64,000 bases of DNA, taken from Acinetobacter kookii. Its GTDB lineage: Bacteria > Pseudomonadota > Gammaproteobacteria > Pseudomonadales > Moraxellaceae. Positions 1 to 64,000 of this stretch are shown piece by piece. The stretch lies in NCBI RefSeq assembly GCF_900096895.1, contig NZ_FMYO01000010.1, forward strand, positions 1 through 64,000, written 5' to 3'. Within the stretch, counting starts at the first letter, position 1, and each line of letters begins with the position of its first letter. The position numbers and the translations under genes were made by a program. The notes under the pieces are model-generated. The model was not told the origin of the DNA. It made no database searches and was given only the letters and a program-made list of their open reading frames with translations.

Positions 1-125
1 CCGCCGTAAGTTTTTGCACAGATAGTTGCAATTGCAGCAGTTAAAGTAGTTTTACCATGGTCGACGTGACCAATTGTGCCCACGTTTACGTGTGGTTTGT
101 TACGTTCGAACTTAGCCTTAGCCAT
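1..125 (-). CDS. tuf: Elongation factor Tu, N-terminal part only
   Basis: The translation from the ATG at 125 begins [20 protein letters not shown] and runs into the P-loop GHVDHGKTT, the EF-Tu N-terminus. EF-Tu delivers aminoacyl-tRNA to the ribosome in the cytoplasm. About 41 codons are visible; the rest lies beyond the left edge. AAGGA sits just upstream of the start. It is the last visible gene of the str operon, 96 bases after the fusA stop, so it is probably cotranscribed with rpsL, rpsG and fusA. Confidence 0.97.
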
Positions 126-221
126 GAGATCTTCCTTATTAAAATACTTATGGAGGGTTAGCTCCATAAGTGATTTTGGTTTTTAACTATGAATTAGTTT
201 GGGCTTATAGTAATCGAAAGA

Positions 222-2357
222 TTACTCGTCGTCACCTTTTTTACCACCAGTTTGGAATTTAGAAATGATGCCTTCAGCCACGTTACGTGGAGTCTCAGCA
301 TATTTAGAGAATTCCATAGAGTAAGTCGCACGACCTTGAGACATAGAACGCATTTGAGTCGCGTAACCAAACATCTCAGCCAATGGAACTTCAGCACGGA
401 TTGCTTTAGTACCACCAGGTAAATCGTCCATACCCTGAACCATACCACGACGACGGTTTAAGTCACCCATGATATCGCCCATGTAGTCTTCTGGAGTTTC
501 TACTTCAACTTTCATGATTGGTTCAAGAAGAACAGGATCTGCTTTCATGAAACCGTCACGGAAGGCATAAGAACCTGCCATTTTGAACGATAATTCGTCA
601 GAGTCGACATCGTGGTAAGAACCGTCGAACAATGTAGCTTTAATGCCCACAACTGGGTAACCAGCCAAGACACCATTCTTCATACGTTCTTGAATACCTT
701 TATCAACCGCACCGAAGAATTCTTTAGGTACTACACCACCTACAACTTCTTCAGCGAATTCGTATTCTTTACCAGCGTCAGTATCCATCGGCTCTAAACG
801 TACATATACGTGACCGAATTTACCTTTACCACCAGTTTGACGTACGAACTTACCTTCTTGCTCAACAGTCTTCTTGATTGTTTCGCGGTAAGCTACCATT
901 GGTTTACCAATGTTTGCTTCAACGTTGAATTCACGTTTCATACGGTCAACGATGATGTCAAGGTGAAGCTCACCCATACCAGCAATAATGGTTTGACCAG
1001 ATTCTTCATCTGTGCGTACACGGAACGATGGATCTTCTTTTGCCAAACGGCCAAGAGCGATAGACATTTTCTCTTGGTCAGCTTTAGTCTTAGGCTCTAC
1101 AGCTAAAGAAATTACTGGCTCAGGGAATTCCATACGTTCAAGAGTGATGATTGCTTTTTCATCACATAGTGTATCACCAGTAGTAACGTCTTTAAGACCT
1201 ACACATGCAGCGATATCACCCGCGCGGATTTCATCAACGTCTTGACGTTCGTTAGCGTGCATTTGCACGATACGACCGATACGTTCACGTTTAGATTTCA
1301 CTGGGTTATATACCGGGTCGCCTTGTTTAAGCACACCAGAATATACACGTACGAATGTCAAGTTACCTACGAATTTGTCGTTCATGATTTTGAACGCAAG
1401 AGCAGAGAACGGAGCATCGTCAGACGCTTCACGAGTTGCTTTAGTCTCGTCTTTGTCGTCAAGGATACCTTCGATCGCTTTAACTTCAGTCGGAGATGGC
1501 AAGAATTCAATTACTGCGTCCAACATACGTTGAACACCTTTGTTTTTGAACGCTGTACCGCAAAGCATTGGTTGAATTTCACAAGCCAAAGTTTGAGTAC
1601 GTAAACCAGCAACGATATCTTCTTTAGAAAGATCACCGTTCTCCAGGTATTTGTCCATCAACTCTTCAGATGCTTCAGCCGCAGCTTCAACCATGTTGGT
1701 ACGCCATTCTTCGGCAGTATCAAGAAGGTCAGCAGGGATTTCACCGTACTCGAACTTCATACCTTGAGAAGCTTCATCCCAGATGATCGCTTTCATTTCG
1801 ATCAAGTCAATTACGCCTTGGAAGTTTTCTTCAGCGCCAACAGGGATTACAACTGGTACAGGGTGTGCACCCAGACGAGTTTTCATTTGTTCAACAACAC
1901 GGAAGAAGTTGGCACCAGTACGGTCCATCTTGTTCACGAATGCTAAACGAGGAACTTGGTATTTGTTCGCTTGACGCCATACAGTTTCAGACTGAGGTTG
2001 TACACCACCTACAGCACAGTAAACCATACATGCACCATCAAGAACACGCATAGAACGTTCAACTTCGATTGTGAAGTCAACGTGTCCCGGGGTATCAATT
2101 ACGTTGATACGGTGTTCAGGGAACTGCTTAGACATACCTGACCAGAATGTAGTAGTCGCAGCTGAAGTGATGGTAATACCACGTTCCTGCTCTTGTTCCA
2201 TCCAGTCCATTGTTGCTGCACCATCATGTACTTCACCAATTTTGTGAGATACACCTGTGTAGAACAAGATACGTTCTGTAGTTGTGGTTTTACCCGCATC
2301 AATGTGCGCAGAAATACCAATATTACGATAACGAGAAATTGGGGTTTGACGAGCCAT
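222..2357 (-). CDS. fusA: Elongation factor G
   Basis: Translocation GTPase of 711 aa. The N-terminus [20 protein letters not shown] leads into the P-loop AHIDAGKTT, followed by the DTPGHVDF and NKMDR GTPase motifs, with the EF-G domains II to V behind. An in-frame ATG four codons upstream exists, but the start at 2357 gives the conserved MARQTPI N-terminus. Length fits the family (about 700 aa). It lies between rpsG and tuf in canonical str operon order. Confidence 0.98.
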
Positions 2358-2487
2358 GATTTCTTGCATTCCTAAATTTGTTGTTTAAAACAGGACGCTT
2401 TAAGCCGCTTGGCAGCTTAAAGCGATTCGATGACAAAGCAGTGAAAACTGGCTCATCACCCTCCTGAATAGGGGCTGTTTTAACCGC

Positions 2488-2958
2488 TTAGAAGCGATAG
2501 TGAGAGAAGGCTTTGTTGGCTTCAGCCATACGGTGCACATCTTCACGTTTTTTGACTGCAGCGCCTTTACCTTCAGATGCATCAAGCAACTCGCCAGCAA
2601 GACGTAAAGCCATAGTTTTTTCAGAACGCTTAGCAGCAGCATCTACCAACCAACGCATAGCTAGGGCAGTACGACGGGATGGGCGTACTTCCATAGGCAC
2701 TTGATAAGTAGCACCACCAACACGGCGTGCTTTTACTTCGACCATAGGACGAACTTTTTCAAGAGTAGTCTCGAAAAATTCAACTGGGTCTACTTTAGAT
2801 TTTTCTTGAACGCGGTCTAAAGCACCGTAAACGATACTTTCAGCAATAGATTTTTTACCATCTTGCATTACGTGGTTCATGAATTTAGCGATTGTTTGAC
2901 TGCCGAACTTAGGATCCGGAAGGATTTCACGGGCAGCGACTACGCGACGTCTTGGCAT
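2488..2958 (-). CDS. rpsG: 30S ribosomal protein S7
   Basis: 156-aa primary 16S rRNA-binding protein that nucleates the head of the small subunit. The start at 2958 gives the conserved [20 protein letters not shown]. The open frame extends 33 codons further upstream, but that extension has no S7 similarity and lies in the rpsL-rpsG spacer. It sits between rpsL and fusA, as in other proteobacteria. In E. coli S7 represses this operon by binding the rpsL-rpsG spacer; the 178-base spacer here could serve the same role, which is inference. Confidence 0.98.
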
Positions 2959-3136
2959 TTTAATACACCTATAAATATGACACTTCAGGTTTATCCAGCA
3001 TGAGTACAAAGTGTCATGTACATTCGCTGGCCTTACTACACGTCGCTTGAATTTCACAAATTTAAATGCAGAAATCAGACAAGCGAGACGATAAAGGATT
3101 GCGGTTCTACGTTCTTAAAAAGCTAATCTAAAAAGA

Positions 3137-3511
3137 TTATTTCTTAGGACGTTTAGTACCGTATTTAGAACGAGACTGGTTACGATCTTTAACACCAGCG
3201 CAGTCTAAAGAACCACGAACGGTATGGTAACGTACACCTGGTAAGTCTTTAACACGACCACCACGGATAAGCACAACGCTGTGCTCTTGCAGGTTATGGC
3301 CTTCACCACCGATGTAGCTTGATACTTCAAAACCAGAAGTTAAGCGAACACGGCAAACTTTACGCATTGCTGAGTTAGGTTTTTTAGGTGTAGTTGTGTA
3401 AACACGTGTACAAACACCACGACGTTGTGGACAAGCCTTCAACGCAGGAACTTTTGATTTTTCAATCAAAGTCGTACGACCCTTACGGATCAACTGATTT
3501 GTTGTTGCCAT
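3137..3511 (-). CDS. rpsL: 30S ribosomal protein S12
   Basis: 124-aa decoding-centre protein, first gene of the str operon. The translation [20 protein letters not shown] is typical. The two streptomycin-related lysines are the usual wild-type residues: Lys43 in [10 protein letters not shown] and Lys88 in [11 protein letters not shown] (numbered with the initiator Met). A strong promoter and a leader hairpin lie just upstream. Confidence 0.98.
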
Positions 3512-3530
3512 TTGGCAATTCTCCCGTTAA

Positions 3531-3566
3531 TAAAAAGCCTCAAAAAAATACCACTTTTTGAGGGCA
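3531..3566 (-). promoter_or_regulatory. Terminator-like hairpin in the rpsL leader
   Basis: Read on the minus strand, CCTCAAAAA pairs with TTTTTGAGG across a short loop and is followed by C and a T-run, the form of an intrinsic terminator. It lies between the predicted str promoter and the rpsL start, so it would be at the 5' end of the mRNA. It could attenuate the operon, stabilise the 5' end, or end transcripts arriving from the upstream ecsC-like gene. The hairpin is visible; the role is inference. Confidence 0.6.
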
Positions 3567-3570
3567 CACA

Positions 3571-3599
3571 ATTGTAAGCGAAGATAGAAAAATGGTCAA
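3571..3599 (-). promoter_or_regulatory. Predicted sigma-70 promoter of the str operon
   Basis: On the minus strand TTGACC (3594-3599) and TACAAT (3571-3576) are separated by 17 bases, a near-consensus sigma-70 promoter. Transcription would start around 3564, about 53 bases before the rpsL ATG, right at the leader hairpin. Confidence 0.7.
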
Positions 3600-3690
3600 T
3601 ATTCGAGGCCATGTCAAATATTAACCACTTCCTTATATATAGGTCAGTAGATGCGTTTTTTAAAGACTCTAGCCCAGGCTTTTACACCTT

Positions 3691-5118
3691 CTATTTTGTA
3701 ACTTTTTTCTTGACGGGCTTAGGTGCTTCATTTTGTTCAGATTGGGAAGCGGCAAGCTGTTCACTGCCCGCGTCAATTTCTTGAACATCTGCCTGAGCAT
3801 AGTCACCTGTTTCCGGTTCATCTAGCGTAATGGCCGGTTTTTGCGGCTCAACCTGAGCATGCGGTTCAACCATGTGTTCAGCCAAATATTCTAATCCCTG
3901 TTCTACTCGCTCACTTTTACGCTCGTCATCCGCGATGGCATCCTCGGCTTTCTTTTTAATGGTCACTTTGGCAATAGAACCATGCCCTTCCACTTCAATG
4001 TCCTGATTCAGTTTAAGCTCGCCGGAATTCAACTCGTCTTTAGTAAAGGGGTTTAGTAACCTTGGCGCTGCCTGTGCCAACAGCTCCAGGGATTTTTCAT
4101 AAGCCGCAATAGGAGACAATTCCGCTCCTTGATGCTGCTGCAAATAGCTTCTGGCATGGGAAAAGATTTGCTGGGCTTTCTGGTTGACATCTTCCACCAG
4201 TTTCCAGCTATAGGCTGCACCTATACCTGCTCCGGCAACCGGCGTCAATTTACTGATCAAAGAAACTTTTGGAAGATGATTCAACCAGTTCCATTTCATT
4301 TCGCCATTTTCATTGACCAGCCATTTTTTTAGTGGCTCACTGTCATTGCTGGAACCCAGCATGTTTTGCAATTGGGCGGTATCATTGGTTTGCAGCATAT
4401 TGGACACGATTTTGAGTGCCATCAATACACTTTGTTTTTCAGCAATCTGACCCAAGTCGATTTGTTTAAACACAAACTGGACAATATCCTGTTCGGTGTC
4501 TTTATTCAGTTCAAAGCCATAAGCACGCCCGACCTGATAAATCATGCGCAAGGACATCAGCAGCGACAAAGGCACGTCAATCGCTGAACCGACTACGCCT
4601 GTGGCACCCGTAACTGCACCCTGTATAGAAGCAAGCCATTTGTTTTGTTCTGCCAATGCCTGACTCAGCCGTTTGGAACGGTCGACATCTTGAGTCAGTT
4701 CCTGTAAATCTTTTGCTCCGGCCTGATCCAATACAGTATCTACAGAACTCAGATTTGAAGTGAACTGATTTAAATGGTCAAAAAAATAGTCCGAAACCTT
4801 GTCTGAAAAATCTGGCGAAACAAAATTCGCCACACGATTGACCTTGCTGTACTGACGACCCAGCAATTGCCTTGAGACATTGGGTAAATACTCACGTATC
4901 ACTTGTTGAGGATTATCATATTTTCTGGATTCAAATACGCTTTGAGAACGGGCACTTCCCTCAATGACATGGCCATTGCTCAAGCCTCCTGAGGCCTTGC
5001 CTGCATGCTCGGCAGCTGCATGACTCAGTACATTCATTCCTGTTGCACTGATCTTTTTAGCCACTCCCAAAGCATTCGAGAAGAATCCACCTGAATGTTT
5101 ATTATTGGTATTTGCCAT
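3691..5118 (-). CDS. EcsC family protein
   Basis: 475-aa protein resembling the EcsC family, named after a Bacillus protein encoded next to an ABC transporter; the biochemical role is unknown. The core (about residues 100-330) includes the typical glycine-rich hydrophobic stretch around 165-195 (GATGVVGSAIDVPLSLLMSL) and a second one near 285-300 (TPVAGAGIGAAYSW). The N-terminus (Gly/Ser/Asn/His) and the acidic, Lys/Glu/Gln-rich C-terminal tail look disordered. No ABC transporter is adjacent here. It lies upstream of rpsL on the same strand, but rpsL has its own promoter. Confidence 0.75.
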   Translation of the reverse strand: MANTNNKHSGGFFSNALGVAKKISATGMNVLSHAAAEHAGKASGGLSNGHVIEGSARSQSVFESRKYDNPQQVIREYLPNVSRQLLGRQYSKVNRVANFVSPDFSDKVSDYFFDHLNQFTSNLSSVDTVLDQAGAKDLQELTQDVDRSKRLSQALAEQNKWLASIQGAVTGATGVVGSAIDVPLSLLMSLRMIYQVGRAYGFELNKDTEQDIVQFVFKQIDLGQIAEKQSVLMALKIVSNMLQTNDTAQLQNMLGSSNDSEPLKKWLVNENGEMKWNWLNHLPKVSLISKLTPVAGAGIGAAYSWKLVEDVNQKAQQIFSHARSYLQQHQGAELSPIAAYEKSLELLAQAAPRLLNPFTKDELNSGELKLNQDIEVEGHGSIAKVTIKKKAEDAIADDERKSERVEQGLEYLAEHMVEPHAQVEPQKPAITLDEPETGDYAQADVQEIDAGSEQLAASQSEQNEAPKPVKKKVTK

Positions 5119-5399
5119 TCTTTTACCCTCATCTTCTATTCTTACAATTATTGATAAATACTAGGTGTAGTCTAAGTTTATCTCAATACGAATGTGTATC
5201 TTTTAGTTAATTATTCCGCGTAAACATTACAGATACATACTGCCGAAATAGGCATAATATTTGCCATAAGAATTCAAAAACCTTTCTGCTATCATGAATG
5301 CAACCGAAAGACATGAGTAATGCGCTGGATTAAGGTTTTTACTTTTCTTCCTGAATCAGCTGCCTTTACTCAAAATATCACCATATAAGGGATCTGTAG

Positions 5400-6629
5400 A
5401 TGAAGCGTGTTGTAATCACTGGTATGGGTATCAACTCATGCATTGGTAATTCTTTAGAAGATGTCACTCATTCTTTACAAAACGGGATTTCTGGAACACG
5501 TTTTAACCCGACTTATGCAGAATTAAACTTTAAGAGCCATGTCAGTGCAGCTGCTGATCAAGATTTTGACCATATTGACCGCAAATTGAAACGCTTCATG
5601 GGCGTATGTGCCATGTATGCCTACAACTCGGCGCTTGCTGCAGTAGAACATGCAGGTTTAAGCGTTGAAGATTTGGCCGGCAACCCGCGTTACGGGATTT
5701 CTGGCGGCTCAGGTGGCGGTTCAACTGCTTCCGTGATTGAAATGAACGAATTATTGCACACCAAAGGTGCGCGTAAAGTCGGTCCTTTCTTTGTTCCACG
5801 TAACATGACCAACACCATTACCGCAAACGTAGGTGTGGCATTCAAATTACAGGGTGTGGCGCATACAATTACCAGCGCATGTGCAACTTCTGCCGATGCC
5901 ATTGGTTATGCTTATAACCTGATTCAGTTGGGCAAACAGGATTTAATGCTTGCCGGTGGTGGTGAAGAAGATCACTGGTCTCAAAGCTTGCTGTTTGATG
6001 CCATGGGTGCACTTTGCTCTAAATACAATGACACACCAGAAACAGCGTCTCGCCCATATTCAGCTGACCGTGACGGTTTTGTGATTGCCGGTGGTGGCGG
6101 TTTTGTGGTGCTTGAGTCACTGGAACATGCACAAGCTCGCGGTGCGAAAATTTTAGCTGAAGTGGTGGGTTATGCTGCCAACTCTGATGGTGCAGACATG
6201 GTGGCTCCAAGCGGTGAAGGCGCAACACGCTGTATCCTGATGGCCCTTGAAGAAGCGAAACAGCATGGCGTGGACAAGATTGACTATGTGAACACGCATG
6301 GTACGTCAACGCCAGCAGGCGACGTGACTGAACTGAAAGCGATGGAACGCGCATTCGGTGAAGGTCAGGTTCCGCCTATCAGCTCAACCAAGTCTATGAC
6401 CGGTCACAGCCTGGGTGCTGCGGGTGTGCATGAAGCCATTTACTCTGTCTTGATGATGCAAAACGACTTTATTGCGCCAAACATCAACGTGACTGAACTG
6501 GATGAAGGTGCAAAACCGTTTGATATCGTACTTGAAAAACGTGACGCAAAATTGAATACTGTAATGAGTAACAGTTTTGGTTTTGGCGGTGTAAATGCCT
6601 GTCTTGTTTTCAAAAAATGGGAAGGCTAA
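5400..6629 (+). CDS. fabB: 3-oxoacyl-ACP synthase I
   Basis: 409-aa condensing enzyme of fatty acid elongation, close to the 406-aa E. coli FabB. The Cys-His-His triad is visible: Cys in TITSACATSADAIG (about 163), His in VNTHGTSTPAGD (about 300) and His in SMTGHSLGAAG (about 335). The N-terminus MKRVVITGMGINSCIGN is typical of KAS I. FabB-type enzymes are needed for unsaturated fatty acids in many gamma-proteobacteria. No fabA is adjacent; hemJ follows after 70 bases and may be cotranscribed. Confidence 0.9.
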   Translation: MKRVVITGMGINSCIGNSLEDVTHSLQNGISGTRFNPTYAELNFKSHVSAAADQDFDHIDRKLKRFMGVCAMYAYNSALAAVEHAGLSVEDLAGNPRYGISGGSGGGSTASVIEMNELLHTKGARKVGPFFVPRNMTNTITANVGVAFKLQGVAHTITSACATSADAIGYAYNLIQLGKQDLMLAGGGEEDHWSQSLLFDAMGALCSKYNDTPETASRPYSADRDGFVIAGGGGFVVLESLEHAQARGAKILAEVVGYAANSDGADMVAPSGEGATRCILMALEEAKQHGVDKIDYVNTHGTSTPAGDVTELKAMERAFGEGQVPPISSTKSMTGHSLGAAGVHEAIYSVLMMQNDFIAPNINVTELDEGAKPFDIVLEKRDAKLNTVMSNSFGFGGVNACLVFKKWEG

Positions 6630-6699
6630 GCTAAGAAGTGTTGATCATTCAGCCATGGATGATCAACTTCTGCCACACTGCCCTTAAAAGGGTGAATGG

Positions 6700-7152
6700 A
6701 TGGATGCTCCTTCTGATGCTTTCTTGTGGGTAAAAGCATTACATATTATTGCAGTTGTTTGCTGGTTTGCGGCATTGTTCTACCTGCCACGTTTGTACGT
6801 TTATCATGCCATGAGTGAAGATGTGTTGAGTCACCAGCGTTTTGAAGTCATGGAACGTAAGCTGTACCGCGGCATCATGTGGCCCTCAATGGTTGCAACA
6901 CTCATCACCGCGCACTTTCTGGTCGATTGGGGTGATGCAACGCGTCATTACCATGATGCACTGTGGTTTTACCTGAAAGTCGGACTGGTCGGATTATTGG
7001 TGATTTACCACTTTGTTTGTGGTTATTACCGTAAAAAACTGATCGGCAATGCGCATTACAAATCACACAAGTTCTGGCGCTTCTTTAATGAAATGCCAAC
7101 GCTGATTTTATTTGCCGTAGTCATTCTAGTGGTGGTGAAACCCATCTTCTAA
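6700..7152 (+). CDS. hemJ: Protoporphyrinogen IX oxidase HemJ
   Basis: 150-aa membrane protein with four hydrophobic helices. It carries the HemJ features LWVKALHIIAVVCWFAALFY (His in helix 1), a KLYRGIMWPSM segment and a lysine-rich YYRKKLIGN loop. HemJ oxidises protoporphyrinogen IX in haem synthesis and replaces HemG/HemY in Acinetobacter. ATG at 6700 is preceded by AAAAGGG; another ATG lies four bases upstream in a different frame. A bidirectional terminator follows. Confidence 0.88.
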   Translation: MDAPSDAFLWVKALHIIAVVCWFAALFYLPRLYVYHAMSEDVLSHQRFEVMERKLYRGIMWPSMVATLITAHFLVDWGDATRHYHDALWFYLKVGLVGLLVIYHFVCGYYRKKLIGNAHYKSHKFWRFFNEMPTLILFAVVILVVVKPIF

Positions 7153-7157
7153 GCATC

Positions 7158-7185
7158 AAAAAAGCCCTCAATCGAGGGCTTTTTT
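7158..7185. terminator. Bidirectional terminator between hemJ and cycA
   Basis: AGCCCTC-AATC-GAGGGCT flanked by A-run and T-run lies between two convergent stop codons, so it can end both hemJ and the cycA cluster. Confidence 0.85.
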
Positions 7186-7200
7186 ACATCTGACAAAAAC

Positions 7201-8661
7201 TTAGTTCAACATTTCCTGATTGCGTTTCATCAGCATCTCCTGATGACGTTTACGCATCCGCGGTTTATACAGGAGCTGATAGGTCACGGCCAAAATAATC
7301 AGCCAAAGCGGACTGATCATCAGGGCACGCAAGGTATCGGCTTCCAGACTTAAAATAATCAAAGTAAAGAATAAAAACACCAGTACCACATACGACATCC
7401 ATATTCCGCCCGGCATTTTAAAAGTGGACTTGGCATGCAGTTCTGGACGCAGTTTACGGTAACGGATATAGCACACCATGATGATGCTCCAGATACTGAT
7501 AAACAAAATCACGCACAGCGAGCTTGCTAAGGTAAAGGCTTCAACCGTATTCGGTACAAAGTATTGTAATGCTGCACCCGCCATAATAAAGGCGCAAGAG
7601 AACAATAAACCTTTGGCAGGTACGGCACGCTTGGACAATTGCGCCAGGTTTTGCGGAGCCTGCCCTTCCCGCGCCAAGCCAAACAGCATACGCGACGTTG
7701 AAAATACACCGCTGTTCATGGAGGACATGACCGATGACAGCACCACCAGGTTCATGATAATCGCTGCTGCACCAATGCCTGCATGCATGAACAGCGACAC
7801 AAAGGGACTTTGATCCGCAGGAATCTGGTTCCATGGGGTCACCGACATCACAATGAACAGCGACAATACATAAAACAGAATAATCCGGGTCGGAATGGCA
7901 TTCACTGCCTTTGGCAAGTTCTTTTCAGGGTCTTGGGTTTCTGCCGCCATGGTTCCGATCAGTTCCACACCCACAAAAGCAAACAAGGCAATCTGGAAAC
8001 CTGCCAGGAAACCGCTGCCACCTTGCGGGAACATGCCGCCATGCGACCAGACATTGCTAAAGCTGGCCAGCGAGCCACCCGGTGCATGAAAATGGTTAAA
8101 CACCATAAATCCGCCAATACCAATCAACCCCAAAATGGCCAAAATCTTGATGAGCGCAAACCAGAATTCAATCTCGCCAAACAGACGTACGGCGAGCATA
8201 TTAATGCCGAGCACCAGCAACACGCAGGCCACGCTGATCATGGCCTGTCCGGATGGGGTAAAGGCCATACCTTCAGGCAGCCAAAAGCCAAGATAGTTGA
8301 TGATGGCAGCCAGATCTGCAATGCCGACCAGCACCCAACCGAGCCAGTATGACCAGCCAATATAATAGCCTGCACCCGGACCAATCAGGTCATGCGCCAT
8401 GTCGATAAAGGATTTGTAGTGCAGGTTAGAGAGTAAAATTTCACCCAATGCGCGCATCAGGAAAAAGAACATGGTACCAATGATCATATAGATCAATAAA
8501 ATTGAAGGCCCAGCCAGGGAGATGGTTTTGCCTGAGCCCATAAAAAGGCCTGTCCCAATCGCGCCACCAATGGCAATCAGTTGCAGGTGACGGTTGGACA
8601 GTTTTCGTTGTAGTTCATGCGATGATGCCTGGGCATCGTCTGCTCGTGGTGTAGTGGTCAT
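7201..8661 (-). CDS. cycA: Amino acid permease, probable D-alanine/D-serine/glycine transporter
   Basis: 486-aa APC-superfamily permease with about 12 membrane helices. Motifs include LSNRHLQLIAIGGAIGTGLF at the start of helix 1, GLFMGSGKTI, and a long ETQDPEKNLPKAVN loop typical of the AAT subfamily. The start at 8661 (MTTTPRADD) has AAAGGA at good distance; an upstream in-frame ATG overlaps that site. Substrate is inferred from similarity to CycA and from the racemase and D-amino-acid dehydrogenase next to it. Last gene of the minus-strand dad cluster. Confidence 0.85.
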   Translation of the reverse strand: MTTTPRADDAQASSHELQRKLSNRHLQLIAIGGAIGTGLFMGSGKTISLAGPSILLIYMIIGTMFFFLMRALGEILLSNLHYKSFIDMAHDLIGPGAGYYIGWSYWLGWVLVGIADLAAIINYLGFWLPEGMAFTPSGQAMISVACVLLVLGINMLAVRLFGEIEFWFALIKILAILGLIGIGGFMVFNHFHAPGGSLASFSNVWSHGGMFPQGGSGFLAGFQIALFAFVGVELIGTMAAETQDPEKNLPKAVNAIPTRIILFYVLSLFIVMSVTPWNQIPADQSPFVSLFMHAGIGAAAIIMNLVVLSSVMSSMNSGVFSTSRMLFGLAREGQAPQNLAQLSKRAVPAKGLLFSCAFIMAGAALQYFVPNTVEAFTLASSLCVILFISIWSIIMVCYIRYRKLRPELHAKSTFKMPGGIWMSYVVLVFLFFTLIILSLEADTLRALMISPLWLIILAVTYQLLYKPRMRKRHQEMLMKRNQEMLN

Positions 8662-8797
8662 AACTGAACATCCTTTTAACATACGATTGCGTGTAAACCA
8701 TGTGCTTTACATTGCCAGTCATCCCAACCAGCGACATTTACACGCCAGGCAGCACATCGGTCGCAACCGCTTTGCTGCCCTGCGGGAGATTTTTAGG

Positions 8798-9157
8798 TCA
8801 AGGCTGTGCCGCCGTTACAGCAATTTCAATCAGCCAGTCCGGATTGACCAGATCTGCCTGAATGGTGGCACGCGAAGGTGGAGTACAACCTTTCATCCAG
8901 TCAATCCAAATGGCATTGACGGTTGAAAAGTCAGCGAGATTTTTTATATAAAGCTGTGCAGACAGCAGTCGGGATTTATCGGTTCCGGCCAAAGCCAGCA
9001 GTTCATCAATGGTGGCCAAAATTTCACGGGTCTGACCTGCGATATCATTGCCGGTGTTTTTCGGTACCTGTCCGGAAAGATAAACCACCTGATTAAACAC
9101 CGTCACGGCGCTCATGACGGCGTTGCTATTAAACTTTTCAATATCGCTATGGGACAT
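8798..9157 (-). CDS. RidA family (YjgF/YER057c/UK114) protein
   Basis: 119-aa protein with the RidA fold signature VVYLSGQVPKN near residue 28 and the conserved arginine in PPSRATIQADL near residue 93, which in RidA enzymes contacts the imine or carboxylate. RidA deaminases hydrolyse reactive enamines and imines made by PLP enzymes and amino-acid dehydrogenases. Placement between cycA and the alanine racemase suggests it clears imine products of DadA or the racemase. The typical C-terminal glutamate is present in LIEIAVTA. Confidence 0.85.
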   Translation of the reverse strand: MSHSDIEKFNSNAVMSAVTVFNQVVYLSGQVPKNTGNDIAGQTREILATIDELLALAGTDKSRLLSAQLYIKNLADFSTVNAIWIDWMKGCTPPSRATIQADLVNPDWLIEIAVTAAQP

Positions 9158-9208
9158 CTACATTTCCTTGTATCAATGACTTGAATGAATAATCTGATTT
9201 TTTAAAAT

Positions 9209-10306
9209 TTAATCTTGAATAAAATTGACGCGTGCAGTGACAGCACACATCAGCTCATAGCCAATGGTGCCTGAACCTGCCGCCACTTCATCAATACTGA
9301 GCACAGTGCCGTGTTTCGATGTACCCCACAGCACCACTTCACTGCTGACTTGGGCACTTGGGAGATGAGACAAATCGACCGCCAGCATGTCCATGCTGAC
9401 ACGACCAACCAAACTGCTGCGTTGACCATCGACTAAAATCGGCGTACCTGTTGCGGTAATACGCTGATAACCATCGGCATAACCGCAAGCTACAATACCA
9501 ATACGCATCTCGCGTTCAGCAACAAATCTGGAGCCATACCCGACACTATCCCCCGCTTTGAGCTGTTGAACCGCAATAATTTCACTACGCAGGCTCATCG
9601 CAGGTTGCAGGTTCCAGTCTTGAATAGAATGGCTTGGATAATCCGGAGAACTGCCGTACAGCATAATGCCGCTACGGATCACATCCGATTGCAACTGCGG
9701 ATGGCGTAAGATGGCGGCACTGTTACATACGGAACGCGCACCTGGCAGATCCTGAATGACCGCATCGAAGATTTGACACTGATGCTCAATGCCGTCGCGT
9801 CCTAGACGCTCACCATCAGCATCCGAGAAATGCATCATATGGGTCAGACGTTGAACTTGAGGCAAGTTTGAAAGCTGCTGCCACACTTGACGATACTGTT
9901 CAGGACGGAAACCCAGACGGTTCATGCCGCTGTTCATTTTCAGGTAAACATCAAACCGGGCGGGTCTGGGGAATCGGGCTAACCATTCAATCTGATATTC
10001 GCTATGAATGGTGAAACTCAAATTCAGCTCCTCACAGTCAAACAGGTCTTGCTCGGAAAAGATGCCTTCCAGCAACAAGACGGGACCTTTCCAGCCCAGG
10101 GCACGAATGCGTTTCGCCTCTACCAAATCAAGCAGTGCAAAACCATCGGCAGATTTGAAAGCTTGATAGACACGCTCAATGCCATGACCATAGGCATTGG
10201 CTTTCACCACTGCATAGACCTGGCTATTCGGCATTTTTTGACGTGCAATAGAGAGATTGTGCTGCAGTGACTGACGATGAATCACTGCAGTAATCGGACG
10301 TGGCAT
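9209..10306 (-). CDS. dadX: Alanine racemase (catabolic, DadX-type by context)
   Basis: 365-aa PLP enzyme interconverting L- and D-alanine. The PLP lysine is in VYAVVKANAYGHG (about 35) and the catalytic tyrosine in DSVGYGSRFVAE (about 255). Length fits Alr/DadX. It lies 36 bases after the dadA stop on the same strand, in the order dadA-dadX-ridA-cycA, so a catabolic role is likely. Whether a second, biosynthetic alr exists elsewhere cannot be seen here. AAGGAAG precedes the ATG. Confidence 0.9.
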   Translation of the reverse strand: MPRPITAVIHRQSLQHNLSIARQKMPNSQVYAVVKANAYGHGIERVYQAFKSADGFALLDLVEAKRIRALGWKGPVLLLEGIFSEQDLFDCEELNLSFTIHSEYQIEWLARFPRPARFDVYLKMNSGMNRLGFRPEQYRQVWQQLSNLPQVQRLTHMMHFSDADGERLGRDGIEHQCQIFDAVIQDLPGARSVCNSAAILRHPQLQSDVIRSGIMLYGSSPDYPSHSIQDWNLQPAMSLRSEIIAVQQLKAGDSVGYGSRFVAEREMRIGIVACGYADGYQRITATGTPILVDGQRSSLVGRVSMDMLAVDLSHLPSAQVSSEVVLWGTSKHGTVLSIDEVAAGSGTIGYELMCAVTARVNFIQD

Positions 10307-10342
10307 GTTGTTCTTCCTTGAATCAATATGACCTAAAACAGA

Positions 10343-11602
10343 TTAGGCTGCTGAAGGGTAACGTTGGATCGATAAACCTTCGGTACTGATGTCCGGTTGA
10401 TGGTTCATGACCAGGTCGCTGATGAGCTTGCCCGAGCCGCAGGCCATAGTCCATCCCAGCGTGCCGTGACCGGTGTTGAGGAACAGGTTTTTAAAACGGG
10501 TTGCACCAATAATCGGGGTGGAATCCGGCGTCATTGGACGCAAGCCTGTCCAGAAGGTCGCTTCTGCCAGGTTTCCACCCGGGAATAAATCATTGGTGAC
10601 CATTTCCAGAGTCGCACGACGGTCCTGATTCAGGCCATGGTTAAAGCCACTCAGTTCAGCCATGCCACCCACCCGGATACGCTGATCAAAACGGGTAATG
10701 GCAATCTTGTAAGTCTCATCCAGCACCGTAGACTGCGGTGCAAATGCAGGGTCAACAATTGGAATGGTAAGTGAATAGCCTTTCACCGGATAAACCGGCA
10801 AATTCAGGTGCAGTGGTTTTAAGAAGTCACGTGAATAACTGCCAAATGCCAGGACATAACGGTCTGCACTAAGGACTTGGCCATTTACCAGCACACCCTT
10901 GATGTCATCGCCTTCAAGCACCAGTTTTTCAACGTTTTGGTTAAATTTAAATTCTACACCCAGCTCTTTGGCCAAGTTTGCAAGCGCATTGGTAAACAGG
11001 TAGCAGTCGCCAGTTTCATCATTCGGTAAATGCAGGCCACCGACCAGTTTATCTTTGGCAAATTCCAAAGCAGGTTCCACTTTGGCCAGATCATCTTTGA
11101 GCAAAAGTTCATGCTCCACGCCACATTCTTTTAGCACCTGAATGTCACGTTGCACCATGTCCAGTTGCGCTTCATTACGAAAAACTTGCAAGGTGCCTTT
11201 AGAACGGTTTTCATAGTGAATGCCGGTTTCTTTACGCAGCTCTCTGAGACAGTCACGGCTATACTCTGCCACCCGGGTCATGCGCTCTTTATTAATGGCA
11301 TAGCTGTGCGGATTGCAGTTCTTGAGCATCTGCGCCATCCACTGTAATTGCCACATGCTGCCATCCATATTGATGGCAAGCGGTGCATGATGCTGAAACA
11401 TCCACTTGACTGCTTTAAATGGAATACCTGGAGCTGCCCACGGCGTTGAATAACCCGGCGAAACCTGACCTGCATTGGCAAAACTGGTTTCTTCAGCAGG
11501 CCCAGACTGACGGTCCAAGACAGTAACGGTTGCTCCCTGTTGTGCGAGGTAATACGCACTGGCAACCCCGATGACACCACTACCCAAGACAATTACACGC
11601 AT
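10343..11602 (-). CDS. dadA: D-amino acid dehydrogenase small subunit
   Basis: 419-aa FAD enzyme that oxidises D-alanine to pyruvate and ammonia at the inner membrane. The N-terminal Rossmann motif [18 protein letters not shown] and the C-terminal [17 protein letters not shown] motif are clear. First gene of the minus-strand dad cluster; AGGGA precedes the ATG. Divergent from the Lrp-type regulator, which probably activates it in response to alanine, as DadR does in Pseudomonas. Confidence 0.93.
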
Positions 11603-11618
11603 TGCTTATCCCTAACGC

Positions 11619-11641
11619 ATACTAGTTTATTTCACTAGTAT
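11619..11641. promoter_or_regulatory. Inverted repeat in the dadA/regulator divergent region
   Basis: ATACTAGT and ACTAGTAT are perfect inverted arms separated by seven bases, 17 bases upstream of the dadA start. A related TTCACTAT motif recurs near 11663. Lrp/AsnC proteins bind dyads in such divergent regions, so this is a candidate operator. A TATAAT box for the regulator lies at 11680-11685, with no good -35. Confidence 0.45.
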
Positions 11642-11739
11642 ATTTTTTGATTGATAGTTTTTTTCACTATTTTAAGCACTATAATCTAGGTAATTTGATA
11701 GTTTTGTCGCGAAAAAATTCTAAAAAAAGGAAAATCATA

Positions 11740-12204
11740 ATGCGTAAATTAGACCGTATAGATCAGCAGATTCTGGATATTTTGCAGCGCGATGGACGGA
11801 TTGCGATTAGTGAATTGGCATCTCGGGTCAACCTGTCTACCACCCCCTGTTCGGAGCGGGTCAAACGTCTGGAACGCGATGGCATCATCATGGGCTATTA
11901 TGCGCGGCTGAATCCGCAACTGGTCGATCGCAACCTGTTAGTATTTTTAGAAATTAAACTATCTGCAAAATCGGGCGATGTGTTTGATCAGGTGGCACGT
12001 GATTTGGTGGAAATTCCTGAGGTTCTGGAATGTCACCTGATTTCAGGCGAATTTGATTATCTGGTGAAAGCGCGCTTAAAGGAAATGAGTGCCTATCGAC
12101 GTCTGCTCGGCGACTTACTTAAAAAACTTCCCTCCTCCGCTTCCTCACACAGTTACATTGTAATGGAAGAAGTGAAGGAAAGTTTTTATCTGGATCTGCG
12201 TTAA
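11740..12204 (+). CDS. Lrp/AsnC family regulator of alanine catabolism (DadR-like)
   Basis: 154-aa regulator. The helix-turn-helix lies at about residues 20-45 (RIAISELASRVNLSTTPCSE) and a RAM/AsnC ligand-binding domain follows (YLVKARLKEM, ending in VMEEVKESFYLDL). The start at 11740 (MRKLDRIDQQILDIL) is preceded by AAAAGGA; the open frame extends 31 codons upstream but without family similarity. Divergent from dadA, so it is probably the alanine-responsive regulator of the dad cluster. Confidence 0.88.
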   Translation: MRKLDRIDQQILDILQRDGRIAISELASRVNLSTTPCSERVKRLERDGIIMGYYARLNPQLVDRNLLVFLEIKLSAKSGDVFDQVARDLVEIPEVLECHLISGEFDYLVKARLKEMSAYRRLLGDLLKKLPSSASSHSYIVMEEVKESFYLDLR

Positions 12205-12261
12205 TAGTCCCCAAAGCTTGATTCAGGGTAAATACCGAGGAAGTTGCGTACTCATGTTGAG

Positions 12262-12921
12262 TTAAACAAATTGAAGTAATTCAGCAAAGGTTTTAATCCG
12301 CGCTTTAGGTGCAGCTGCTGTCAACTCTTGATCAGAGCCATAACCATACTCGACTGCGATGGTGTCTATCCCATTGCTGCGGGCACCAAAAATATCGTGC
12401 TCACGGTCACCCACCATCACACATTCAGCTGGGTTTAAATTTTCCTTTTCAAGGATATAGGCAATCAACTCGCCCTTGTTGGTACGCTCACCATTCAGCT
12501 CACTGCCATAGGCATAATTAAAATATTGCAGCAGATCAAAATGTTCTAAAATCTGCTTGGCATAGATTTGAGGTTTTGCCGTAGCCAAATACAAACGGAA
12601 GCCCTTTTGCTGCAAGGTTTGCAAAGTTGCAGCCACATCTTCAAAAACATGATTTTCATATAAGCCGGTCACAGCAAAGCGTTCCCGATAGCCCATCAAG
12701 GCCTGTTCAGCCAGAACATCATCCACCGGCACATTTAAAATTTTCGCCAAAGAGGCCTGCAAAGGTGGACCAATAATCCAGTCGATGTTGACCTCATCGG
12801 CAATTGGATGGCCCACTTTAGCCAGACCATAGCGTGCCGAAGTGGTAATCCCCACTTTGGGATCAGTTAATGTTCCGTCTAAATCAATCAAAATATTCTT
12901 AATCACCAACCGACCCTTCAA
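12262..12921 (-). CDS. HAD-superfamily hydrolase, phosphoglycolate phosphatase-like
   Basis: 219-aa phosphatase with the HAD motifs: nucleophile motif ILIDLDGTLTDPK (about residues 10-22), motif II LATAKP, motif III lysine near KQILEHF, and motif IV VMVGDREHDIFGAR. A small helical cap lies between motifs I and II, as in Gph/PpaX enzymes. Substrate is not certain. The gene stands alone, divergent from thiD, and may start at a codon a few residues inside the N-terminus. Confidence 0.85.
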   Translation of the reverse strand: MKGRLVIKNILIDLDGTLTDPKVGITTSARYGLAKVGHPIADEVNIDWIIGPPLQASLAKILNVPVDDVLAEQALMGYRERFAVTGLYENHVFEDVAATLQTLQQKGFRLYLATAKPQIYAKQILEHFDLLQYFNYAYGSELNGERTNKGELIAYILEKENLNPAECVMVGDREHDIFGARSNGIDTIAVEYGYGSDQELTAAAPKARIKTFAELLQFV

Positions 12922-12992
12922 CTTAAATTTTTACTTCACAAATACTATCGAGACTTGGCTCAAAGTTGCCTATACTAACGCAAATTTTGTGA

Positions 12993-13775
<783 letters not shown>

Positions 13776-13796
13776 AAATCCATCTGCTGCATAAAA

Positions 13797-13838
13797 ACCT
13801 GATGATCAGCCCGCTATTCGGGTTTGATCTTGGTTTTT
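13797..13838 (+). terminator. Terminator after thiD
   Basis: Imperfect stem built around GATCAGCCCG-CTATT-CGGGTTTGATC, followed by a run of T, 22 bases after the thiD stop. Confidence 0.6.
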
Positions 13839-13853
13839 TTACTTTTTATATTC

Positions 13854-13884
13854 AAAAAATAAAGCATGTATACATACATGCTTT
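13854..13884 (-). terminator. Terminator after yegP
   Basis: A perfect 24-base palindrome (13861-13884, arms AAAGCATGTAT) is followed on the minus strand by TTTATTTTTT, 34 bases after the yegP stop. Confidence 0.65.
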
Positions 13885-13917
13885 AACTGAACATTGACCT
13901 GATTTAAGCAATCAGAA

Positions 13918-14253
13918 TTAAGTAATCAGGTCTTTAATGGTGGTGCTTGAACCATTATTTTTCACCGATTCAATGCCTTTATCGCGTGACTGCTCGCTTG
14001 AGTAAAATTGGCTGGTACCGATGATTTGATGATTTGCTGCTTTTAAATTGAAATAGGGTTTGCCATTTTTTGCTTCCAGACGTTCATAGCGGTTATCTTC
14101 AGGACTATTTTTCTGCACTGATTCAATGCCATTTTGTGCAGAAGCTTTGGTCTTGTACAATTCGCTGGTCAGAATCACTTCCCCATTGCCCGCTTTCAAA
14201 ACAAAGCGATATTGCCCATCGCTCGCCTGACTGACTTCATACCATCCTGCCAT
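13918..14253 (-). CDS. YegP family (DUF1508) protein
   Basis: 111-aa protein made of two DUF1508 repeats. Repeat 1 holds GQYRFVLKAGNGEVILTSELY (about 13-33) and AQNGIESVQKN; repeat 2 holds GKPYFNLKAANHQIIGTSQFY and RDKGIESVKNN. The family forms a small beta-rich fold of unknown function, common in proteobacteria and often linked with stress. Monocistronic, with its own terminator. Confidence 0.85.
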   Translation of the reverse strand: MAGWYEVSQASDGQYRFVLKAGNGEVILTSELYKTKASAQNGIESVQKNSPEDNRYERLEAKNGKPYFNLKAANHQIIGTSQFYSSEQSRDKGIESVKNNGSSTTIKDLIT

Positions 14254-14350
14254 ATAAAATACCCCTTGTTATTGTAAGAGTTATAAAAGAATAGAATTTA
14301 TATTGTTTAAATAATATGCTACTTGTATTAAATATAAATGACTTTTTATT

Positions 14351-14497
14351 TCAAAGAAAGCACATTTTATGATCATAATTTAAATCTAGATTGGTATGAT
14401 TTATCGCCTTAAATGAATACATTGCGCTATTTTGATCCAGACACTGTTGATAGCCATCGTTCCATGAACTGCAGGCAAGAGAGTAGACTTCTTTCAT
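14351..14497 (-). CDS. Possible 48-aa small protein
   Basis: Short open frame beginning MKEVYSLACSSWNDGYQQCL and ending in MCFL with a TGA stop at 14351-14353. AAGGG lies about ten bases before the ATG. The start codon and the next four codons sit in one arm of an inverted repeat (see the repeat entry). I recognise no family. The frame could be chance in an otherwise geneless 364-base stretch (14254-14617). Confidence 0.25.
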   Translation of the reverse strand: MKEVYSLACSSWNDGYQQCLDQNSAMYSFKAINHTNLDLNYDHKMCFL

Positions 14498-14566
14498 AAT
14501 TATTCACACCCTTTTTATTTTTTTCCCATTGGGAGAAATAAAGGAAATTTATAAAAGAAGTCTACT
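14482..14566. repeat. Long inverted repeat upstream of the CHMI-like/yegP interval
   Basis: Arms at 14482-14500 and 14548-14566 match in 17 of 19 positions when inverted (core AAAGAAGTCTACT), separated by 47 bases. On the minus strand the RNA would form a long stem that covers the start codon of the possible small ORF and leaves AAGGG in the loop. Confidence 0.6.
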
Positions 14567-14617
14567 AAATTGCCGGTCTATTCTCTCCCCAGCTTTTGAT
14601 TAACACCCTGCCCTCCC

Positions 14618-14977
14618 TTAAACAATTTTTTTAGCGTAAGTAGCTTTCTGCATTTCCAGTATTTCCACACAAATCTGTACACTGACCTGGCTTTGCGCAG
14701 GAATGTGCTGTTCAAGGGTGTGCAGGATCACTTGAGCAATTTGCTGTTGTAACTCCAGACTACGTCCAGTCAATAAAGAAACTTTGGCATGCACATAGGC
14801 TTGTGAAACATCTCCCAAACCAATGACATAATCATGCTGGCAAATGGCACGGCTTTTGAGATCATTCGCGGCACCGACATAAGCACCCTCAACCAGGGCC
14901 TGGTTTAAGGCAAGCAAGAGCGGTTTGGGTTGAAAGTTTTCTACATTGTCGGAATATTCAAGATGGATATGCGGCAT
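14618..14977 (-). CDS. 5-carboxymethyl-2-hydroxymuconate isomerase-like protein
   Basis: 119-aa protein of the CHMI branch of the tautomerase superfamily. It starts MPHIHLEYSDNV, placing the catalytic proline at residue 2, and continues with the family segments SRAICQHDYVIGLGD and YVHAKVSLLTGRS. The classical enzyme acts in homoprotocatechuate degradation, but no hpa genes are nearby, so the substrate here is unknown. The gene stands alone. Confidence 0.8.
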   Translation of the reverse strand: MPHIHLEYSDNVENFQPKPLLLALNQALVEGAYVGAANDLKSRAICQHDYVIGLGDVSQAYVHAKVSLLTGRSLELQQQIAQVILHTLEQHIPAQSQVSVQICVEILEMQKATYAKKIV

Positions 14978-15114
14978 AACAAGAACTCTTTAACATGAAT
15001 GACTAAGGTTATAGCATGCTGGTGCTTTAATCCTAAAATGGCTCTGTCAATGTTTAAGCCATAATGCTTCTGATAAAAACCAATAGTACGATAATTCATG
15101 CAGTCACGACTTCA

Positions 15115-15149
15115 TAAAAAAAAGCTCCGGCATATCGCCAGAGCTTTTT
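15115..15149 (-). terminator. Terminator after yjdM
   Basis: AAAGCTC and GAGCTTT arms enclose a GGC-ATAT-GCC inner stem, with a T-run on the minus strand, 19 bases beyond the yjdM stop. Confidence 0.75.
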
Positions 15150-15167
15150 GGGTTTTAATGTCGTGAA

Positions 15168-15509
15168 TTAAGCTTTTTTCACAAATTCAGATTTTAATTT
15201 CATGGCACCAAAGCCATCCACTTTACAGTCCAGATCATGACCATCGCTTGAGTCCGGTAATAAACGAATGTTCTTCGCCTTGGTTCCCACTTTAATTACC
15301 GATGAAGAACCTTTGATTTTCAGATCTTTAATCAGGGTAACCGTATCGCCATTAGCAAGCACATTGCCATTTGCGTCTTTAATAATTGTAGCCTGCTCAG
15401 TACTGCTTTCGCCTTCTTTCCATTCATGAGCGCATTCTGGGCAAATCAGCAAATCGCCATCTTCATAAGCATATTCTGAGTTACATTTGGGGCAATTTGG
15501 CAAAGACAT
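15168..15509 (-). CDS. yjdM: Zinc-ribbon YjdM (PhnA-like) protein
   Basis: 113-aa protein. The N-terminal zinc ribbon has CPKC near residue 6 and CPEC near residue 24, followed by the PhnA-type domain ([49 protein letters not shown]). E. coli YjdM was once called PhnA, but the function is not established. Start chosen at MSLPNCPKC (15509); a frame-internal ATG four codons upstream lacks family similarity. Confidence 0.88.
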
Positions 15510-15605
15510 AAAAAACCTCAAAAGCCTTATTATAACATTTTATAAAGCAATCTTTTGCTAAAACCTTATTTATATTATGGAATAAAATCGCTTATCAGAT
15601 GCTTT

Positions 15606-15953
15606 TCAGCTTTCTTCCAAAACCTGTTTAAGTACAATCACATGATTATAGTTTTCACTTTTAGCCGCAGTGATGAGGCTGACTTTTTCTTGTCTGGCCA
15701 TCTCTCTGATTTGCTGCAACACCTCTGTTTGTAAGCGCAGTTCAGCCCTGTAACGTTGCTGGAATTCGTCCCAATGTTCGGGGTCATGCGCATACCATTT
15801 TCGCAGCTCAGTTGACGGCGTGATTTCTTTAGCCCACCAATCAATTTTGGCATCTGCCTTTGTAATGCCCCTGGGCCACAGCCGGTCAACCAGAATCCGT
15901 TTGCCGTCTGAAGCTAGAACTTCTGCATAAGCACGTTTAATTTGAATGTTCAT
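15606..15953 (-). CDS. DUF488 family protein (YeaO-like)
   Basis: 115-aa protein with the DUF488 hallmark RILVDRLWPRGITK (about 19-32), then WWAKEITPSTELRKWYAHDP and W-x-F-x-x-RY. The C-terminal segment VSLITAAKSENYNHVIVLKQVL is typical. Function unknown. It begins ten bases after the SRPBCC gene stop on the same strand, so the two form a likely operon. Confidence 0.85.
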   Translation of the reverse strand: MNIQIKRAYAEVLASDGKRILVDRLWPRGITKADAKIDWWAKEITPSTELRKWYAHDPEHWDEFQQRYRAELRLQTEVLQQIREMARQEKVSLITAAKSENYNHVIVLKQVLEES

Positions 15954-15963
15954 CGCACAGTAG

Positions 15964-16416
15964 CTATTGATCTGGAATTTCAGGAGTAACCAGTAAAGTG
16001 AGCAGTTGCAATGACTCCTGCCATCCCAAATAACAGGCTTCCACTGGAATAACTTCAGGAATACCTGATTGGGTAATATGCACTTCGGTTCCCACGGACA
16101 CTGCTTTGAATTGAATGATCACTTCAATGTTTCCGGGCAAATTGGGATCATCGAACTGGTCGCTATAGCGCAACAATTGGTTGGGTATAATTTCATGATA
16201 GATGCCACCAAAGGAATGGCTAGAACCGGTAGAAAAATTGCTAAACGACATTTTATAGGTCCCACCGACTTTGGCATCCAGATGATGAACCTTAGCGGTA
16301 AAACCATGGGGTGCCATCCACTTGACCAGAGCATCCGGGTCAATAAATGCCTTAAACACCCGTTCAGGTGGTGCGGTAAATACGCGATGCAGTTTCACTG
16401 TATTACTTTCAGTCAT
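15964..16416 (-). CDS. SRPBCC/AHSA1 family protein
   Basis: 150-aa START-like fold protein. The N-terminal KLHRVFTAPPERVFKAFIDPDALVKWMAP and the later GGIYHEIIPNQLLRYSDQF and GWQESLQLLTLLV match the Aha1 C-terminal-like family, whose members bind hydrophobic ligands or have no known role. Upstream of, and probably cotranscribed with, the DUF488 gene. Confidence 0.85.
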   Translation of the reverse strand: MTESNTVKLHRVFTAPPERVFKAFIDPDALVKWMAPHGFTAKVHHLDAKVGGTYKMSFSNFSTGSSHSFGGIYHEIIPNQLLRYSDQFDDPNLPGNIEVIIQFKAVSVGTEVHITQSGIPEVIPVEACYLGWQESLQLLTLLVTPEIPDQ

Positions 16417-16621
16417 TTGCGAACCTCGTCTTATTGTTATTTTTAAAATGCAAGTTGATTGCGGTTATTCTCTGATGCTGCAGGGCTTTGGTCCGATATG
16501 AAACAGGGTTTTCAATTCCTTGTTCATAAAACATTTATCAATGTCCCAAAACATTATAGGTCCAGAATAGCAGCATTCAAGCCGATATTTTTATCTAAAT
16601 ATCAAATCCAGTTTTGAATAT

Positions 16622-17722
16622 CTAATCTGGCATGTCATCAATATGATTAGGTTCTGTGCGCGGCTGAGTATTCATATAGTGCCGAAAACAGGATGAACGC
16701 TCATACACCTGCATGCGTACCCGCATGATGGAACCTAGAGGCTGGTGTTCTTTTACCCCATGCCATGGATTGAAAGACAGCACGTCATCTGAATAGACCC
16801 GACGTGCCGGACTAAAGGTCTGCTGTTTTGGAAAATGTAAAGTCCCGATGACCTGATGCGGTGATTCATCTTCATCCCACAACACGGCGGCATCTTCAAC
16901 AGGCATACGGTCCAGGTTGGTACATAGCTGAGCACGAATGACATAATCAGCCGTATTACGCTTAAAAAAATCCTGGACCAGATCACGTATACCGGAATCT
17001 TCCTGAATTTGCATCGGTATGCCAGTCAGTTGTTTTACCGACTCAGATTCAGGTGCCACACTGATTTTGGCAATATAGTTGCCATAACGTAATGCTGCCA
17101 TGCTGTGATAGGTTTCCCCGAGTATATGATGCTGGCTACGTGCCAGTCCCTTGATCGTCGCAGATGCCTGCAATCCCGCACGGCTGACCAGATGATCGAC
17201 CCCACGCATGACACCGCGTAAACCACGCATGACCAGTTCAGGTGCCCTTTCCGCTTCAGTCATAAAAGGCAGCATTTGCATATATTTGCGTACCGTTCCA
17301 AAAACCAGTACCGGCATATTGACCATCAGAAAATCCTGATTTTTTCCCTCACTGGAATCTTCTGGCAATAAGCGCTCGCCCGGCACATTTAAAATTTTAA
17401 GGGCAAAACCATGCGGCACCGGTGTCTTATCGCTACGCAAATCCCCGGGAGCAGCAGACAGACGGACCATGACATCATAATAGCCCGGATGGGCAAAAAT
17501 TCCCTGCGCCAAGTGATCGGGCAGGTTTTCAGGAATGGTTAAAATGCCTTTTAAGAAACCGTGGGATTTAGCATGCGCATCGCGAACTGCATGACGATGC
17601 TTGTCAAAAACCTCAGTATTGCTTTGGGTCATATAATCTACAATATACTGAATATCTTCTTCTTCATTTTCCTGTTTTTGTTCGACTTCTGGACCATAGG
17701 CCACATAATTATTCACTGCCAT
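16622..17722 (-). CDS. Catalase-like haem protein family member
   Basis: 366-aa protein of a short catalase-related group. The distal-side pattern is recognisable: a histidine in RDAHAKSHGFLKG (about 46-58) and an asparagine in QDFLMVNMPVLVFG (about 130-143). The C-terminal LSFNPWHGVKEHQPLGSIMR is typical of this group. I do not see the RxxxYxDT proximal tyrosine motif of true catalases, so peroxide disproportionation should not be assumed. No signal peptide. Monocistronic, flanked by gaps. Confidence 0.75.
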   Translation of the reverse strand: MAVNNYVAYGPEVEQKQENEEEDIQYIVDYMTQSNTEVFDKHRHAVRDAHAKSHGFLKGILTIPENLPDHLAQGIFAHPGYYDVMVRLSAAPGDLRSDKTPVPHGFALKILNVPGERLLPEDSSEGKNQDFLMVNMPVLVFGTVRKYMQMLPFMTEAERAPELVMRGLRGVMRGVDHLVSRAGLQASATIKGLARSQHHILGETYHSMAALRYGNYIAKISVAPESESVKQLTGIPMQIQEDSGIRDLVQDFFKRNTADYVIRAQLCTNLDRMPVEDAAVLWDEDESPHQVIGTLHFPKQQTFSPARRVYSDDVLSFNPWHGVKEHQPLGSIMRVRMQVYERSSCFRHYMNTQPRTEPNHIDDMPD

Positions 17723-18161
17723 GCCGTGCTCCTTTCATGCCTTGAAGAGAAATAAACTGTTTTGAAATTTATGTATTAATCTAGCAAGGAGTTTGTTTTA
17801 CAAAGGAAGTGCTTGGTATACACATTGAAGGTATTTGGTAAATAAAGCAGAAAGATGAAACTAAACTGGCGTGGCTGCAAAGCATCAGTCCATCACATAA
17901 TTTTTTTAATTTTAAAATCAAATATTTAATTAAATAAATTTAGAAGGTTTAAAATCAATAGAAAGGAATAGAATGCAAAAGCGGCTTGAACAGCTTCTTC
18001 TGAGTTTCAGTGGATGGGGTATGATTCTTATAAAATCTTGATATGAAAATGGCCCTAAGCATCTAAATGTTTAAGGCCTTTTTAACAGGTTCGATCCAAT
18101 TAACTGTACTGGCTCAAACCTGGATCATCCCCCAGCCATTAAAATTTTTTAGGAATAGGGA
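17723..18161. other. Geneless AT-rich stretch with one hairpin
   Basis: No convincing frame on either strand. The only structured element is a terminator-like hairpin at 18051-18083: GGCCCTAAGC pairs imperfectly with GTTTAAGGCC and is followed by TTTTT on the plus strand. No plus-strand gene precedes it, so it may end an unannotated RNA or be the remnant of a lost gene. A weak TATAAA box lies near 18030. Confidence 0.4.
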
Positions 18162-18542
18162 TTAACTTTTGACTTCATTTTCCCAGTCTTCATCTTCATA
18201 GACATAAGCCATACAGCCCCAGCCATCATATTCACCGCCATATTGCGTCGCGATTTTAGTGAACCATTCTTCCAGATCGACGATGTCTGAATATTCAGGT
18301 TCCATATACACATAAATGGTGATAATCCACTCGACCGTGTCGGCTTCTTCATCTTCAAACAGGCTAATTTTTTGTTCTTCTTTGAGCAGATAAAGTGCAC
18401 ATTTTTGTGCCTGTTCTTCAGTCTGAAAAGCTATGGAAAATTCAATTTCATGCGCTTCAGTCAGGTCGTCGCCATCTTCGGCCATTTGCCAAAGTACATT
18501 ACCATTTTCATCATCGGGGAATTGGTCAAAATCGCGTGTCAT
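18162..18542 (-). CDS. rraB: RraB-like ribonuclease E inhibitor family protein
   Basis: 126-aa very acidic protein matching the RraB (DUF1260) family: FPDDENGNVLWQMAEDGDDL near the N-terminus, EIEFSIAFQTEEQAQKCALYL in the middle and GGEYDGWGCMAYVYEDEDW at the end. RraB binds RNase E and changes its mRNA targets in E. coli; the same function here is inferred from the family. Monocistronic. Confidence 0.82.
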   Translation of the reverse strand: MTRDFDQFPDDENGNVLWQMAEDGDDLTEAHEIEFSIAFQTEEQAQKCALYLLKEEQKISLFEDEEADTVEWIITIYVYMEPEYSDIVDLEEWFTKIATQYGGEYDGWGCMAYVYEDEDWENEVKS

Positions 18543-18702
18543 GGAGTGTTTCCTTATTGTAATTAGATATCAGCTATATCATGCCATACAGATTAGCTCA
18601 AGTTTGTTTCAGTTTAGCCATTTCACTGTTTAGCTTAACTACAACACTTGTGCTGATAAGTCCCCTTTGTCCTGCCATTTTATTTTCCACAGATCGCTGG
18701 TC

Positions 18703-19656
18703 TTAGCCTTCCACCATCTGCTGCTGCAATTCACCTGGCTCATTCGGTTGCTGTGCCTTGAAGGCTGAAACCAGGGCTGCAAGCTTAAACTCTTCCAGAC
18801 GTAACTTTAAAAATGATTCATGAATTCGGGCATGGCTGAATGCTGCTCCATAATGATTGATCAGGATAAAATCATCTTGCAACGCCTGAATAAACAGCCC
18901 CACCGTGTCATGCTCTAATTGAGATAAATACAGGTCAGCCTTGCTGTTAAACACATGCGTAACCAGAGCGATGGCAGAAAGTCTGCGATTTTCCTCGACA
19001 TACTCACATTGACCCACCTTGTTTGCTGCAATGGCATTTTTTATTTTTCGGCGGACTTCTGTTAACTGCTGCGCGGCATGAATATCCTCATAGCCTTCAA
19101 TCAATTGATCCAAAAGGATTTGTGCAGGATACACATATTGAAGGCCATAACCCTGAATCTTGTTTTCCAGTGCTTTTGAAATTGTGGCCAATTTTTCTTG
19201 TTCTACTGCCTGATGATAAAAAGCCCCTAATCGTTCTCTGGCCTGGGCTTCCAGGTTAAGCCGGCTATTTTTTTCCAGTTTTTCCAGATAATGTCGAGTG
19301 TTTTCAATCTCTGCCTTCATTTTTTCCAGCAGAAACTCTGCTTCAGTTTTAGTGGCTTCGACAAAGCTCTCGACCTGGTTTTTTCGCTCTGCAACGTAAT
19401 GCTCAGTATCCAAAACGTCTTGATACTGACTCAACTTTTCAACCCGGTTTTTTAGATTGCCGATCTCGATACGACAGGTATTTAATTGATGGTGCAGCGC
19501 ATCGTTTTGCTGTTCATGCTCTGCCAGATTATTTCGCGTGCGATCCAGATTTACCTGCAAAGATTCCAGAGTGCGCTGTTTTTTTCTTATTTTTATGATT
19601 GCCCGATAAAGCAATCCCACCAAAATGAAGGTGGTCAGGATATATAGATAAAGCAT
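18703..19656 (-). CDS. Membrane-anchored coiled-coil protein with DUF4041-like domain
   Basis: 317-aa protein: one N-terminal membrane helix (about 2-20), a long coiled coil (about 25-150, rich in Glu, Lys, Leu, Gln), then a domain resembling DUF4041 (about 160-300) with KIQGYGLQYVYPAQILLDQL, CEYVEENRRLSAIALVTHVFNSKAD and FILINHYGAAFSHARI. DUF4041 proteins often end in a T5orf172/GIY-YIG-like nuclease domain; here the protein stops after the DUF, with no such domain. Function unknown. No operon partner is evident. Confidence 0.65.
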   Translation of the reverse strand: MLYLYILTTFILVGLLYRAIIKIRKKQRTLESLQVNLDRTRNNLAEHEQQNDALHHQLNTCRIEIGNLKNRVEKLSQYQDVLDTEHYVAERKNQVESFVEATKTEAEFLLEKMKAEIENTRHYLEKLEKNSRLNLEAQARERLGAFYHQAVEQEKLATISKALENKIQGYGLQYVYPAQILLDQLIEGYEDIHAAQQLTEVRRKIKNAIAANKVGQCEYVEENRRLSAIALVTHVFNSKADLYLSQLEHDTVGLFIQALQDDFILINHYGAAFSHARIHESFLKLRLEEFKLAALVSAFKAQQPNEPGELQQQMVEG

Positions 19657-19893
19657 TATTATTATCTCAAAATTATTATTTCGAAGAAAGGTGACACATT
19701 ATTTATTAGTAATATGTTTTTCAATCATTAGAAAAAGGGATATTGTGTGCGATTGGTCGCATTTTTTTATTATTCTTAGATTTTCATCATCATAAATCAG
19801 TTGGCCGACAAGAAGAAGTCAACCCTCATAGCATATATGTAACTTATTATTAAAATTATGGGCCTTTGAATAAGTAAAATTAAAAGATATTGA

Positions 19894-20559
19894 TTAAAAA
19901 GGAATTTTCACCTTAATTTCAACATCTGCTCCGCTTAAAGGCTGTTTAAAAGCCAGATAGCTGGCATGTAAGGCCATACGTTTTAATGGACTCTGGTAGG
20001 GCTCTGGATGATAGAGCTTGTCGCCGGTAATCGGATGGCCGATATACTGCATATGCACCCGCAACTGATGAGAGCGTCCGGTAATCGGGGTCAGCAGTAC
20101 CCGGCTAATGTCTTCCGCTTCAGAATATTCCAAGGCCTGATACAGCGTTCTGGCGGGTTTTCCCAAGTCAAAATGCACGATTTGACGCGGCCGGTTTTCC
20201 CAGTCGGTAATTAATGGCACCTCGACACTCCCCTCGGCTTCGAGCTTGCCTTGAACCAGCGCAATATAGTTTTTTTTGACCGTACGTGCCTGAAACATTT
20301 TACTGACCGCCACTTCTGCTTCACGGTGTTTGGCAAACATCAAAATACCGGAAGTTGCCATATCTAAACGGTGAGTAATTTTAGCGTTGGGATAGCGTTC
20401 CAATACCCGAAAATAAGCACTGTCATGATGTTCAGGCAAACGTCCCGGAACGGACAACAGCCCTGCCGGTTTTTCAATCACCACCAGGTCTTCATCTTCA
20501 TAGACGATGGCAAGCGGTTCCTGAGGCGGCATATACACGAAGTTATCGTTGATGGGCAT
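19894..20559 (-). CDS. rluA: RluA family pseudouridine synthase
   Basis: 221-aa enzyme, near the 219-aa E. coli RluA, which modifies U746 of 23S rRNA and U32 of some tRNAs. The catalytic aspartate is in KITHRLDMATSGIL (about 68-81); the family motifs KPAGLLSVPG, GRSHQLRVHMQYIGHPITGD and RMALHA follow. Start taken at MPINDNFVY (20559); the frame extends 13 codons upstream without similarity. Confidence 0.85.
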   Translation of the reverse strand: MPINDNFVYMPPQEPLAIVYEDEDLVVIEKPAGLLSVPGRLPEHHDSAYFRVLERYPNAKITHRLDMATSGILMFAKHREAEVAVSKMFQARTVKKNYIALVQGKLEAEGSVEVPLITDWENRPRQIVHFDLGKPARTLYQALEYSEAEDISRVLLTPITGRSHQLRVHMQYIGHPITGDKLYHPEPYQSPLKRMALHASYLAFKQPLSGADVEIKVKIPF

Positions 20560-20638
20560 AGCATTACGGCACGTGGGAGAATGCGCGCAAAATAACAATC
20601 TCTGCCAGAGCTGTCAATGCTGGACCATCCCGCCAAAA

Positions 20639-21085
20639 TTATGTCTGCTTCGGTTTTTCCAGCGTGGTTTTATAGCTGTCTTTCAGGGTGTCGAGCTGAC
20701 CATCTAGAAAATGGTTGAGGTAGGCTCTGGCCTGCCCCAGACTGAGCTGTTTAAAAGCCACATAATCCTTGTTTTTTAAAGTGATTAAACCAAACAGGTT
20801 CTTTTGCGGAGTAACAATTTCAATATCGCTGTCCAGCTTGAATGCCAGCTGATCGGAGGCCGAATAGGCATTTAAACTGAGGCGCAGGCATTGCTGGGTA
20901 GCGGTATCGGTTACGGTAAAACTGGTAATGGCCCCATTCATTTCCAGTTGTGAAACCAGTTGGCGGCGCCAGTTGATTGCATCGAATTGGCTCAATATTT
21001 CTGTACTTTCAAATAATCCTAAAGCTTCTGCATCCTGCTCACTCAAGTGCTGTGGATGACGAATTTCCAATTCGTATTTTTTCAT
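20639..21085 (-). CDS. Uncharacterised protein
   Basis: 148-aa soluble-looking protein beginning MKKYELEIRHPQHLSEQDAE. No signal peptide, membrane helix or motif that I recognise. Codon use resembles the neighbouring genes, and the gene ends 79 bases before the rluA start on the same strand, so the frame is probably real and may be cotranscribed with rluA. Confidence 0.6.
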   Translation of the reverse strand: MKKYELEIRHPQHLSEQDAEALGLFESTEILSQFDAINWRRQLVSQLEMNGAITSFTVTDTATQQCLRLSLNAYSASDQLAFKLDSDIEIVTPQKNLFGLITLKNKDYVAFKQLSLGQARAYLNHFLDGQLDTLKDSYKTTLEKPKQT

Positions 21086-21300
21086 TGTTATTGGCTCATG
21101 TTGAAATGATCGAATACCATTCTAGCAAGCGTTTTTTCAGCCGACTATTTTGTTTTTTTATGGAAAATTACTTTATATCAAGTGATCAGTATATTTTTGA
21201 TGATGCAATGCACATTCAGGAGGATAAAATTTGATGCAGGTTAAATAAATGAAAAGAAAAAGAATTGTTATTTTTTATTGTTTATAAAAATTTTGAGGGT

Positions 21301-21525
21301 GTCAGGGAAAACATCTGTGGTTTACTTCAACCATTATAACTTTGTAAATTATAACCCTATGCCTATAAATTGGTAATCTATAGCGTCCTAAGCCGAATCG
21401 AGACCTTGTGGGTAAGTACTGCACTCACGTTGTACGCAACTGGCAGCAATCTGCTCTTTTCGATCCCTTCACACCCTTGAGACATATATTAGCCAAAGGC
21501 AGTTGGGATTAATTTCCTAAGATTT
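21301..21525 (+). ncRNA. Intergenic repeat copy 1, candidate small-RNA gene
   Basis: A 225-base segment nearly identical to 22961-23185. In the core (21362 onward, about 120 bases) only two positions differ. A sigma-70-like promoter is conserved in both: TTGTAA at 21342 and TATAAA at 21364, 16 bases apart, giving a start near 21376. No open frame is conserved. The predicted RNA has short stems such as GTTG-TACG-CAAC, but no clear terminator. It lies in the 602-base gap 21086-21687. Strand is inferred from the promoter. Confidence 0.55.
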
Positions 21526-21687
21526 TTAATTTTCCATTAATTTTGGTAATTTTTTTCTTTAAATAAATAATTAAAAGAATTTTTTATCATCCACATTAAA
21601 ATAAAGGTTTTTTATTGCAGAAAAAGCAGGATTATTGGAATTTATCCATAAATCAAAGCACATTTTTCTTGTGCCTTGTTGCCCCAT

Positions 21688-22401
21688 TCAATCAGCCAGA
21701 TAATAATCAACGGTGGACACCACACGGACTTTCTTTAAATACGGGGTATTGCTGTCGCGATCCTCAATGCTGAACAATCCCTGATTGGCCGCCTTGATTT
21801 TGCCTAGACGGCTTTTGGAATCTGCGGCAAATTTTTCTGCCACACTGCGGGCGTTTTGGGTTGCCTGCTCAATCATGGCCGGCTTGATGTCATTTAACTT
21901 GGTAAATAAATATTCGGTTCGTTGACCTGAATCATCGCCACCAAAGGCAATGCCCTTTTTACCCAAAGCCACCAGACGGCTTTGTGCCGCCCGCACTGCA
22001 TCTATTTTATGGGTATAAACGGTAATGGTCTGATGCGCGGTATAACGGAGCGCGACATTGGCATCGCCGCCGTATTGCTGGGCATATTTATCGGTCGTGA
22101 CAGGAGCTGCCGTAGTAATTTCCTGAGCGCTAAAACCTTCGGTTTTTAAAAACGCCTGAATTTGTTGGGTTTGTATTTCCATAGTGTCATACAGCTGGGT
22201 CAGGTCCTGACTGGCCGAGCTAAAACGGATCGGCCATACTGCGACATCGGCTTTCACCTCTCGTTCAGATAGACCTTTGACCGAGACTATACGTTCATAC
22301 TGCTTGATTTTGACTGCACTACTGCCCAGAATCCATCCCGCAAGAATCATCCCCAGACAAATGAAAGCACCTAAAACCAGTGCGGACTTGAATTGATTCA
22401 T
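21688..22401 (-). CDS. SIMPL domain (DUF541) protein
   Basis: 237-aa protein with an N-terminal membrane helix (about 9-30) and a periplasmic SIMPL domain: ERIVSVKGLSEREVKADVAVWPI, YDTMEIQTQQIQAFL, and the C-terminal VRVVSTVDYYLAD. The family (E. coli YggE and relatives) is linked to oxidative stress, with no fixed activity. It lies between the two 225-bp repeats. Confidence 0.85.
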   Translation of the reverse strand: MNQFKSALVLGAFICLGMILAGWILGSSAVKIKQYERIVSVKGLSEREVKADVAVWPIRFSSASQDLTQLYDTMEIQTQQIQAFLKTEGFSAQEITTAAPVTTDKYAQQYGGDANVALRYTAHQTITVYTHKIDAVRAAQSRLVALGKKGIAFGGDDSGQRTEYLFTKLNDIKPAMIEQATQNARSVAEKFAADSKSRLGKIKAANQGLFSIEDRDSNTPYLKKVRVVSTVDYYLAD

Positions 22402-22531
22402 GCTCCCGAATTCCTCTTTTGCTTATTTTTTATAGCAGTGGTCCTGTTTTATCAGCTTCGAAACCACTGTTTACAGACGATCTATCTATATCGACCTTTC
22501 TATATCAACCATTTCAATCCTCCAATCCGGC

Positions 22532-22783
22532 CTAGGAATTTCGGATCAGATATAAGGCCAGAAATGGCACCAGATTAAGCAATAGAATGCCAATTTTATA
22601 TACGGCCATACCCCCATAATGAATGGCATCGAAGGTGTGATCGGAAAGCTGGAACCATTTGCCATGCACCTGTTTCATCCAGTTACGGGCAAAAATAAAC
22701 ACCAAAAACCAGATCATTAAGATGATGTAATTTATAAGTAATGAACACAGTAAAAAACGGCTCCAAAAATCATCATTTATCAT
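22532..22783 (-). CDS. Small membrane protein, DUF6868-like
   Basis: 83-aa protein with two hydrophobic segments (about 8-30 and 58-80) and the pattern W-x-x-x-x-HGKWFQLSDHTFDAIHYGGMA between them, which I recognise from a small membrane protein family in gamma-proteobacteria (DUF6868). Function unknown. Upstream of the SIMPL gene on the same strand. Confidence 0.7.
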   Translation of the reverse strand: MINDDFWSRFLLCSLLINYIILMIWFLVFIFARNWMKQVHGKWFQLSDHTFDAIHYGGMAVYKIGILLLNLVPFLALYLIRNS

Positions 22784-22960
22784 TTTTATGACCTGACCGG
22801 ATGCTTGCTTATATATTCTAAATTAGCAGATTTTATGAAGGAAAATGAACAACTGATTTGTATCCGCTTTTTTGCAGTTAAATTTAAAACCATGTATTTG
22901 TTTTTAATAATTTTTATAATGTTTTTTAATACTTGTCTTGGCTGGAGAATTTTTTAGGGG

Positions 22961-23185
22961 GTCAGGGAAAACATACTGTTTTACTTCAACCATTATAACT
23001 TTGTAAGTTATAACCTTATGCCTATAAATTGATAATCTATAGCGTCCTAAGCCGAATCGAGACCTTGTGGGTAAGTACTGCACTCACGTTGTACGCAACT
23101 GGCAGCAATCTACTCTTTTCGATCCCTTCACACCCTTGAGATATAGAATAACCAAAGAAATGCGGGATTAATTTCCTAAGATTTT
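22961..23185 (+). ncRNA. Intergenic repeat copy 2, candidate small-RNA gene
   Basis: Second copy of the repeat at 21301-21525, same orientation, 1.66 kb away. TTGTAA at 23001 and TATAAA at 23023 are again 16 bases apart. The most conserved block runs from the -10 box to CACCCTTGAGA at about 23141, with divergence on either side, as expected if the transcribed part is under selection. It lies in the 573-base gap 22784-23356; the rest of that gap is AT-rich without features. Confidence 0.55.
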
Positions 23186-23356
23186 GCATTTTTAATTATT
23201 TTTGGAATATTTTCCCGCTTTATTCAAATCTATAAAAAAATTTCCCAAATTGATGCAAAATACCGATTTTTATTGCGCCAAACTGACATGAACCGGAATA
23301 TTTTCTCCATCTTCATGAACTGGAGTACTAAAACTTACCTTTCAGCTCCCTAGCCG

Positions 23357-24058
23357 CTATTTCTTCTTGGTCATTTCCGCCAGCAAATCCAGTTGAATTT
23401 CCTGAATTTTAGCCAGACGATCCCACTGATGCATTAAAAGATGATCGAGTTTTTCATGTAAATGCCGAATCTCCAGTTCAGCTTTCAAGTTGACCTGATA
23501 ATCATTTTGCGAACGCAAGCGGTCTTTGGCTTCCTGCCGGTTTTGGCTCATCATGATTACGGGTGCCTGAATGGCGGCCAAACAGGAGAGCATTAAATTT
23601 AATAAAATAAAGGGATATGGATCTGCTGGATGTTTCACCATGACCACGGTATTGACCAAAATCCACAGCGCCAAGAAAATGGCAAAGCAGATCAAAAAGG
23701 TCCAGCTACCGCCGAAACTTGCAATTTTATCGGCCAGTTTTTCTCCAAAAGTCCAATTCTGATCGAGCTTGTTCTCTATATTTTTGCTGATCAGCTCATG
23801 CTGTTGCATACTGTTCAACACTTCATATTCCAGATCAGTGACTTCACCTTGTTCAGATTTTAATATGGACTGTACATACTGCATGCGGTATTTGGTTAAA
23901 TCGACCTGGCAGATAAAGTCGCCAGGTGACCATTGTGGAAAATCCTTTGAAATTTCCTCGGTAATGACTTTTCGAATTGTTCCGATCGGGATAAGATTTT
24001 TTTTAGGAAAGCTTTTCTTGCAGACCATGCATGTTTGACATTCTGTTTTTCCGTTCAT
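23357..24058 (-). CDS. DUF1003 membrane protein with N-terminal Cys motif
   Basis: 233-aa protein. The N-terminus has CQTCMVCKKSF (about 7-17), a possible metal-binding cysteine cluster. The DUF1003 part covers about 100-215: GEKLADKIASFGGSWTFLICF (helix 1), NLMLSCLAAIQAPVIMMSQNRQ (helix 2), then the charged RLRSQNDYQVNLKAELEIRHLHEKLD. Function unknown. Confidence 0.85.
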   Translation of the reverse strand: MNGKTECQTCMVCKKSFPKKNLIPIGTIRKVITEEISKDFPQWSPGDFICQVDLTKYRMQYVQSILKSEQGEVTDLEYEVLNSMQQHELISKNIENKLDQNWTFGEKLADKIASFGGSWTFLICFAIFLALWILVNTVVMVKHPADPYPFILLNLMLSCLAAIQAPVIMMSQNRQEAKDRLRSQNDYQVNLKAELEIRHLHEKLDHLLMHQWDRLAKIQEIQLDLLAEMTKKK

Positions 24059-24329
24059 ACCCCATACCTTCTGTTTTATCTCTATGCAATATGCCGTGAT
24101 GATGATTTCCGAGTCTAATCAACGCTTATTGGTTTACATTTTGCCAGGGAAAGCTTGGTTTTAGATTAATTCAGTTCCATATTTTTAGATTAATTTTAAA
24201 GCAAGCATCCAGCAATTTTTAAGATGCATGTGCCAGACTCTAATGCCTATAGCCGTTAAACCGTTATTCCGTTTATGGATGAACAAACAAAAATTTAAAG
24301 CAAAGACCAGCTTAAAATTCCACTGCCAT

Positions 24330-24614
24330 TTACCGGACATAGAGCTGTTTCACATGGTGATTGATATAGGCATTTAGACCATCGCCATACTGCGCCAGCT
24401 GTTTCATGTTTTCAATATGCTGATAGCCGGCACTGGCATAGCTATAGGTATAAATTTTTGAATTTTTCTTAAATTGAACACGAATAAACTCATTGCCAAT
24501 TTCATAGTTGGCCACACCAGAGTCGTGGTTCAGATCAAGATAATGTTGCAATTGAGCCGCCCTAAACACAGTAAATATAGAGTTTAAGATGAGGGTGTAT
24601 TGAGCATTTTTCAA
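24330..24614 (-). CDS. Uncharacterised 94-aa protein
   Basis: Begins MKNAQYTLILNSIFTVF and holds GYQHIENMKQLAQYGDGLNAYINHHVKQLY at its end. The internal pattern (ANYEIGNEFIRVQFKKNSKIYTYSYAS) has the look of a small alpha/beta protein, but I recognise no family. The codon pattern is plausible. The 271 bases between it and the DUF1003 gene hold nothing I can name. Confidence 0.5.
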   Translation of the reverse strand: MKNAQYTLILNSIFTVFRAAQLQHYLDLNHDSGVANYEIGNEFIRVQFKKNSKIYTYSYASAGYQHIENMKQLAQYGDGLNAYINHHVKQLYVR

Positions 24615-24757
24615 ACAACGCCCAATAATCAGTCCGTAGATGAATGGGGAGCGATTTTTATTCGTTATTTATTCCTATCTATTTATATTTATTCAAAAAA
24701 CTGATTTATGATGGAAACATTTTAGTGTTTCGTAGCGAAATCAATCATCAACCCAAT

Positions 24758-24787
24758 AAAAAAACTCTGCCAATCGGGCAGAGTTTT
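24758..24787 (-). terminator. Terminator after the 68-aa gene
   Basis: AAACTCTGCC-AATC-GGGCAGAGTTT with flanking A and T runs, 18 bases beyond the stop at 24805. Confidence 0.8.
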
Positions 24788-24804
24788 TCGGTTTCAGCTT
24801 TGAA

Positions 24805-25011
24805 TTATTTTGTACAGCACTTGCTACAACCTTCCACTTTTTCTGTTGGCCAGTTCATTCTGGCGCGTTTATAGGCAAGTTCATAATTTGCAAAGTAGCC
24901 AATCAAAATCTGGTCATCCGATTTTGGCAGGTCTTCGCAGCCCAGTGTCGCATTGTGTATATAGTGTATGCCTTTAGCTGCAGGCTGTTCATCTACAATA
25001 AATTTGATCAT
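24805..25011 (-). CDS. Uncharacterised 68-aa protein with Cys-rich tail
   Basis: Begins MIKFIVDEQPAAKGIHYIHN and ends GCSKCCTK. A conserved-looking segment, LPKSDDQILIGYFANYELAYKRAR, precedes the cysteine cluster, which could bind metal. The good terminator directly downstream supports a real gene. No family recognised. Confidence 0.6.
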   Translation of the reverse strand: MIKFIVDEQPAAKGIHYIHNATLGCEDLPKSDDQILIGYFANYELAYKRARMNWPTEKVEGCSKCCTK

Positions 25012-25327
25012 TGATAGTTCCCCGAATAATTTTTATAAAGTTGAACCACAAACAAACCCATATAAAATTTATGGGTTTAATTCCATATTAAAATTATGCC
25101 TTTATTGAGTAAAAATCAATCACTAGTTTTAATGATCTACATCTTTTTTTCTTATTTTTTTTATTTTTATATAAAACAGCGGCTTATTTCTAAATTCTAT
25201 TTGACTGGGCAAAATCAAGACAGAGCTTTCCGCAAGCTTATGACTCGGGTACGGCTAAGGAAAATAAATATTGTGAATAAAGAGCAGCTCAATCAAATGA
25301 CCTCAACCTGATGCAAACCCCATACAT
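25012..25327. other. Geneless AT-rich stretch
   Basis: Only a doubtful plus-strand frame (25096-25311, Phe/Tyr/Lys-rich, no family, no ribosome site) is present. I see no structured element. Confidence 0.5.
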
Positions 25328-25906
25328 TCATAGCACCGGACTATTGATATTGTCCTGTTTCTTACGGCGTACCCAGCGCACAACCCACACCATCAACAGC
25401 AATACAACAATCACCACCAGCACAGGTACAAGCAAGGACAGAACGGACAGTACAAATGCCCCAATCCATTCCCCTGTAGACACCACAGGGTTGGCGATTC
25501 CACCCGTTGTTGCAGTTGATACGCCACGAACAGCCACCGTACTTAATTGAACTGCACTTGCGGTACCGCCACCGACAATAATCGCGGCCGCCCAGCTGGC
25601 AAACTGCGACATTTCCCCACTGCTCACTGCCATGGTTGCCAAGGTTCCGGCGATCAGTGCTGCGGGTGTTGCCACCGTGTCCAGGGCATTGTCTACCCAA
25701 GGAATATAATAAGCAGCAATTTCACTCAGGGTTGCAATACCTAAAGCCATGCAGACAGATGGCAGTGCCAGCCATTCAAAGCCTTGCATTGGCTCAAACC
25801 AGCCCATGAGAGATGCAATACTCATCACCAATAGTGGCACAAAGACACGAAAACCGCAGGCAGCACTTAAGCCCACGCCTATGCATAAACCGAGTATTGT
25901 TTCCAT
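25328..25906 (-). CDS. DUF4126 membrane protein
   Basis: 192-aa protein with four to five hydrophobic segments. The family pattern is clear: LGLCIGVGLSAACGFRVFVPLLVMS at the N-terminus, AAYYIPWVDNALDTVATPAALIAGTL, then GGGTASAVQLSTVAVRG and NPVVSTGEW. The C-terminus is a long hydrophobic helix followed by RWVRRKKQD. Function unknown. Start taken at METILGLC; a Met two codons upstream is also possible. Confidence 0.85.
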   Translation of the reverse strand: METILGLCIGVGLSAACGFRVFVPLLVMSIASLMGWFEPMQGFEWLALPSVCMALGIATLSEIAAYYIPWVDNALDTVATPAALIAGTLATMAVSSGEMSQFASWAAAIIVGGGTASAVQLSTVAVRGVSTATTGGIANPVVSTGEWIGAFVLSVLSLLVPVLVVIVVLLLMVWVVRWVRRKKQDNINSPVL

Positions 25907-25960
25907 GTGCATTTCCTTTTATGGCTTGAATTTATTGCGGCGCTTTAAAATGAAAGTAAC

Positions 25961-25990
25961 AAAAAAGCCCTATGGATGAATAGGGCTTTT
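25961..25990. terminator. Terminator between DUF4126 and the zinc-ribbon gene
   Basis: AGCCCTAT-GGATGA-ATAGGGCT between A and T runs. On the minus strand it follows the zinc-ribbon gene stop by 37 bases. Confidence 0.75.
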
Positions 25991-26026
25991 GTTCAAAACA
26001 GAGGATAACTGTTTTATAGGTGCTGC

Positions 26027-26176
26027 TTAGGCAATCGCAATTTTATTGTTAAATTGATTGCCAAGGCATTTGGTACACGGTGGTAGACGATCAGTACCAA
26101 TTTCTAAGTAGGTGCGGTGTCCGCATTTGACACAAAAATAGAAGCCTGTTCCGGGTTTAGAGCCAGCAGTAACCAT
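26027..26176 (-). CDS. Short zinc-ribbon protein
   Basis: 49-aa protein starting MVTAGSKPGTGFYFCVKCGH and ending in NNKIAIA. CVKC (15-18) and CTKC (34-37) form a classic four-cysteine zinc ribbon with the rubredoxin-like FYFCVKCGHRTYLE context. Similar small zinc-ribbon proteins are common in gamma-proteobacteria, function unknown. Followed by its own terminator. Confidence 0.7.
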   Translation of the reverse strand: MVTAGSKPGTGFYFCVKCGHRTYLEIGTDRLPPCTKCLGNQFNNKIAIA

Positions 26177-26284
26177 TTTTGTTCTCCATAGGTTTTAGAA
26201 ATGGTGAACCTAGTATAACGTGGCTGTGATGATTGTCTATTGTCCATTTTTGTAAATGATGATGTCGTTTGGGCGAAGAATTTT

Positions 26285-27274
26285 TTAGCTCAAGACATCA
26301 TTTATTAAAATTTCTGAACGACGAACTCTTGCTTTTCTATCGTTCGTTCCAGAATACATATATCGATAATATTCTCCATATATATTGCTTGGGTCATTTC
26401 TATTATTTAAAACTAACTTTTCAAAGTTTAGTAATTTTTCTTTAATTACGGATAAGTTATCAATTTTATTTTTTGAAAATTCAACAATTAACGTAAAGAA
26501 ATTTGACTTTCTAAACCATATTGAATCTAAAGGTAATTGTAAATTATCTAATATAGAAAATGCGCGTAAAATTTCTGATTTTCTTAAATGAGAATTTATA
26601 AAGGACTCATTAAACTCTTCAACACACTTTTCAATTTCACTATCCCTAGCAAAATATCCTCCTCTTTCAAGTGTAGACAATACTGTTAGAAAAAAGTGAA
26701 TATCAACCATACGTGTTATTTCTGAATCATGGAAAACTTCATATTTATTTAAATTAATTTCATTAGATAGGCTTTTAGCAGTTTGTATAAATTGTCCATC
26801 ATAAATAGCATTATGAATTTCTATATCATCTAATTTAAATTTAGTAAGATTAATTCTCCTAAAAATTTCTTTGACTACTGCATCTTCTACCTGACCTATA
26901 TCCCTTACAACAATTTGATATTCTAAAAATTTTCTTCTTTCTTCACTTTCCAAATCATCAAATTTTTTTATTAATTTCAAAGGTTTTTCAAAACTATCAT
27001 TTATATAATTCATAATAGTAGTTAAACGTTGTTGACCATCAATAACCTTTTGTTTAGTTATTATTCTTTTTATATCTGTTTCCCCTTGGCATACATAAAT
27101 TTCAGGAAATGGGTATCCTTGAAGAATTGTGTCAATGAATTGTTCTTGATGTTCTTGTGTCCAAACAAAACGTCTCTGAAATGAAGGAGCCAAGTCTAAT
27201 CTCTTCTCTGATATTTTTTGGAATATATCGGCAATAGTAGGGTTGGTTACGGAAGGCTTAATTTGATTTGTCAT
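26285..27274 (-). CDS. DUF262 (GmrS/ParB-like) domain protein
   Basis: 329-aa protein. Its N-terminal DUF262 domain has SFQRRFVWTQEHQEQFIDTI (31-50) and the ParB-like nucleotide motif VIDGQQRLTTI (78-88), as in the N-half of GmrSD/BrxU-type enzymes and SspE. The helical C-terminal part ends GTNDRKARVRRSEILINDVLS. No DUF1524 HNH nuclease follows, so this is the short, stand-alone type. Its start overlaps the end of the nucleotidyltransferase gene by 17 bases, suggesting translational coupling. It is very AT-rich compared with acnD. Confidence 0.75.
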   Translation of the reverse strand: MTNQIKPSVTNPTIADIFQKISEKRLDLAPSFQRRFVWTQEHQEQFIDTILQGYPFPEIYVCQGETDIKRIITKQKVIDGQQRLTTIMNYINDSFEKPLKLIKKFDDLESEERRKFLEYQIVVRDIGQVEDAVVKEIFRRINLTKFKLDDIEIHNAIYDGQFIQTAKSLSNEINLNKYEVFHDSEITRMVDIHFFLTVLSTLERGGYFARDSEIEKCVEEFNESFINSHLRKSEILRAFSILDNLQLPLDSIWFRKSNFFTLIVEFSKNKIDNLSVIKEKLLNFEKLVLNNRNDPSNIYGEYYRYMYSGTNDRKARVRRSEILINDVLS

Positions 27275-27887
27275 TATTAAAACTCTGCAATTTAATTTGA
27301 TTTCTAAGTTGGGTTAACCCACTGATGATATAACTTTCAAAATGCTGATAAGTTTTAAATACTCCAGCTGAAACTTTATAATTACCGACTTCTGAACGTC
27401 CGTAAGATAGACTATTAAAAAACTGAAACCACTGATCTTTTAATTCTTTCATTTGAAAAGAAATCGGAAGTTTATCCGGACGGATCCAACCAAGAGCCGT
27501 ATATTCTAAAAAATCATGGTATTGTCTGACTTCAGACTGATGTGGAGTTTTTCTTGCGCCTCTGTAATCAAGTTGAAATTTATTTACTTTCCACATTATT
27601 TCTTCAAACAGTTTTTCTGAAATTATTGCTACATCAATATCTGAATCCAGATCAAATTCTTTATTTTTATAAGGACTAAATCCTAATTTAGCTGACCCTG
27701 TAATATATACTTCGTGAAAAGAAACTTTAAAATGATTGGCAATTTTCTTTCTAAATTCGTAGTACTCATGCTCTTTTCCATAAAAAATAAAAGGTGTTCC
27801 ATGCAAAACTAACTTTCTACAAAAGTCACTTCGTTCGTCATTAGTCTCTGAATTTATAAGTTGTCGTTTAAACTCTTCACTATTCAT
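27258..27887 (-). CDS. Nucleotidyltransferase-fold protein paired with DUF262
   Basis: 209-aa protein with a Pol-beta-like nucleotidyltransferase signature: TGSAKLGFS (GS at about 64-65) followed by FDLDSDIDVAII, giving a DxD pair at about D83 and D85. The C-terminal half holds FFNSLSYGRSEVGNYKVSAGVFKTYQHFE, which I cannot assign. The frame continues upstream to 27944, but the acnD terminator lies inside that extension, so the ATG at 27887 is preferred. Possible roles are a nucleotide second-messenger synthase, a toxin/antitoxin NMP-transferase, or RNA tailing; none is shown. Confidence 0.7.
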   Translation of the reverse strand: MNSEEFKRQLINSETNDERSDFCRKLVLHGTPFIFYGKEHEYYEFRKKIANHFKVSFHEVYITGSAKLGFSPYKNKEFDLDSDIDVAIISEKLFEEIMWKVNKFQLDYRGARKTPHQSEVRQYHDFLEYTALGWIRPDKLPISFQMKELKDQWFQFFNSLSYGRSEVGNYKVSAGVFKTYQHFESYIISGLTQLRNQIKLQSFNNDKSN

Positions 27888-27903
27888 TTCTATATCATAA
27901 ATA

Positions 27904-27932
27904 AAACCCCACTCTAAAGTAGGGTCTTTTTC
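27904..27932 (-). terminator. Terminator after acnD
   Basis: On the minus strand ACCCTAC-TTTAG-AGTGGGGT followed by TTTATTT, about 30 bases beyond the acnD stop. It lies immediately before the chosen nucleotidyltransferase start. Confidence 0.6.
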
Positions 27933-27962
27933 AAATAATATCAAATACTTTTAGAACAAAAT

Positions 27963-30581
27963 TTAAGCTACATTCCCTTCCAGGAAGTCCTGTGCAAAGC
28001 GTTGCAATACACCGCCCGCTTCATAAACAGAAACTTCTTCTTCGGTATCCAGACGACAAGTTACAGGCACTTCAACAATCTGGTTTTTACCATCATCAGT
28101 TGCGCGCTCAATAACTAGAGTTAAGGTCGAACGTGGCGCAATATTACCCACTACGCTATACAGTTCCGTACCATCCAGCTTTAAAGTCTTGCGGTTCGTA
28201 CCCGGTTTAAACTCAAGCGGCAACACGCCCATACCCACCAGGTTAGTACGGTGAATACGCTCAAAACCTTCGGCCACAATCGCTTCCACACCGGCAAGAC
28301 GCACACCTTTGGCTGCCCAGTCACGGCTAGAACCCTGACCATAGTCCGCACCCGCAATAATGATCAGCGGCTGCTTACGGTTCATGTAGGTTTCTATCGC
28401 TTCCCACATACGCATCACTTCACCTTCCGGCTCGACACGCGCTTTTGAACCCTGCTTGATGGTACCGTCAGCACGCACCACCATTTCATTGAACAGTTTA
28501 GGATTCGCCAAAGTCGCACGCTGTGCAGTCAAGTGGTCACCACGGTGCGTTGCATAGGAGTTAAAGTCTTCCTCAGGTACGCCCATTTTGTGCAGATATT
28601 CACCCGCAGCCGAATCCATAATAATCGCATTCGATGGCGATAAATGGTCGGTAGTGATGTTATCCGGCAAAATCGCCAGCGGACGCATGTTGGTCAAGGT
28701 ACGCGGTGCAGCCAAAGCCCCTTCCCAATATGGCGGACGGCGGATATAGGTACTTTGCGGACGCCAGTCATACAGTGGGCTTGCCGCTTTTTCACGCTCG
28801 CCCAAATCAAACATTGGAATGTAAACTTTCTTAAATTGCTCTGGTTTTACCGCAACTTTTACCAGCGCATCAATTTCTTCATCTGATGGCCAGATGTCCT
28901 TTAAATAGACTGGATTGCCGTCTTTATCGTTGCCAAGTGCATCTTTTTCGATGTCAAAACGGATGGTACCGGCAATCGCATAAGCAACAACTAAAGGTGG
29001 AGATGCCAGGAAAGCCTGTTTGGCATAAGGATGGATACGGCCATCGAAGTTACGGTTGCCTGAAAGTACCGCAGTGGCATACAGGTCACGGTCGATAATT
29101 TCTTGCTGAATTTTTGGATCTAACGCACCCGACATACCGTTACAGGTGGTACATGCATAAGCCACAATACCAAAGCCCAATTTTTCTAAATCGTGCAATA
29201 CCCCTGCTTCTTCAAGGTATAAAGCAGCCGCTTTAGAACCTGGTGCAAATGATGATTTCACCCAAGGCTTACGGGTTAAGCCCAACTCGTTTGCCTTACG
29301 TGCCAATAAACCTGCAGCTACCGTGTTACGCGGGTTAGAGGTATTGGTACAAGAAGTAATCGCCGCGATAATCACCGCACCATCCGGCATTAAGCCTTCT
29401 GCTTCTTGCGCACGAGCGGCTTCTAAATTGCCTGCAATGCCTTTTTCTTTCAGGTCAGCCGTTGATACACGTGCATGCGGGTTTGACGGACCGGCAATGT
29501 TACGGGTTACGGTCGATAGGTCGAAACGGAGTACACGTGGATATTCCGCCTGTTTCATGTCTGAAGCCCAAAGACCAATTTCTTTGGCATATTGTTCAAC
29601 CAATTTCACCTGATCTGCTTCACGACCGGTTAAAGTCAGATAATCAATGGTGTTCTGGTCAATATAGAACATCGCCGCAGTTGCGCCATATTCAGGCGTC
29701 ATGTTGGAAATGGTGGCACGGTCGCCTACAGACATGCTGTCGGCACCTTCACCAAAGAATTCCAGGTATGCGCCCACGACACGTTCTTTACGCAGGAACT
29801 CCGTTAATGCCAATACGATATCGGTTGCGGTAATGCCGGGCTTGCGCTGACCTACCAGTTCCACACCAATAATGTCCGGCAGACGCATCCACGATGCACG
29901 GCCGAGCATCACGTTTTCTGCTTCCAGGCCACCTACGCCCACTGAAATCACACCCAAGGCATCGGTATGTGGCGTATGCGAGTCTGTACCGACACAGGTA
30001 TCCGGGAATGCCACGCCGTCACGCTTTTGAATCACCGGAGACATTTTCTCCAGATTAATCTGGTGCATGATGCCGTTACCCGCAGGAATCACATCGACAT
30101 TTTCAAATGCAGTTTTGGTCCATTCAATAAAGTGGAAACGGTCTTCATTACGACGGTCTTCCACTTCGCGGTTTTTACGGAACGCATCCGGGTCAAAACC
30201 TCCATATTCCACCGCTAAAGAGTGGTCAACGATCAGCTGGGTTGGAACGACCGGATTGACTTTAGACGGGTCACCGCCCTGGTCGGCAATCGCATCACGC
30301 AGGCCGGCAAGGTCCACCAGTGCGGTTTGCCCCAAAATGTCGTGACACACCACACGTGCCGGATACCAAGGAAAATCGTGGTCTTGCTTACGTTCAATCA
30401 GCTGACGTAAAGACTGTTCCAGAATGGCAGGCTCACAACGGCGTACCAGCTGCTCGGCAAGTACTTTTGAGGTATAGGGAAGTTTTGCATATGCGCCTGG
30501 CTGAATATCTTCTACGGCTTGGCGTACGTCATAATATTCGAGCTGGGTACCTTGCAGCGGTTTACGGTAGTTGTTGTTCAT
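27963..30581 (-). CDS. acnD: Fe/S-dependent 2-methylisocitrate dehydratase (AcnD-type aconitase)
   Basis: 872-aa aconitase-superfamily enzyme. The three cluster cysteines sit in AITSCTNTSNPR and ACTTCNGMSG. The N-terminus (RKPLQGTQLEYYDVRQAVEDIQPGAY) and FHFIEWTKTAFENVDVIP match AcnD, which dehydrates 2-methylcitrate in the methylcitrate cycle, more than AcnA. Usually acnD sits with prpB, prpC and prpF; none is present here. It may therefore serve as a general aconitase or work with prp genes elsewhere. AGAGGCAGG precedes the ATG. Confidence 0.85.
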   Translation of the reverse strand: MNNNYRKPLQGTQLEYYDVRQAVEDIQPGAYAKLPYTSKVLAEQLVRRCEPAILEQSLRQLIERKQDHDFPWYPARVVCHDILGQTALVDLAGLRDAIADQGGDPSKVNPVVPTQLIVDHSLAVEYGGFDPDAFRKNREVEDRRNEDRFHFIEWTKTAFENVDVIPAGNGIMHQINLEKMSPVIQKRDGVAFPDTCVGTDSHTPHTDALGVISVGVGGLEAENVMLGRASWMRLPDIIGVELVGQRKPGITATDIVLALTEFLRKERVVGAYLEFFGEGADSMSVGDRATISNMTPEYGATAAMFYIDQNTIDYLTLTGREADQVKLVEQYAKEIGLWASDMKQAEYPRVLRFDLSTVTRNIAGPSNPHARVSTADLKEKGIAGNLEAARAQEAEGLMPDGAVIIAAITSCTNTSNPRNTVAAGLLARKANELGLTRKPWVKSSFAPGSKAAALYLEEAGVLHDLEKLGFGIVAYACTTCNGMSGALDPKIQQEIIDRDLYATAVLSGNRNFDGRIHPYAKQAFLASPPLVVAYAIAGTIRFDIEKDALGNDKDGNPVYLKDIWPSDEEIDALVKVAVKPEQFKKVYIPMFDLGEREKAASPLYDWRPQSTYIRRPPYWEGALAAPRTLTNMRPLAILPDNITTDHLSPSNAIIMDSAAGEYLHKMGVPEEDFNSYATHRGDHLTAQRATLANPKLFNEMVVRADGTIKQGSKARVEPEGEVMRMWEAIETYMNRKQPLIIIAGADYGQGSSRDWAAKGVRLAGVEAIVAEGFERIHRTNLVGMGVLPLEFKPGTNRKTLKLDGTELYSVVGNIAPRSTLTLVIERATDDGKNQIVEVPVTCRLDTEEEVSVYEAGGVLQRFAQDFLEGNVA

Positions 30582-31108
30582 AGCTTACCTGCCTCTTGAA
30601 TCACTTTTTCTTGACTACGTAATTGTTGTTGACGAGTTACAATCGGTTCAACGGCATAGTACACTGCCGAAAAGCCATTTCCCAAATCTTTTATATTTCA
30701 TAAACTTAGATATAAAAATAGGTGTTTTAGAAATATATTGTTACACATTTTTTAAGATATTTGCTCTAATCGTGCTTTTTTTGGAAAAATAGCAGGAAAT
30801 AGGCCTCATTCTTTAGTATTAGATATACCTAAGCGAATAAAAAACAAGCGTCCATTGTGCGATTTATGTTGATGTTAAACAGTCTGTCATCACTTAAAAA
30901 ATTAAGTTTTTCTAAACTATTATCTATCAAACTTAAGCATTAAAAATTACATAAACTTTGATCATAAATACTTATATTTATTAGATATTTTTACAATTAT
31001 TCTGTTTCAGCCATCCAGATTCCCCTATAATCAAACCTTTCTTAAGAATTTAATTATTGTTCAATAAAAAAAACCTCATTACAAAAAAACCAAAGAAGGT
31101 GAAATAAA
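30582..31108. other. Divergent intergenic region between acnD and multicopper oxidase
   Basis: 527 bases, AT-rich, no convincing frame. It should hold the acnD promoter on the minus strand and the oxidase promoter on the plus strand (separate entry). No further element identified. Confidence 0.6.
31003..31031 (+). promoter_or_regulatory. Possible promoter of the multicopper oxidase
   Basis: A perfect TATAAT at 31026-31031 lies 77 bases before the ATG. The matching -35 (TGTTTC at 31003, 17-base spacer) is poor, so activation by a regulator is possible. Confidence 0.4.
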
Positions 31109-33253
31109 ATGTTGCAAATAGCCATTATTGGAATCATCACTGCGGGTTTGGCAGTTTTGATCTCCAGTTGGTATGGAGCTCAACATCCATCCAGCCCATC
31201 GCATCCAGCCCATCCACCACATCACTCTAACCCATCCCAGCCATCCAACCCGTCACACCCTTCTCACCCTTCTCACCCTAATCCCGAAGCATCTGATTCA
31301 GTGATTAGCAACCCGCCCTTATTACCCAAAAATGCCAAGGGCAAACACGAACTTGTTGTTACTTATAAACTCAATAAGCTCTATAACCCCAATACGAAAG
31401 TATGGAATCCCGTTCTCTTGCGAGGCTATTTAACCAACCCCAGCTTATTGAATAAAAAACAAGAGGGGCATTACGTTAATGATCTCTTGGTGGGACCACA
31501 AATTCGTATCAAACAAGGTGAAACTCTGAACCTGAACGTAAATAACCAGCTTCCAGTCGAATCGGAAGAAACCTGTCCTCATCATGTAGAGAATATCAAC
31601 AACCCAAATTGCTTTAATACCACCAACATTCATACGCATGGGTTCTGGGTCACTCCTCAAGGCAACGGTGATAATGTCTTCGTAAGAATTGCCCCACAAG
31701 AAAAATTTGACTATCAGTATAAAATTGAAAAAAACCATCCTGCTGGAACCTTTTGGTATCACGCTCACGTGCACGGCTCAACAGCGATTCAAGTTTCCAG
31801 CGGTATGGCCGGCCCACTCATTGTTGAAGGTTCCAGAGTGCCAAAATATAAACAAGGCAAAATCACCGAAACTGGAGATATGGATATTCTGTGGAAAGAT
31901 AAAGCCAAAAACAGCGATTCGAATGAAAAAGTCCTGTTATTTCAACAAATTCAATACAGATGCAATGCTTCAGACGGCACCCTTACCAATCCCGATAATT
32001 GTGTAGGGATAGGGATACTGGAAGATTATGTTAATTCCGGTCTGAATTCTCCGGCCACGTGGGGAGCGGATAAATATCACACCTCCATCAATGGCAAAGT
32101 TTTAGGCGAGATGAAAGTAGAGCAGAATGAATTTAATCGTTGGCGCATGATTCATGGCGGTGTTCGAGACACCATCGGTTTAATGATTAAAGAACTTCCT
32201 GAATCTAAAAACTATACTGCCGAACAAACCATTCAGGCCTGTTCATCTTATCAAGAAAAAAACCAGAAAGAGGCGTTTGATCGCCTGAAAAGTTTACAGG
32301 TCAACACCATTGCCCAAGATGGTTTGACCATGAATCATGTACAAACCCGAACACTTTCGGTATTCCATCCGGGTTATCGTCAAGATGCCATGGTCGCCTT
32401 CCCGACCAGCAATAAATACTGTATTTATGACACAGTGTTAAATGTGGATGACCAAATCAATTCAGCATTACCCGACCAAATCCAGCCCCAACTCGCACCG
32501 AATAACCCTTTAAACGCACAACTGATTGGATGGGTCAATGTCAAAGCCAGCAAGCAGTCAGCCCAAACAGCAGCCCAGTTCCTGCAAGCACAGGCGAAAA
32601 AAATTGGTTTAAACAAAGAGATTCAAGCTCAGCTCTCACAACTGAATCTTTCAGCATTTGCAGATCACGCCTCACTGATGACCCCGGAAATCGATCAAGA
32701 GGTTGCGGCAAGGCCAACTCAATTTAATTCATTTATTATCAGTGGTTTTGGCTCCCCTGGAGGCCCTAAATTTGGCTTCAGCCATGATATAAACAACCCA
32801 ACCAGCTCTCTTAGTTTTGGAGATCTGTTTGAAGGTCCGGGCTCTATTAATGGCCATTATGTGCGTCAATTACAAGTTGGAGCAACAGATGAGTGGGAAC
32901 TCAGAAGTATAGTAGGCGGCCATCCATTCCATATTCACATCAACCCGTTCCAAATTGTCAAAATTTTAGATCCTGATGGTGTTGATGTCAGTGTTGCCGA
33001 TAATGAGGTCAAAGATGAAACAGGTGGCGTGGTTGATGCCCAGTACCGTGGTTTAAAAGGTGTATTCAAAGACACCATCTTTGTGAAACCGGGCGGCTAT
33101 CGTATCATCCTTAGATCACACTATAAAAAGTTTGAAGGTGATTTTGTTCAGCACTGCCATATTCTGGATCATGAAGATCAGGGCATGATGGAATTTGTCC
33201 GCATCTGTGGTGACAAGTTTGACTGTAATACTCCACCACCAGTACATCACTGA
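31109..33253 (+). CDS. Multicopper oxidase with His/Pro/Ser-rich N-terminal linker
   Basis: 714-aa oxidase with all four copper motifs: HTHGFW (about 174), WYHAHVHGS (about 215), HPFHIHINPFQ (about 605) and HCHILDHEDQGMM (about 682), where the final Met is the axial type 1 ligand. The N-terminus is a hydrophobic helix (about 2-20, likely signal anchor or signal peptide) followed by about 35 residues of repeated HPS/NPS units. Well over 100 residues separate the copper pairs, so it is longer than CueO or CopA. Substrate (metal, bilirubin-like or phenolic) cannot be told. Monocistronic. Confidence 0.85.
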   Translation: MLQIAIIGIITAGLAVLISSWYGAQHPSSPSHPAHPPHHSNPSQPSNPSHPSHPSHPNPEASDSVISNPPLLPKNAKGKHELVVTYKLNKLYNPNTKVWNPVLLRGYLTNPSLLNKKQEGHYVNDLLVGPQIRIKQGETLNLNVNNQLPVESEETCPHHVENINNPNCFNTTNIHTHGFWVTPQGNGDNVFVRIAPQEKFDYQYKIEKNHPAGTFWYHAHVHGSTAIQVSSGMAGPLIVEGSRVPKYKQGKITETGDMDILWKDKAKNSDSNEKVLLFQQIQYRCNASDGTLTNPDNCVGIGILEDYVNSGLNSPATWGADKYHTSINGKVLGEMKVEQNEFNRWRMIHGGVRDTIGLMIKELPESKNYTAEQTIQACSSYQEKNQKEAFDRLKSLQVNTIAQDGLTMNHVQTRTLSVFHPGYRQDAMVAFPTSNKYCIYDTVLNVDDQINSALPDQIQPQLAPNNPLNAQLIGWVNVKASKQSAQTAAQFLQAQAKKIGLNKEIQAQLSQLNLSAFADHASLMTPEIDQEVAARPTQFNSFIISGFGSPGGPKFGFSHDINNPTSSLSFGDLFEGPGSINGHYVRQLQVGATDEWELRSIVGGHPFHIHINPFQIVKILDPDGVDVSVADNEVKDETGGVVDAQYRGLKGVFKDTIFVKPGGYRIILRSHYKKFEGDFVQHCHILDHEDQGMMEFVRICGDKFDCNTPPPVHH

Positions 33254-33279
33254 CCTGAAGTATCCTCTTTAATCTTGCG

Positions 33280-33305
33280 AGCCCATAGCAATATGGGCTT
33301 TTTGT
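33280..33305 (+). terminator. Terminator after the multicopper oxidase
   Basis: AGCCCATA-GCAA-TATGGGCT followed by TTTTTG, 27 bases after the stop. Confidence 0.8.
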
Positions 33306-33375
33306 TTGCCTATCTGTCTTGCTTGCTGCAAAATATCTGCATTAACAATTTGTGAAATTTACCCAGAGGCTGGTC

Positions 33376-34101
33376 ATGGCAACGTCTACTGCTTTTACGC
33401 TATTCACTTTAAATGGTGTAGATGCGCAAAAATTCCTTCAAGGTCAGGTTACTTTAAATACTGAAGCTTTGGCAGAAAACCTGACTCGCTATACCGCGAT
33501 CTGTAGTTTAAAAGGACGTATCCAGTTTGGCTTATGGCTGAAAAAAATCAATCCGGAAAGTTTTGAAATTGTGGTCACTGCCGATCAGGCCGAAGAATTT
33601 GCCAAACACATTAAAAAGTTTGGTGCTTTTTCGAAAATGAAACTGGAACAAGTCAGCCAAGTTTACCCTACCCTGAATGGCGCTAGTACTGACTTTTCCG
33701 CCAACGAAACCGATATCGCCGCTTGGCAGCTTCAAGCGATTGAAGCCGGTCAGGCCTGGATTGAAGCAACCACCGCTCAAGAATTCCAGCCGCAAGAACT
33801 GCGTTTGCATCAGCGTGAAGGCGTACATTACGACAAGGGCTGCTATTTGGGTCAGGAAATTATTGCGCGTCTCTGGTTCAAGGCAAAACCGAAACACTGG
33901 CTGCATTTGGTTCAAGGAACAGGTTATGCCCCTGCCGCTGCAACCCAACTGAATAATGATGTTGAAGTGGTCAATAGCATTGCTGTTGATGGCGGTTATA
34001 AGGCCCTGGTCGTGGCTAAACCGGAAGCATTGGCTGAATTAGGGCTACAAGTGTTAGATTTGCCTGAAGCCTTAAATGGCGATGTGGCGCGTCCACAATA
34101 A
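33376..34101 (+). CDS. ygfZ: Folate-binding YgfZ family protein
   Basis: 241-aa GcvT-related protein. The signature YDKGCYLGQEIIAR (K-G-C-Y-x-G-Q-E) is at about 152-165; the N-terminus FTLNGVDAQKFLQGQVTLNT is typical. YgfZ binds tetrahydrofolate and helps maintain some Fe/S enzymes. Start taken at 33376 because GAGG precedes it and MATSTAFTLF fits the family; the frame opens eight codons earlier. Terminator follows. Confidence 0.88.
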   Translation: MATSTAFTLFTLNGVDAQKFLQGQVTLNTEALAENLTRYTAICSLKGRIQFGLWLKKINPESFEIVVTADQAEEFAKHIKKFGAFSKMKLEQVSQVYPTLNGASTDFSANETDIAAWQLQAIEAGQAWIEATTAQEFQPQELRLHQREGVHYDKGCYLGQEIIARLWFKAKPKHWLHLVQGTGYAPAAATQLNNDVEVVNSIAVDGGYKALVVAKPEALAELGLQVLDLPEALNGDVARPQ

Positions 34102-34122
34102 ATTCTAAAGATTAAACTTCAT

Positions 34123-34150
34123 AAAAAAGCCTCCAACAATGGAGGCTTTT
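34123..34150. terminator. Bidirectional terminator
   Basis: AGCCTCC-AACAAT-GGAGGCT flanked by A and T runs, between the convergent ygfZ and the 81-aa gene. Confidence 0.85.
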
Positions 34151-34156
34151 GATTGA

Positions 34157-34402
34157 TTAAAAACCATGAAACAGTTTGTTCATATCTTTGCAGACATATT
34201 CTTTAAATGAATAATCGCGCGCATGCTTGGCATCAAATTTTGCTTCAAGTTCACCTTTTTTAAAGATATAGACCCGGTCCTCTTTGCTGACCAAATATTC
34301 AGCACCCAGTTTCATCAGCAATGCGTCAATTTTTTCTTCTTCAGCAATCGTACTGTCAAGATTGACCCGATCATAGGCCCGTTTAATCGCTTTAATGAAC
34401 AT
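34157..34402 (-). CDS. Uncharacterised 81-aa protein
   Basis: Begins MFIKAIKRAYDRVNLDSTIA and ends KDMNKLFHGF. Charged and soluble, with KIDALLMKLGAEYLVSKEDRVYIFKKGELEAKFD in the centre, suggesting a small alpha/beta fold. No family recognised. Shared terminator and coherent codon use support it as real. Confidence 0.6.
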   Translation of the reverse strand: MFIKAIKRAYDRVNLDSTIAEEEKIDALLMKLGAEYLVSKEDRVYIFKKGELEAKFDAKHARDYSFKEYVCKDMNKLFHGF

Positions 34403-34765
34403 TCATCTACTCACACATTAATTCAGTCGCGATTTAAACAAAGATTGGCTTAAAAACAAAGTACCGTTTCGCCACGGCATATTTTCATCTGTTTTTATCT
34501 GTGCCTGGGCTTGAAAGTTTTCAATTTTTTAGACACAAGACAATTGATATACAAAGCATTCAAATCGCTTAAGCTGGGTTTAAGATTGTCCGCACAGAAT
34601 TCCTCCAGTAATGATTATGTAAATATCGATGAAATCTTATTGCAATGCACACATCATGTATTTACATTCGCATAAATAAACTTATGATGTTGTATGAAGT
34701 GTTCCACATTCATTTTAAACACATAAATGGAATTATGTGCATGTTTATAAAAGGTTTTTAAAAAT
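34403..34765. other. Divergent intergenic region, no gene seen
   Basis: 363 AT-rich bases between the 81-aa gene and the Sel1-repeat gene. A loose dyad (CATCAT near 34651 and ATGATG near 34683) lies about 80 bases before the downstream start. No promoter stands out. Confidence 0.4.
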
Positions 34766-35572
34766 ATGAAAAAAATTATACTTGCCGGCCTTATTGCTTT
34801 GTCTTCAAATTTCGCAATGGCTGAAATGGCAACCACTTCGGTTGATCCAGCCTTTGCCAAAATAGAAACCCTGGTCAAAGCCAACAATATGAAAGGTGCT
34901 TATCAGGAACTGGATAAATTAGCCAAAACAGGAAATGCCCAGGCACTTTATAATCTGGCCTACCTGACCCAAACCGGACAGGGAACTGCCAAAGATGAGA
35001 AAAAAGCCGTCAAGCTGTATCAGGAATCTGCAAACAAAGGCTATCCGGTAGCAAATTATGTATTGGGTAAAAACCACATCACCGGGACTTTAGGCCTTCC
35101 TCAGGACACTAAAAAAGCCAAACAGTATTTAGAAAAAGCGTCTAAGCAAGGCTTCGATGATGCCAGTGTCGATTTAGCCGTATTACTGTTTTCTGAAGGT
35201 ACACCCGCATCAGATAAACTGGCTTTGCAAAAACTAGAGCCGCTGATCAAAAAAGGCAATTATCAGGCCATTCATGCCAAAGCCTTATATGACATCAGCC
35301 AAGGTTTTAAAAACAAAAACGAAGCCCCGATCAAGCAAGGCTTACAGAGCATTCAGGATCTGGCACAAAAAGGCTATATTCCCGCTTTAATGGCTGTGGG
35401 CAACATGTTTGCAAACGGTAAAATCGTTCCGCAAAATCTGCCTGAAGCGAAAAAGATTTTTGAGGCTTTAGCCAAAGAAAATGTTCCGCAAGCCAAAGAA
35501 TCTTTAGCTGTGGTGGATAAAATGATTGCCGAACAGGCCAAAAATCCGCCTAAAGAGGCAAAGAAAAGCTAA
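34766..35572 (+). CDS. Secreted Sel1/TPR-like repeat protein
   Basis: 268-aa protein with a cleavable-looking signal peptide (MKKIILAGLIALSSNFAMAE, cleavage after AMA). Sel1-like repeats follow: AQALYNLAYLTQTGQGTAKDEKKAVKLY, then a second at about 85-125 and a third at about 205-235 (PALMAVGNMFANGKIVPQN). Such proteins are periplasmic scaffolds; partner unknown. Ends in a Lys-rich tail. Own terminator. Confidence 0.85.
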   Translation: MKKIILAGLIALSSNFAMAEMATTSVDPAFAKIETLVKANNMKGAYQELDKLAKTGNAQALYNLAYLTQTGQGTAKDEKKAVKLYQESANKGYPVANYVLGKNHITGTLGLPQDTKKAKQYLEKASKQGFDDASVDLAVLLFSEGTPASDKLALQKLEPLIKKGNYQAIHAKALYDISQGFKNKNEAPIKQGLQSIQDLAQKGYIPALMAVGNMFANGKIVPQNLPEAKKIFEALAKENVPQAKESLAVVDKMIAEQAKNPPKEAKKS

Positions 35573-35587
35573 GCACCAAGATGTTTT

Positions 35588-35614
35588 AAAAGCCCCGAAA
35601 TCCGGGGTTTTTTT
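35588..35614 (+). terminator. Terminator after the Sel1-repeat gene
   Basis: AGCCCCG-AAAT-CGGGGTTTTTTT, 16 bases past the stop. Confidence 0.85.
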
Positions 35615-35656
35615 ATACCGATTCTTTTGTTGTGATCCATGCTGAGCGTAAAAATT

Positions 35657-36583
35657 TTAAGCCCACCAGACAGTAATTAACACACTCACCACAATGAATC
35701 CTAAAATGGTGCTCATCAATAAAGGCGTTAAAGTTTTTTCATTTAAACCATAAGCCTGACCTAACATGGCAAAAATGGTCGGCATCGGCAAAGCGGCAAT
35801 AATGGTTCCGGCATAGACCATCTCCTGACTCACATCGGTGAAATAACTCAACCCCAGAAACATCAGCAAAGGCATAATCAGGTTGCTGGAAATCACCAGA
35901 TAAAAGCTTTGTACATTCACGTACTTCAGCGTCAGCCCCACAATTCCCCCACCAATCGAGAACAAGGCCAGAGGCGACGCGGTTTGTCCGATCATGGCCA
36001 AAACCTGATCCAGCTGCCGAGGAATTTCAATCTGGAAAATGGCACAGGCCATCCCCAGCATGACGCCCATAAATAAAGGATTTTTCAATAAAGTGACCAC
36101 TGTACTCTGGAGAATCTGGGCAAAATTAGCCTGTTGCGAGCTTCCCAGTTCAGCCAGAATCAGCACTGCCGGAATAAGCAGCACACTTTCAATGATCACG
36201 ACCAACGAGGTATAGGTCATCGCTTTTTGCCCCAGCAACAAGGACAATACCGCAGTACCAATGAGTCCGGTATTCGACATTGCCGCACCCAGCGACAGAA
36301 CCGAAGACTGTGAACGGTTATTTTTAAAATAATGTGAAACAATAAAAAAAGCCGTCACATATAAAATAAAAGTCACGCCGCTATAGACAAAGAAGTATTG
36401 GGGATACCAGATTTCATGCAAATCTTTTGACGCAAGCGACTGTAAAAACAACGCAGGCAAAGCAATTTTAATGGCAAAAGCACCAACGCTATTGAGCTGT
36501 ACCTTGCTTAAAAGTTGCCATTTTACCGAGAGATAACCGAAGGCCAATAAGAAAAAGATCGGCACGATGACCGAAAAGACCAT
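35657..36583 (-). CDS. AEC family permease
   Basis: 308-aa membrane protein with about ten helices. It begins VFSVIVPIFFLLAFGYLSVK and carries the AEC repeats GAFAIKIALPALFLQSLAS and GAAMSNTGLIGTAVLSLLLG (conserved N-x-G) plus IIAALPMPTIFAMLGQAYG. The family exports auxin-like compounds or transports malonate and other acids; substrate unknown. Downstream of an oxidoreductase gene on the same strand (99-base gap). Confidence 0.85.
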   Translation of the reverse strand: MVFSVIVPIFFLLAFGYLSVKWQLLSKVQLNSVGAFAIKIALPALFLQSLASKDLHEIWYPQYFFVYSGVTFILYVTAFFIVSHYFKNNRSQSSVLSLGAAMSNTGLIGTAVLSLLLGQKAMTYTSLVVIIESVLLIPAVLILAELGSSQQANFAQILQSTVVTLLKNPLFMGVMLGMACAIFQIEIPRQLDQVLAMIGQTASPLALFSIGGGIVGLTLKYVNVQSFYLVISSNLIMPLLMFLGLSYFTDVSQEMVYAGTIIAALPMPTIFAMLGQAYGLNEKTLTPLLMSTILGFIVVSVLITVWWA

Positions 36584-36682
36584 ATGGAATTTGTCCTTTC
36601 AATAAATAAAATTACCTGATCAGACCCTGATGGATCAGAGTCCGAGCATTAAAATGTTCAAGCGAAATATCGGGATGGAGTA

Positions 36683-37792
36683 TTAAAAAGCACGAAACAA
36701 TGCTTTTAACCCATGCGGCTGACAACGCAAATATTGCGGTGCAATTTGAATATTTTCACCCAATTCTGCTGCAGCATGCCATGGCCAGCGCGGGTCATAT
36801 AGCATAGCACGTGCTAGAGCAATTGCGTCAGCTTGCTGATAATGCAAAATCCCTTCGGCCTGCATCGCTTCTGTAATCAAACCCACGGCAATCACCGGGA
36901 TATTGACTGTTTTCTTGATGGCTTCAGCAAAGGGCACCTGATACCCTGGTTGTAGCTCAATTTTCTGTTGGGCATGCAAGCCACCACTCGACACATGAAT
37001 ATATACGGCGCCCAATTGCTCTAAAGCTTTGGACAGACCGATTGAAGATTCGATATCCCAACTGTCCTGCCCCTCCATCCAGTCCGTTGCAGAAATACGC
37101 ACGCCTATAGGATAACCTTCAGGAACTGCATTCTTCATGGCCTGAAAAACTTCCAGCGTTAAGCGAATACGGTTCTCGAAACTGCCGCCATATTCGTCCT
37201 GACGCTGATTCGATAACGGCGACATAAATTGATGCAGCAAATAGCCATGGGCTGCATGCACTTCAATCAGGTCAAACCCGGCATCTACCGCACGCTTGGC
37301 CGCATTAGCAAAGTCTTGAATCACTTGCCGGATTTCATCTTTACTCAGCGCATGTGGCGGGTGATCAGTCGGATTAAACGGCAAATCACTGGCAGAAACT
37401 GTTTGCCAGCCATGAGTCTCTTCCGGCTTAAATTGGCCTTTTCCATTCCAGGGTTTATCGGTAGAAGATTTACGCCCTGCGTGTGCCAGTTGTACTGCAA
37501 AAGGCATAGGCGAAAGTGTCTTTATTTTTGTCAGCAATGCCTTAATCTGATCACGCTGGGTATCATTCCACAGCCCCAAATCGGCATAACTGATCCGCCC
37601 TTCATCTTGCACTGCTGTTGCTTCAACAATACATAAACCTGCACCAGACAAGGCATAATTGGCCCATTGCTGTTCATGCCAATAAGTCACTTCGCCCTGT
37701 TCTGTTGCCGAATACTGGCACATTGGAGCAATCACAATTTTATTGCTCAGTTTTAATGAACCAAACTGAATCGGTTGAAATAATAACGCCAC
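36683..37792 (-). CDS. NADH:flavin oxidoreductase of the old yellow enzyme family (YqjM/NamA-like)
   Basis: 369-aa FMN ene-reductase. YqjM-class features: IVIAPMCQYSATEQGEVTYWH (redox-active Cys at about 25), VQLAHAGRKSS, FDLIEVHAAHGYLLHQFMSPLSNQR (substrate His pair) and ALARAMLYDPRWPW at the end. Reduces activated alkenes such as enones or nitro compounds. Begins 15 bases after the TonB receptor stop on the same strand, so the two are likely cotranscribed. Confidence 0.9.
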   Translation of the reverse strand: MALLFQPIQFGSLKLSNKIVIAPMCQYSATEQGEVTYWHEQQWANYALSGAGLCIVEATAVQDEGRISYADLGLWNDTQRDQIKALLTKIKTLSPMPFAVQLAHAGRKSSTDKPWNGKGQFKPEETHGWQTVSASDLPFNPTDHPPHALSKDEIRQVIQDFANAAKRAVDAGFDLIEVHAAHGYLLHQFMSPLSNQRQDEYGGSFENRIRLTLEVFQAMKNAVPEGYPIGVRISATDWMEGQDSWDIESSIGLSKALEQLGAVYIHVSSGGLHAQQKIELQPGYQVPFAEAIKKTVNIPVIAVGLITEAMQAEGILHYQQADAIALARAMLYDPRWPWHAAAELGENIQIAPQYLRCQPHGLKALFRAF

Positions 37793-37807
37793 GTTTGGCC
37801 CCCTCTG

Positions 37808-39913
37808 TTAGAATACTTTGCTCACACTTAATCCCGCACTCCAGTTCAAACCATCTGCGGGTTCAAAGAAGCGCCCATTGCCATCATTGACAATCACTGA
37901 ACCGACATAGTCCTCATCCAGAATATTATCAACTCTAGCAAAAGTCCGGACTTTCCAGTCGGCCTGTTTCCAGACATATCCTGCATTGGCCGAAACCAAG
38001 CTATAGCCTGATGCGGCATCGCTATTTGCATCATCTACATAGATTTTGTCCATATAACGGACATCAATACCCGCATTAAAGCCGGTTTCCGGCTGCCAGC
38101 CCAAAGAGGCAAAAGCCTGATTTCTGGCAATGCCGGGAATCTTGTTGCCTTTCTGCACCGTACTGTCCGGAATCGCTGCGTCAAATGTAGCATCAATATA
38201 GCTGTAGCTGGCTTGGGCAGTTAAATCACGCCATAGATTTTTGTTCCAGGACAGCTCTATCCCTTCACGTCGCGTTTTATCCGCATTCTTATAGGTCGCA
38301 CGGCCATCTATTGTCCCCGCAGAGACAATATCGTCTCGGGTTTTGCTTTGGAAAACTGCAGCCGTGAAAGCCCCCCATGCATTTTGCGCTTTTACACCCA
38401 GCTCATAATTATCGCTGCTGGCAGGGCGTAAATTAAAGTTTATGCCCTCATTTGCGGAATAGGCCATTTCGGTAAAGGTCGGTGTTTCAAAACCTTTGGC
38501 ATAGCTGGCATAGGCATTCAGCTGATCCTTGATTTTCCAGCTTAAAGCCGCCGAAGGCAGCACTTTGTCATAGTCGGTCTTGCCGCTGTCATCGCCATTG
38601 CCTGTGACAATATAGTGATCGTTGGACTCGTAATGCACATTGCTATAACGCAGCCCTGCATCCAAAGTCCAGCTTGGCATGAAATCCCAGGAGGCCTGCA
38701 AATAAGGATCCAGATTCCAGAGGATATTCTGCTCATCCCGGCGTAGATTACCTTTTACGCCAAACTGCCCATTGGCATTAAAGTTTTCATATCCCTGACG
38801 GTCTTCATCCATATAGTCAAAGGCCAGTCCCGCGGTCAACCGTGTATTGGGCAGCAAATCTTTACCCGTCCAGCGCAAGTCCGTACCGTAATAATCACGG
38901 CTGAAATCAATTACCCCACCGGCATGACGCGGGTTATTTTGCGGTGCCCGAGGAATCGACTGGTATTGTATGACTTCACGATGTCCCAGATAAGCCATGG
39001 CATACAGTTCATGCTGATCGCTGACTGGTTTTGACCAGGTCAGACCGGTCTGGGTCTGATTGATTTCTTTACGCACATCGTATTGGTTGGAAGCATCATT
39101 GACCTGTTTGGGATTATTTTTCCACTGGTTTCGATTCAAGCCCTGCGGATCATCCGCATTAATATCGACATGGTTCACAATCCAGTTCAGCCTGGAACCG
39201 TCATCCAGGTTCCAGGTCAGTTTGGCATTGCTGAGTACTTTTCTGGCCGCGCTATGCTCACGATAACCATCGGTATCAAAATAGGATGAACTGACCACAT
39301 AGCTCGGCTCACCGGCTTGATCTGCACCACCTTGCAACACCACATCGGCACGGCTTTTATGCTGACTGCCCCCTGAATAACCCAGTTCAATGGAATCTTG
39401 GCCTTCGCCCTGTTTGGTCGTGGTCAAAATTGTGCCGCCAGAAGAATTGCCATACAGTGCAGAAAATGGCCCACCCAACACTTCAATATGATCCAGGCTG
39501 ATTAAATCGATATTTGAGGTCTGGCCCTGCCCATCCGGCATGCTTGCAGGAATACCGTCAACATATAAACGGATACCACGCACCCCAAAAGTTGAACGTG
39601 CACCAAAGCCACGCATGGAAATCTGTAAATCCTGGGCGTAATTTTCACGGTTATTCAACTGTAGCCCTGGCACACCTTGTAAGGTTTCAGAAAGATTGAC
39701 CCCCAGATGATTAGCCTTGCTATCTTGTTCGATTCGATATACAGAAGCCGGTGTTTGCAGCCATTCAGTATCCGTACGTGTCGCTTCTATTTTTAGGATA
39801 GGAAGCAAAACAGGTTCCGCAGAACCTGTTTGTGCATATAGATTTTGGCAGATGCATGCTGTTAAGCAAAGCAAACTCGTGTGGAAGGACATCATCAGAT
39901 TGTTACTTTGCAT
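37808..39913 (-). CDS. TonB-dependent outer-membrane receptor
   Basis: 701-aa receptor. A signal peptide (MMSFHTSLLCLTACICQNLYA) is followed by a plug domain (NLSETLQGVPGLQLNNRENY, ISMRGFGARSTFGVRGIRLYVDGIPASMPDGQG, VLGGPFSALYGNSSGGTI) and a 22-strand-type barrel ending LSVSKVF with a terminal Phe. The plug resembles YncD-type receptors. The ligand is probably an iron or other metal complex but cannot be read from sequence. Upstream lies a porin remnant. Confidence 0.88.
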   Translation of the reverse strand: MQSNNLMMSFHTSLLCLTACICQNLYAQTGSAEPVLLPILKIEATRTDTEWLQTPASVYRIEQDSKANHLGVNLSETLQGVPGLQLNNRENYAQDLQISMRGFGARSTFGVRGIRLYVDGIPASMPDGQGQTSNIDLISLDHIEVLGGPFSALYGNSSGGTILTTTKQGEGQDSIELGYSGGSQHKSRADVVLQGGADQAGEPSYVVSSSYFDTDGYREHSAARKVLSNAKLTWNLDDGSRLNWIVNHVDINADDPQGLNRNQWKNNPKQVNDASNQYDVRKEINQTQTGLTWSKPVSDQHELYAMAYLGHREVIQYQSIPRAPQNNPRHAGGVIDFSRDYYGTDLRWTGKDLLPNTRLTAGLAFDYMDEDRQGYENFNANGQFGVKGNLRRDEQNILWNLDPYLQASWDFMPSWTLDAGLRYSNVHYESNDHYIVTGNGDDSGKTDYDKVLPSAALSWKIKDQLNAYASYAKGFETPTFTEMAYSANEGINFNLRPASSDNYELGVKAQNAWGAFTAAVFQSKTRDDIVSAGTIDGRATYKNADKTRREGIELSWNKNLWRDLTAQASYSYIDATFDAAIPDSTVQKGNKIPGIARNQAFASLGWQPETGFNAGIDVRYMDKIYVDDANSDAASGYSLVSANAGYVWKQADWKVRTFARVDNILDEDYVGSVIVNDGNGRFFEPADGLNWSAGLSVSKVF

Positions 39914-39959
39914 GGGCCTGTACCTGCCTTCTTCTCAGTTAGAACGCGATTCTTGATCC

Positions 39960-40285
39960 TCAGCCTAACACGAATACATTATTCACATTGTAGGTTAATC
40001 CTGGATGGATCACATCTTGCAAGTTTGGACGAATCATCAGCCATTGGGTAGGATTAGGACTGTCATTCAATTCCACATTATATTCCGCACTGGCATTAAA
40101 TACAGGGCTTGTTACACGTCGTTGACATGTACACGGTTAATGGCCACACCTGAAATGGCATTGGGATGGAAACGAAACCAGCCGCTATATTTTAAACCGC
40201 AAGCCATTGTGAAACCGGCACCTTCATTCACAGCGTGCCTCGCCATTTGTCCATGTGTGTCGCCTACAGTGCAGTGTTTCAAACC
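39960..40285 (-). pseudogene. Remnant of an OprB-type carbohydrate porin (C-terminal part)
   Basis: On the minus strand one frame reads GLKYSGWFRFHPNAISGVAI and ends VHVND; the next frame continues with VFNASAEYNVELNDSPNP and QWLMIRPNLQDVIHPG, then stops at 39960-39962. Both parts match the C-terminal region of OprB porins. Adding one base near 40118 would join them. No N-terminal half is found between here and mutM, so the gene is truncated as well as frameshifted. The rest of the 573-base gap 39914-40486 holds nothing else I can name. Confidence 0.7.
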
Positions 40286-40486
40286 GGTTCAGGACCTCGG
40301 GTACGGGAAACAAAAAATCTTATCCTGAACATTTTTGGCTGATGAAATAAATCTCTGATGTCGACATTTTTAAGGTGCATCAAAATAAAATAATCGGCCA
40401 TTTTTCTGGTTTTCCTTTCGCATTTTTACTTGCAATCAAGCTGAAATCGCCCAATATTAGCCATATTCTCCTGTCTCTGATCTGCC

Positions 40487-41347
40487 ATGCCCGAATTACC
40501 TGAAGTTGAAACCACCAAAACCAGTCTTTTGCCACTGTTGGAGCAAACCGTCTTAAAGGTAGAAGTCCGTCAACCGAGCTTACGTTGGCCTATTCCTGAA
40601 AATATACAGAAATTGGTGGGACAAAAATTAGTTCAGCTGACCCGCCGTTCCAAATATATTCTGGCTGAATTTGAACAGGACAGCATGCTTTGGCATTTGG
40701 GCATGTCGGGCAGCTTCAGATTGTGTGCAACAACAGATGAACTGCGTAAACACGATCATCTGATCATTCAATTTGAAGATATTGAACTGCGTTATCATGA
40801 TCCTCGCCGTTTTGGCTGTATTTTATGGTTAAATGCTGCGACTCAAAGCAAACTGATTGACACTTTAGGTCCTGAACCTTTGAGCGATGATTTCAATGCA
40901 AACTACCTGGCTGAGAAACTCAAAAACAAACAGGTTGGCACTAAAGTTGCAATTATGGATAACCATGTTGTGGTTGGTGTGGGCAATATCTACGCGACAG
41001 AAAGTTTGTTTAATTTAGGCATTCACCCGGCACAACCTGCAAAAAATTTAAGCTTTGCACAGATTGAAAAACTTGTGATTGAAATTAAACGTATTTTGCA
41101 GCAAGCCATAGATTTAGGGGGTTCTACCTTGCGTGACTATACCAATGCCATGGGTGAAAATGGTTATTTTCAGCAAACCCTGCTTGCTTATGGTCGTGCC
41201 GGTGAAATGTGTGTGAACTGCGAAACCACGCTTGAAAATATAAAACTTGGACAACGTGCCTCTGTGTTCTGTCCTGAGTGCCAACCTTTAAAAAAAGCCA
41301 AAGTGACACCTCAACGTGTTGCCAAGTCGCGAGGGAAAACTTCATGA
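40487..41347 (+). CDS. mutM: Formamidopyrimidine-DNA glycosylase
   Basis: 286-aa base-excision repair enzyme that removes 8-oxoguanine and cleaves the AP site. The catalytic N-terminus MPELPEVETTK (Pro2, Glu3) and RRSKYILAEF are present, as is the C-terminal zinc finger CVNC-x16-CPEC. Length is slightly above the usual 270 because of a basic tail. Its stop overlaps the parvulin start (ATGA). Confidence 0.95.
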   Translation: MPELPEVETTKTSLLPLLEQTVLKVEVRQPSLRWPIPENIQKLVGQKLVQLTRRSKYILAEFEQDSMLWHLGMSGSFRLCATTDELRKHDHLIIQFEDIELRYHDPRRFGCILWLNAATQSKLIDTLGPEPLSDDFNANYLAEKLKNKQVGTKVAIMDNHVVVGVGNIYATESLFNLGIHPAQPAKNLSFAQIEKLVIEIKRILQQAIDLGGSTLRDYTNAMGENGYFQQTLLAYGRAGEMCVNCETTLENIKLGQRASVFCPECQPLKKAKVTPQRVAKSRGKTS

Positions 41348-41625
41348 AAACTGCGATTGTTCGTCACATCCTTGTCAAAGATAAAGATACCTGTGAACAA
41401 CTCAAAAAGCGTATTCAATCCGGTGCTGACTTTGCAAAAATTGCGAAGCAATATTCCACCTGCCCTTCGGGCAAAAAAGGAGGTGAGCTAGGTGAAGTCA
41501 AGAAAGGACAACTGGTACCAGTCATTGATAAACTGGTCTTTACTGCAGCTGAACGTGTTTTACACGGCCCTGTCAAAAGTCAGTTTGGTTTTCACCTGGT
41601 TGAAGTTAAGTTTCGCATGGACTAA
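41344..41625 (+). CDS. ppiC: Parvulin-type peptidyl-prolyl isomerase
   Basis: 93-aa cytoplasmic single-domain parvulin like E. coli PpiC. It contains VRHILVKDKDTCEQLK, FAKIAKQYSTCPSGKKGGELGEVKKGQLV and the C-terminal GPVKSQFGFHLVEV. The start at 41344 forms an ATGA overlap with the mutM stop; the frame extends upstream into mutM, but only this start fits the family. Confidence 0.92.
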   Translation: MKTAIVRHILVKDKDTCEQLKKRIQSGADFAKIAKQYSTCPSGKKGGELGEVKKGQLVPVIDKLVFTAAERVLHGPVKSQFGFHLVEVKFRMD

Positions 41626-42305
41626 ACATCTGTTTTAAATCACTTAAGAATTCAGTCCATGTATGGGGCTGAATTTCTGTATCTTGCTGCTGGGCAGGAC
41701 TGATCCAGTAGGTGTGCAACCCTAACTGTTGTGCTGCTTGTATATCCACTTCATTGTCATCTCCATCCATTAAGCATTGCTGTGGATGAAGCTTAAAAGC
41801 CTGACAAACGTTTAAAAATGCCTGGGGATGGGGTTTGGCAACACCCTGCTCATCACTTATAAAATAATGTGTACACCAACGCTCTAAATGAAGATGACGG
41901 ATTTTTTGCAATTGACCTTATGCAGGTCCATTGGTCAGTACTGCCATCTGCAAGCCTAAAGCCTGGCATAGGTTTAATGCCTCTTCTGCACCCTCACAAA
42001 AATGATGATGTTGTAAAGCATGCTGCATGAAGCTTTGGTTTAATGTTGTCGCCCAAATCCACATCATCAATACCACATTGCTGTAAGGGCTTGAGATAAC
42101 GATATAGACGATATTCGCTTACCGTTAAATCCTGCTGCATATAGGCGTCCCACAAAGTGTCATGCAATACCTCATAGGCCTGCCAAAAGACATCTACAGA
42201 CAGGTGCTGAACAATCTTTTCATTCAACTGCTGTCTGGCAAAGCGCTGTGTCCGATCCCAGTCCAACAAGGTATGATCAAGATCAAAAATCACCAATTTC
42301 AGCAT
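41606..42305 (-). pseudogene. HAD-superfamily hydrolase (YjjG-like), disrupted
   Basis: The N-terminal part (MLKLVIFDLDHTLLDWDRTQ, 42305 down to about 42040) carries HAD motif I. The frame shifts near 42050; the other frame continues QHHHFCEGAEEALNLCQALG and LQMAVLTNGPA, then meets an in-frame TAA near 41927 and resumes with GQLQKIRHLHLERW, motif III-like KPHPQAF and motif IV DGDDNEVDIQAA. Two independent lesions (frameshift and nonsense) make a real pseudogene likely. Its 3' end overlaps the convergent ppiC stop by 20 bases. Confidence 0.85.
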
Positions 42306-42403
42306 GGGTTGGTCCATAAAACAGAAGGTCGAACATCACAAAGGGTAGACACTAGATTTAAAATCTAAATTTAAAATCCAAGCCAACAGTTATGAGTAAA
42401 AAT

Positions 42404-42433
42404 AAAAAACGGCACAGAGAGTGCCGTTTTTTT
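42404..42433. terminator. Terminator after mscL
   Basis: ACGGCAC-AGAGA-GTGCCGT between A and T runs, 13 bases beyond the mscL stop on the minus strand. Confidence 0.85.
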
Positions 42434-42445
42434 CTTTTTCAGCCA

Positions 42446-42883
42446 TTAAAGTTGCGGGCGTTTTTTCAACTCATCACGAATTTCACGCAGCAATTCAATG
42501 TCGGCCGGGGTAGTCGGTGTTTCCTCTACCGGGCCTTCCTGTTTACGCAAACGGTTCATAAGTTTAACCAGCAAGAAAACCACCCAGGCAAGAATCAGGA
42601 AGTTTATGAAGATAGTTAAAAAATTACCATAGGTTAAGACATTCACACCCGCTTTTTGCAATTCAGCTAAAGATTGCAAATTATTCGGGTTACTGCCGAG
42701 CACAAAGAATTTCTGGGTGAAATCGACACCACCGCCCGTAATAACCGTGATTAAAGGCATAATAATGTCTTTAACCAAAGAATCAATGATTTTACCAAAC
42801 GCACCACCAATGATGACACCAATCGCTAAATCCATCATATTGCCTTTAATGGCAAATTCTTTAAATTCTTGGATAATACTCAT
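42446..42883 (-). CDS. mscL: Large-conductance mechanosensitive channel
   Basis: 145-aa inner-membrane channel that opens under hypo-osmotic shock. The N-terminal [27 protein letters not shown] (S1 helix and pore TM1) and [26 protein letters not shown] (TM2) are typical, with a charged C-terminal bundle [13 protein letters not shown]. Single gene with its own terminator. Confidence 0.95.
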
Positions 42884-43028
42884 AACTTTCTCCAGCTTTT
42901 CTTGATGCTATTCTTTTAAAGTATTTTAAAAACTGTCCTACCCTTTTAAGCACGAATAACAGTTCATAATTCCTTATAATTTACTTGGAATTTAACATCT
43001 TGGACATATTGATTTTCTAATTATAAAC

Positions 43029-43064
43029 AAAAAAATGCTACCACTGACGTGATAGCATTTTTTA
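43029..43064 (-). terminator. Terminator after typA
   Basis: ATGCTA and TAGCAT arms with a partly paired centre and flanking A/T runs, 28 bases beyond the typA stop. Confidence 0.75.
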
Positions 43065-43091
43065 CATTCTAAATCTGATTCAATTAAATCA

Positions 43092-44924
43092 TTAAGAGCG
43101 GTTACGTTTACGTTCGTTTTCAGTCAACCAACGCTTACGGATACGGATTGATTTCGGTGTAACTTCAACCAGCTCGTCGTCTTCAATGAATTCAAGTGCT
43201 TGTTCAAGTGTGTATTCAATTGCTGGAACCAGTGTTAAAGCATCATCAGTACCTGACGCACGTACGTTGGTTAACTGTTTCGCTTTAGTCGGGTTCACAA
43301 CCATGTCGTCTGAACGGGAGTTAATACCCACGATCATACCTTCGTAAACTTCTAACTGAGGTTTAGCGAATAGGCGGCCACGGTCTTGCAAGCTGAACAA
43401 TGCATAACCCAGGCAAGTACCTTGAACCATAGAGATCAATACACCGTTTTGACGTTTCGCAACAGTACCTTGTTTCATAGGACCGTAGTGCGAGAAGCTT
43501 GATGTCATGATCCCTGTACCAGAAGTCATGGTCAAGAATTCAGAACGGAAACCAATTAAACCACGTGAAGGAACAGTTGCTTCAATACGGATACGGCCTT
43601 TACCGTCAACTTCCATATTGGTCATCTCGCCTTTACGGTGACCCATTTGTTCCATCACAGCGCCTTGGTGCTGTTCTTCAACGTCAAAAGTTACGTTTTC
43701 GTACGGTTCTTGCATTTGACCGTCGATTTCTTTCAAGATCACTTGCGGACGAGATACACCCATCTCGAAACCTTCACGACGCATGTTTTCAATCAGAACT
43801 GAAAGGTGAAGTTCACCACGACCAGACACTTTGAAACGGTCAGGACTGTCAGTATCTTCAACACGAAGTGCCACGTTGTGGATCAATTCGCGGTCAAGAC
43901 GTTCACGGATGTTACGTGAAGTTACGAACTTACCTTCTTTACCGGCAAACGGTGAGTTGTTGACCTGGAATGTCATCGAAACTGTTGGTTCGTCAACAGA
44001 AAGCGGTGGCAATGCTTCAACGTTCTTAGGATCACAGATCGTATCAGAGATATGAAGCTCTTCCATACCTGTGACACATACGATGTCACCAGCAGAAGCA
44101 GATTCAACGTCAATACGCTCAAGACCGTGGTAACCCATGATTTTTAAGATACGACCGTTACGTGTCTTACCTTCTTTATCAATAACAGTTACAGGTGTGT
44201 TTAATTTTACTGAACCGCGTTGGATACGACCAACACCGATTACACCAACGAAGCTGTTATAGTCCAAAGACGAAATTTGCATCTGGAATGGACCATCAAC
44301 GTCAACTGCTGGTGGTTCAACGATGTCTACGATTGTTTGGAACAATGGTGTCATGTCTTCAGCAAGTTCTTCTGGAGACGGACCCGCCACACCACGAAGA
44401 CCAGAAGCATAAACCACTGGGAAGTCTAACTGTTCGTCAGTACCACCCAGGTTGTCGAACAGGTCAAATACCTGGTCAATTACCCAGTCAGGACGCGCGT
44501 TTGGCTTGTCGACTTTGTTGATGATCACGATTGGTTTCAAGCCACGTGCGAACGCTTTTTGCGTTACGAAACGGGTTTGTGGCATTGGACCTTCTTGAGA
44601 ATCGACAAGAAGAAGTACACAGTCAACCATAGACATTACACGTTCAACTTCACCACCGAAGTCGGCGTGTCCCGGGGTGTCCACGATGTTGATACGGTAT
44701 TCTGTATCTGTACGTTTATCTAACCATTTGATTGCAGTGTTTTTTGCAAGAATGGTAATACCACGTTCACTTTCAATAGCGCCTGAATCCATAACACGCT
44801 CGATCTCACCCGCGCGTTCACCCAAAGCACCTGATTGTTGTAAAAGTTTGTCGACTAAAGTCGTTTTACCATGGTCGACGTGCGCGATGATGGCAATATT
44901 ACGGAGAGTTTTAATATCTGACAT
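43092..44924 (-). CDS. typA: Ribosome-associated GTPase TypA/BipA
   Basis: 610-aa translational GTPase. The P-loop [26 protein letters not shown] and [12 protein letters not shown] lie in the G domain; domains II, III and V and the BipA C-terminal domain follow. It binds the 70S ribosome and aids 50S assembly at low temperature or stress. M1 at 44924 gives [17 protein letters not shown], the usual start. Single gene. Confidence 0.97.
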
Positions 44925-45098
44925 GTAAATTCGATACGCTTTAAATTTGAGGGCAAATTATACAGAAAAAACTTAGCTTTTTATAGTGACAGTTTATTGA
45001 CAGTTACAAGTTTTTTTGACTATTCATCCCTTTTTCGGTTTGTAAAGTACTGTAACTCGATTAGAATAACGCCAAATTACTGCTGTACCTTTTTTTAC

Positions 45099-46469
45099 AT
45101 GTCTGATTTAGAAAACTCTCCCAAACAACAAGATCGTCTTGATTTGGTCTACGGATTAAACGATCGCCCCAAACCACTTATTGCTTTTCTCGCTGCCCTG
45201 CAACATTTACTTGCGATTATTGTCCCGATTGTCACCCCAGGTCTTTTGATCTGTCTTGCTTTAGGCGTATCCAAAGAAGACACCAACATGATTCTTTCCA
45301 TGTCCTTGGTGATCTCGGGGATTGCAACTTTCTTACAATGTAAAAAAGTTGGTCCTTTTGGCGCAGGTCTTTTAATTGTACAGGGCACCAGTTTTAACTT
45401 TATTGGCCCGATTATCGGCATTGGTTCAGCGATGGTCGCGGCAGGCACCCCTGTTGAAGCAGTGATGGCTTCTATTTTTGGTGTAGTAATTGCCGGCTCA
45501 TTCATTGAAATGGGTGTTTCACGTATTTTACCTTGGGTAAAACGGCTGATCACGCCCCTGGTTACAGGTATTGTCGTGCTGCTGATTGGCTTGACCTTAA
45601 TTAAAGAAGGTTTAATCAGTATGGGTGGCGGTTATCAGGCCATGGGTGACAAAACCTTTGCCAATGCCGACAATCTGATCATGTCCTGTACGGTACTGGC
45701 AATTATTATTGTCCTGAACCGTATCCGTATTACCTGGATCAAAAGCTCAGCCATTCTGATTGCCCTGATTATTGGTTATGCTCTTGCCGGTTTCATGGGA
45801 CATCTTGATTTTTCAGGCCTGAAAGATGCGCCGATGATTCAAATTCCAACCCCGATGCATTTTGGCTTAAGCTTCTCCTGGAGCTTGTTTATTCCAATGG
45901 CATTTATTTATCTGGTGACATCACTGGAAGCCATTGGTGACATTACCGCCACTTCAAAGATTTCCAACCAGCCAGTCGATGGCCCGGTATGGATGCAACG
46001 TATTAAAGGGGGGGTACTGGTGAATGGTGCCAACTCTCTGCTTGCCGGCTTATTCAATACTTTCCCGAGTTCGGTGTTTGCACAGAATAATGGCGTCATT
46101 CAGCTTACCGGGGTTGCAAGCCGTTATGTGGGTATCTGGATTGCAGCATTACTGGTGATTTTAGGCTTGTTGCCTGCGGTTGCCGGCGTGATTCAAGCAG
46201 TCCCTCAAGCCGTACTCGGCGGTGCTGTGATGGTGATGTTTGGTGCGGTAGCGGCGTCTGGTATTAATATCCTGTCAGGGATTCATCTTGACCGTCGTGC
46301 CCTGTTAATTATTGCGATTTCACTGGGACTCGGTTTGGGTGTTGCACAAGTCCCACAAATTTTGGAACATCTTCCTGAATTATTCCGTAACATCTTCAGT
46401 TCTGGCGTAGCGACTGGCGGTATTGCAGCATTGCTTTTAAATATTATTCTTCCTGAATCGAAGCAATAA
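45099..46469 (+). CDS. NCS2 family xanthine/uracil permease (XanP/XanQ-like)
   Basis: 456-aa purine permease with about 12-14 helices. The nucleobase-ascorbate transporter signature QNNGVIQLTGVASRYVG (about 330-346) matches xanthine permeases. LVYGLNDRPKPLIAFLAALQHL near the N-terminus is typical. The start at 45099 is preferred; the frame opens 34 codons upstream without similarity. Substrate xanthine is inferred. A terminator follows. Confidence 0.88.
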   Translation: MSDLENSPKQQDRLDLVYGLNDRPKPLIAFLAALQHLLAIIVPIVTPGLLICLALGVSKEDTNMILSMSLVISGIATFLQCKKVGPFGAGLLIVQGTSFNFIGPIIGIGSAMVAAGTPVEAVMASIFGVVIAGSFIEMGVSRILPWVKRLITPLVTGIVVLLIGLTLIKEGLISMGGGYQAMGDKTFANADNLIMSCTVLAIIIVLNRIRITWIKSSAILIALIIGYALAGFMGHLDFSGLKDAPMIQIPTPMHFGLSFSWSLFIPMAFIYLVTSLEAIGDITATSKISNQPVDGPVWMQRIKGGVLVNGANSLLAGLFNTFPSSVFAQNNGVIQLTGVASRYVGIWIAALLVILGLLPAVAGVIQAVPQAVLGGAVMVMFGAVAASGINILSGIHLDRRALLIIAISLGLGLGVAQVPQILEHLPELFRNIFSSGVATGGIAALLLNIILPESKQ

Positions 46470-46484
46470 TTTCATTTCAGCATC

Positions 46485-46517
46485 AACTCTGCCCAGCATT
46501 GTCTGGGCAGAGTTTTT
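46485..46517 (+). terminator. Terminator after the xanthine permease
   Basis: AACTCTGCCCAG-CATTGT-CTGGGCAGAGTTTTT, a strong stem followed by T. Confidence 0.9.
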
Positions 46518-46535
46518 CAATGGCGAGATAAAAAA

Positions 46536-47561
46536 ATGGATCCAAGAAGTGAAGTTGTCATTCGGCAGCATGAATATCTTTCTGGACGTGTGCTTTTGGT
46601 CAATGCACCTACGGATGAGTTACTTTCCAATCTAGGAAAAGACATCAGCCCTTGTTTCTGGACCTGGAATTATAATGAATTTCAATATTTTCAGTCGCAA
46701 CAGGCCAATGTCCATTTTGGCGTAGAGCTTCCTGAAGGCAGTTTTGACCAGGCCATTATCTTTGTACCGAAGTCCAAAGAACTCCTAAATTATGTGCTGC
46801 ATAATGTCGTCAGCCGTCTAGGTTTAGGTGCTTCCATTTTCCTGGTGGGTGAGAAAAAAGGCGGCGTTGAACGCGCAGCCAAACAGCTCCAGCCTTATGG
46901 TAAAGCCATTAAACTGGACAGTGCACGTCATTGCCAGCTCTGGCAGGTCAAGGTTGAATCGACGGCTCAAGAAAAGGCTTTGGCAGACTGGGCTCAAGCA
47001 TATACGGTAGCAACACCGAAAGGTGATCTCACTATTTGTGCCCTGCCCGGCGTATTCAGCCAAAATCGTTTAGATGTCGGTACAGCGGTATTTTTACCGT
47101 TTTTATCACAGGTTACTTCAGGTAAAATTGCCGACTTTGGCTGTGGTGCCGGTGTGATCAGTGCCTATCTGGCAAAACTGAATCCGAAAAACCGTATTTT
47201 TGCGCTGGATGTCGATGCTTTTGCTTTGGCCTCAACCCGCATGACGTTTGAAAAAAATGGCCTTTCTCCCGAACAGCTGGAAATTACCGCTGTGACCGGT
47301 ATTGAAGATGCGCCGCTTTTCTTGCATGCCATCGTCAGCAATCCGCCTTTCCATCAAGGCATTCAGACCAATTATGATGCCAGCGAAAGCCTGTGCAAGA
47401 CTTCACGCCGTCATTTGAAATCGGGTGGTGAACTCTGGATTGTGGCAAACCGCTTTTTAAATTATCCATTACTCATTGAACAAAGCTTTGGCAAATGTAC
47501 AACCAAAGCCGATCAACAAGGCTTTAAAGTGCTGTTCGCTAGCACTGAAAAGAAATCTTAA
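46536..47561 (+). CDS. rsmC: 16S rRNA (guanine-N2)-methyltransferase RsmC
   Basis: 341-aa two-domain methyltransferase that modifies G1207. The C-terminal SAM domain has [18 protein letters not shown] (motif I), [12 protein letters not shown] and the catalytic [14 protein letters not shown] (NPPF). The N-terminal domain is the inactive duplicate seen in RsmC. lysP follows nine bases after the stop, so the two are cotranscribed. Confidence 0.92.
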
Positions 47562-47570
47562 GGAACAACG

Positions 47571-49031
47571 ATGAGCGAAACTCAATCTGCACATTTACAG
47601 CGTAAGCTGGGTGCACGTCATTTGAATATGATCGCCATTGGTGGTTCTATCGGCACAGGCTTATTCCTGGCTTCTGGTGCAACCATTGCCAATGCAGGTC
47701 CAGGCGGTGCTTTATTGGCTTACTGCCTGATTGGGATCATGATTTATTTCCTGATGACCAGTCTGGGCGAGCTTGCAACACATAACCCGACTTCAGGTGC
47801 CTTCTTTACCTACGGTACAAAATATGTAGAAGGCGGTTTTGGCTTTGCTCTGGGCTGGAACTATTGGTACAACTGGGCCATTACGGTTGCTTTTGAACTG
47901 GTGGCAGTCCAGTTTATTATGAAATTCTGGTTTCCTGATATTCCCGGATTCTACTGGAGTGCCATTTTTCTTAGCGTTATTTTTGCCATTAATTCTCTCT
48001 CCGTAAAAGGCTTTGGTGAAAGTGAGTTTTTATTCTCCTTGGTCAAAGTAATTGCCATTATTGTCTTTATCATTATTGGTATTGCCATGATTGCAAAAAT
48101 CATGCTGACGCCAAATATGGTGACCTTTGCCAACTGGACCAAAGGTGATGCACCTTTTGTTGGTGGTTTGCAGGCCATGATTGGTGTCGCCATGATTGCC
48201 GGATTCTCCTTCCAGGGTACAGAAATGGTGGGGGTTGCTGCGGGTGAATCGAAAGACCCTAAAAAGACCATTCCGGTGGCCATCAAGCAAATTTTCTGGC
48301 GTATTTTATTGTTCTATGTGGTGTGTATTTTCATCATTGGTACTTTGGTAGCCTATGATGATCCACGTCTGTTACAAGCGGCTGCAAGTGAAAATATTGC
48401 CCTTTCACCTTTTACCTTATTGTATGAAAAAGTCGGTTTTGCTTTTGCCGCAGGTTTAATGAATGCCGTAATCTTAACTGCAATTTTGTCTGCAGGTAAC
48501 TCAGGCATGTATTCATCGACCCGTATGCTGTTTGACATGGCTCGCAAAGGCAGTGCACCAAAAATCTTTGGCAAACTGGATGCACGCGGTGTACCCATGA
48601 ATGCACTGTATGCCACCACTGCAATTGCCGCTCTTTGCTTCCTCACGACTTTCATTGGGGAACAACAGGTGTTTAGCTGGTTGCTGAATATGTCAGGCAT
48701 GTGCGGATTCATTGTATGGCTGGGTATTGCCATTTCACACTACCGTTTCCGTAAAGGTTATGTGGCACAGGGTTATAAACTGGAAGATTTAGCGTATAAA
48801 GCCAAATTTTTCCCATTTGCCCCGTGGTTTGCCTTTATTCTTTGTACGATTGTCGTACTTGGACAGAACTATCAGGCCTTTATTACGGGTGATTGGCTCG
48901 GTGTGTTATCTACCTATATCAGTATTCCATTATTTCTGGCAATCTGGCTGGGCTATAAATGGAAAAACAAAACCAAGTTGGTTTCTTATCAAGATATGGA
49001 TGTTAAACCCATGAATCCTGATCAGGACTAA
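47571..49031 (+). CDS. lysP: Amino acid permease, LysP-like
   Basis: 486-aa APC permease. Similarity to E. coli LysP runs along the N-terminal half: LGARHLNMIAIGGSIGTGLF, ASGATIANAGPGGALLAY, LMTSLGELATHNPTSGAFFTYG and GFALGWNYWYNWAIT. About 12 membrane helices. Lysine is the likely substrate. RAAGGAACA-type ribosome site before ATG; terminator follows. Confidence 0.85.
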   Translation: MSETQSAHLQRKLGARHLNMIAIGGSIGTGLFLASGATIANAGPGGALLAYCLIGIMIYFLMTSLGELATHNPTSGAFFTYGTKYVEGGFGFALGWNYWYNWAITVAFELVAVQFIMKFWFPDIPGFYWSAIFLSVIFAINSLSVKGFGESEFLFSLVKVIAIIVFIIIGIAMIAKIMLTPNMVTFANWTKGDAPFVGGLQAMIGVAMIAGFSFQGTEMVGVAAGESKDPKKTIPVAIKQIFWRILLFYVVCIFIIGTLVAYDDPRLLQAAASENIALSPFTLLYEKVGFAFAAGLMNAVILTAILSAGNSGMYSSTRMLFDMARKGSAPKIFGKLDARGVPMNALYATTAIAALCFLTTFIGEQQVFSWLLNMSGMCGFIVWLGIAISHYRFRKGYVAQGYKLEDLAYKAKFFPFAPWFAFILCTIVVLGQNYQAFITGDWLGVLSTYISIPLFLAIWLGYKWKNKTKLVSYQDMDVKPMNPDQD

Positions 49032-49045
49032 ATGCAATATATAAA

Positions 49046-49074
49046 TAAAAAAACAGCCTTTAGGCTGTTTTTTT
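49046..49074. terminator. Bidirectional terminator after lysP
   Basis: AACAGCCT-TT-AGGCTGTT with long A and T runs between the convergent lysP and the hydrolase gene. Confidence 0.85.
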
Positions 49075-49086
49075 ATTTAACTTATA

Positions 49087-49914
49087 TCAATGATGTGCCA
49101 GAAATTCCTTCAAGGCAAAACTGACTTCATTTTTATGGGTGGTACACAACCCGTGCGGTGCTCCCTTAATTTGCTCTTCTACGCCATGCTTTAAAAGTTT
49201 GACGGTTTGCCGACTGCAAATTTCTGGCGGAACAATGTCATCTGCTGTTCCATAAAGCACCAAGGTCGGTACAGTAATCCGGGTTAGATCTTCACGTAAG
49301 TCGGTTTCTGAAAATGCGTGGATACAATCGTAATGCGCCTTGATTGAACCCTGCATGGCAATACGCCAGAAACTCTGTATTACCCCTTCTGAGGTTTTAT
49401 GTAACAGCTTGTCATAGCCATAAAATAATTTAGCAAAATCCAGGTAAAAATCCGCCCTGTTGGCCAGTAAATTGGCGCGCATCTCATCAAACACGTCTGA
49501 ATCTACACCGTCTGGATGATCATCCCGTTTAATCATGAGAGGTGTTACCGCCGCAATAAGCGCAAGTTTAGTGACTTTATGCTGACCATATTTTGCCGTA
49601 TAACGGGTCACGACGGCCCCACCGGTAGAATGTCCGACTAAAGCGAACTCGGTTAACCCAAGATGCTCAATCAGTTGATGCATATCTTGTGCATACTGAT
49701 CAATATTATGCCCAGCCCAAGGCTGACTCGAGCGTCCATGACCCCGTCGGTCGAATGCAATCACCCGATAGCCATGTTCTGCAAGAAATAACATCTGGTC
49801 TTCAAAAGCATCACTGGATAAAGGCCATCCATGAGAAAAGACCACAACCGGTCCCTCTCCCCAATCCTTATAATAAATCGAGGTTCCATCTGTTGTCGTT
49901 AACATCTGCGTCAT
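49087..49914 (-). CDS. Alpha/beta hydrolase (non-haem chloroperoxidase/esterase type)
   Basis: 275-aa hydrolase. The nucleophile elbow ALVGHSTGGAVV (Ser at about 97), the acid in YGTADDIVPPE and the base histidine in GAPHGLCTTH form the triad. The oxyanion segment VVFSHGWPLSSDAFEDQ is typical of the chloroperoxidase-like branch. Substrate unknown; no signal peptide. Single gene. Confidence 0.87.
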   Translation of the reverse strand: MTQMLTTTDGTSIYYKDWGEGPVVVFSHGWPLSSDAFEDQMLFLAEHGYRVIAFDRRGHGRSSQPWAGHNIDQYAQDMHQLIEHLGLTEFALVGHSTGGAVVTRYTAKYGQHKVTKLALIAAVTPLMIKRDDHPDGVDSDVFDEMRANLLANRADFYLDFAKLFYGYDKLLHKTSEGVIQSFWRIAMQGSIKAHYDCIHAFSETDLREDLTRITVPTLVLYGTADDIVPPEICSRQTVKLLKHGVEEQIKGAPHGLCTTHKNEVSFALKEFLAHH

Positions 49915-50008
49915 TTTGTCACCCTCTTTTTATTGTCTATATGGGTGTTTATTAGAACAAGATCAAAATAAAACTGTGTATTAAACAAGTTATGCTTATG
50001 TAGCACAT

Positions 50009-50037
50009 AAAAAAAGCAGCCTTAAGGCTGCTTTTTT
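50009..50037 (-). terminator. Terminator after ompA
   Basis: AAGCAGCC-TTAA-GGCTGCTT with flanking A and T runs, 19 bases past the ompA stop. Confidence 0.9.
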
Positions 50038-50056
50038 AACTCAGTTCAATAATAAA

Positions 50057-51112
50057 TTATTGAGCTGCAGGCGCTTGTTGAGCAGGTTCTGCAACAACTG
50101 TACGGCTACCAGTAATAGTCGCGAATACACGACGGTTCATAGCACGGCCTTCTTTAGTGTTGTTGTCAGCAATCGGTTGATCCCAAGCGAAACCTTGAGT
50201 AGACAAACGAGCTGGATCTACATTGTATTCATTTACAAGTGAAGATTTAACAGAATTAGCACGAGCTAAAGATAAACGTTCGTTCAATGCACGTGGACCA
50301 GTGTTGTCTGTGTGACCTTCGATGCGAGCAGTAGCGTTTGGATATTCAACCAACTTCTCGGCAACTTTAGCGATTTCTGGTTTGTATTGGTCTTTGATGT
50401 TTGATTTGTTTGTATCAAAGAACACACGAAGTTCCATGTTAAGGTCTTCAGTCAACTCTTGTGGAGCTGGTTGAACTGGAGCTACAGGCTCAACTGGAGC
50501 AACTTCTACTACAGGAGCAGCAGGCTTCAAGTGACCGCCAAGAACTACGTTAAGACCAGCTAAAGCTGTATAGTTCCAGAAGTCTTCGTCGATGTTATAA
50601 GTAGCACGAGCTTCAGTACGTAGAGATAAAGCATCATTTAAGCGCCAGAAAGCACCTAGACCAGCGTTACCAAGAGTACCTTCTTCAGCCTCACCACCTG
50701 CAATTGAACCTGTAGCTTCATATTTATAATGACCAGCACCTAACAATACATAAGGTTTGATTTTGCTGTCATAGTTTTTGGTGATCAAATCAGAAGTCGC
50801 ATAGAAGTTACCATTGATTTGAGTTTGTTTATACTCTGCACCTGCAGGTACACCAAGGCCTTCTACATCACCTTTTACTTGGTTGTATTCAGCTTCGAAA
50901 CCTAACCAAGGCGTTAATTCAACACCAAGTGCTGCACCAACGAATAAATCGTCTTGAAGCTCAGGACCATCTGTTAAATGATCTTCGCCATTGTTGTGTT
51001 GAGTATCTTGCCATGTATAACCGACCATTAATGGAGTAACAGTTACGCCAGCGTTTGCAGCAGCTAAAGGTGCAGCAACGAGCATTGCTAAAGCAATACG
51101 ACTCATTTTCAT
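50057..51112 (-). CDS. ompA: Outer-membrane protein OmpA (Omp38-like)
   Basis: 351-aa major outer-membrane protein. Signal peptide [21 protein letters not shown]; an eight-strand barrel (to about 205); a Pro/Val-rich hinge ([17 protein letters not shown]); and the OmpA-like peptidoglycan-binding domain with [39 protein letters not shown] and the diaminopimelate-binding Asp/Arg pattern. Close to Acinetobacter OmpA except in the barrel loops. The start at 51112 follows GGAGG; an upstream in-frame ATG overlaps that site. Confidence 0.95.
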
Positions 51113-51230
51113 GGATTTATCCTCCAGAGATAACAATTGTTGTTCAAGCTCAAGCCTAGAATTTGGCTATTCTGAGATAGGCTTTCTTATACCCCAGTTT
51201 TTTTCTTAATTCTTAAGCTATTCACAGTGA

Positions 51231-51259
51231 ATCATACAAACACTTTATTTTTTTTCCAA
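51231..51259 (-). promoter_or_regulatory. Candidate ompA promoter
   Basis: On the minus strand TTGGAA (51254-51259) and TATGAT (51231-51236) are spaced by 17 bases. This predicts a leader of about 110 bases. The remainder of the 382-base gap to the FimT-like gene is AT-rich, with a TTACAA/TTGTAA dyad at 51302-51319. Confidence 0.5.
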
Positions 51260-51494
51260 GTGCTTGATAATTTTAATCAAGTAAATTATTGACAAAATTA
51301 CTTACAATTTCCGTTGTAATTCGGTAAATTTTTACTCAATTTATTCTTATGAATAGCTTATCGTCACTTGCGAATTATTTTAACAGCTTTGTTATAAAGT
51401 TGAAAAATAAATATCAATCGCAAAAAAACAATTAAAAAACAAAATATTAATAACACACATAATTAAAAAAAAATACATTGCAGGATTACTTTAA

Positions 51495-52016
51495 ATGCTT
51501 TTTCAACAAAAAAATGGGTTCACATTGGTTGAGCTAATCGTTACTTTGGCTATTTTTGCAATTCTGGCCACCATCGCTTTACCTTATTTTCAAGAAATAA
51601 GAGCCAAACAGGAAGTCAACGCCACTACGAATAAACTGATTTCAACAATTCATTTAGCCAAATCTCAAGCCCTTCTCTATCATAGCAATGTGGTGTTGTG
51701 TCCAAGTCAAAATAACTTGAATTGTCAAACAAATCAATGGGCTGCCGGTTTATTGGTTTTTCTCGACAGCAATAAAAATAGACAAATTGATACAGGCGAA
51801 AAAATTATCTATACAGAATCAACCAATTTAAAATACGGGCATTTAGACTGGAGAGGGACATTGAGTGCCCCCAGCCTAACGTTTCAAGCTGAAAATGGCC
51901 TGCCGATAGGTTCAAATGGCAGTTTTTATTATTGTTCAAATGTTTCTGATCATCATCGGAAACTGGTTCTGAGTGCCATGGGGCATATGCGGATAGAAAC
52001 CCTCTCCCTCTGCTAA
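51495..52016 (+). CDS. GspH/FimT family type II/IV pseudopilin
   Basis: 173-aa prepilin-like protein. The cleavage site lies in KNGFTLVELIVTLAIFAILA (short basic leader, G then F, Glu at +5), followed by a hydrophobic helix. The C-terminal GspH-type domain has KSQALLYHSNVVLCPSQNN and WAAGLLVFLDSNKNRQIDTGE. Likely a minor pseudopilin of type IV pili, though no other pilus gene is adjacent. Two to four cysteines may form a disulfide. Confidence 0.85.
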   Translation: MLFQQKNGFTLVELIVTLAIFAILATIALPYFQEIRAKQEVNATTNKLISTIHLAKSQALLYHSNVVLCPSQNNLNCQTNQWAAGLLVFLDSNKNRQIDTGEKIIYTESTNLKYGHLDWRGTLSAPSLTFQAENGLPIGSNGSFYYCSNVSDHHRKLVLSAMGHMRIETLSLC

Positions 52017-52133
52017 AAACTTCTCAGTCTAAAGACATGCTGCCATCCCCTCTTTATTCCGGCTCATTTTTCAATATACTGCTTAAACTTGGAAAAATAA
52101 TTCCTTAAAAAAATCAATCTCGGAGAAAGAACA

Positions 52134-53309
52134 ATGACAGACATCGTAATTGTAAATGGTGCACGTACTGCAATGGGCGGCTTTCAAGGTAGCTTGGCCA
52201 ATGTAACAGCCCCAGAACTTGGCGCAGCATGTATTAAGGAAGCGATTGCACGTGCAGGATTACAAGCAACCGATGTCGAAGAAGTCATTATGGGCTGCGT
52301 ACTCCCTGCTGGCCTGAAGCAGGGACCAGCCCGTCAGGCAATGCGCAAAGCCGGCTTACCTGATTCAACTGGTGCAGTGACTATTAATAAGTTATGTGGT
52401 TCTGGCATGAAAGCGGTGATGCAAGCGGCTGACATGATTAAAGCCGGTTCTGCTGAAATCGTGGTTGCAGGCGGCATGGAATCGATGACCAATGCCCCTT
52501 ATGTATTGCCTAAAGCGCGTAGCGGTTTGCGCATGGGACATGGTGAAATCAAAGACCATATGTTCCTGGATGGTTTAGAAGATGCAGAAACAGGCCGTTT
52601 AATGGGTTCTTTTGCACAAGACATGGCAAATACGCGTGGCTATACGCGCGAACAGATGGATGCCTTTGCGATTCGTTCATTACAACGTGCACAAAACGCG
52701 GTCAATGAAGGTTACTTTGCCGATGAAATCGTCCCAGTCACGGTATCTACCCGTAAAGGCGATGTCGTGATAGATAAAGACGAACAGCCTTTCAATGCCA
52801 ATATTGAAAAAATTCCAACGCTACGTCCTGCATTTGCCAAAGATGGTACGATTACTGCGGCCAATGCCAGCTCGATTTCAGATGGCGCCTCTGCCCTTGT
52901 GCTCACCTCAAGTGAAAATGCCTCAGCTAAGGGCTTAAAACCTCTGGCAAAAATTGTGGCTTATGCTTCTAATTCACAGCATCCCTCAGAATTTACCATT
53001 GCTCCAGTCGGTGCCATTCAGAAAGTTTTAAATAAAACCGGTTGGGATGCTCAAGATGTTGATCTTTGGGAAATTAACGAAGCTTTTGCCATGGTGACCA
53101 TGTGTCCGATGGATGATTTCAAGCTTGATCCGGCTAAAGTCAACATTAACGGCGGTGCGTGTGCACTCGGTCATCCTGTCGGTTCTACCGGTTCGCGCAT
53201 TATCTTGACGCTCATTCATGCCTTAAAACGTACGGGTGGCAAAAAAGGCATTGCGGCACTGTGTATCGGTGGCGGTGAAGCGACTGCTGTGGCGATTGAG
53301 TTGCTTTAA
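52134..53309 (+). CDS. Acetyl-CoA C-acetyltransferase (thiolase)
   Basis: 391-aa thiolase. The nucleophile is in INKLCGSGMKAVM (Cys at about 88), with GGMESMTNAPYVLP, NEAFAMVTM, GGACALGHPVGSTGSR (His) and the second catalytic cysteine in IAALCIGGGEAT. Condenses or cleaves acetoacetyl-CoA. GAGAAAGAAC upstream provides a weak ribosome site. Single gene with tandem hairpins behind it. Confidence 0.9.
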   Translation: MTDIVIVNGARTAMGGFQGSLANVTAPELGAACIKEAIARAGLQATDVEEVIMGCVLPAGLKQGPARQAMRKAGLPDSTGAVTINKLCGSGMKAVMQAADMIKAGSAEIVVAGGMESMTNAPYVLPKARSGLRMGHGEIKDHMFLDGLEDAETGRLMGSFAQDMANTRGYTREQMDAFAIRSLQRAQNAVNEGYFADEIVPVTVSTRKGDVVIDKDEQPFNANIEKIPTLRPAFAKDGTITAANASSISDGASALVLTSSENASAKGLKPLAKIVAYASNSQHPSEFTIAPVGAIQKVLNKTGWDAQDVDLWEINEAFAMVTMCPMDDFKLDPAKVNINGGACALGHPVGSTGSRIILTLIHALKRTGGKKGIAALCIGGGEATAVAIELL

Positions 53310-53330
53310 TCTCCTTGCGAAGCAGTGCTT

Positions 53331-53388
53331 CTCATCTCTCCTCTTTGGGAGAGATGAGAAAAAAATCCCTCGCTTGAGAGATTTTTTA
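53331..53388 (+). terminator. Tandem hairpins after the thiolase gene
   Basis: CTCATCTCTCC pairs with GGGAGAGATGAG (53331-53358). A second stem, AAATCCCTC with GAGAGATTT, ends in TTTTTTAT. The second has the terminator form. Confidence 0.6.
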
Positions 53389-53478
53389 TGCTTACACTTT
53401 TTTATGTTTTCATCATCAAAATTTGAGCTTAAACCTGCTAGATTAGAACCATCAAAATAACAACTACAAAGGCTTTGC

Positions 53479-53928
53479 ATGCAACTTAATCATTATCTTA
53501 ATTTCCAAGGTGAAACCGAAGCAGCATTTAACTTTTATAAATCTGTTTTTGGTGGTGAGTTTTCCAATCTGACCCGTTATGGTGAAATGCCAGCGCAAGA
53601 AGGTGTCACGCTATCTGAAGCGGATAAAAATCTTATTCTGCATGTATCCTTACCGATTAATGCGTTTACAGAATTGATGGGATCTGACACCAATGATCAA
53701 TTCTGTGCGCAAAACAATAGCATTTTCACGCCAGGCAATAATCACTATATTTCAATTAATCTGAATGCCCATGAGCAAGATGAGGCGAAACGCTTATTTG
53801 ATGCTTTATCTGTAAATGGACAAATTGAAATGCCCTTAGAAAAGACCTTCTGGGGTGCACTCTATGGTGCCTTCACCGATCAGTTCGGGATTAAATGGAT
53901 GGTGAATTGCCAGTTAGAAGCCATGTAA
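53479..53928 (+). CDS. VOC family (PhnB/glyoxalase-like) protein
   Basis: 149-aa protein of the vicinal-oxygen-chelate superfamily, PhnB branch: LNHYLNFQGETEAAFNFYKSVFGGEF at the N-terminus, YISINLNAHEQDEAKRLFDAL in the middle and FWGALYGAFTDQFGIKWMVNC at the end. No established substrate. Single gene with a terminator at 53954. Confidence 0.87.
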   Translation: MQLNHYLNFQGETEAAFNFYKSVFGGEFSNLTRYGEMPAQEGVTLSEADKNLILHVSLPINAFTELMGSDTNDQFCAQNNSIFTPGNNHYISINLNAHEQDEAKRLFDALSVNGQIEMPLEKTFWGALYGAFTDQFGIKWMVNCQLEAM

Positions 53929-53953
53929 TCTCGGTTTTTTATTTAAACACGCA

Positions 53954-53983
53954 TAAAAAAAAGCCGGAATCTATCCGGCTTTT
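53954..53983. terminator. Terminator between VOC and DUF934 genes
   Basis: AAAGCCGG-AATCTAT-CCGGCTTT with A and T runs, between convergent stops. Confidence 0.85.
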
Positions 53984-54002
53984 GAACATCAGCTTAAAAC
54001 AA

Positions 54003-54488
54003 TCAAGCACCTGTTTGATAACTTGCTTTTTCAACTGCAGTTGAAGCCTGATATGGATTGGTAAAATCACCCAGACCGGCAGCAGCTTCCTGAATATCTT
54101 TCCCTTCTTTAATCACGAAAGTATCGAAACCAGAACGCTTCATGTAGTTCAACACGTCTTTGAACACATCACCTGTCGCACGCAGTTCGCCCTGGAAACC
54201 TTGACGACGTAACAGTGCAGCGAATGAATAGCCACGACCATCGTTAAAACCTGCAAATTCAATAAAAATTGCATCTAACTGGTCAAGTGGAAATTCATGC
54301 GTTTCAGGAGATGCATCTACAGTGATGTAAAGTGCTTTCTTACCTGAAACCTGGGCAATTTGGTCGAGCTGGTCAACCGTTAAAACCACGTCACCTTGTG
54401 GCAATACGCCATCTTCACCAATCAATTGATAGGTATTGTCTGCAATCGTGCCATCTTTAGAGAGCACTTGTAGTGCGGTATTAAGCAT
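54003..54488 (-). CDS. DUF934 protein, sulfite-reductase partner
   Basis: 161-aa protein of the DUF934 family, usually encoded directly after CysI/nitrite-sulfite reductase genes. Features: PLDQLDAIFIEFAGFNDGRGYSFAALLRRQGFQGELRATGDVFKDVLNYMKRSGFDTF. Start at 54488 (MLNTALQVL), overlapping the cysI stop by eight bases; the longer frame upstream lies within cysI. A helper role in sulfate assimilation is inferred from context. Confidence 0.85.
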   Translation of the reverse strand: MLNTALQVLSKDGTIADNTYQLIGEDGVLPQGDVVLTVDQLDQIAQVSGKKALYITVDASPETHEFPLDQLDAIFIEFAGFNDGRGYSFAALLRRQGFQGELRATGDVFKDVLNYMKRSGFDTFVIKEGKDIQEAAAGLGDFTNPYQASTAVEKASYQTGA

Positions 54489-56124
54489 ATGCACGCTCCT
54501 TGAATGGTTGAATGCCAACACGGCGGTAGGTATCAATAAACTCTTCACCCTCATTACGCAGGTCAAGATAGGTATTTAAAATTTCTTCCACTACATCTGG
54601 AATACGGTCTGCTGCAAATGATGGCCCCAAGATGTCACCAATCGATGCATCATGGTCTGCATTACCACCCAGCGTGATTTGGTAGAATTCAGCACCTTTT
54701 TTGTCAACACCCAAAATACCGATATTACCGACATGGTGGTGACCGCAGGCATTCATACAACCTGAAATGTTCAGGTCAAGCTTACCTAGATTATAAATGG
54801 TATCCAGATCATCAAAACGGCGTGAAATAGCTTCTGAAATCGGAATAGATTTCGCATTGGCAAGCGAACAGAAGTCACCGCCCGGGCAGCAGATGATGTC
54901 AGTCAAGAAACCAATGTGCGCACGTGCCAGGTTATGCTGATCAAGAATCTGCCACAATTCAAACAGGTCTTTTTGCGGCACATCAACCAAGGCCACATTT
55001 TGTTCATGTGTAGTACGGAACTCGCCGAAGGTGTACTTGTCTGCCAGATCGGCAATCAGGTTCATCTCTTCAACCGTCATGTCACCCGGTGCGATACCCG
55101 CACGTTTCAGTGAAATGGTAACAATACGATAACCTTTGACTTTATGCGCATTGGTATTGATATTGAACCACTGCTTGAACTTCGGATGCGCTGCAAACTG
55201 TTCTGTAAAGTCTTCATCAGCATAGTCTTGATAATCAAATGGCGTGAAGTTCTCATCCATTTTCGCCAAGGTGTCTGCATCGATTTTTAAAGTTTTTACG
55301 GTATGCGCAAATTCAGCTTCAACTTTCTCTGCAAACACTTCCGGAGTTAGTGCTTTAACAAGAATTTTGATACGGGCCTTGTATTTGTTGTCACGGCGAC
55401 CATGCAAGTTATAGACACGCAGTACCGCTTCCAAATAGGCAATCAGGTCTTCACGTGGCAGGAAGTCACGGATAAAGCTGCCAATCACCGGAGTACGGCC
55501 CAAGCCACCACCCACTTTGATTTTATAGCCCATCTCGCCTGCTTCATTACGCACGATGTATACACCGATGTCATGAAATGAAGTCGCCGCACGGTCAGTT
55601 TCTTCCAATGCAGAAACTGCAATTTTGAACTTACGTGGCAAGAAGGCAAATTCTGGGTGGAATGTAGACCACTGACGGATCAATTCACAGGTTGGACGTG
55701 GGTCAGCCACTTCACCGGCAACCACACCTGCGTACTGGTCAGTTGTAGTATTACGGATACAGTTGCCAGAAGTCTGGATGGCATGCATTTGTACAGAAGC
55801 CAGTTCTTGCAGCATGTCCGGTACATTTTCTAGTGCAGGCCAGTTAAACTGAATGTTTTGACGTGTTGATACGTGTGCATAACCACGGTCATAGTCTTTA
55901 GCCAATTGCGCAATTTTACGTAATTGTTTTGAATTCATCAGGCCGTAAGGAACCGCAATACGCAACATTGGCGCATAACGTTGTACATAAAGGCCGTTTT
56001 GCAGACGGAGTGGACGATATTCATCTTCCGTCAATTTACCGGCTAAATAACGTTCCGTTTGGTCACGGAATTGTGCAACACGTTCATTGACCAGTTGCTG
56101 GTCAAAATCAGTATATAAATACAT
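54481..56124 (-). CDS. cysI: Nitrite/sulfite reductase, CysI-type
   Basis: 547-aa sirohaem and 4Fe-4S enzyme reducing sulfite to sulfide. Cluster cysteines are in IICCPGGDFCSLAN and NISGCMNACGHHHVGNIG; duplicated ferredoxin-like domains precede them (HVSTRQNIQFNWPALENV, RTTHEQNVALVDV). The form resembles the Pseudomonas CysI group, where the electron donor may be ferredoxin rather than CysJ. No cysJ is adjacent. M1 gives MYLYTDFDQQLVNERV. Confidence 0.9.
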   Translation of the reverse strand: MYLYTDFDQQLVNERVAQFRDQTERYLAGKLTEDEYRPLRLQNGLYVQRYAPMLRIAVPYGLMNSKQLRKIAQLAKDYDRGYAHVSTRQNIQFNWPALENVPDMLQELASVQMHAIQTSGNCIRNTTTDQYAGVVAGEVADPRPTCELIRQWSTFHPEFAFLPRKFKIAVSALEETDRAATSFHDIGVYIVRNEAGEMGYKIKVGGGLGRTPVIGSFIRDFLPREDLIAYLEAVLRVYNLHGRRDNKYKARIKILVKALTPEVFAEKVEAEFAHTVKTLKIDADTLAKMDENFTPFDYQDYADEDFTEQFAAHPKFKQWFNINTNAHKVKGYRIVTISLKRAGIAPGDMTVEEMNLIADLADKYTFGEFRTTHEQNVALVDVPQKDLFELWQILDQHNLARAHIGFLTDIICCPGGDFCSLANAKSIPISEAISRRFDDLDTIYNLGKLDLNISGCMNACGHHHVGNIGILGVDKKGAEFYQITLGGNADHDASIGDILGPSFAADRIPDVVEEILNTYLDLRNEGEEFIDTYRRVGIQPFKERAYA

Positions 56125-56325
56125 GGCGTACAGCTAGTAGTTTCTATTATAACGGTGCACAGCATAACGAGATTTGATCTATCAACAAAATGCGTTTTTT
56201 ACATATTTCATAGCGATTTTATTGATAAGTGTGCCCGACCTGCACAGATATAAAGCCTTTCAGCCTTTTTTAATTCATTTTCAATGATATTGCTTAATTT
56301 ATTTAGTCTTTAGCATTTATTTTCA

Positions 56326-56352
56326 TAAAAAAGCCCGACGAATCGGACTTTT
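56326..56352 (-). terminator. Terminator after gcd
   Basis: AAGCCCGA-CGAA-TCGGACTT with one mismatch and flanking A and T runs, 27 bases beyond the gcd stop. Confidence 0.7.
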
Positions 56353-56378
56353 CAAATTTAACCTAATAAATAGATAGC

Positions 56379-58781
56379 TTATTTTTTATCGGGTAAGGCA
56401 TAAGCAACCAAAGAGTCGCCCATTTTGGTCCCAAATGAACCATGACCGCCCGCCATAATGACTACATATTGTTTACCGTTACTTTCGTAAGTCATTGGCG
56501 TTGCCTGGCCACCCGCCGGCAAACGGCCTTTCCAAAGCTCATCCCCATTGGTGACATTAATGGCACGGATGTAATTGTCCTGGGTTGCACCCACAAACAT
56601 GACATTACCTGCAGTAGAGATTGGACCACCCAGCATTGGCACACCCATTTTAAATGGCGGTAATGGAATACCCGGCATACTGTCTCGAATGGTACCGATC
56701 CGGCGTTTCCAGACCACTTTATGGGTATTTAAATCGACACCTGCCACATAGCCCCAAGCCGGCTGTTTACATGGCAGCCCGAAGGGAGAAAGGAAGGCAC
56801 TGATTTCCACACCATACGGCACACCGTACATGGGCTGAACACCCTGTTCAGTCCCCGCGCCTTTGGCTGTCTGCTTACGGTTCGGATCTTCTGGGATCAG
56901 TCTGGACACAAATGGCAAGCCAATCGGGTTCATCAAGGCAATTTGACGGTCCGGGTTGACCGACATACCTCCCCATTCAAACACGCCCAGGTTACCTGGA
57001 AACACCAGCGTGCCATTTTCAGAAGGTGGCGTATAAATGCCATCGTAGTTCAATTTCTTGAACGCTACTCGGCACATTAACTGGTCAAACATGGTGGCAC
57101 CCCACATCTGTTTGTCAGTCAATTTGTCTTTCGGTGCCAGGTCAAAGTCAGAGAATGGTTGAGTTGCTGAATAACGTTCGCCTTTGGTTTGCGGACCGCG
57201 TTTTACTCTTTGCGGCACAGGTTTTTCCCTAATCGGAATAATAGCCGCACCGGTACGTCGGTCTAGCACAAATGCATTCCCTGTTTTCGTCAGTACATAA
57301 ATTGCAGGAACAAGATTGCCAGATTTGTCTTTGATATCAGCCAAAGTCGGTTGAGAGGGTACATCCATATCCCAAAGGTCATGATGGGTGGTCTGGAAAT
57401 TCCAGATCAACTTACCGGTAGACGCATTCAGCGCAAGCATCGAGTTGGCATAACGTTCATCCAACTCGGTACGGTGGCCGCCATAAATATCCGGAGTACC
57501 GACACCCGTTGGAACATAAACGATATCCAGTTTCGCATCATAGGCCAAAGGTGCCCATGCGTTTGGCGAGTTATGCACAAATTTTTGACCAGGTGCAGGA
57601 ATCGCATTTGGATCTTCCGCACCGGTATCAAATACCCAAAGCAGTTCACCGCTATTGACATCATAACCGCGGATCACACCCGAAGGTTCTTTGGTTGAAT
57701 AGTTGTCGGTTGTTGAACCTGCAATGATGATGGTTGTACCGGTAATCACTGGAGGTGAAGTTGGGATATATCCTCCTGGATACGGGAACGGCATGTCTTT
57801 TTGCAAATCCACTTCACCATTTTTACCAAAGTCAGAACATGGTGTACCGGTTTGTGCATTTACCGCCACCAGACGACCATCATTGACCGGCAAAATCACT
57901 TTTTGAGGACATTCGGCAGAGCTAGATTTTTTAGCTGCCAAACTGGCTTCAAAACCAGCAGTATTGTTTACGTCATAATAAGACACGCCACGACAGGTTA
58001 AATGCTGATAGGTATTATCTGCTTTAAGAACCGGATCGTAAGTCCATTTTGCTTTACCTGTTGCTGGATCAAGCGCTGTCAATTTTTGATGGGTGGTACA
58101 GATGTACATGTTGTCACCCACTTTAATTGGGGTGACCTGATTGGTGGTTTCACCCGAGTCGTTTTCAGTTTTGAATTCGCCAGTGTGATATTCCCACGCC
58201 ACTTGCAAATCTTTTACGTTATCGGAATTGATCTGTTTTAACGGAGAATAGCGCAAACCTGACTGGGTACGACCATAAGCCGGCCAGTCACCATCTGCCA
58301 CACCCGGAATGGGCTGCGATGTTGCAGGTTGCTTGGTGCTTAACTCGCCACGAATCTCTTGAGGATCATTAAAAATCGAGTAAATCATCACCAAAATAGT
58401 GATAACCAAAGAACCGCCTAAAACAAGCTTGGCGGTTTTCGTATTATCGAAACCTCGAGTCGCTGCAGGAATCAGCAATAAAAGACCAAAGATACCTAAA
58501 ATGTCCAGACGGGGGGCAAGCGCAAAGAAGTCAGAACCCACTTCCCAAAGCCCCCAGACCACAGTACCTAATACCAGCACCGCATACACCAGAAGTGCCG
58601 AACTTTTAAATTTTTGCAATAGAACTGCAGTAGCGATGAAGAATAAACCTGCGATGATGTAGTACCAAGACCCACCAAGCACTGCAAGATATATTCCTCC
58701 AATCAGCAGCACTAAACCGAAAATAATGGCTATCACAGCCAAAACCGTTTTTAGAGCTGAACCTGAAGATGGAGTACTCAT
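56379..58781 (-). CDS. gcd: Membrane-bound PQQ glucose dehydrogenase
   Basis: 800-aa quinoprotein that oxidises glucose to gluconolactone in the periplasm and passes electrons to ubiquinone. Five N-terminal helices (to about 140), then an eight-bladed propeller with NTYQHLTCRGVSYYDV (active-site His), GVADGDWPAYGRTQSGLRYSPL and HNSPNAWAPLAYDAK. Length agrees with the Acinetobacter membrane enzyme. Start at MSTPSSG (58781). Probably expressed with the OprB porin upstream. Confidence 0.95.
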   Translation of the reverse strand: MSTPSSGSALKTVLAVIAIIFGLVLLIGGIYLAVLGGSWYYIIAGLFFIATAVLLQKFKSSALLVYAVLVLGTVVWGLWEVGSDFFALAPRLDILGIFGLLLLIPAATRGFDNTKTAKLVLGGSLVITILVMIYSIFNDPQEIRGELSTKQPATSQPIPGVADGDWPAYGRTQSGLRYSPLKQINSDNVKDLQVAWEYHTGEFKTENDSGETTNQVTPIKVGDNMYICTTHQKLTALDPATGKAKWTYDPVLKADNTYQHLTCRGVSYYDVNNTAGFEASLAAKKSSSAECPQKVILPVNDGRLVAVNAQTGTPCSDFGKNGEVDLQKDMPFPYPGGYIPTSPPVITGTTIIIAGSTTDNYSTKEPSGVIRGYDVNSGELLWVFDTGAEDPNAIPAPGQKFVHNSPNAWAPLAYDAKLDIVYVPTGVGTPDIYGGHRTELDERYANSMLALNASTGKLIWNFQTTHHDLWDMDVPSQPTLADIKDKSGNLVPAIYVLTKTGNAFVLDRRTGAAIIPIREKPVPQRVKRGPQTKGERYSATQPFSDFDLAPKDKLTDKQMWGATMFDQLMCRVAFKKLNYDGIYTPPSENGTLVFPGNLGVFEWGGMSVNPDRQIALMNPIGLPFVSRLIPEDPNRKQTAKGAGTEQGVQPMYGVPYGVEISAFLSPFGLPCKQPAWGYVAGVDLNTHKVVWKRRIGTIRDSMPGIPLPPFKMGVPMLGGPISTAGNVMFVGATQDNYIRAINVTNGDELWKGRLPAGGQATPMTYESNGKQYVVIMAGGHGSFGTKMGDSLVAYALPDKK

Positions 58782-58946
58782 ATTGACCACCTATTTTTAA
58801 GATTCTTTTTAAAGCTCATATCTAAAGTTAAATATGAGCACCTTTTTTAGTTTTTAGATTTTAAATATCTGGGTTAAACCGATCTGCAAAAGAAAATTGT
58901 GCTCTAGGCATCTACTGATAAAACCCAAGTACTTATCATCTAGAAA

Positions 58947-60227
58947 CTAGAACGCTGTTTGGAATTTAATGCCGCCAACCCAGGCATTCTCTCCATTTTT
59001 ATATGCACCAACCCGGTGGATATATTGAATATTCGGACGGATCGTAAGCCAGTTTGCGGCATGCATACCGTAGTAAATTTCGCTATTGTATTCTTCGCCC
59101 TGTAGACCACGGGCATCTACACTGTTATTGCGAATGTTCGCATCATTAACCTTGTCATTGATATTGATCCGGGCGATACCGACCGCAATCTCATCATGAG
59201 GACGGGAGTCGATTAATCCCTTATAAACCAGACCAATATTTTGCATGTCACTGACTTGATTTGTGTCGCTATCATGTACAGTTAAGTTTACAAAACCACT
59301 CAAGCCACGAGACGCATCGCCGTTATGGGCCGTCAGTTGTTGTCTGGCCACCACCCAACCGCCTTGATGATGCTTCTTTTCAGTTGTAGTGCTAGCGATC
59401 AGTGCTGCATCCGCGGTGCTATAGTAATAGCCGGAACGGTATTCACCTGGAAGTTTGGCCACGCCAAGTTTTGCTGTCCAAACCACTTCAGCAGGAATAA
59501 TCGCACCATGCGAACCATCGGTACTTAAATTAAAGCCTTTACCACGCTCTAAATTTTCCGGGTTATATTCATAGGCGCCGACTTGTGCATAGACTTCTGG
59601 AGTCAGGCTGTATTTCAGCCGTGCCGCCCACTGGCTGACGGGCCAGTTATACCACTGGTCACCGACCCAGTTCCCGACTTGTGAACCGCAGAGCGACAAG
59701 TTCTGAAAATCACAGTCGAAACTGTTGAAATCTTCACCTTCACCAAAACGGCCGACTTTAACATCCAGTTTTTGATCCAGGAATTTTTTCTTGATCCAGA
59801 AATCGGTTAAACGCCAGGTCTGGCCGCGGCCCCATACTTCTTGGACTGAACTTTTATGACCATTTAAAGCCTCAGAAGTATTCGACAAATTACGACCATT
59901 ACGCTCAGTCACGGTAATTTGCGCTTCAGTATCTGGCCAGCCTAAGATTTTGTTTAAATCCAAATGCGCACCAAAAGCAAATTGATCCGCATATTCCGTA
60001 CCATGACTGGAGTGGTTCTCGGAATGCATTAGCGTCGCCAGTTCACCGGTATAGCCAAGGCTGAAATCGTAACCTTTTGCTTGGAGCTCGGTACGTTTAC
60101 CATTCCAGTCTCCAAACATCCATTGACTCTGTGGGTCAAAAGCATCGGCTGCATTTGCTATCTGTAACGCACAGCTGAAAGACAGCAGACTGATGCTAAA
60201 ACTGAACGTTCTACATAATTTCTTCAT
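58947..60227 (-). CDS. oprB: OprB-type carbohydrate-selective porin
   Basis: 426-aa porin with signal peptide MKKLCRTFSFSISLLSFSCA (cleavage near ANA). OprB features: WMFGDWNGKRTELQAKGYDFSLGYTGEL, DFWIKKKFLDQKLDVKVGRF, NYWPVSQW-type motif (QWYNWPVSQWAARLK), and the terminal WVGGIKFQTAF with C-terminal Phe. It likely admits glucose for Gcd. 156 bases separate it from gcd. Confidence 0.9.
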   Translation of the reverse strand: MKKLCRTFSFSISLLSFSCALQIANAADAFDPQSQWMFGDWNGKRTELQAKGYDFSLGYTGELATLMHSENHSSHGTEYADQFAFGAHLDLNKILGWPDTEAQITVTERNGRNLSNTSEALNGHKSSVQEVWGRGQTWRLTDFWIKKKFLDQKLDVKVGRFGEGEDFNSFDCDFQNLSLCGSQVGNWVGDQWYNWPVSQWAARLKYSLTPEVYAQVGAYEYNPENLERGKGFNLSTDGSHGAIIPAEVVWTAKLGVAKLPGEYRSGYYYSTADAALIASTTTEKKHHQGGWVVARQQLTAHNGDASRGLSGFVNLTVHDSDTNQVSDMQNIGLVYKGLIDSRPHDEIAVGIARININDKVNDANIRNNSVDARGLQGEEYNSEIYYGMHAANWLTIRPNIQYIHRVGAYKNGENAWVGGIKFQTAF

Positions 60228-60348
60228 AAGAAAGAGTCTTTATATTATTTTGTAATACAAATATGGTACTCTTGTCCATTATGTAACTTTTAATGAAATT
60301 TGTTAATTTATTGTTTTATAAAAGAATATTTATCAATATAAAATAAAG

Positions 60349-61467
60349 CTACCAATCTCCAGCCCCTAAATGCTGCCCAATATATAGATATTTTGTCTTA
60401 GATCGCGAAAATTTGATCGGACAGGCCAGCTGGGTTTCGGTGTGTTGACTGCCCTGCTCTAGCGGAACTTCCACCGTCCACTGTCGTTGCTCGGCCAAAG
60501 TGGAATGCAAGGCTTCATCCAGATCTAAAACAGGCTCTACGCATACATCCTGCTGCGCGAACAGCATTTTCCATTCTGCAAAAGTTCGGCTTTTAATTTT
60601 TTCCCGCAGAGCCTGTTTTACGCTTTGCTGATCTGCCAGATCAAATGAAGCCCCTTTTTCAGCAAGTAGGGGAAGATCTAATATTTGCGCCAAGCCGGTC
60701 ATAAACTGTGGCTCTAAACTCCCAATCGATAAATAACGGCCATCCTGAGTTTGGTAATAGTCATAAAAGCTGCCGCCATTTAAATGCGACTGTTCCGGAA
60801 ATTGTCTGGTTTTTCCTGCCAATGTTGCCGCTGCTGCCATATTATTTAAAGTGGCAACACAATCAGTCATCGAAATATCAATATATTGTCCCAAGCCACT
60901 GTGCTCACGCTCAACAACCGCGGCCAAAATACCAATGACCGCATGTAAGGAGCCTCCGGCAACATCGGCCACCTGAATACCCAATGCGGGTGGTCCACCT
61001 TGTTGGCGGCCACTATGTCCTGCAATTCCGGATAAAGCCAGGTAATTGATGTCATGACCGGCTTTATTTTTATAAGTTCCGGTCTGACCATAGCCGGTAA
61101 TGGAACAATAAATCAGTCGGGGGTTAAGTGCGCTCAGTGTTGCATAATCCAGACCCAGACGCTGCATCACTCCCGGTCTAAACTGCTCAACCACAATATC
61201 GTATTCAGTAATCTTCTGTTTAATCAGCTGGATACTCTGTGCATCTTTTAAATCCAGCGCAATCGACTGCTTATTACGGTTTAAGTAACTGTGCGCCGTT
61301 GCCTGCCCATTGGCATAAGGTGGCATCAGCCGGATCAGGTCTGGACGTGTAGGCGATTCGATATGGATCACTTCTGCACCGAGGTCCGCTAAATACAAAG
61401 TGGCAAAGGGACCTGGGAGTAAAGTGGAAAAATCAAGCACTTTTAATCCGTTTAAAGCCGTAGTCAT
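60349..61467 (-). CDS. CaiB/BaiF CoA-transferase family, alpha-methylacyl-CoA racemase-like
   Basis: 372-aa family III CoA-transferase fold. LNGLKVLDFSTLLPGPFATLYLADLGAEVIHIE is the typical N-terminus. AGHDINYLALSG (His) and QVADVAGGSLHAVIG (Asp) match the racemase catalytic pair rather than CaiB. Likely acts on branched acyl-CoA; substrate unproven. Divergent from the AraC-type regulator. Confidence 0.87.
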   Translation of the reverse strand: MTTALNGLKVLDFSTLLPGPFATLYLADLGAEVIHIESPTRPDLIRLMPPYANGQATAHSYLNRNKQSIALDLKDAQSIQLIKQKITEYDIVVEQFRPGVMQRLGLDYATLSALNPRLIYCSITGYGQTGTYKNKAGHDINYLALSGIAGHSGRQQGGPPALGIQVADVAGGSLHAVIGILAAVVEREHSGLGQYIDISMTDCVATLNNMAAAATLAGKTRQFPEQSHLNGGSFYDYYQTQDGRYLSIGSLEPQFMTGLAQILDLPLLAEKGASFDLADQQSVKQALREKIKSRTFAEWKMLFAQQDVCVEPVLDLDEALHSTLAEQRQWTVEVPLEQGSQHTETQLACPIKFSRSKTKYLYIGQHLGAGDW

Positions 61468-61684
61468 ATCCGTTTTTTCTCATTTTATATTGATTTTATA
61501 TGCATATTAGAAATATAAAACTCATAAAACAATGTCATGTTCAGCCATTTACCTTGATCATTTCGGCAATTTAAGATGTCAATAAGGTAAAACATCTATT
61601 GTAAATTGCCACTCAAACAATTTTTAGCGTCATTTAGGTCAACTGCAAGTGAATATAAAAGAGAAAGAGACTGAAGGATTTAAT

Positions 61685-62695
61685 ATGAGCCGCGATACGA
61701 TCAGTATCCACTTCGTCAATGCGGCTCTAACCGGCGCAAAACGTCTGGGCATGGATGTCGAAACTTTATTGTCACATGTGGGCATTGAAGCGGAATTATT
61801 ACGTCAGCCTAAAGCACGTATTTCTCCGGAACAATACACCCGATTTATTCAGATGTTATGGATGGTAACCCAGGACGAACATCTCGGCTTTGATATACAG
61901 CCACGTCGTTTGGGCACTTTTGCCATTATGTGTCAGTTGATTATTCACGCGAAAACGCTAGGAGATGCCCTAGAGCTTTCTTCCCAGTTCTATAAACTGT
62001 TTGGCGATGAATGGTCGGTGATTTTAGAACGTGACAAACATGAAGCACGTCTGGTTCCCCTTATTCCCCAAAGCATGGATCCGGATCACTTCATTACCGA
62101 AAGCATGCTGATGATCTGGCACGGTCTGGCATCCTGGCTCATCGAACGCCGACTGCCACTCGAACGCGTTCATTTTGGCTATCCACGTCCTGCACATGCC
62201 GATGAATATGATGCCCTGTTCTTCGCACCGGTGATGCAATTCGATGCCCCACGTACCGAAATTACCTTTGCTGCGGACTATCTGGATCTTCCGGTTCGTC
62301 AAAATGAAGAGACGCTGGAAGAATTCCTCAAAGCAGCACCTGCACAGTTGCTGGTTAAATTCAAAAACACCAACTCGCTGACTTCTCGTATCCGTGAAGT
62401 GTTAAAGAGCCAGATTGGCGAAGAAATGCCGACACTCAACGATGTCGCTTCGATGTTGTACCTCTCTCCGCAAACTTTGCGTCGCCGTCTGGCTGCGGAA
62501 GGCAAAAGCTATCAGGGCGTGAAAGATGCCTTGCGTCGTGACGCGGCCATTCACCTGTTGCTGAATCCGGGCTTGACCCTGGAAGATGTCGCGCAGCAGG
62601 TCGGCTTTAGTGAAACCAGTACCTTCCACCGTGCCTTTAAAAAATGGACCGGGGTAACTCCAGGTTTATATCGCCAGTTGCACGGTTATCACTGA
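61685..62695 (+). CDS. AraC family regulator (OruR/ArgR-like, Arabinose_bd type)
   Basis: 336-aa regulator. The N-terminal ligand domain has SPEQYTRFIQMLWMVTQDEHLGFD and GTFAIMCQLIIHAKTLGDALE. The C-terminal AraC helix-turn-helix pair includes LNDVASMLYLSPQTLRRRLAAEGKSY and LEDVAQQVGFSETSTFHRAFKKWTGVTPGLYR. Start at MSRDTISIH (61685). It is upstream of a thiolase and divergent from the CaiB/BaiF gene, so it may control fatty-acid or acyl-CoA metabolism. Confidence 0.88.
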   Translation: MSRDTISIHFVNAALTGAKRLGMDVETLLSHVGIEAELLRQPKARISPEQYTRFIQMLWMVTQDEHLGFDIQPRRLGTFAIMCQLIIHAKTLGDALELSSQFYKLFGDEWSVILERDKHEARLVPLIPQSMDPDHFITESMLMIWHGLASWLIERRLPLERVHFGYPRPAHADEYDALFFAPVMQFDAPRTEITFAADYLDLPVRQNEETLEEFLKAAPAQLLVKFKNTNSLTSRIREVLKSQIGEEMPTLNDVASMLYLSPQTLRRRLAAEGKSYQGVKDALRRDAAIHLLLNPGLTLEDVAQQVGFSETSTFHRAFKKWTGVTPGLYRQLHGYH

Positions 62696-62725
62696 TCACA
62701 ACCGATTTTTTCAGTTTCTCTCTAT

Positions 62726-62753
62726 GCCCAGGTTCCGACTTGGGCTTTTTTTT
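62726..62753 (+). terminator. Terminator after the AraC regulator
   Basis: GCCCA-GGTTCCGACT-TGGGC followed by eight T, 30 bases past the stop. Confidence 0.8.
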
Positions 62754-62863
62754 ATTGACCAAAAACATCATCTGACCTGACCCGTTCTCATCATTGCACT
62801 TCAAAAATTAATCATTACACTCAAAAAAGTATAAAAAATTTAAAGTCATAAAAGGGAAATGCC

Positions 62864-64000
62864 ATGAGCGAGGCTTATATCATCGATGCCATTCGCACAC
62901 CACGCGGAAAAGGAAAAAAAGACGGTTCACTGCATCAAGTGAAACCGATTAGCCTGTTGACCACCTTGCTGAATGAACTGAAAGACCGTCATCAACTCGA
63001 TACTTCCAAGGTGGATGATATTGTCCTGGGCTGTGTTACCCCGATTGGCGACCAGGGTGCCGACATTGCCAAAACTGCAGCCATTGCTGCCGGATGGGAC
63101 AATGATGTGGCTGGAGTACAGATCAACCGCTTCTGTGCGTCAGGCCTGGAAGCCGTGAACCTAGCTGCGCAAAAAGTCCGTTCGGGCTGGGAAGATATTG
63201 TGGTGGCAGGTGGGGTCGAATCCATGTCGCGCGTGCCGATGGGTTCCGATGGCGGTCCCTGGGCACTCGACCCTGAAACCAATATGGCCTGTGACTTTAT
63301 TCCGCAAGGCATTGGTGCCGACCTGATTGCCACCATTGATGGTTATACACGTTCGGATGTCGATGCCTTTGCTGCCGATTCACAAAAGAAAGCCGCTGCA
63401 GCTCAAGCCAACGGTTTTTTCAGCAAATCAGTGGTCCCAATAAAAGATAAAGCCGGTGTGGTGATTCTGGACCAAGACGAATTCATTAAACCGACCACCA
63501 CAGCAGAAGGCCTAGGCAAACTCAATCCAAGTTTTGCCATGATGGGACAGATGGGTTTCGATGCCATTGCCCTGCAAAAATATCCGGAAGTGGGTGCAGT
63601 CAATCATGTACACCATGCCGGAAATTCATCAGGCATTGTCGATGGTGCGGCTGTCGTGCTGGTGGCATCCGAAAAAGCCGTTCAGGAACAAGGCTTAAAA
63701 CCACGCGCCAAAGTATTGTCTACTGCACTTGTAGGCACTGATCCGACCATCATGCTGACCGGTCCTGCCCCGGCTGCACGTAAGGCTTTGGAAAAAGCCG
63801 GTTTAAGCATTGATGATATCGACCTGTTTGAAGTGAATGAAGCCTTTGCTGCCGTGGTGATGCGTTTCATTAATGAACTGAAGGTGGATCCGGCCAAAGT
63901 CAATGTCAACGGCGGTGCAATTGCCATGGGACATCCACTGGGTGCAACCGGGGCCATGATTTTGGGCACACTACTGGATGAGCTGGAACGCCAAGGCAAG
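62864..64000 (+). CDS. Acetyl-CoA C-acyltransferase (thiolase), 3' end missing
   Basis: 379 codons are visible from ATG 62864 (AAAAGGGAAATGCC upstream) with no stop before the window edge. Thiolase motifs: [15 protein letters not shown] (nucleophile Cys at about 92), [44 protein letters not shown] and [16 protein letters not shown]. The short C-terminal part with the second cysteine is beyond the window. FadA/FadI-like; probably in beta-oxidation, first gene after the regulator. Confidence 0.9.

Follow-up and report, generated by a model that had tools for sequence, protein, structure and literature searches.

Some mRNA leaders, of the riboswitch-like or the protein-binding kind, are also found as RNAs that stand free of any gene. 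Among the small RNAs (sRNAs) described in Acinetobacter, the Group 1 C4-like sRNAs of A. baumannii have 21 members related to phage C4 RNA, according to the accessible part of the source (PMC5320573). AbcR200, encoded at omt/orf72, has a promoter controlled by Lrp, again according to the part of the paper at hand (PMC11869524).

Here a pair of direct repeats from Acinetobacter kookii was analysed (RefSeq assembly GCF_900096895.1, contig NZ_FMYO01000010.1, positions 1 to 64 000; this whole stretch of 64 000 nucleotides is called the window). By sequence comparison, the repeats almost certainly encode a structured RNA family of ~190 nt on the minus strand. It is probably an undescribed, genus-restricted family of regulatory RNAs, with a cis leader form and a free-standing form that probably acts in trans.

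Repeat pair and distribution

The repeats lie at 21301-21525 (copy 1) and 22961-23185 (copy 2) in direct orientation, 1659 bp apart. The original prediction had described them as near-identical and equally oriented, placed between unrelated genes, with a core of about 120 bases differing at two sites and with neither transposon ends nor a conserved reading frame. This description was confirmed: the copies are 91% identical over 237 ungapped bases (93% by BLAST), columns 79-203 of the pairwise alignment (about 125 bases) contain two differences, and no inverted repeats were reported in 19000-26000. The genes around the repeats are unrelated and all on the minus strand (DUF1003, DUF6868, SIMPL, an unassigned gene of 148 aa, an RluA-type pseudouridine synthase and RraB). 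A BLAST search of the whole genome (3.09 Mb, 22 contigs), which had been proposed for counting the copies, reached E≤0.001 with these two only. Minus-strand frames of 40 and 59 aa are present at the RNA copies and are not kept among the homologues; a small protein gene was rejected on the basis of many homologues with TAG directly after the GTG start and of one-base gaps in the alignment (by eye).

The conserved unit is offset from the stated range of the repeats and consists of the minus-strand RNA and of conserved upstream DNA beyond it. The RNAs and their usual co-oriented neighbours are as follows; the RNA ends are those of the covariance model R2 rather than mapped transcript ends.

21292-21481, minus strand: RNA of copy 1, class A, free-standing; R2, 201.8 bits; 5' end about 21481, 3' end about 21292
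22952-23140, minus strand: RNA of copy 2, class A, free-standing; R2, 202.2 bits
19894-20598, minus strand: RluA-type pseudouridine synthase gene (Pfam PF00849), usual co-oriented downstream neighbour
18162-18542, minus strand: RraB-type gene (Pfam PF06877), usual neighbour further along

Class A comprises the free-standing loci of this kind, and class B the form that lies just upstream of an Lrp/AsnC-type regulator gene; divergent copies away from class A loci were found with a first model, R1. R1 was built from class A, and R2 from class A and class B; the E-values of both are rough (short calibration), and searches over 40 genomes were filtered more strictly, with loss of weak matches. BLAST searching with copy 1 matched 160 of 175 Acinetobacter genomes, well beyond what chance would give, and R2 found the RNA in 169 of the same 175; no R2 match was obtained in G019, G061, G100, G129, G147 and G148. 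G061 is a complete 4.2-Mb Acinetobacter genome. In a sample of the family, R1 matched 121 of 299 genomes, all within 1 genus of 16, and in a sample of the order R2 matched 3 of 390 genomes within 1 genus of 142, which was Acinetobacter. An exact 31-base core pattern hit 102 stretches in a named genome collection; among the 80 matches listed, 79 were from Acinetobacter and one from a Myroides metagenome-assembled genome (MAG). That contig (JAHAYQ010000241.1) carries a class A RNA of 206 bits and is probably a misbinned Acinetobacter sequence. The family has so far been found only in Acinetobacter, and on the genomes searched this distribution is well supported.

Covariance modelling, the other check that had been proposed, yielded a genus-wide family by our own model and no match at the RNA in Rfam 15. 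At the gathering cut-off there were 0 Rfam 15 matches in the window, and with permissive settings the stretch 21250-23300 and 8 loci yielded sub-threshold Rfam matches only, none of them convincing at the RNA.

Fold and strand of the RNA

Homologue collection gave 123 matches in 91 loci, which were reduced to 105 distinct sequences and to 60 that are mutually <95% identical. These 60 sequences were aligned by using MAFFT (alignment A2), and 45 pairs were predicted. In A2, 98.8% of the cells are paired and 18 of the 45 pairs have changed on both sides; there are 100 cells with two-sided changes, compared with 24.2 in shuffles. None of 500 shuffled alignments was as high on any measure, and structures slid along the alignment reached ≤43.7%, although part of this margin over the slid structures is inherent, because the pairs were both predicted and counted on A2. 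Compensatory changes beyond both shuffled and slid controls are what was found here, as for a structured non-coding RNA. The shuffles, together with a separate alignment of 20 class B sequences, are better evidence for the fold than the slid controls: the class B alignment gave 21 pairs, 7 of them with two-sided changes, and recovered P1, P2, the base of P3 and P4a.

In the predicted layout, P1 and P2 close the molecule, P3 bears two hairpins and P4 bears two more (P4a and P4b); a short AAAC/GUUU hairpin close to the 3' end, P5, was recognised by eye only. The elements needed below, all on copy 1, are:

21471-21477, minus strand: 5' arm of closing stem P1, from the single-sequence fold; partner 21296-21302
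21296-21302, minus strand: 3' arm of closing stem P1, from the single-sequence fold and pair counts
21363-21383, minus strand: hairpin P4a (helix 8); its plus-strand arm contains TATAAA
21333-21356, minus strand: hairpin P4b (helices 9 and 10); its plus-strand loop contains TTGTAA

Two of the three P1 pairs in the counted structure (helix 1) have two-sided changes, as have 5 of the 6 counted pairs of P4b. Folding of single sequences is no more than modestly special: the two copies have z values of -2.42 and -1.58, another cut of the minus strand has -0.41 and a plus-strand stretch has +0.63.

The strand was assigned by comparing both readings of the same alignment. With identical trimmed columns, the RNAalifold energies were -75.4 (minus strand) and -57.6 (plus strand), and on A2 they were -72.9 and -58.4, respectively; a first plus-strand fold of the whole alignment had yielded a poor value (-6.0). 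RNA tolerates G-U pairs, which appear as A-C cells when the complementary strand is read. The minus-strand structure of A2 contains 407 G-U and 13 A-C cells, whereas the plus-strand structure contains 172 and 144, and this difference places the RNA on the minus strand. Judged from its sequence, the repeat evolves as an RNA of the minus strand, and this strand is well supported.

A small RNA of the plus strand, started from TTGTAA-16-TATAAA, had been the original prediction, and in that form it is very improbable. The motif is indeed kept in both copies (in copy 1 at 21342-21347 and 21364-21369), and plus-strand stems are not absent, since 92.0% of the cells are standard in the plus structure compared with 96.9% in the minus structure; the complement of a folded RNA is expected to show such stems. 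The excess of G-U over A-C cells that marks the minus strand is nearly lost on the plus strand. The two boxes are the loop of P4b and an arm of P4a, that is, parts of two predicted minus-strand hairpins with two-sided changes, and as a promoter the motif is not supported. A promoter scan gave 7 sites, compared with 8.2 in shuffles, and TTGTAA-16-TATAAA was not among them. Probes designed for the plus strand would miss the transcript.

The view of the repeats as paralogous small RNAs gains support from the covariation and from the genus-wide conservation, whereas the strand, the promoter and the link to a reported multi-copy family are not retained from that interpretation. The fold is well supported, as are strand and distribution; transcription, partner and target of the RNA are what we infer.

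Free-standing copies: upstream DNA, neighbourhood and movement

The regions upstream of the RNA were compared for conservation, 53 of them from class A and 20 from class B. G/A-tract elements lie near -106 and -76 at fixed spacing in both classes; near -40, class A carries TTAGGAAATTAATCCC and class B AGGGAAAAnATTT, and a TAnnnT hexamer precedes the CTCAAGGG or TCAGGG start. In the window, the corresponding elements are:

21505-21521, minus strand: upstream element CTTAGGAAATTAATCCC of copy 1, about -40 to -24; conserved over the 53 class A regions
23164-23180, minus strand: upstream element CTTAGGAAATTAATCCC of copy 2; conserved over the 53 class A regions
21486-21491, minus strand: candidate -10 box TAATAT of copy 1, TAnnnT pattern, by eye from aligned upstream regions
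23145-23150, minus strand: candidate -10 box TATTCT of copy 2, by eye from aligned upstream regions
21548-21557, minus strand: distal A-tract element GAAAAAAATT of copy 1, the G/A-tract near -76 of both classes

No -35 box is recognisable before the candidate -10 boxes, and a consensus scan detected no sigma-70 consensus promoter at the proposed starts. The exact upstream element occurs in this genome at the two RNA genes only, from which the pattern was taken. A wider regulon defined by this element was rejected: at ≤3 mismatches it was found in 8 places, compared with 13 for a reversed-pattern control. Nor is the element put forward as an Lrp-like operator on the basis of the general consensus.

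Class A loci were compared at 61 places. The neighbourhood is fixed in most of them and the RNA is often tandemly duplicated; co-oriented genes of the RluA-type family (57 members) and of the RraB family (50 members) accompany it. The genes between the RNA and RluA/RraB differ, and the next gene varies among species. No shared short open reading frame was found downstream of class A; ten loci were flagged, several of them through a left-edge slicing fault. A cis-acting riboswitch was set aside for class A on these two grounds, that is, no constant downstream gene and no shared small ORF.

Nearby duplication was seen in at least 23 genomes with two copies, and the copies are sisters in the tree in 8 of these genomes, which indicates either that duplication has happened more than once or that conversion is acting. 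In genome G082, 375 bases are common to two of the copies (97.9% identity); they extend from about 155 bases upstream to about 34 bases past the RNA, with no further shared sequence within 600 bases on each side. One comparable block is shared in each of three further paralogue pairs, and a fourth pair has such a block and an extra match of 42 bases. Shared blocks with sharp borders point to the promoter region and the RNA together as the moving unit.

Dispersed copies of promoter and RNA were also observed, three per genome, in G082 (L138 and L139) and in G017 (L135-L137). A very AT-rich copy (25% GC, 84 bits) was observed at 8275-8469 on the minus strand of locus L124, amid long ORFs, and is unlike the other classes.

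Dispersed copies in a few genomes, a common unit and sharp borders would also fit a mobile or other DNA element, such as a MITE, a phage or plasmid repeat or protein-binding DNA. This reading is hardly credible in view of the fixed neighbourhood in most loci, the presence of two copies only in the A. kookii genome, the RNA-type covariation and terminal inverted repeats, of which none were reported. The exact 31-base core occurred in 0 viral contigs, and matches to the RNA in the collections of mobile DNA were limited to three plasmid records and two phage records that resemble bacterial chromosome. One of these, NZ_CP104448.1 (4.09 Mb, filed as a plasmid), looks like a chromosome because it carries dnaA and the SRP RNA. 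The 128-kb contig CAKLQF020000013.1, filed as a phage contig, has chromosomal Acinetobacter genes near the RNA and looks mislabelled.

The proposed leader form, possible roles and known systems

Class B is associated with a gene of the Lrp/AsnC-type regulator family (Pfam AsnC_trans_reg, 1.3e-18), designated h0. This gene directly follows an RNA in 14 of the 20 secondary loci that were fetched, and conversely R2 finds the RNA at 14 of 21 h0 loci, both sets being hand-chosen rather than random so that these fractions are not genus frequencies. The distance from RNA to h0 is 34-90 nt in most of the listed cases. Seven of the 21 h0 loci are without the RNA, among them that of the A. kookii genome itself (G000:C14:46008-46475). 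Upstream of this h0, GGAAAATATTTTC and GTGAAAAATAAATAATTG were observed, which resemble the upstream elements of the RNA, a resemblance that may be due to chance because the genome is so AT-rich. The window contains a second Lrp/AsnC-type gene at 11746-12171 on the plus strand, ~29% identical to h0.

Orthologues of h0 (best E below 1e-67) are present in 172 of the 175 genomes. G147 and G148 have neither h0 (E 9.7e-11 and no match, respectively) nor the RNA, and G162 has the RNA and no close h0; 4 of the 6 genomes without detected RNA, including G061, keep h0. Seven of the small-genome species that were fetched (G003, G005, G009, G057, G069, G079 and G144) have a single R2 match each and carry the RNA upstream of h0; they therefore appear to have class B alone. 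In G046 (L134, 7390-8678), three tandem copies were observed before h0, the last of which overlaps a 119-aa ORF call.

In class B, the interval that separates the RNA from h0 shows a tendency to base-pair with the start region of that gene. For class B (n=26) the median p was 0.086, with 4 of 26 below 0.05 and a Fisher value of 7e-7, which overstates the case because class B rows are related by descent. For h0 loci without RNA (n=8, a set that includes L134, which has the RNA) the median p was 0.70 and the Fisher value 0.90. One row, L259, was left out of this comparison because of a parsing fault. The pairing probability of the Shine-Dalgarno (SD) sequence was 0.66 in class B versus 0.57 in shuffles, and 0.48 versus 0.53 in ten controls, three of which (L134, L142 and L266) in fact have the RNA.

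These observations suggest that class B is a cis-acting leader, which we consider fairly probable. As the 5' leader of h0 mRNA it would control translation of the regulator, with the folded domain as sensor and the start-pairing sequence that follows as output. The whole account, in which class A consists of tandem structured-RNA genes acting in trans and class B of cis leaders, has in our judgement an even chance of being right. Class A would bind and titrate the factor that reads the leader; this could be a ligand or an RNA-binding protein, either the regulator or a different one, and repeated duplication would serve dosage. That titration is the job of class A is conceivable, though doubtful.

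The main rival to this account is that class A is a base-pairing sRNA of the Hfq type, which acts on mRNAs through an exposed seed, while the closeness of class B to h0 would be a coincidence. The free-standing, duplicated, intergenic and conserved copies agree with such an RNA, as do the candidate seeds, the CUUACAAAG loop and parts of GUUGAAGUAAAC, which are nearly invariant. It is nevertheless unlikely. Two features disfavour it: a consensus scan, the only method applied here, predicted no intrinsic terminator with a U-tract on the minus strand at the 3' ends, 21292 and 22952, and most of the conserved sequence lies inside the compact closed fold. Pairing of class A in trans with the h0 mRNA did not exceed shuffles in a crude duplex test of five pairs against the h0 start, this being the single target (p 0.38 to 0.63; an insensitive test of the full-length RNA).

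Class A might instead consist of stranded leaders, either cis elements of the gene that is now downstream or decaying class B remnants devoid of function. In almost every one of the 61 loci, co-oriented genes do follow class A, and class B shows the leader arrangement. This explanation is improbable. The next gene of class A differs between species, the upstream region of class A is conserved too, and decay is at odds with an RNA that is present in 169 of 175 genomes. Class A is also the better conserved of the two classes, with R1 scores of about 180 to 221 bits for most class A copies and about 77 to 150 bits for class B, although R1 is a model built on class A.

A more specific form of the preferred account, of trans-acting class A and leader class B, combines an autogenous leader sensor on the mRNA of a feast/famine (Lrp/AsnC-type) regulator with a tandem decoy that was freed from it, has a promoter of its own and acts in trans; the decoy would set how active the regulator is, or else the factor by which the leader is read. 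We regard this form as rather unlikely. If true, a global nutrient regulator would be overlaid by RNA-based control that is peculiar to Acinetobacter. Should leader and free-standing forms share a partner, they would provide a natural cis/trans pair of one RNA domain for finding what the domain binds. A fold of ~190 nt in 169 of 175 sampled genomes with no Rfam 15 family would be a conspicuous annotation gap in a genus with important hospital pathogens and the standard laboratory species A. baylyi.

The RNA was compared with published sRNAs by using their probe and primer sequences and their positions. Nine published sRNA oligonucleotides scored within the shuffled range, while a positive control scored 103. 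In A. baumannii NZ_CP104448, the model has a single match, on the strand opposite to dnaA and about 116 kb upstream of that gene. The genome of strain AB5075 is presumably numbered from dnaA, and the position match to its sRNA list rests on this assumption. In Table 1 of the part of the AB5075 study at hand (PMC5320573), no reverse-strand sRNA is placed above 3,783,311, the interval that matches the RNA, an absence that is weak because the SRP landmark fits poorly. Its absence from that table suggests that the RNA may be expressed weakly or not at all during exponential growth in LB, or may have been missed. ABUWs019 was rejected as a positional landmark, as it is listed there as a Group 1 C4-like RNA. 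The RNA appeared in none of the papers found by a literature search, as far as their accessible text extends (including PMC11472050, PMC12802169, PMC5538643, PMC3976366 and PMC12478604); the main primary-transcriptome study of ATCC 17978 was outside this search and may number the RNA.

The Group 1 C4-like sRNAs resemble the present RNA in being a multi-member sRNA family of Acinetobacter, and the original prediction had pointed to multi-copy families in Acinetobacter transcriptomes. The identification with Group 1 is not supported: 21 members are given in the accessible part of the source, compared with one R1 match for the RNA in A. baumannii NZ_CP104448, and the published probe for member ABUWs042 does not match the RNA. 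AbcR200, as described in the part of its source at hand, is likewise an sRNA of Acinetobacter with a link to a regulator of the Lrp type, but it is encoded at another locus (omt/orf72), and two oligonucleotides published for it do not match the RNA. Known 6S RNA (RF00013) is alike in its similar length and in being genus-wide, free-standing and structured; it was rejected as an identification, as the window is without an RF00013 match and the 6S RNA of this genome is found elsewhere (G000:C10:92384-92567, 97 bits, above cut-off). From riboswitch-like or protein-binding mRNA leaders the RNA differs in that class A has no consistent downstream gene and the family no Rfam match. Its likeness to them lies in the compact closed domain with invariant stretches and in the setting of class B, in front of a regulator gene and with sequence after the domain that tends to pair with the start region.
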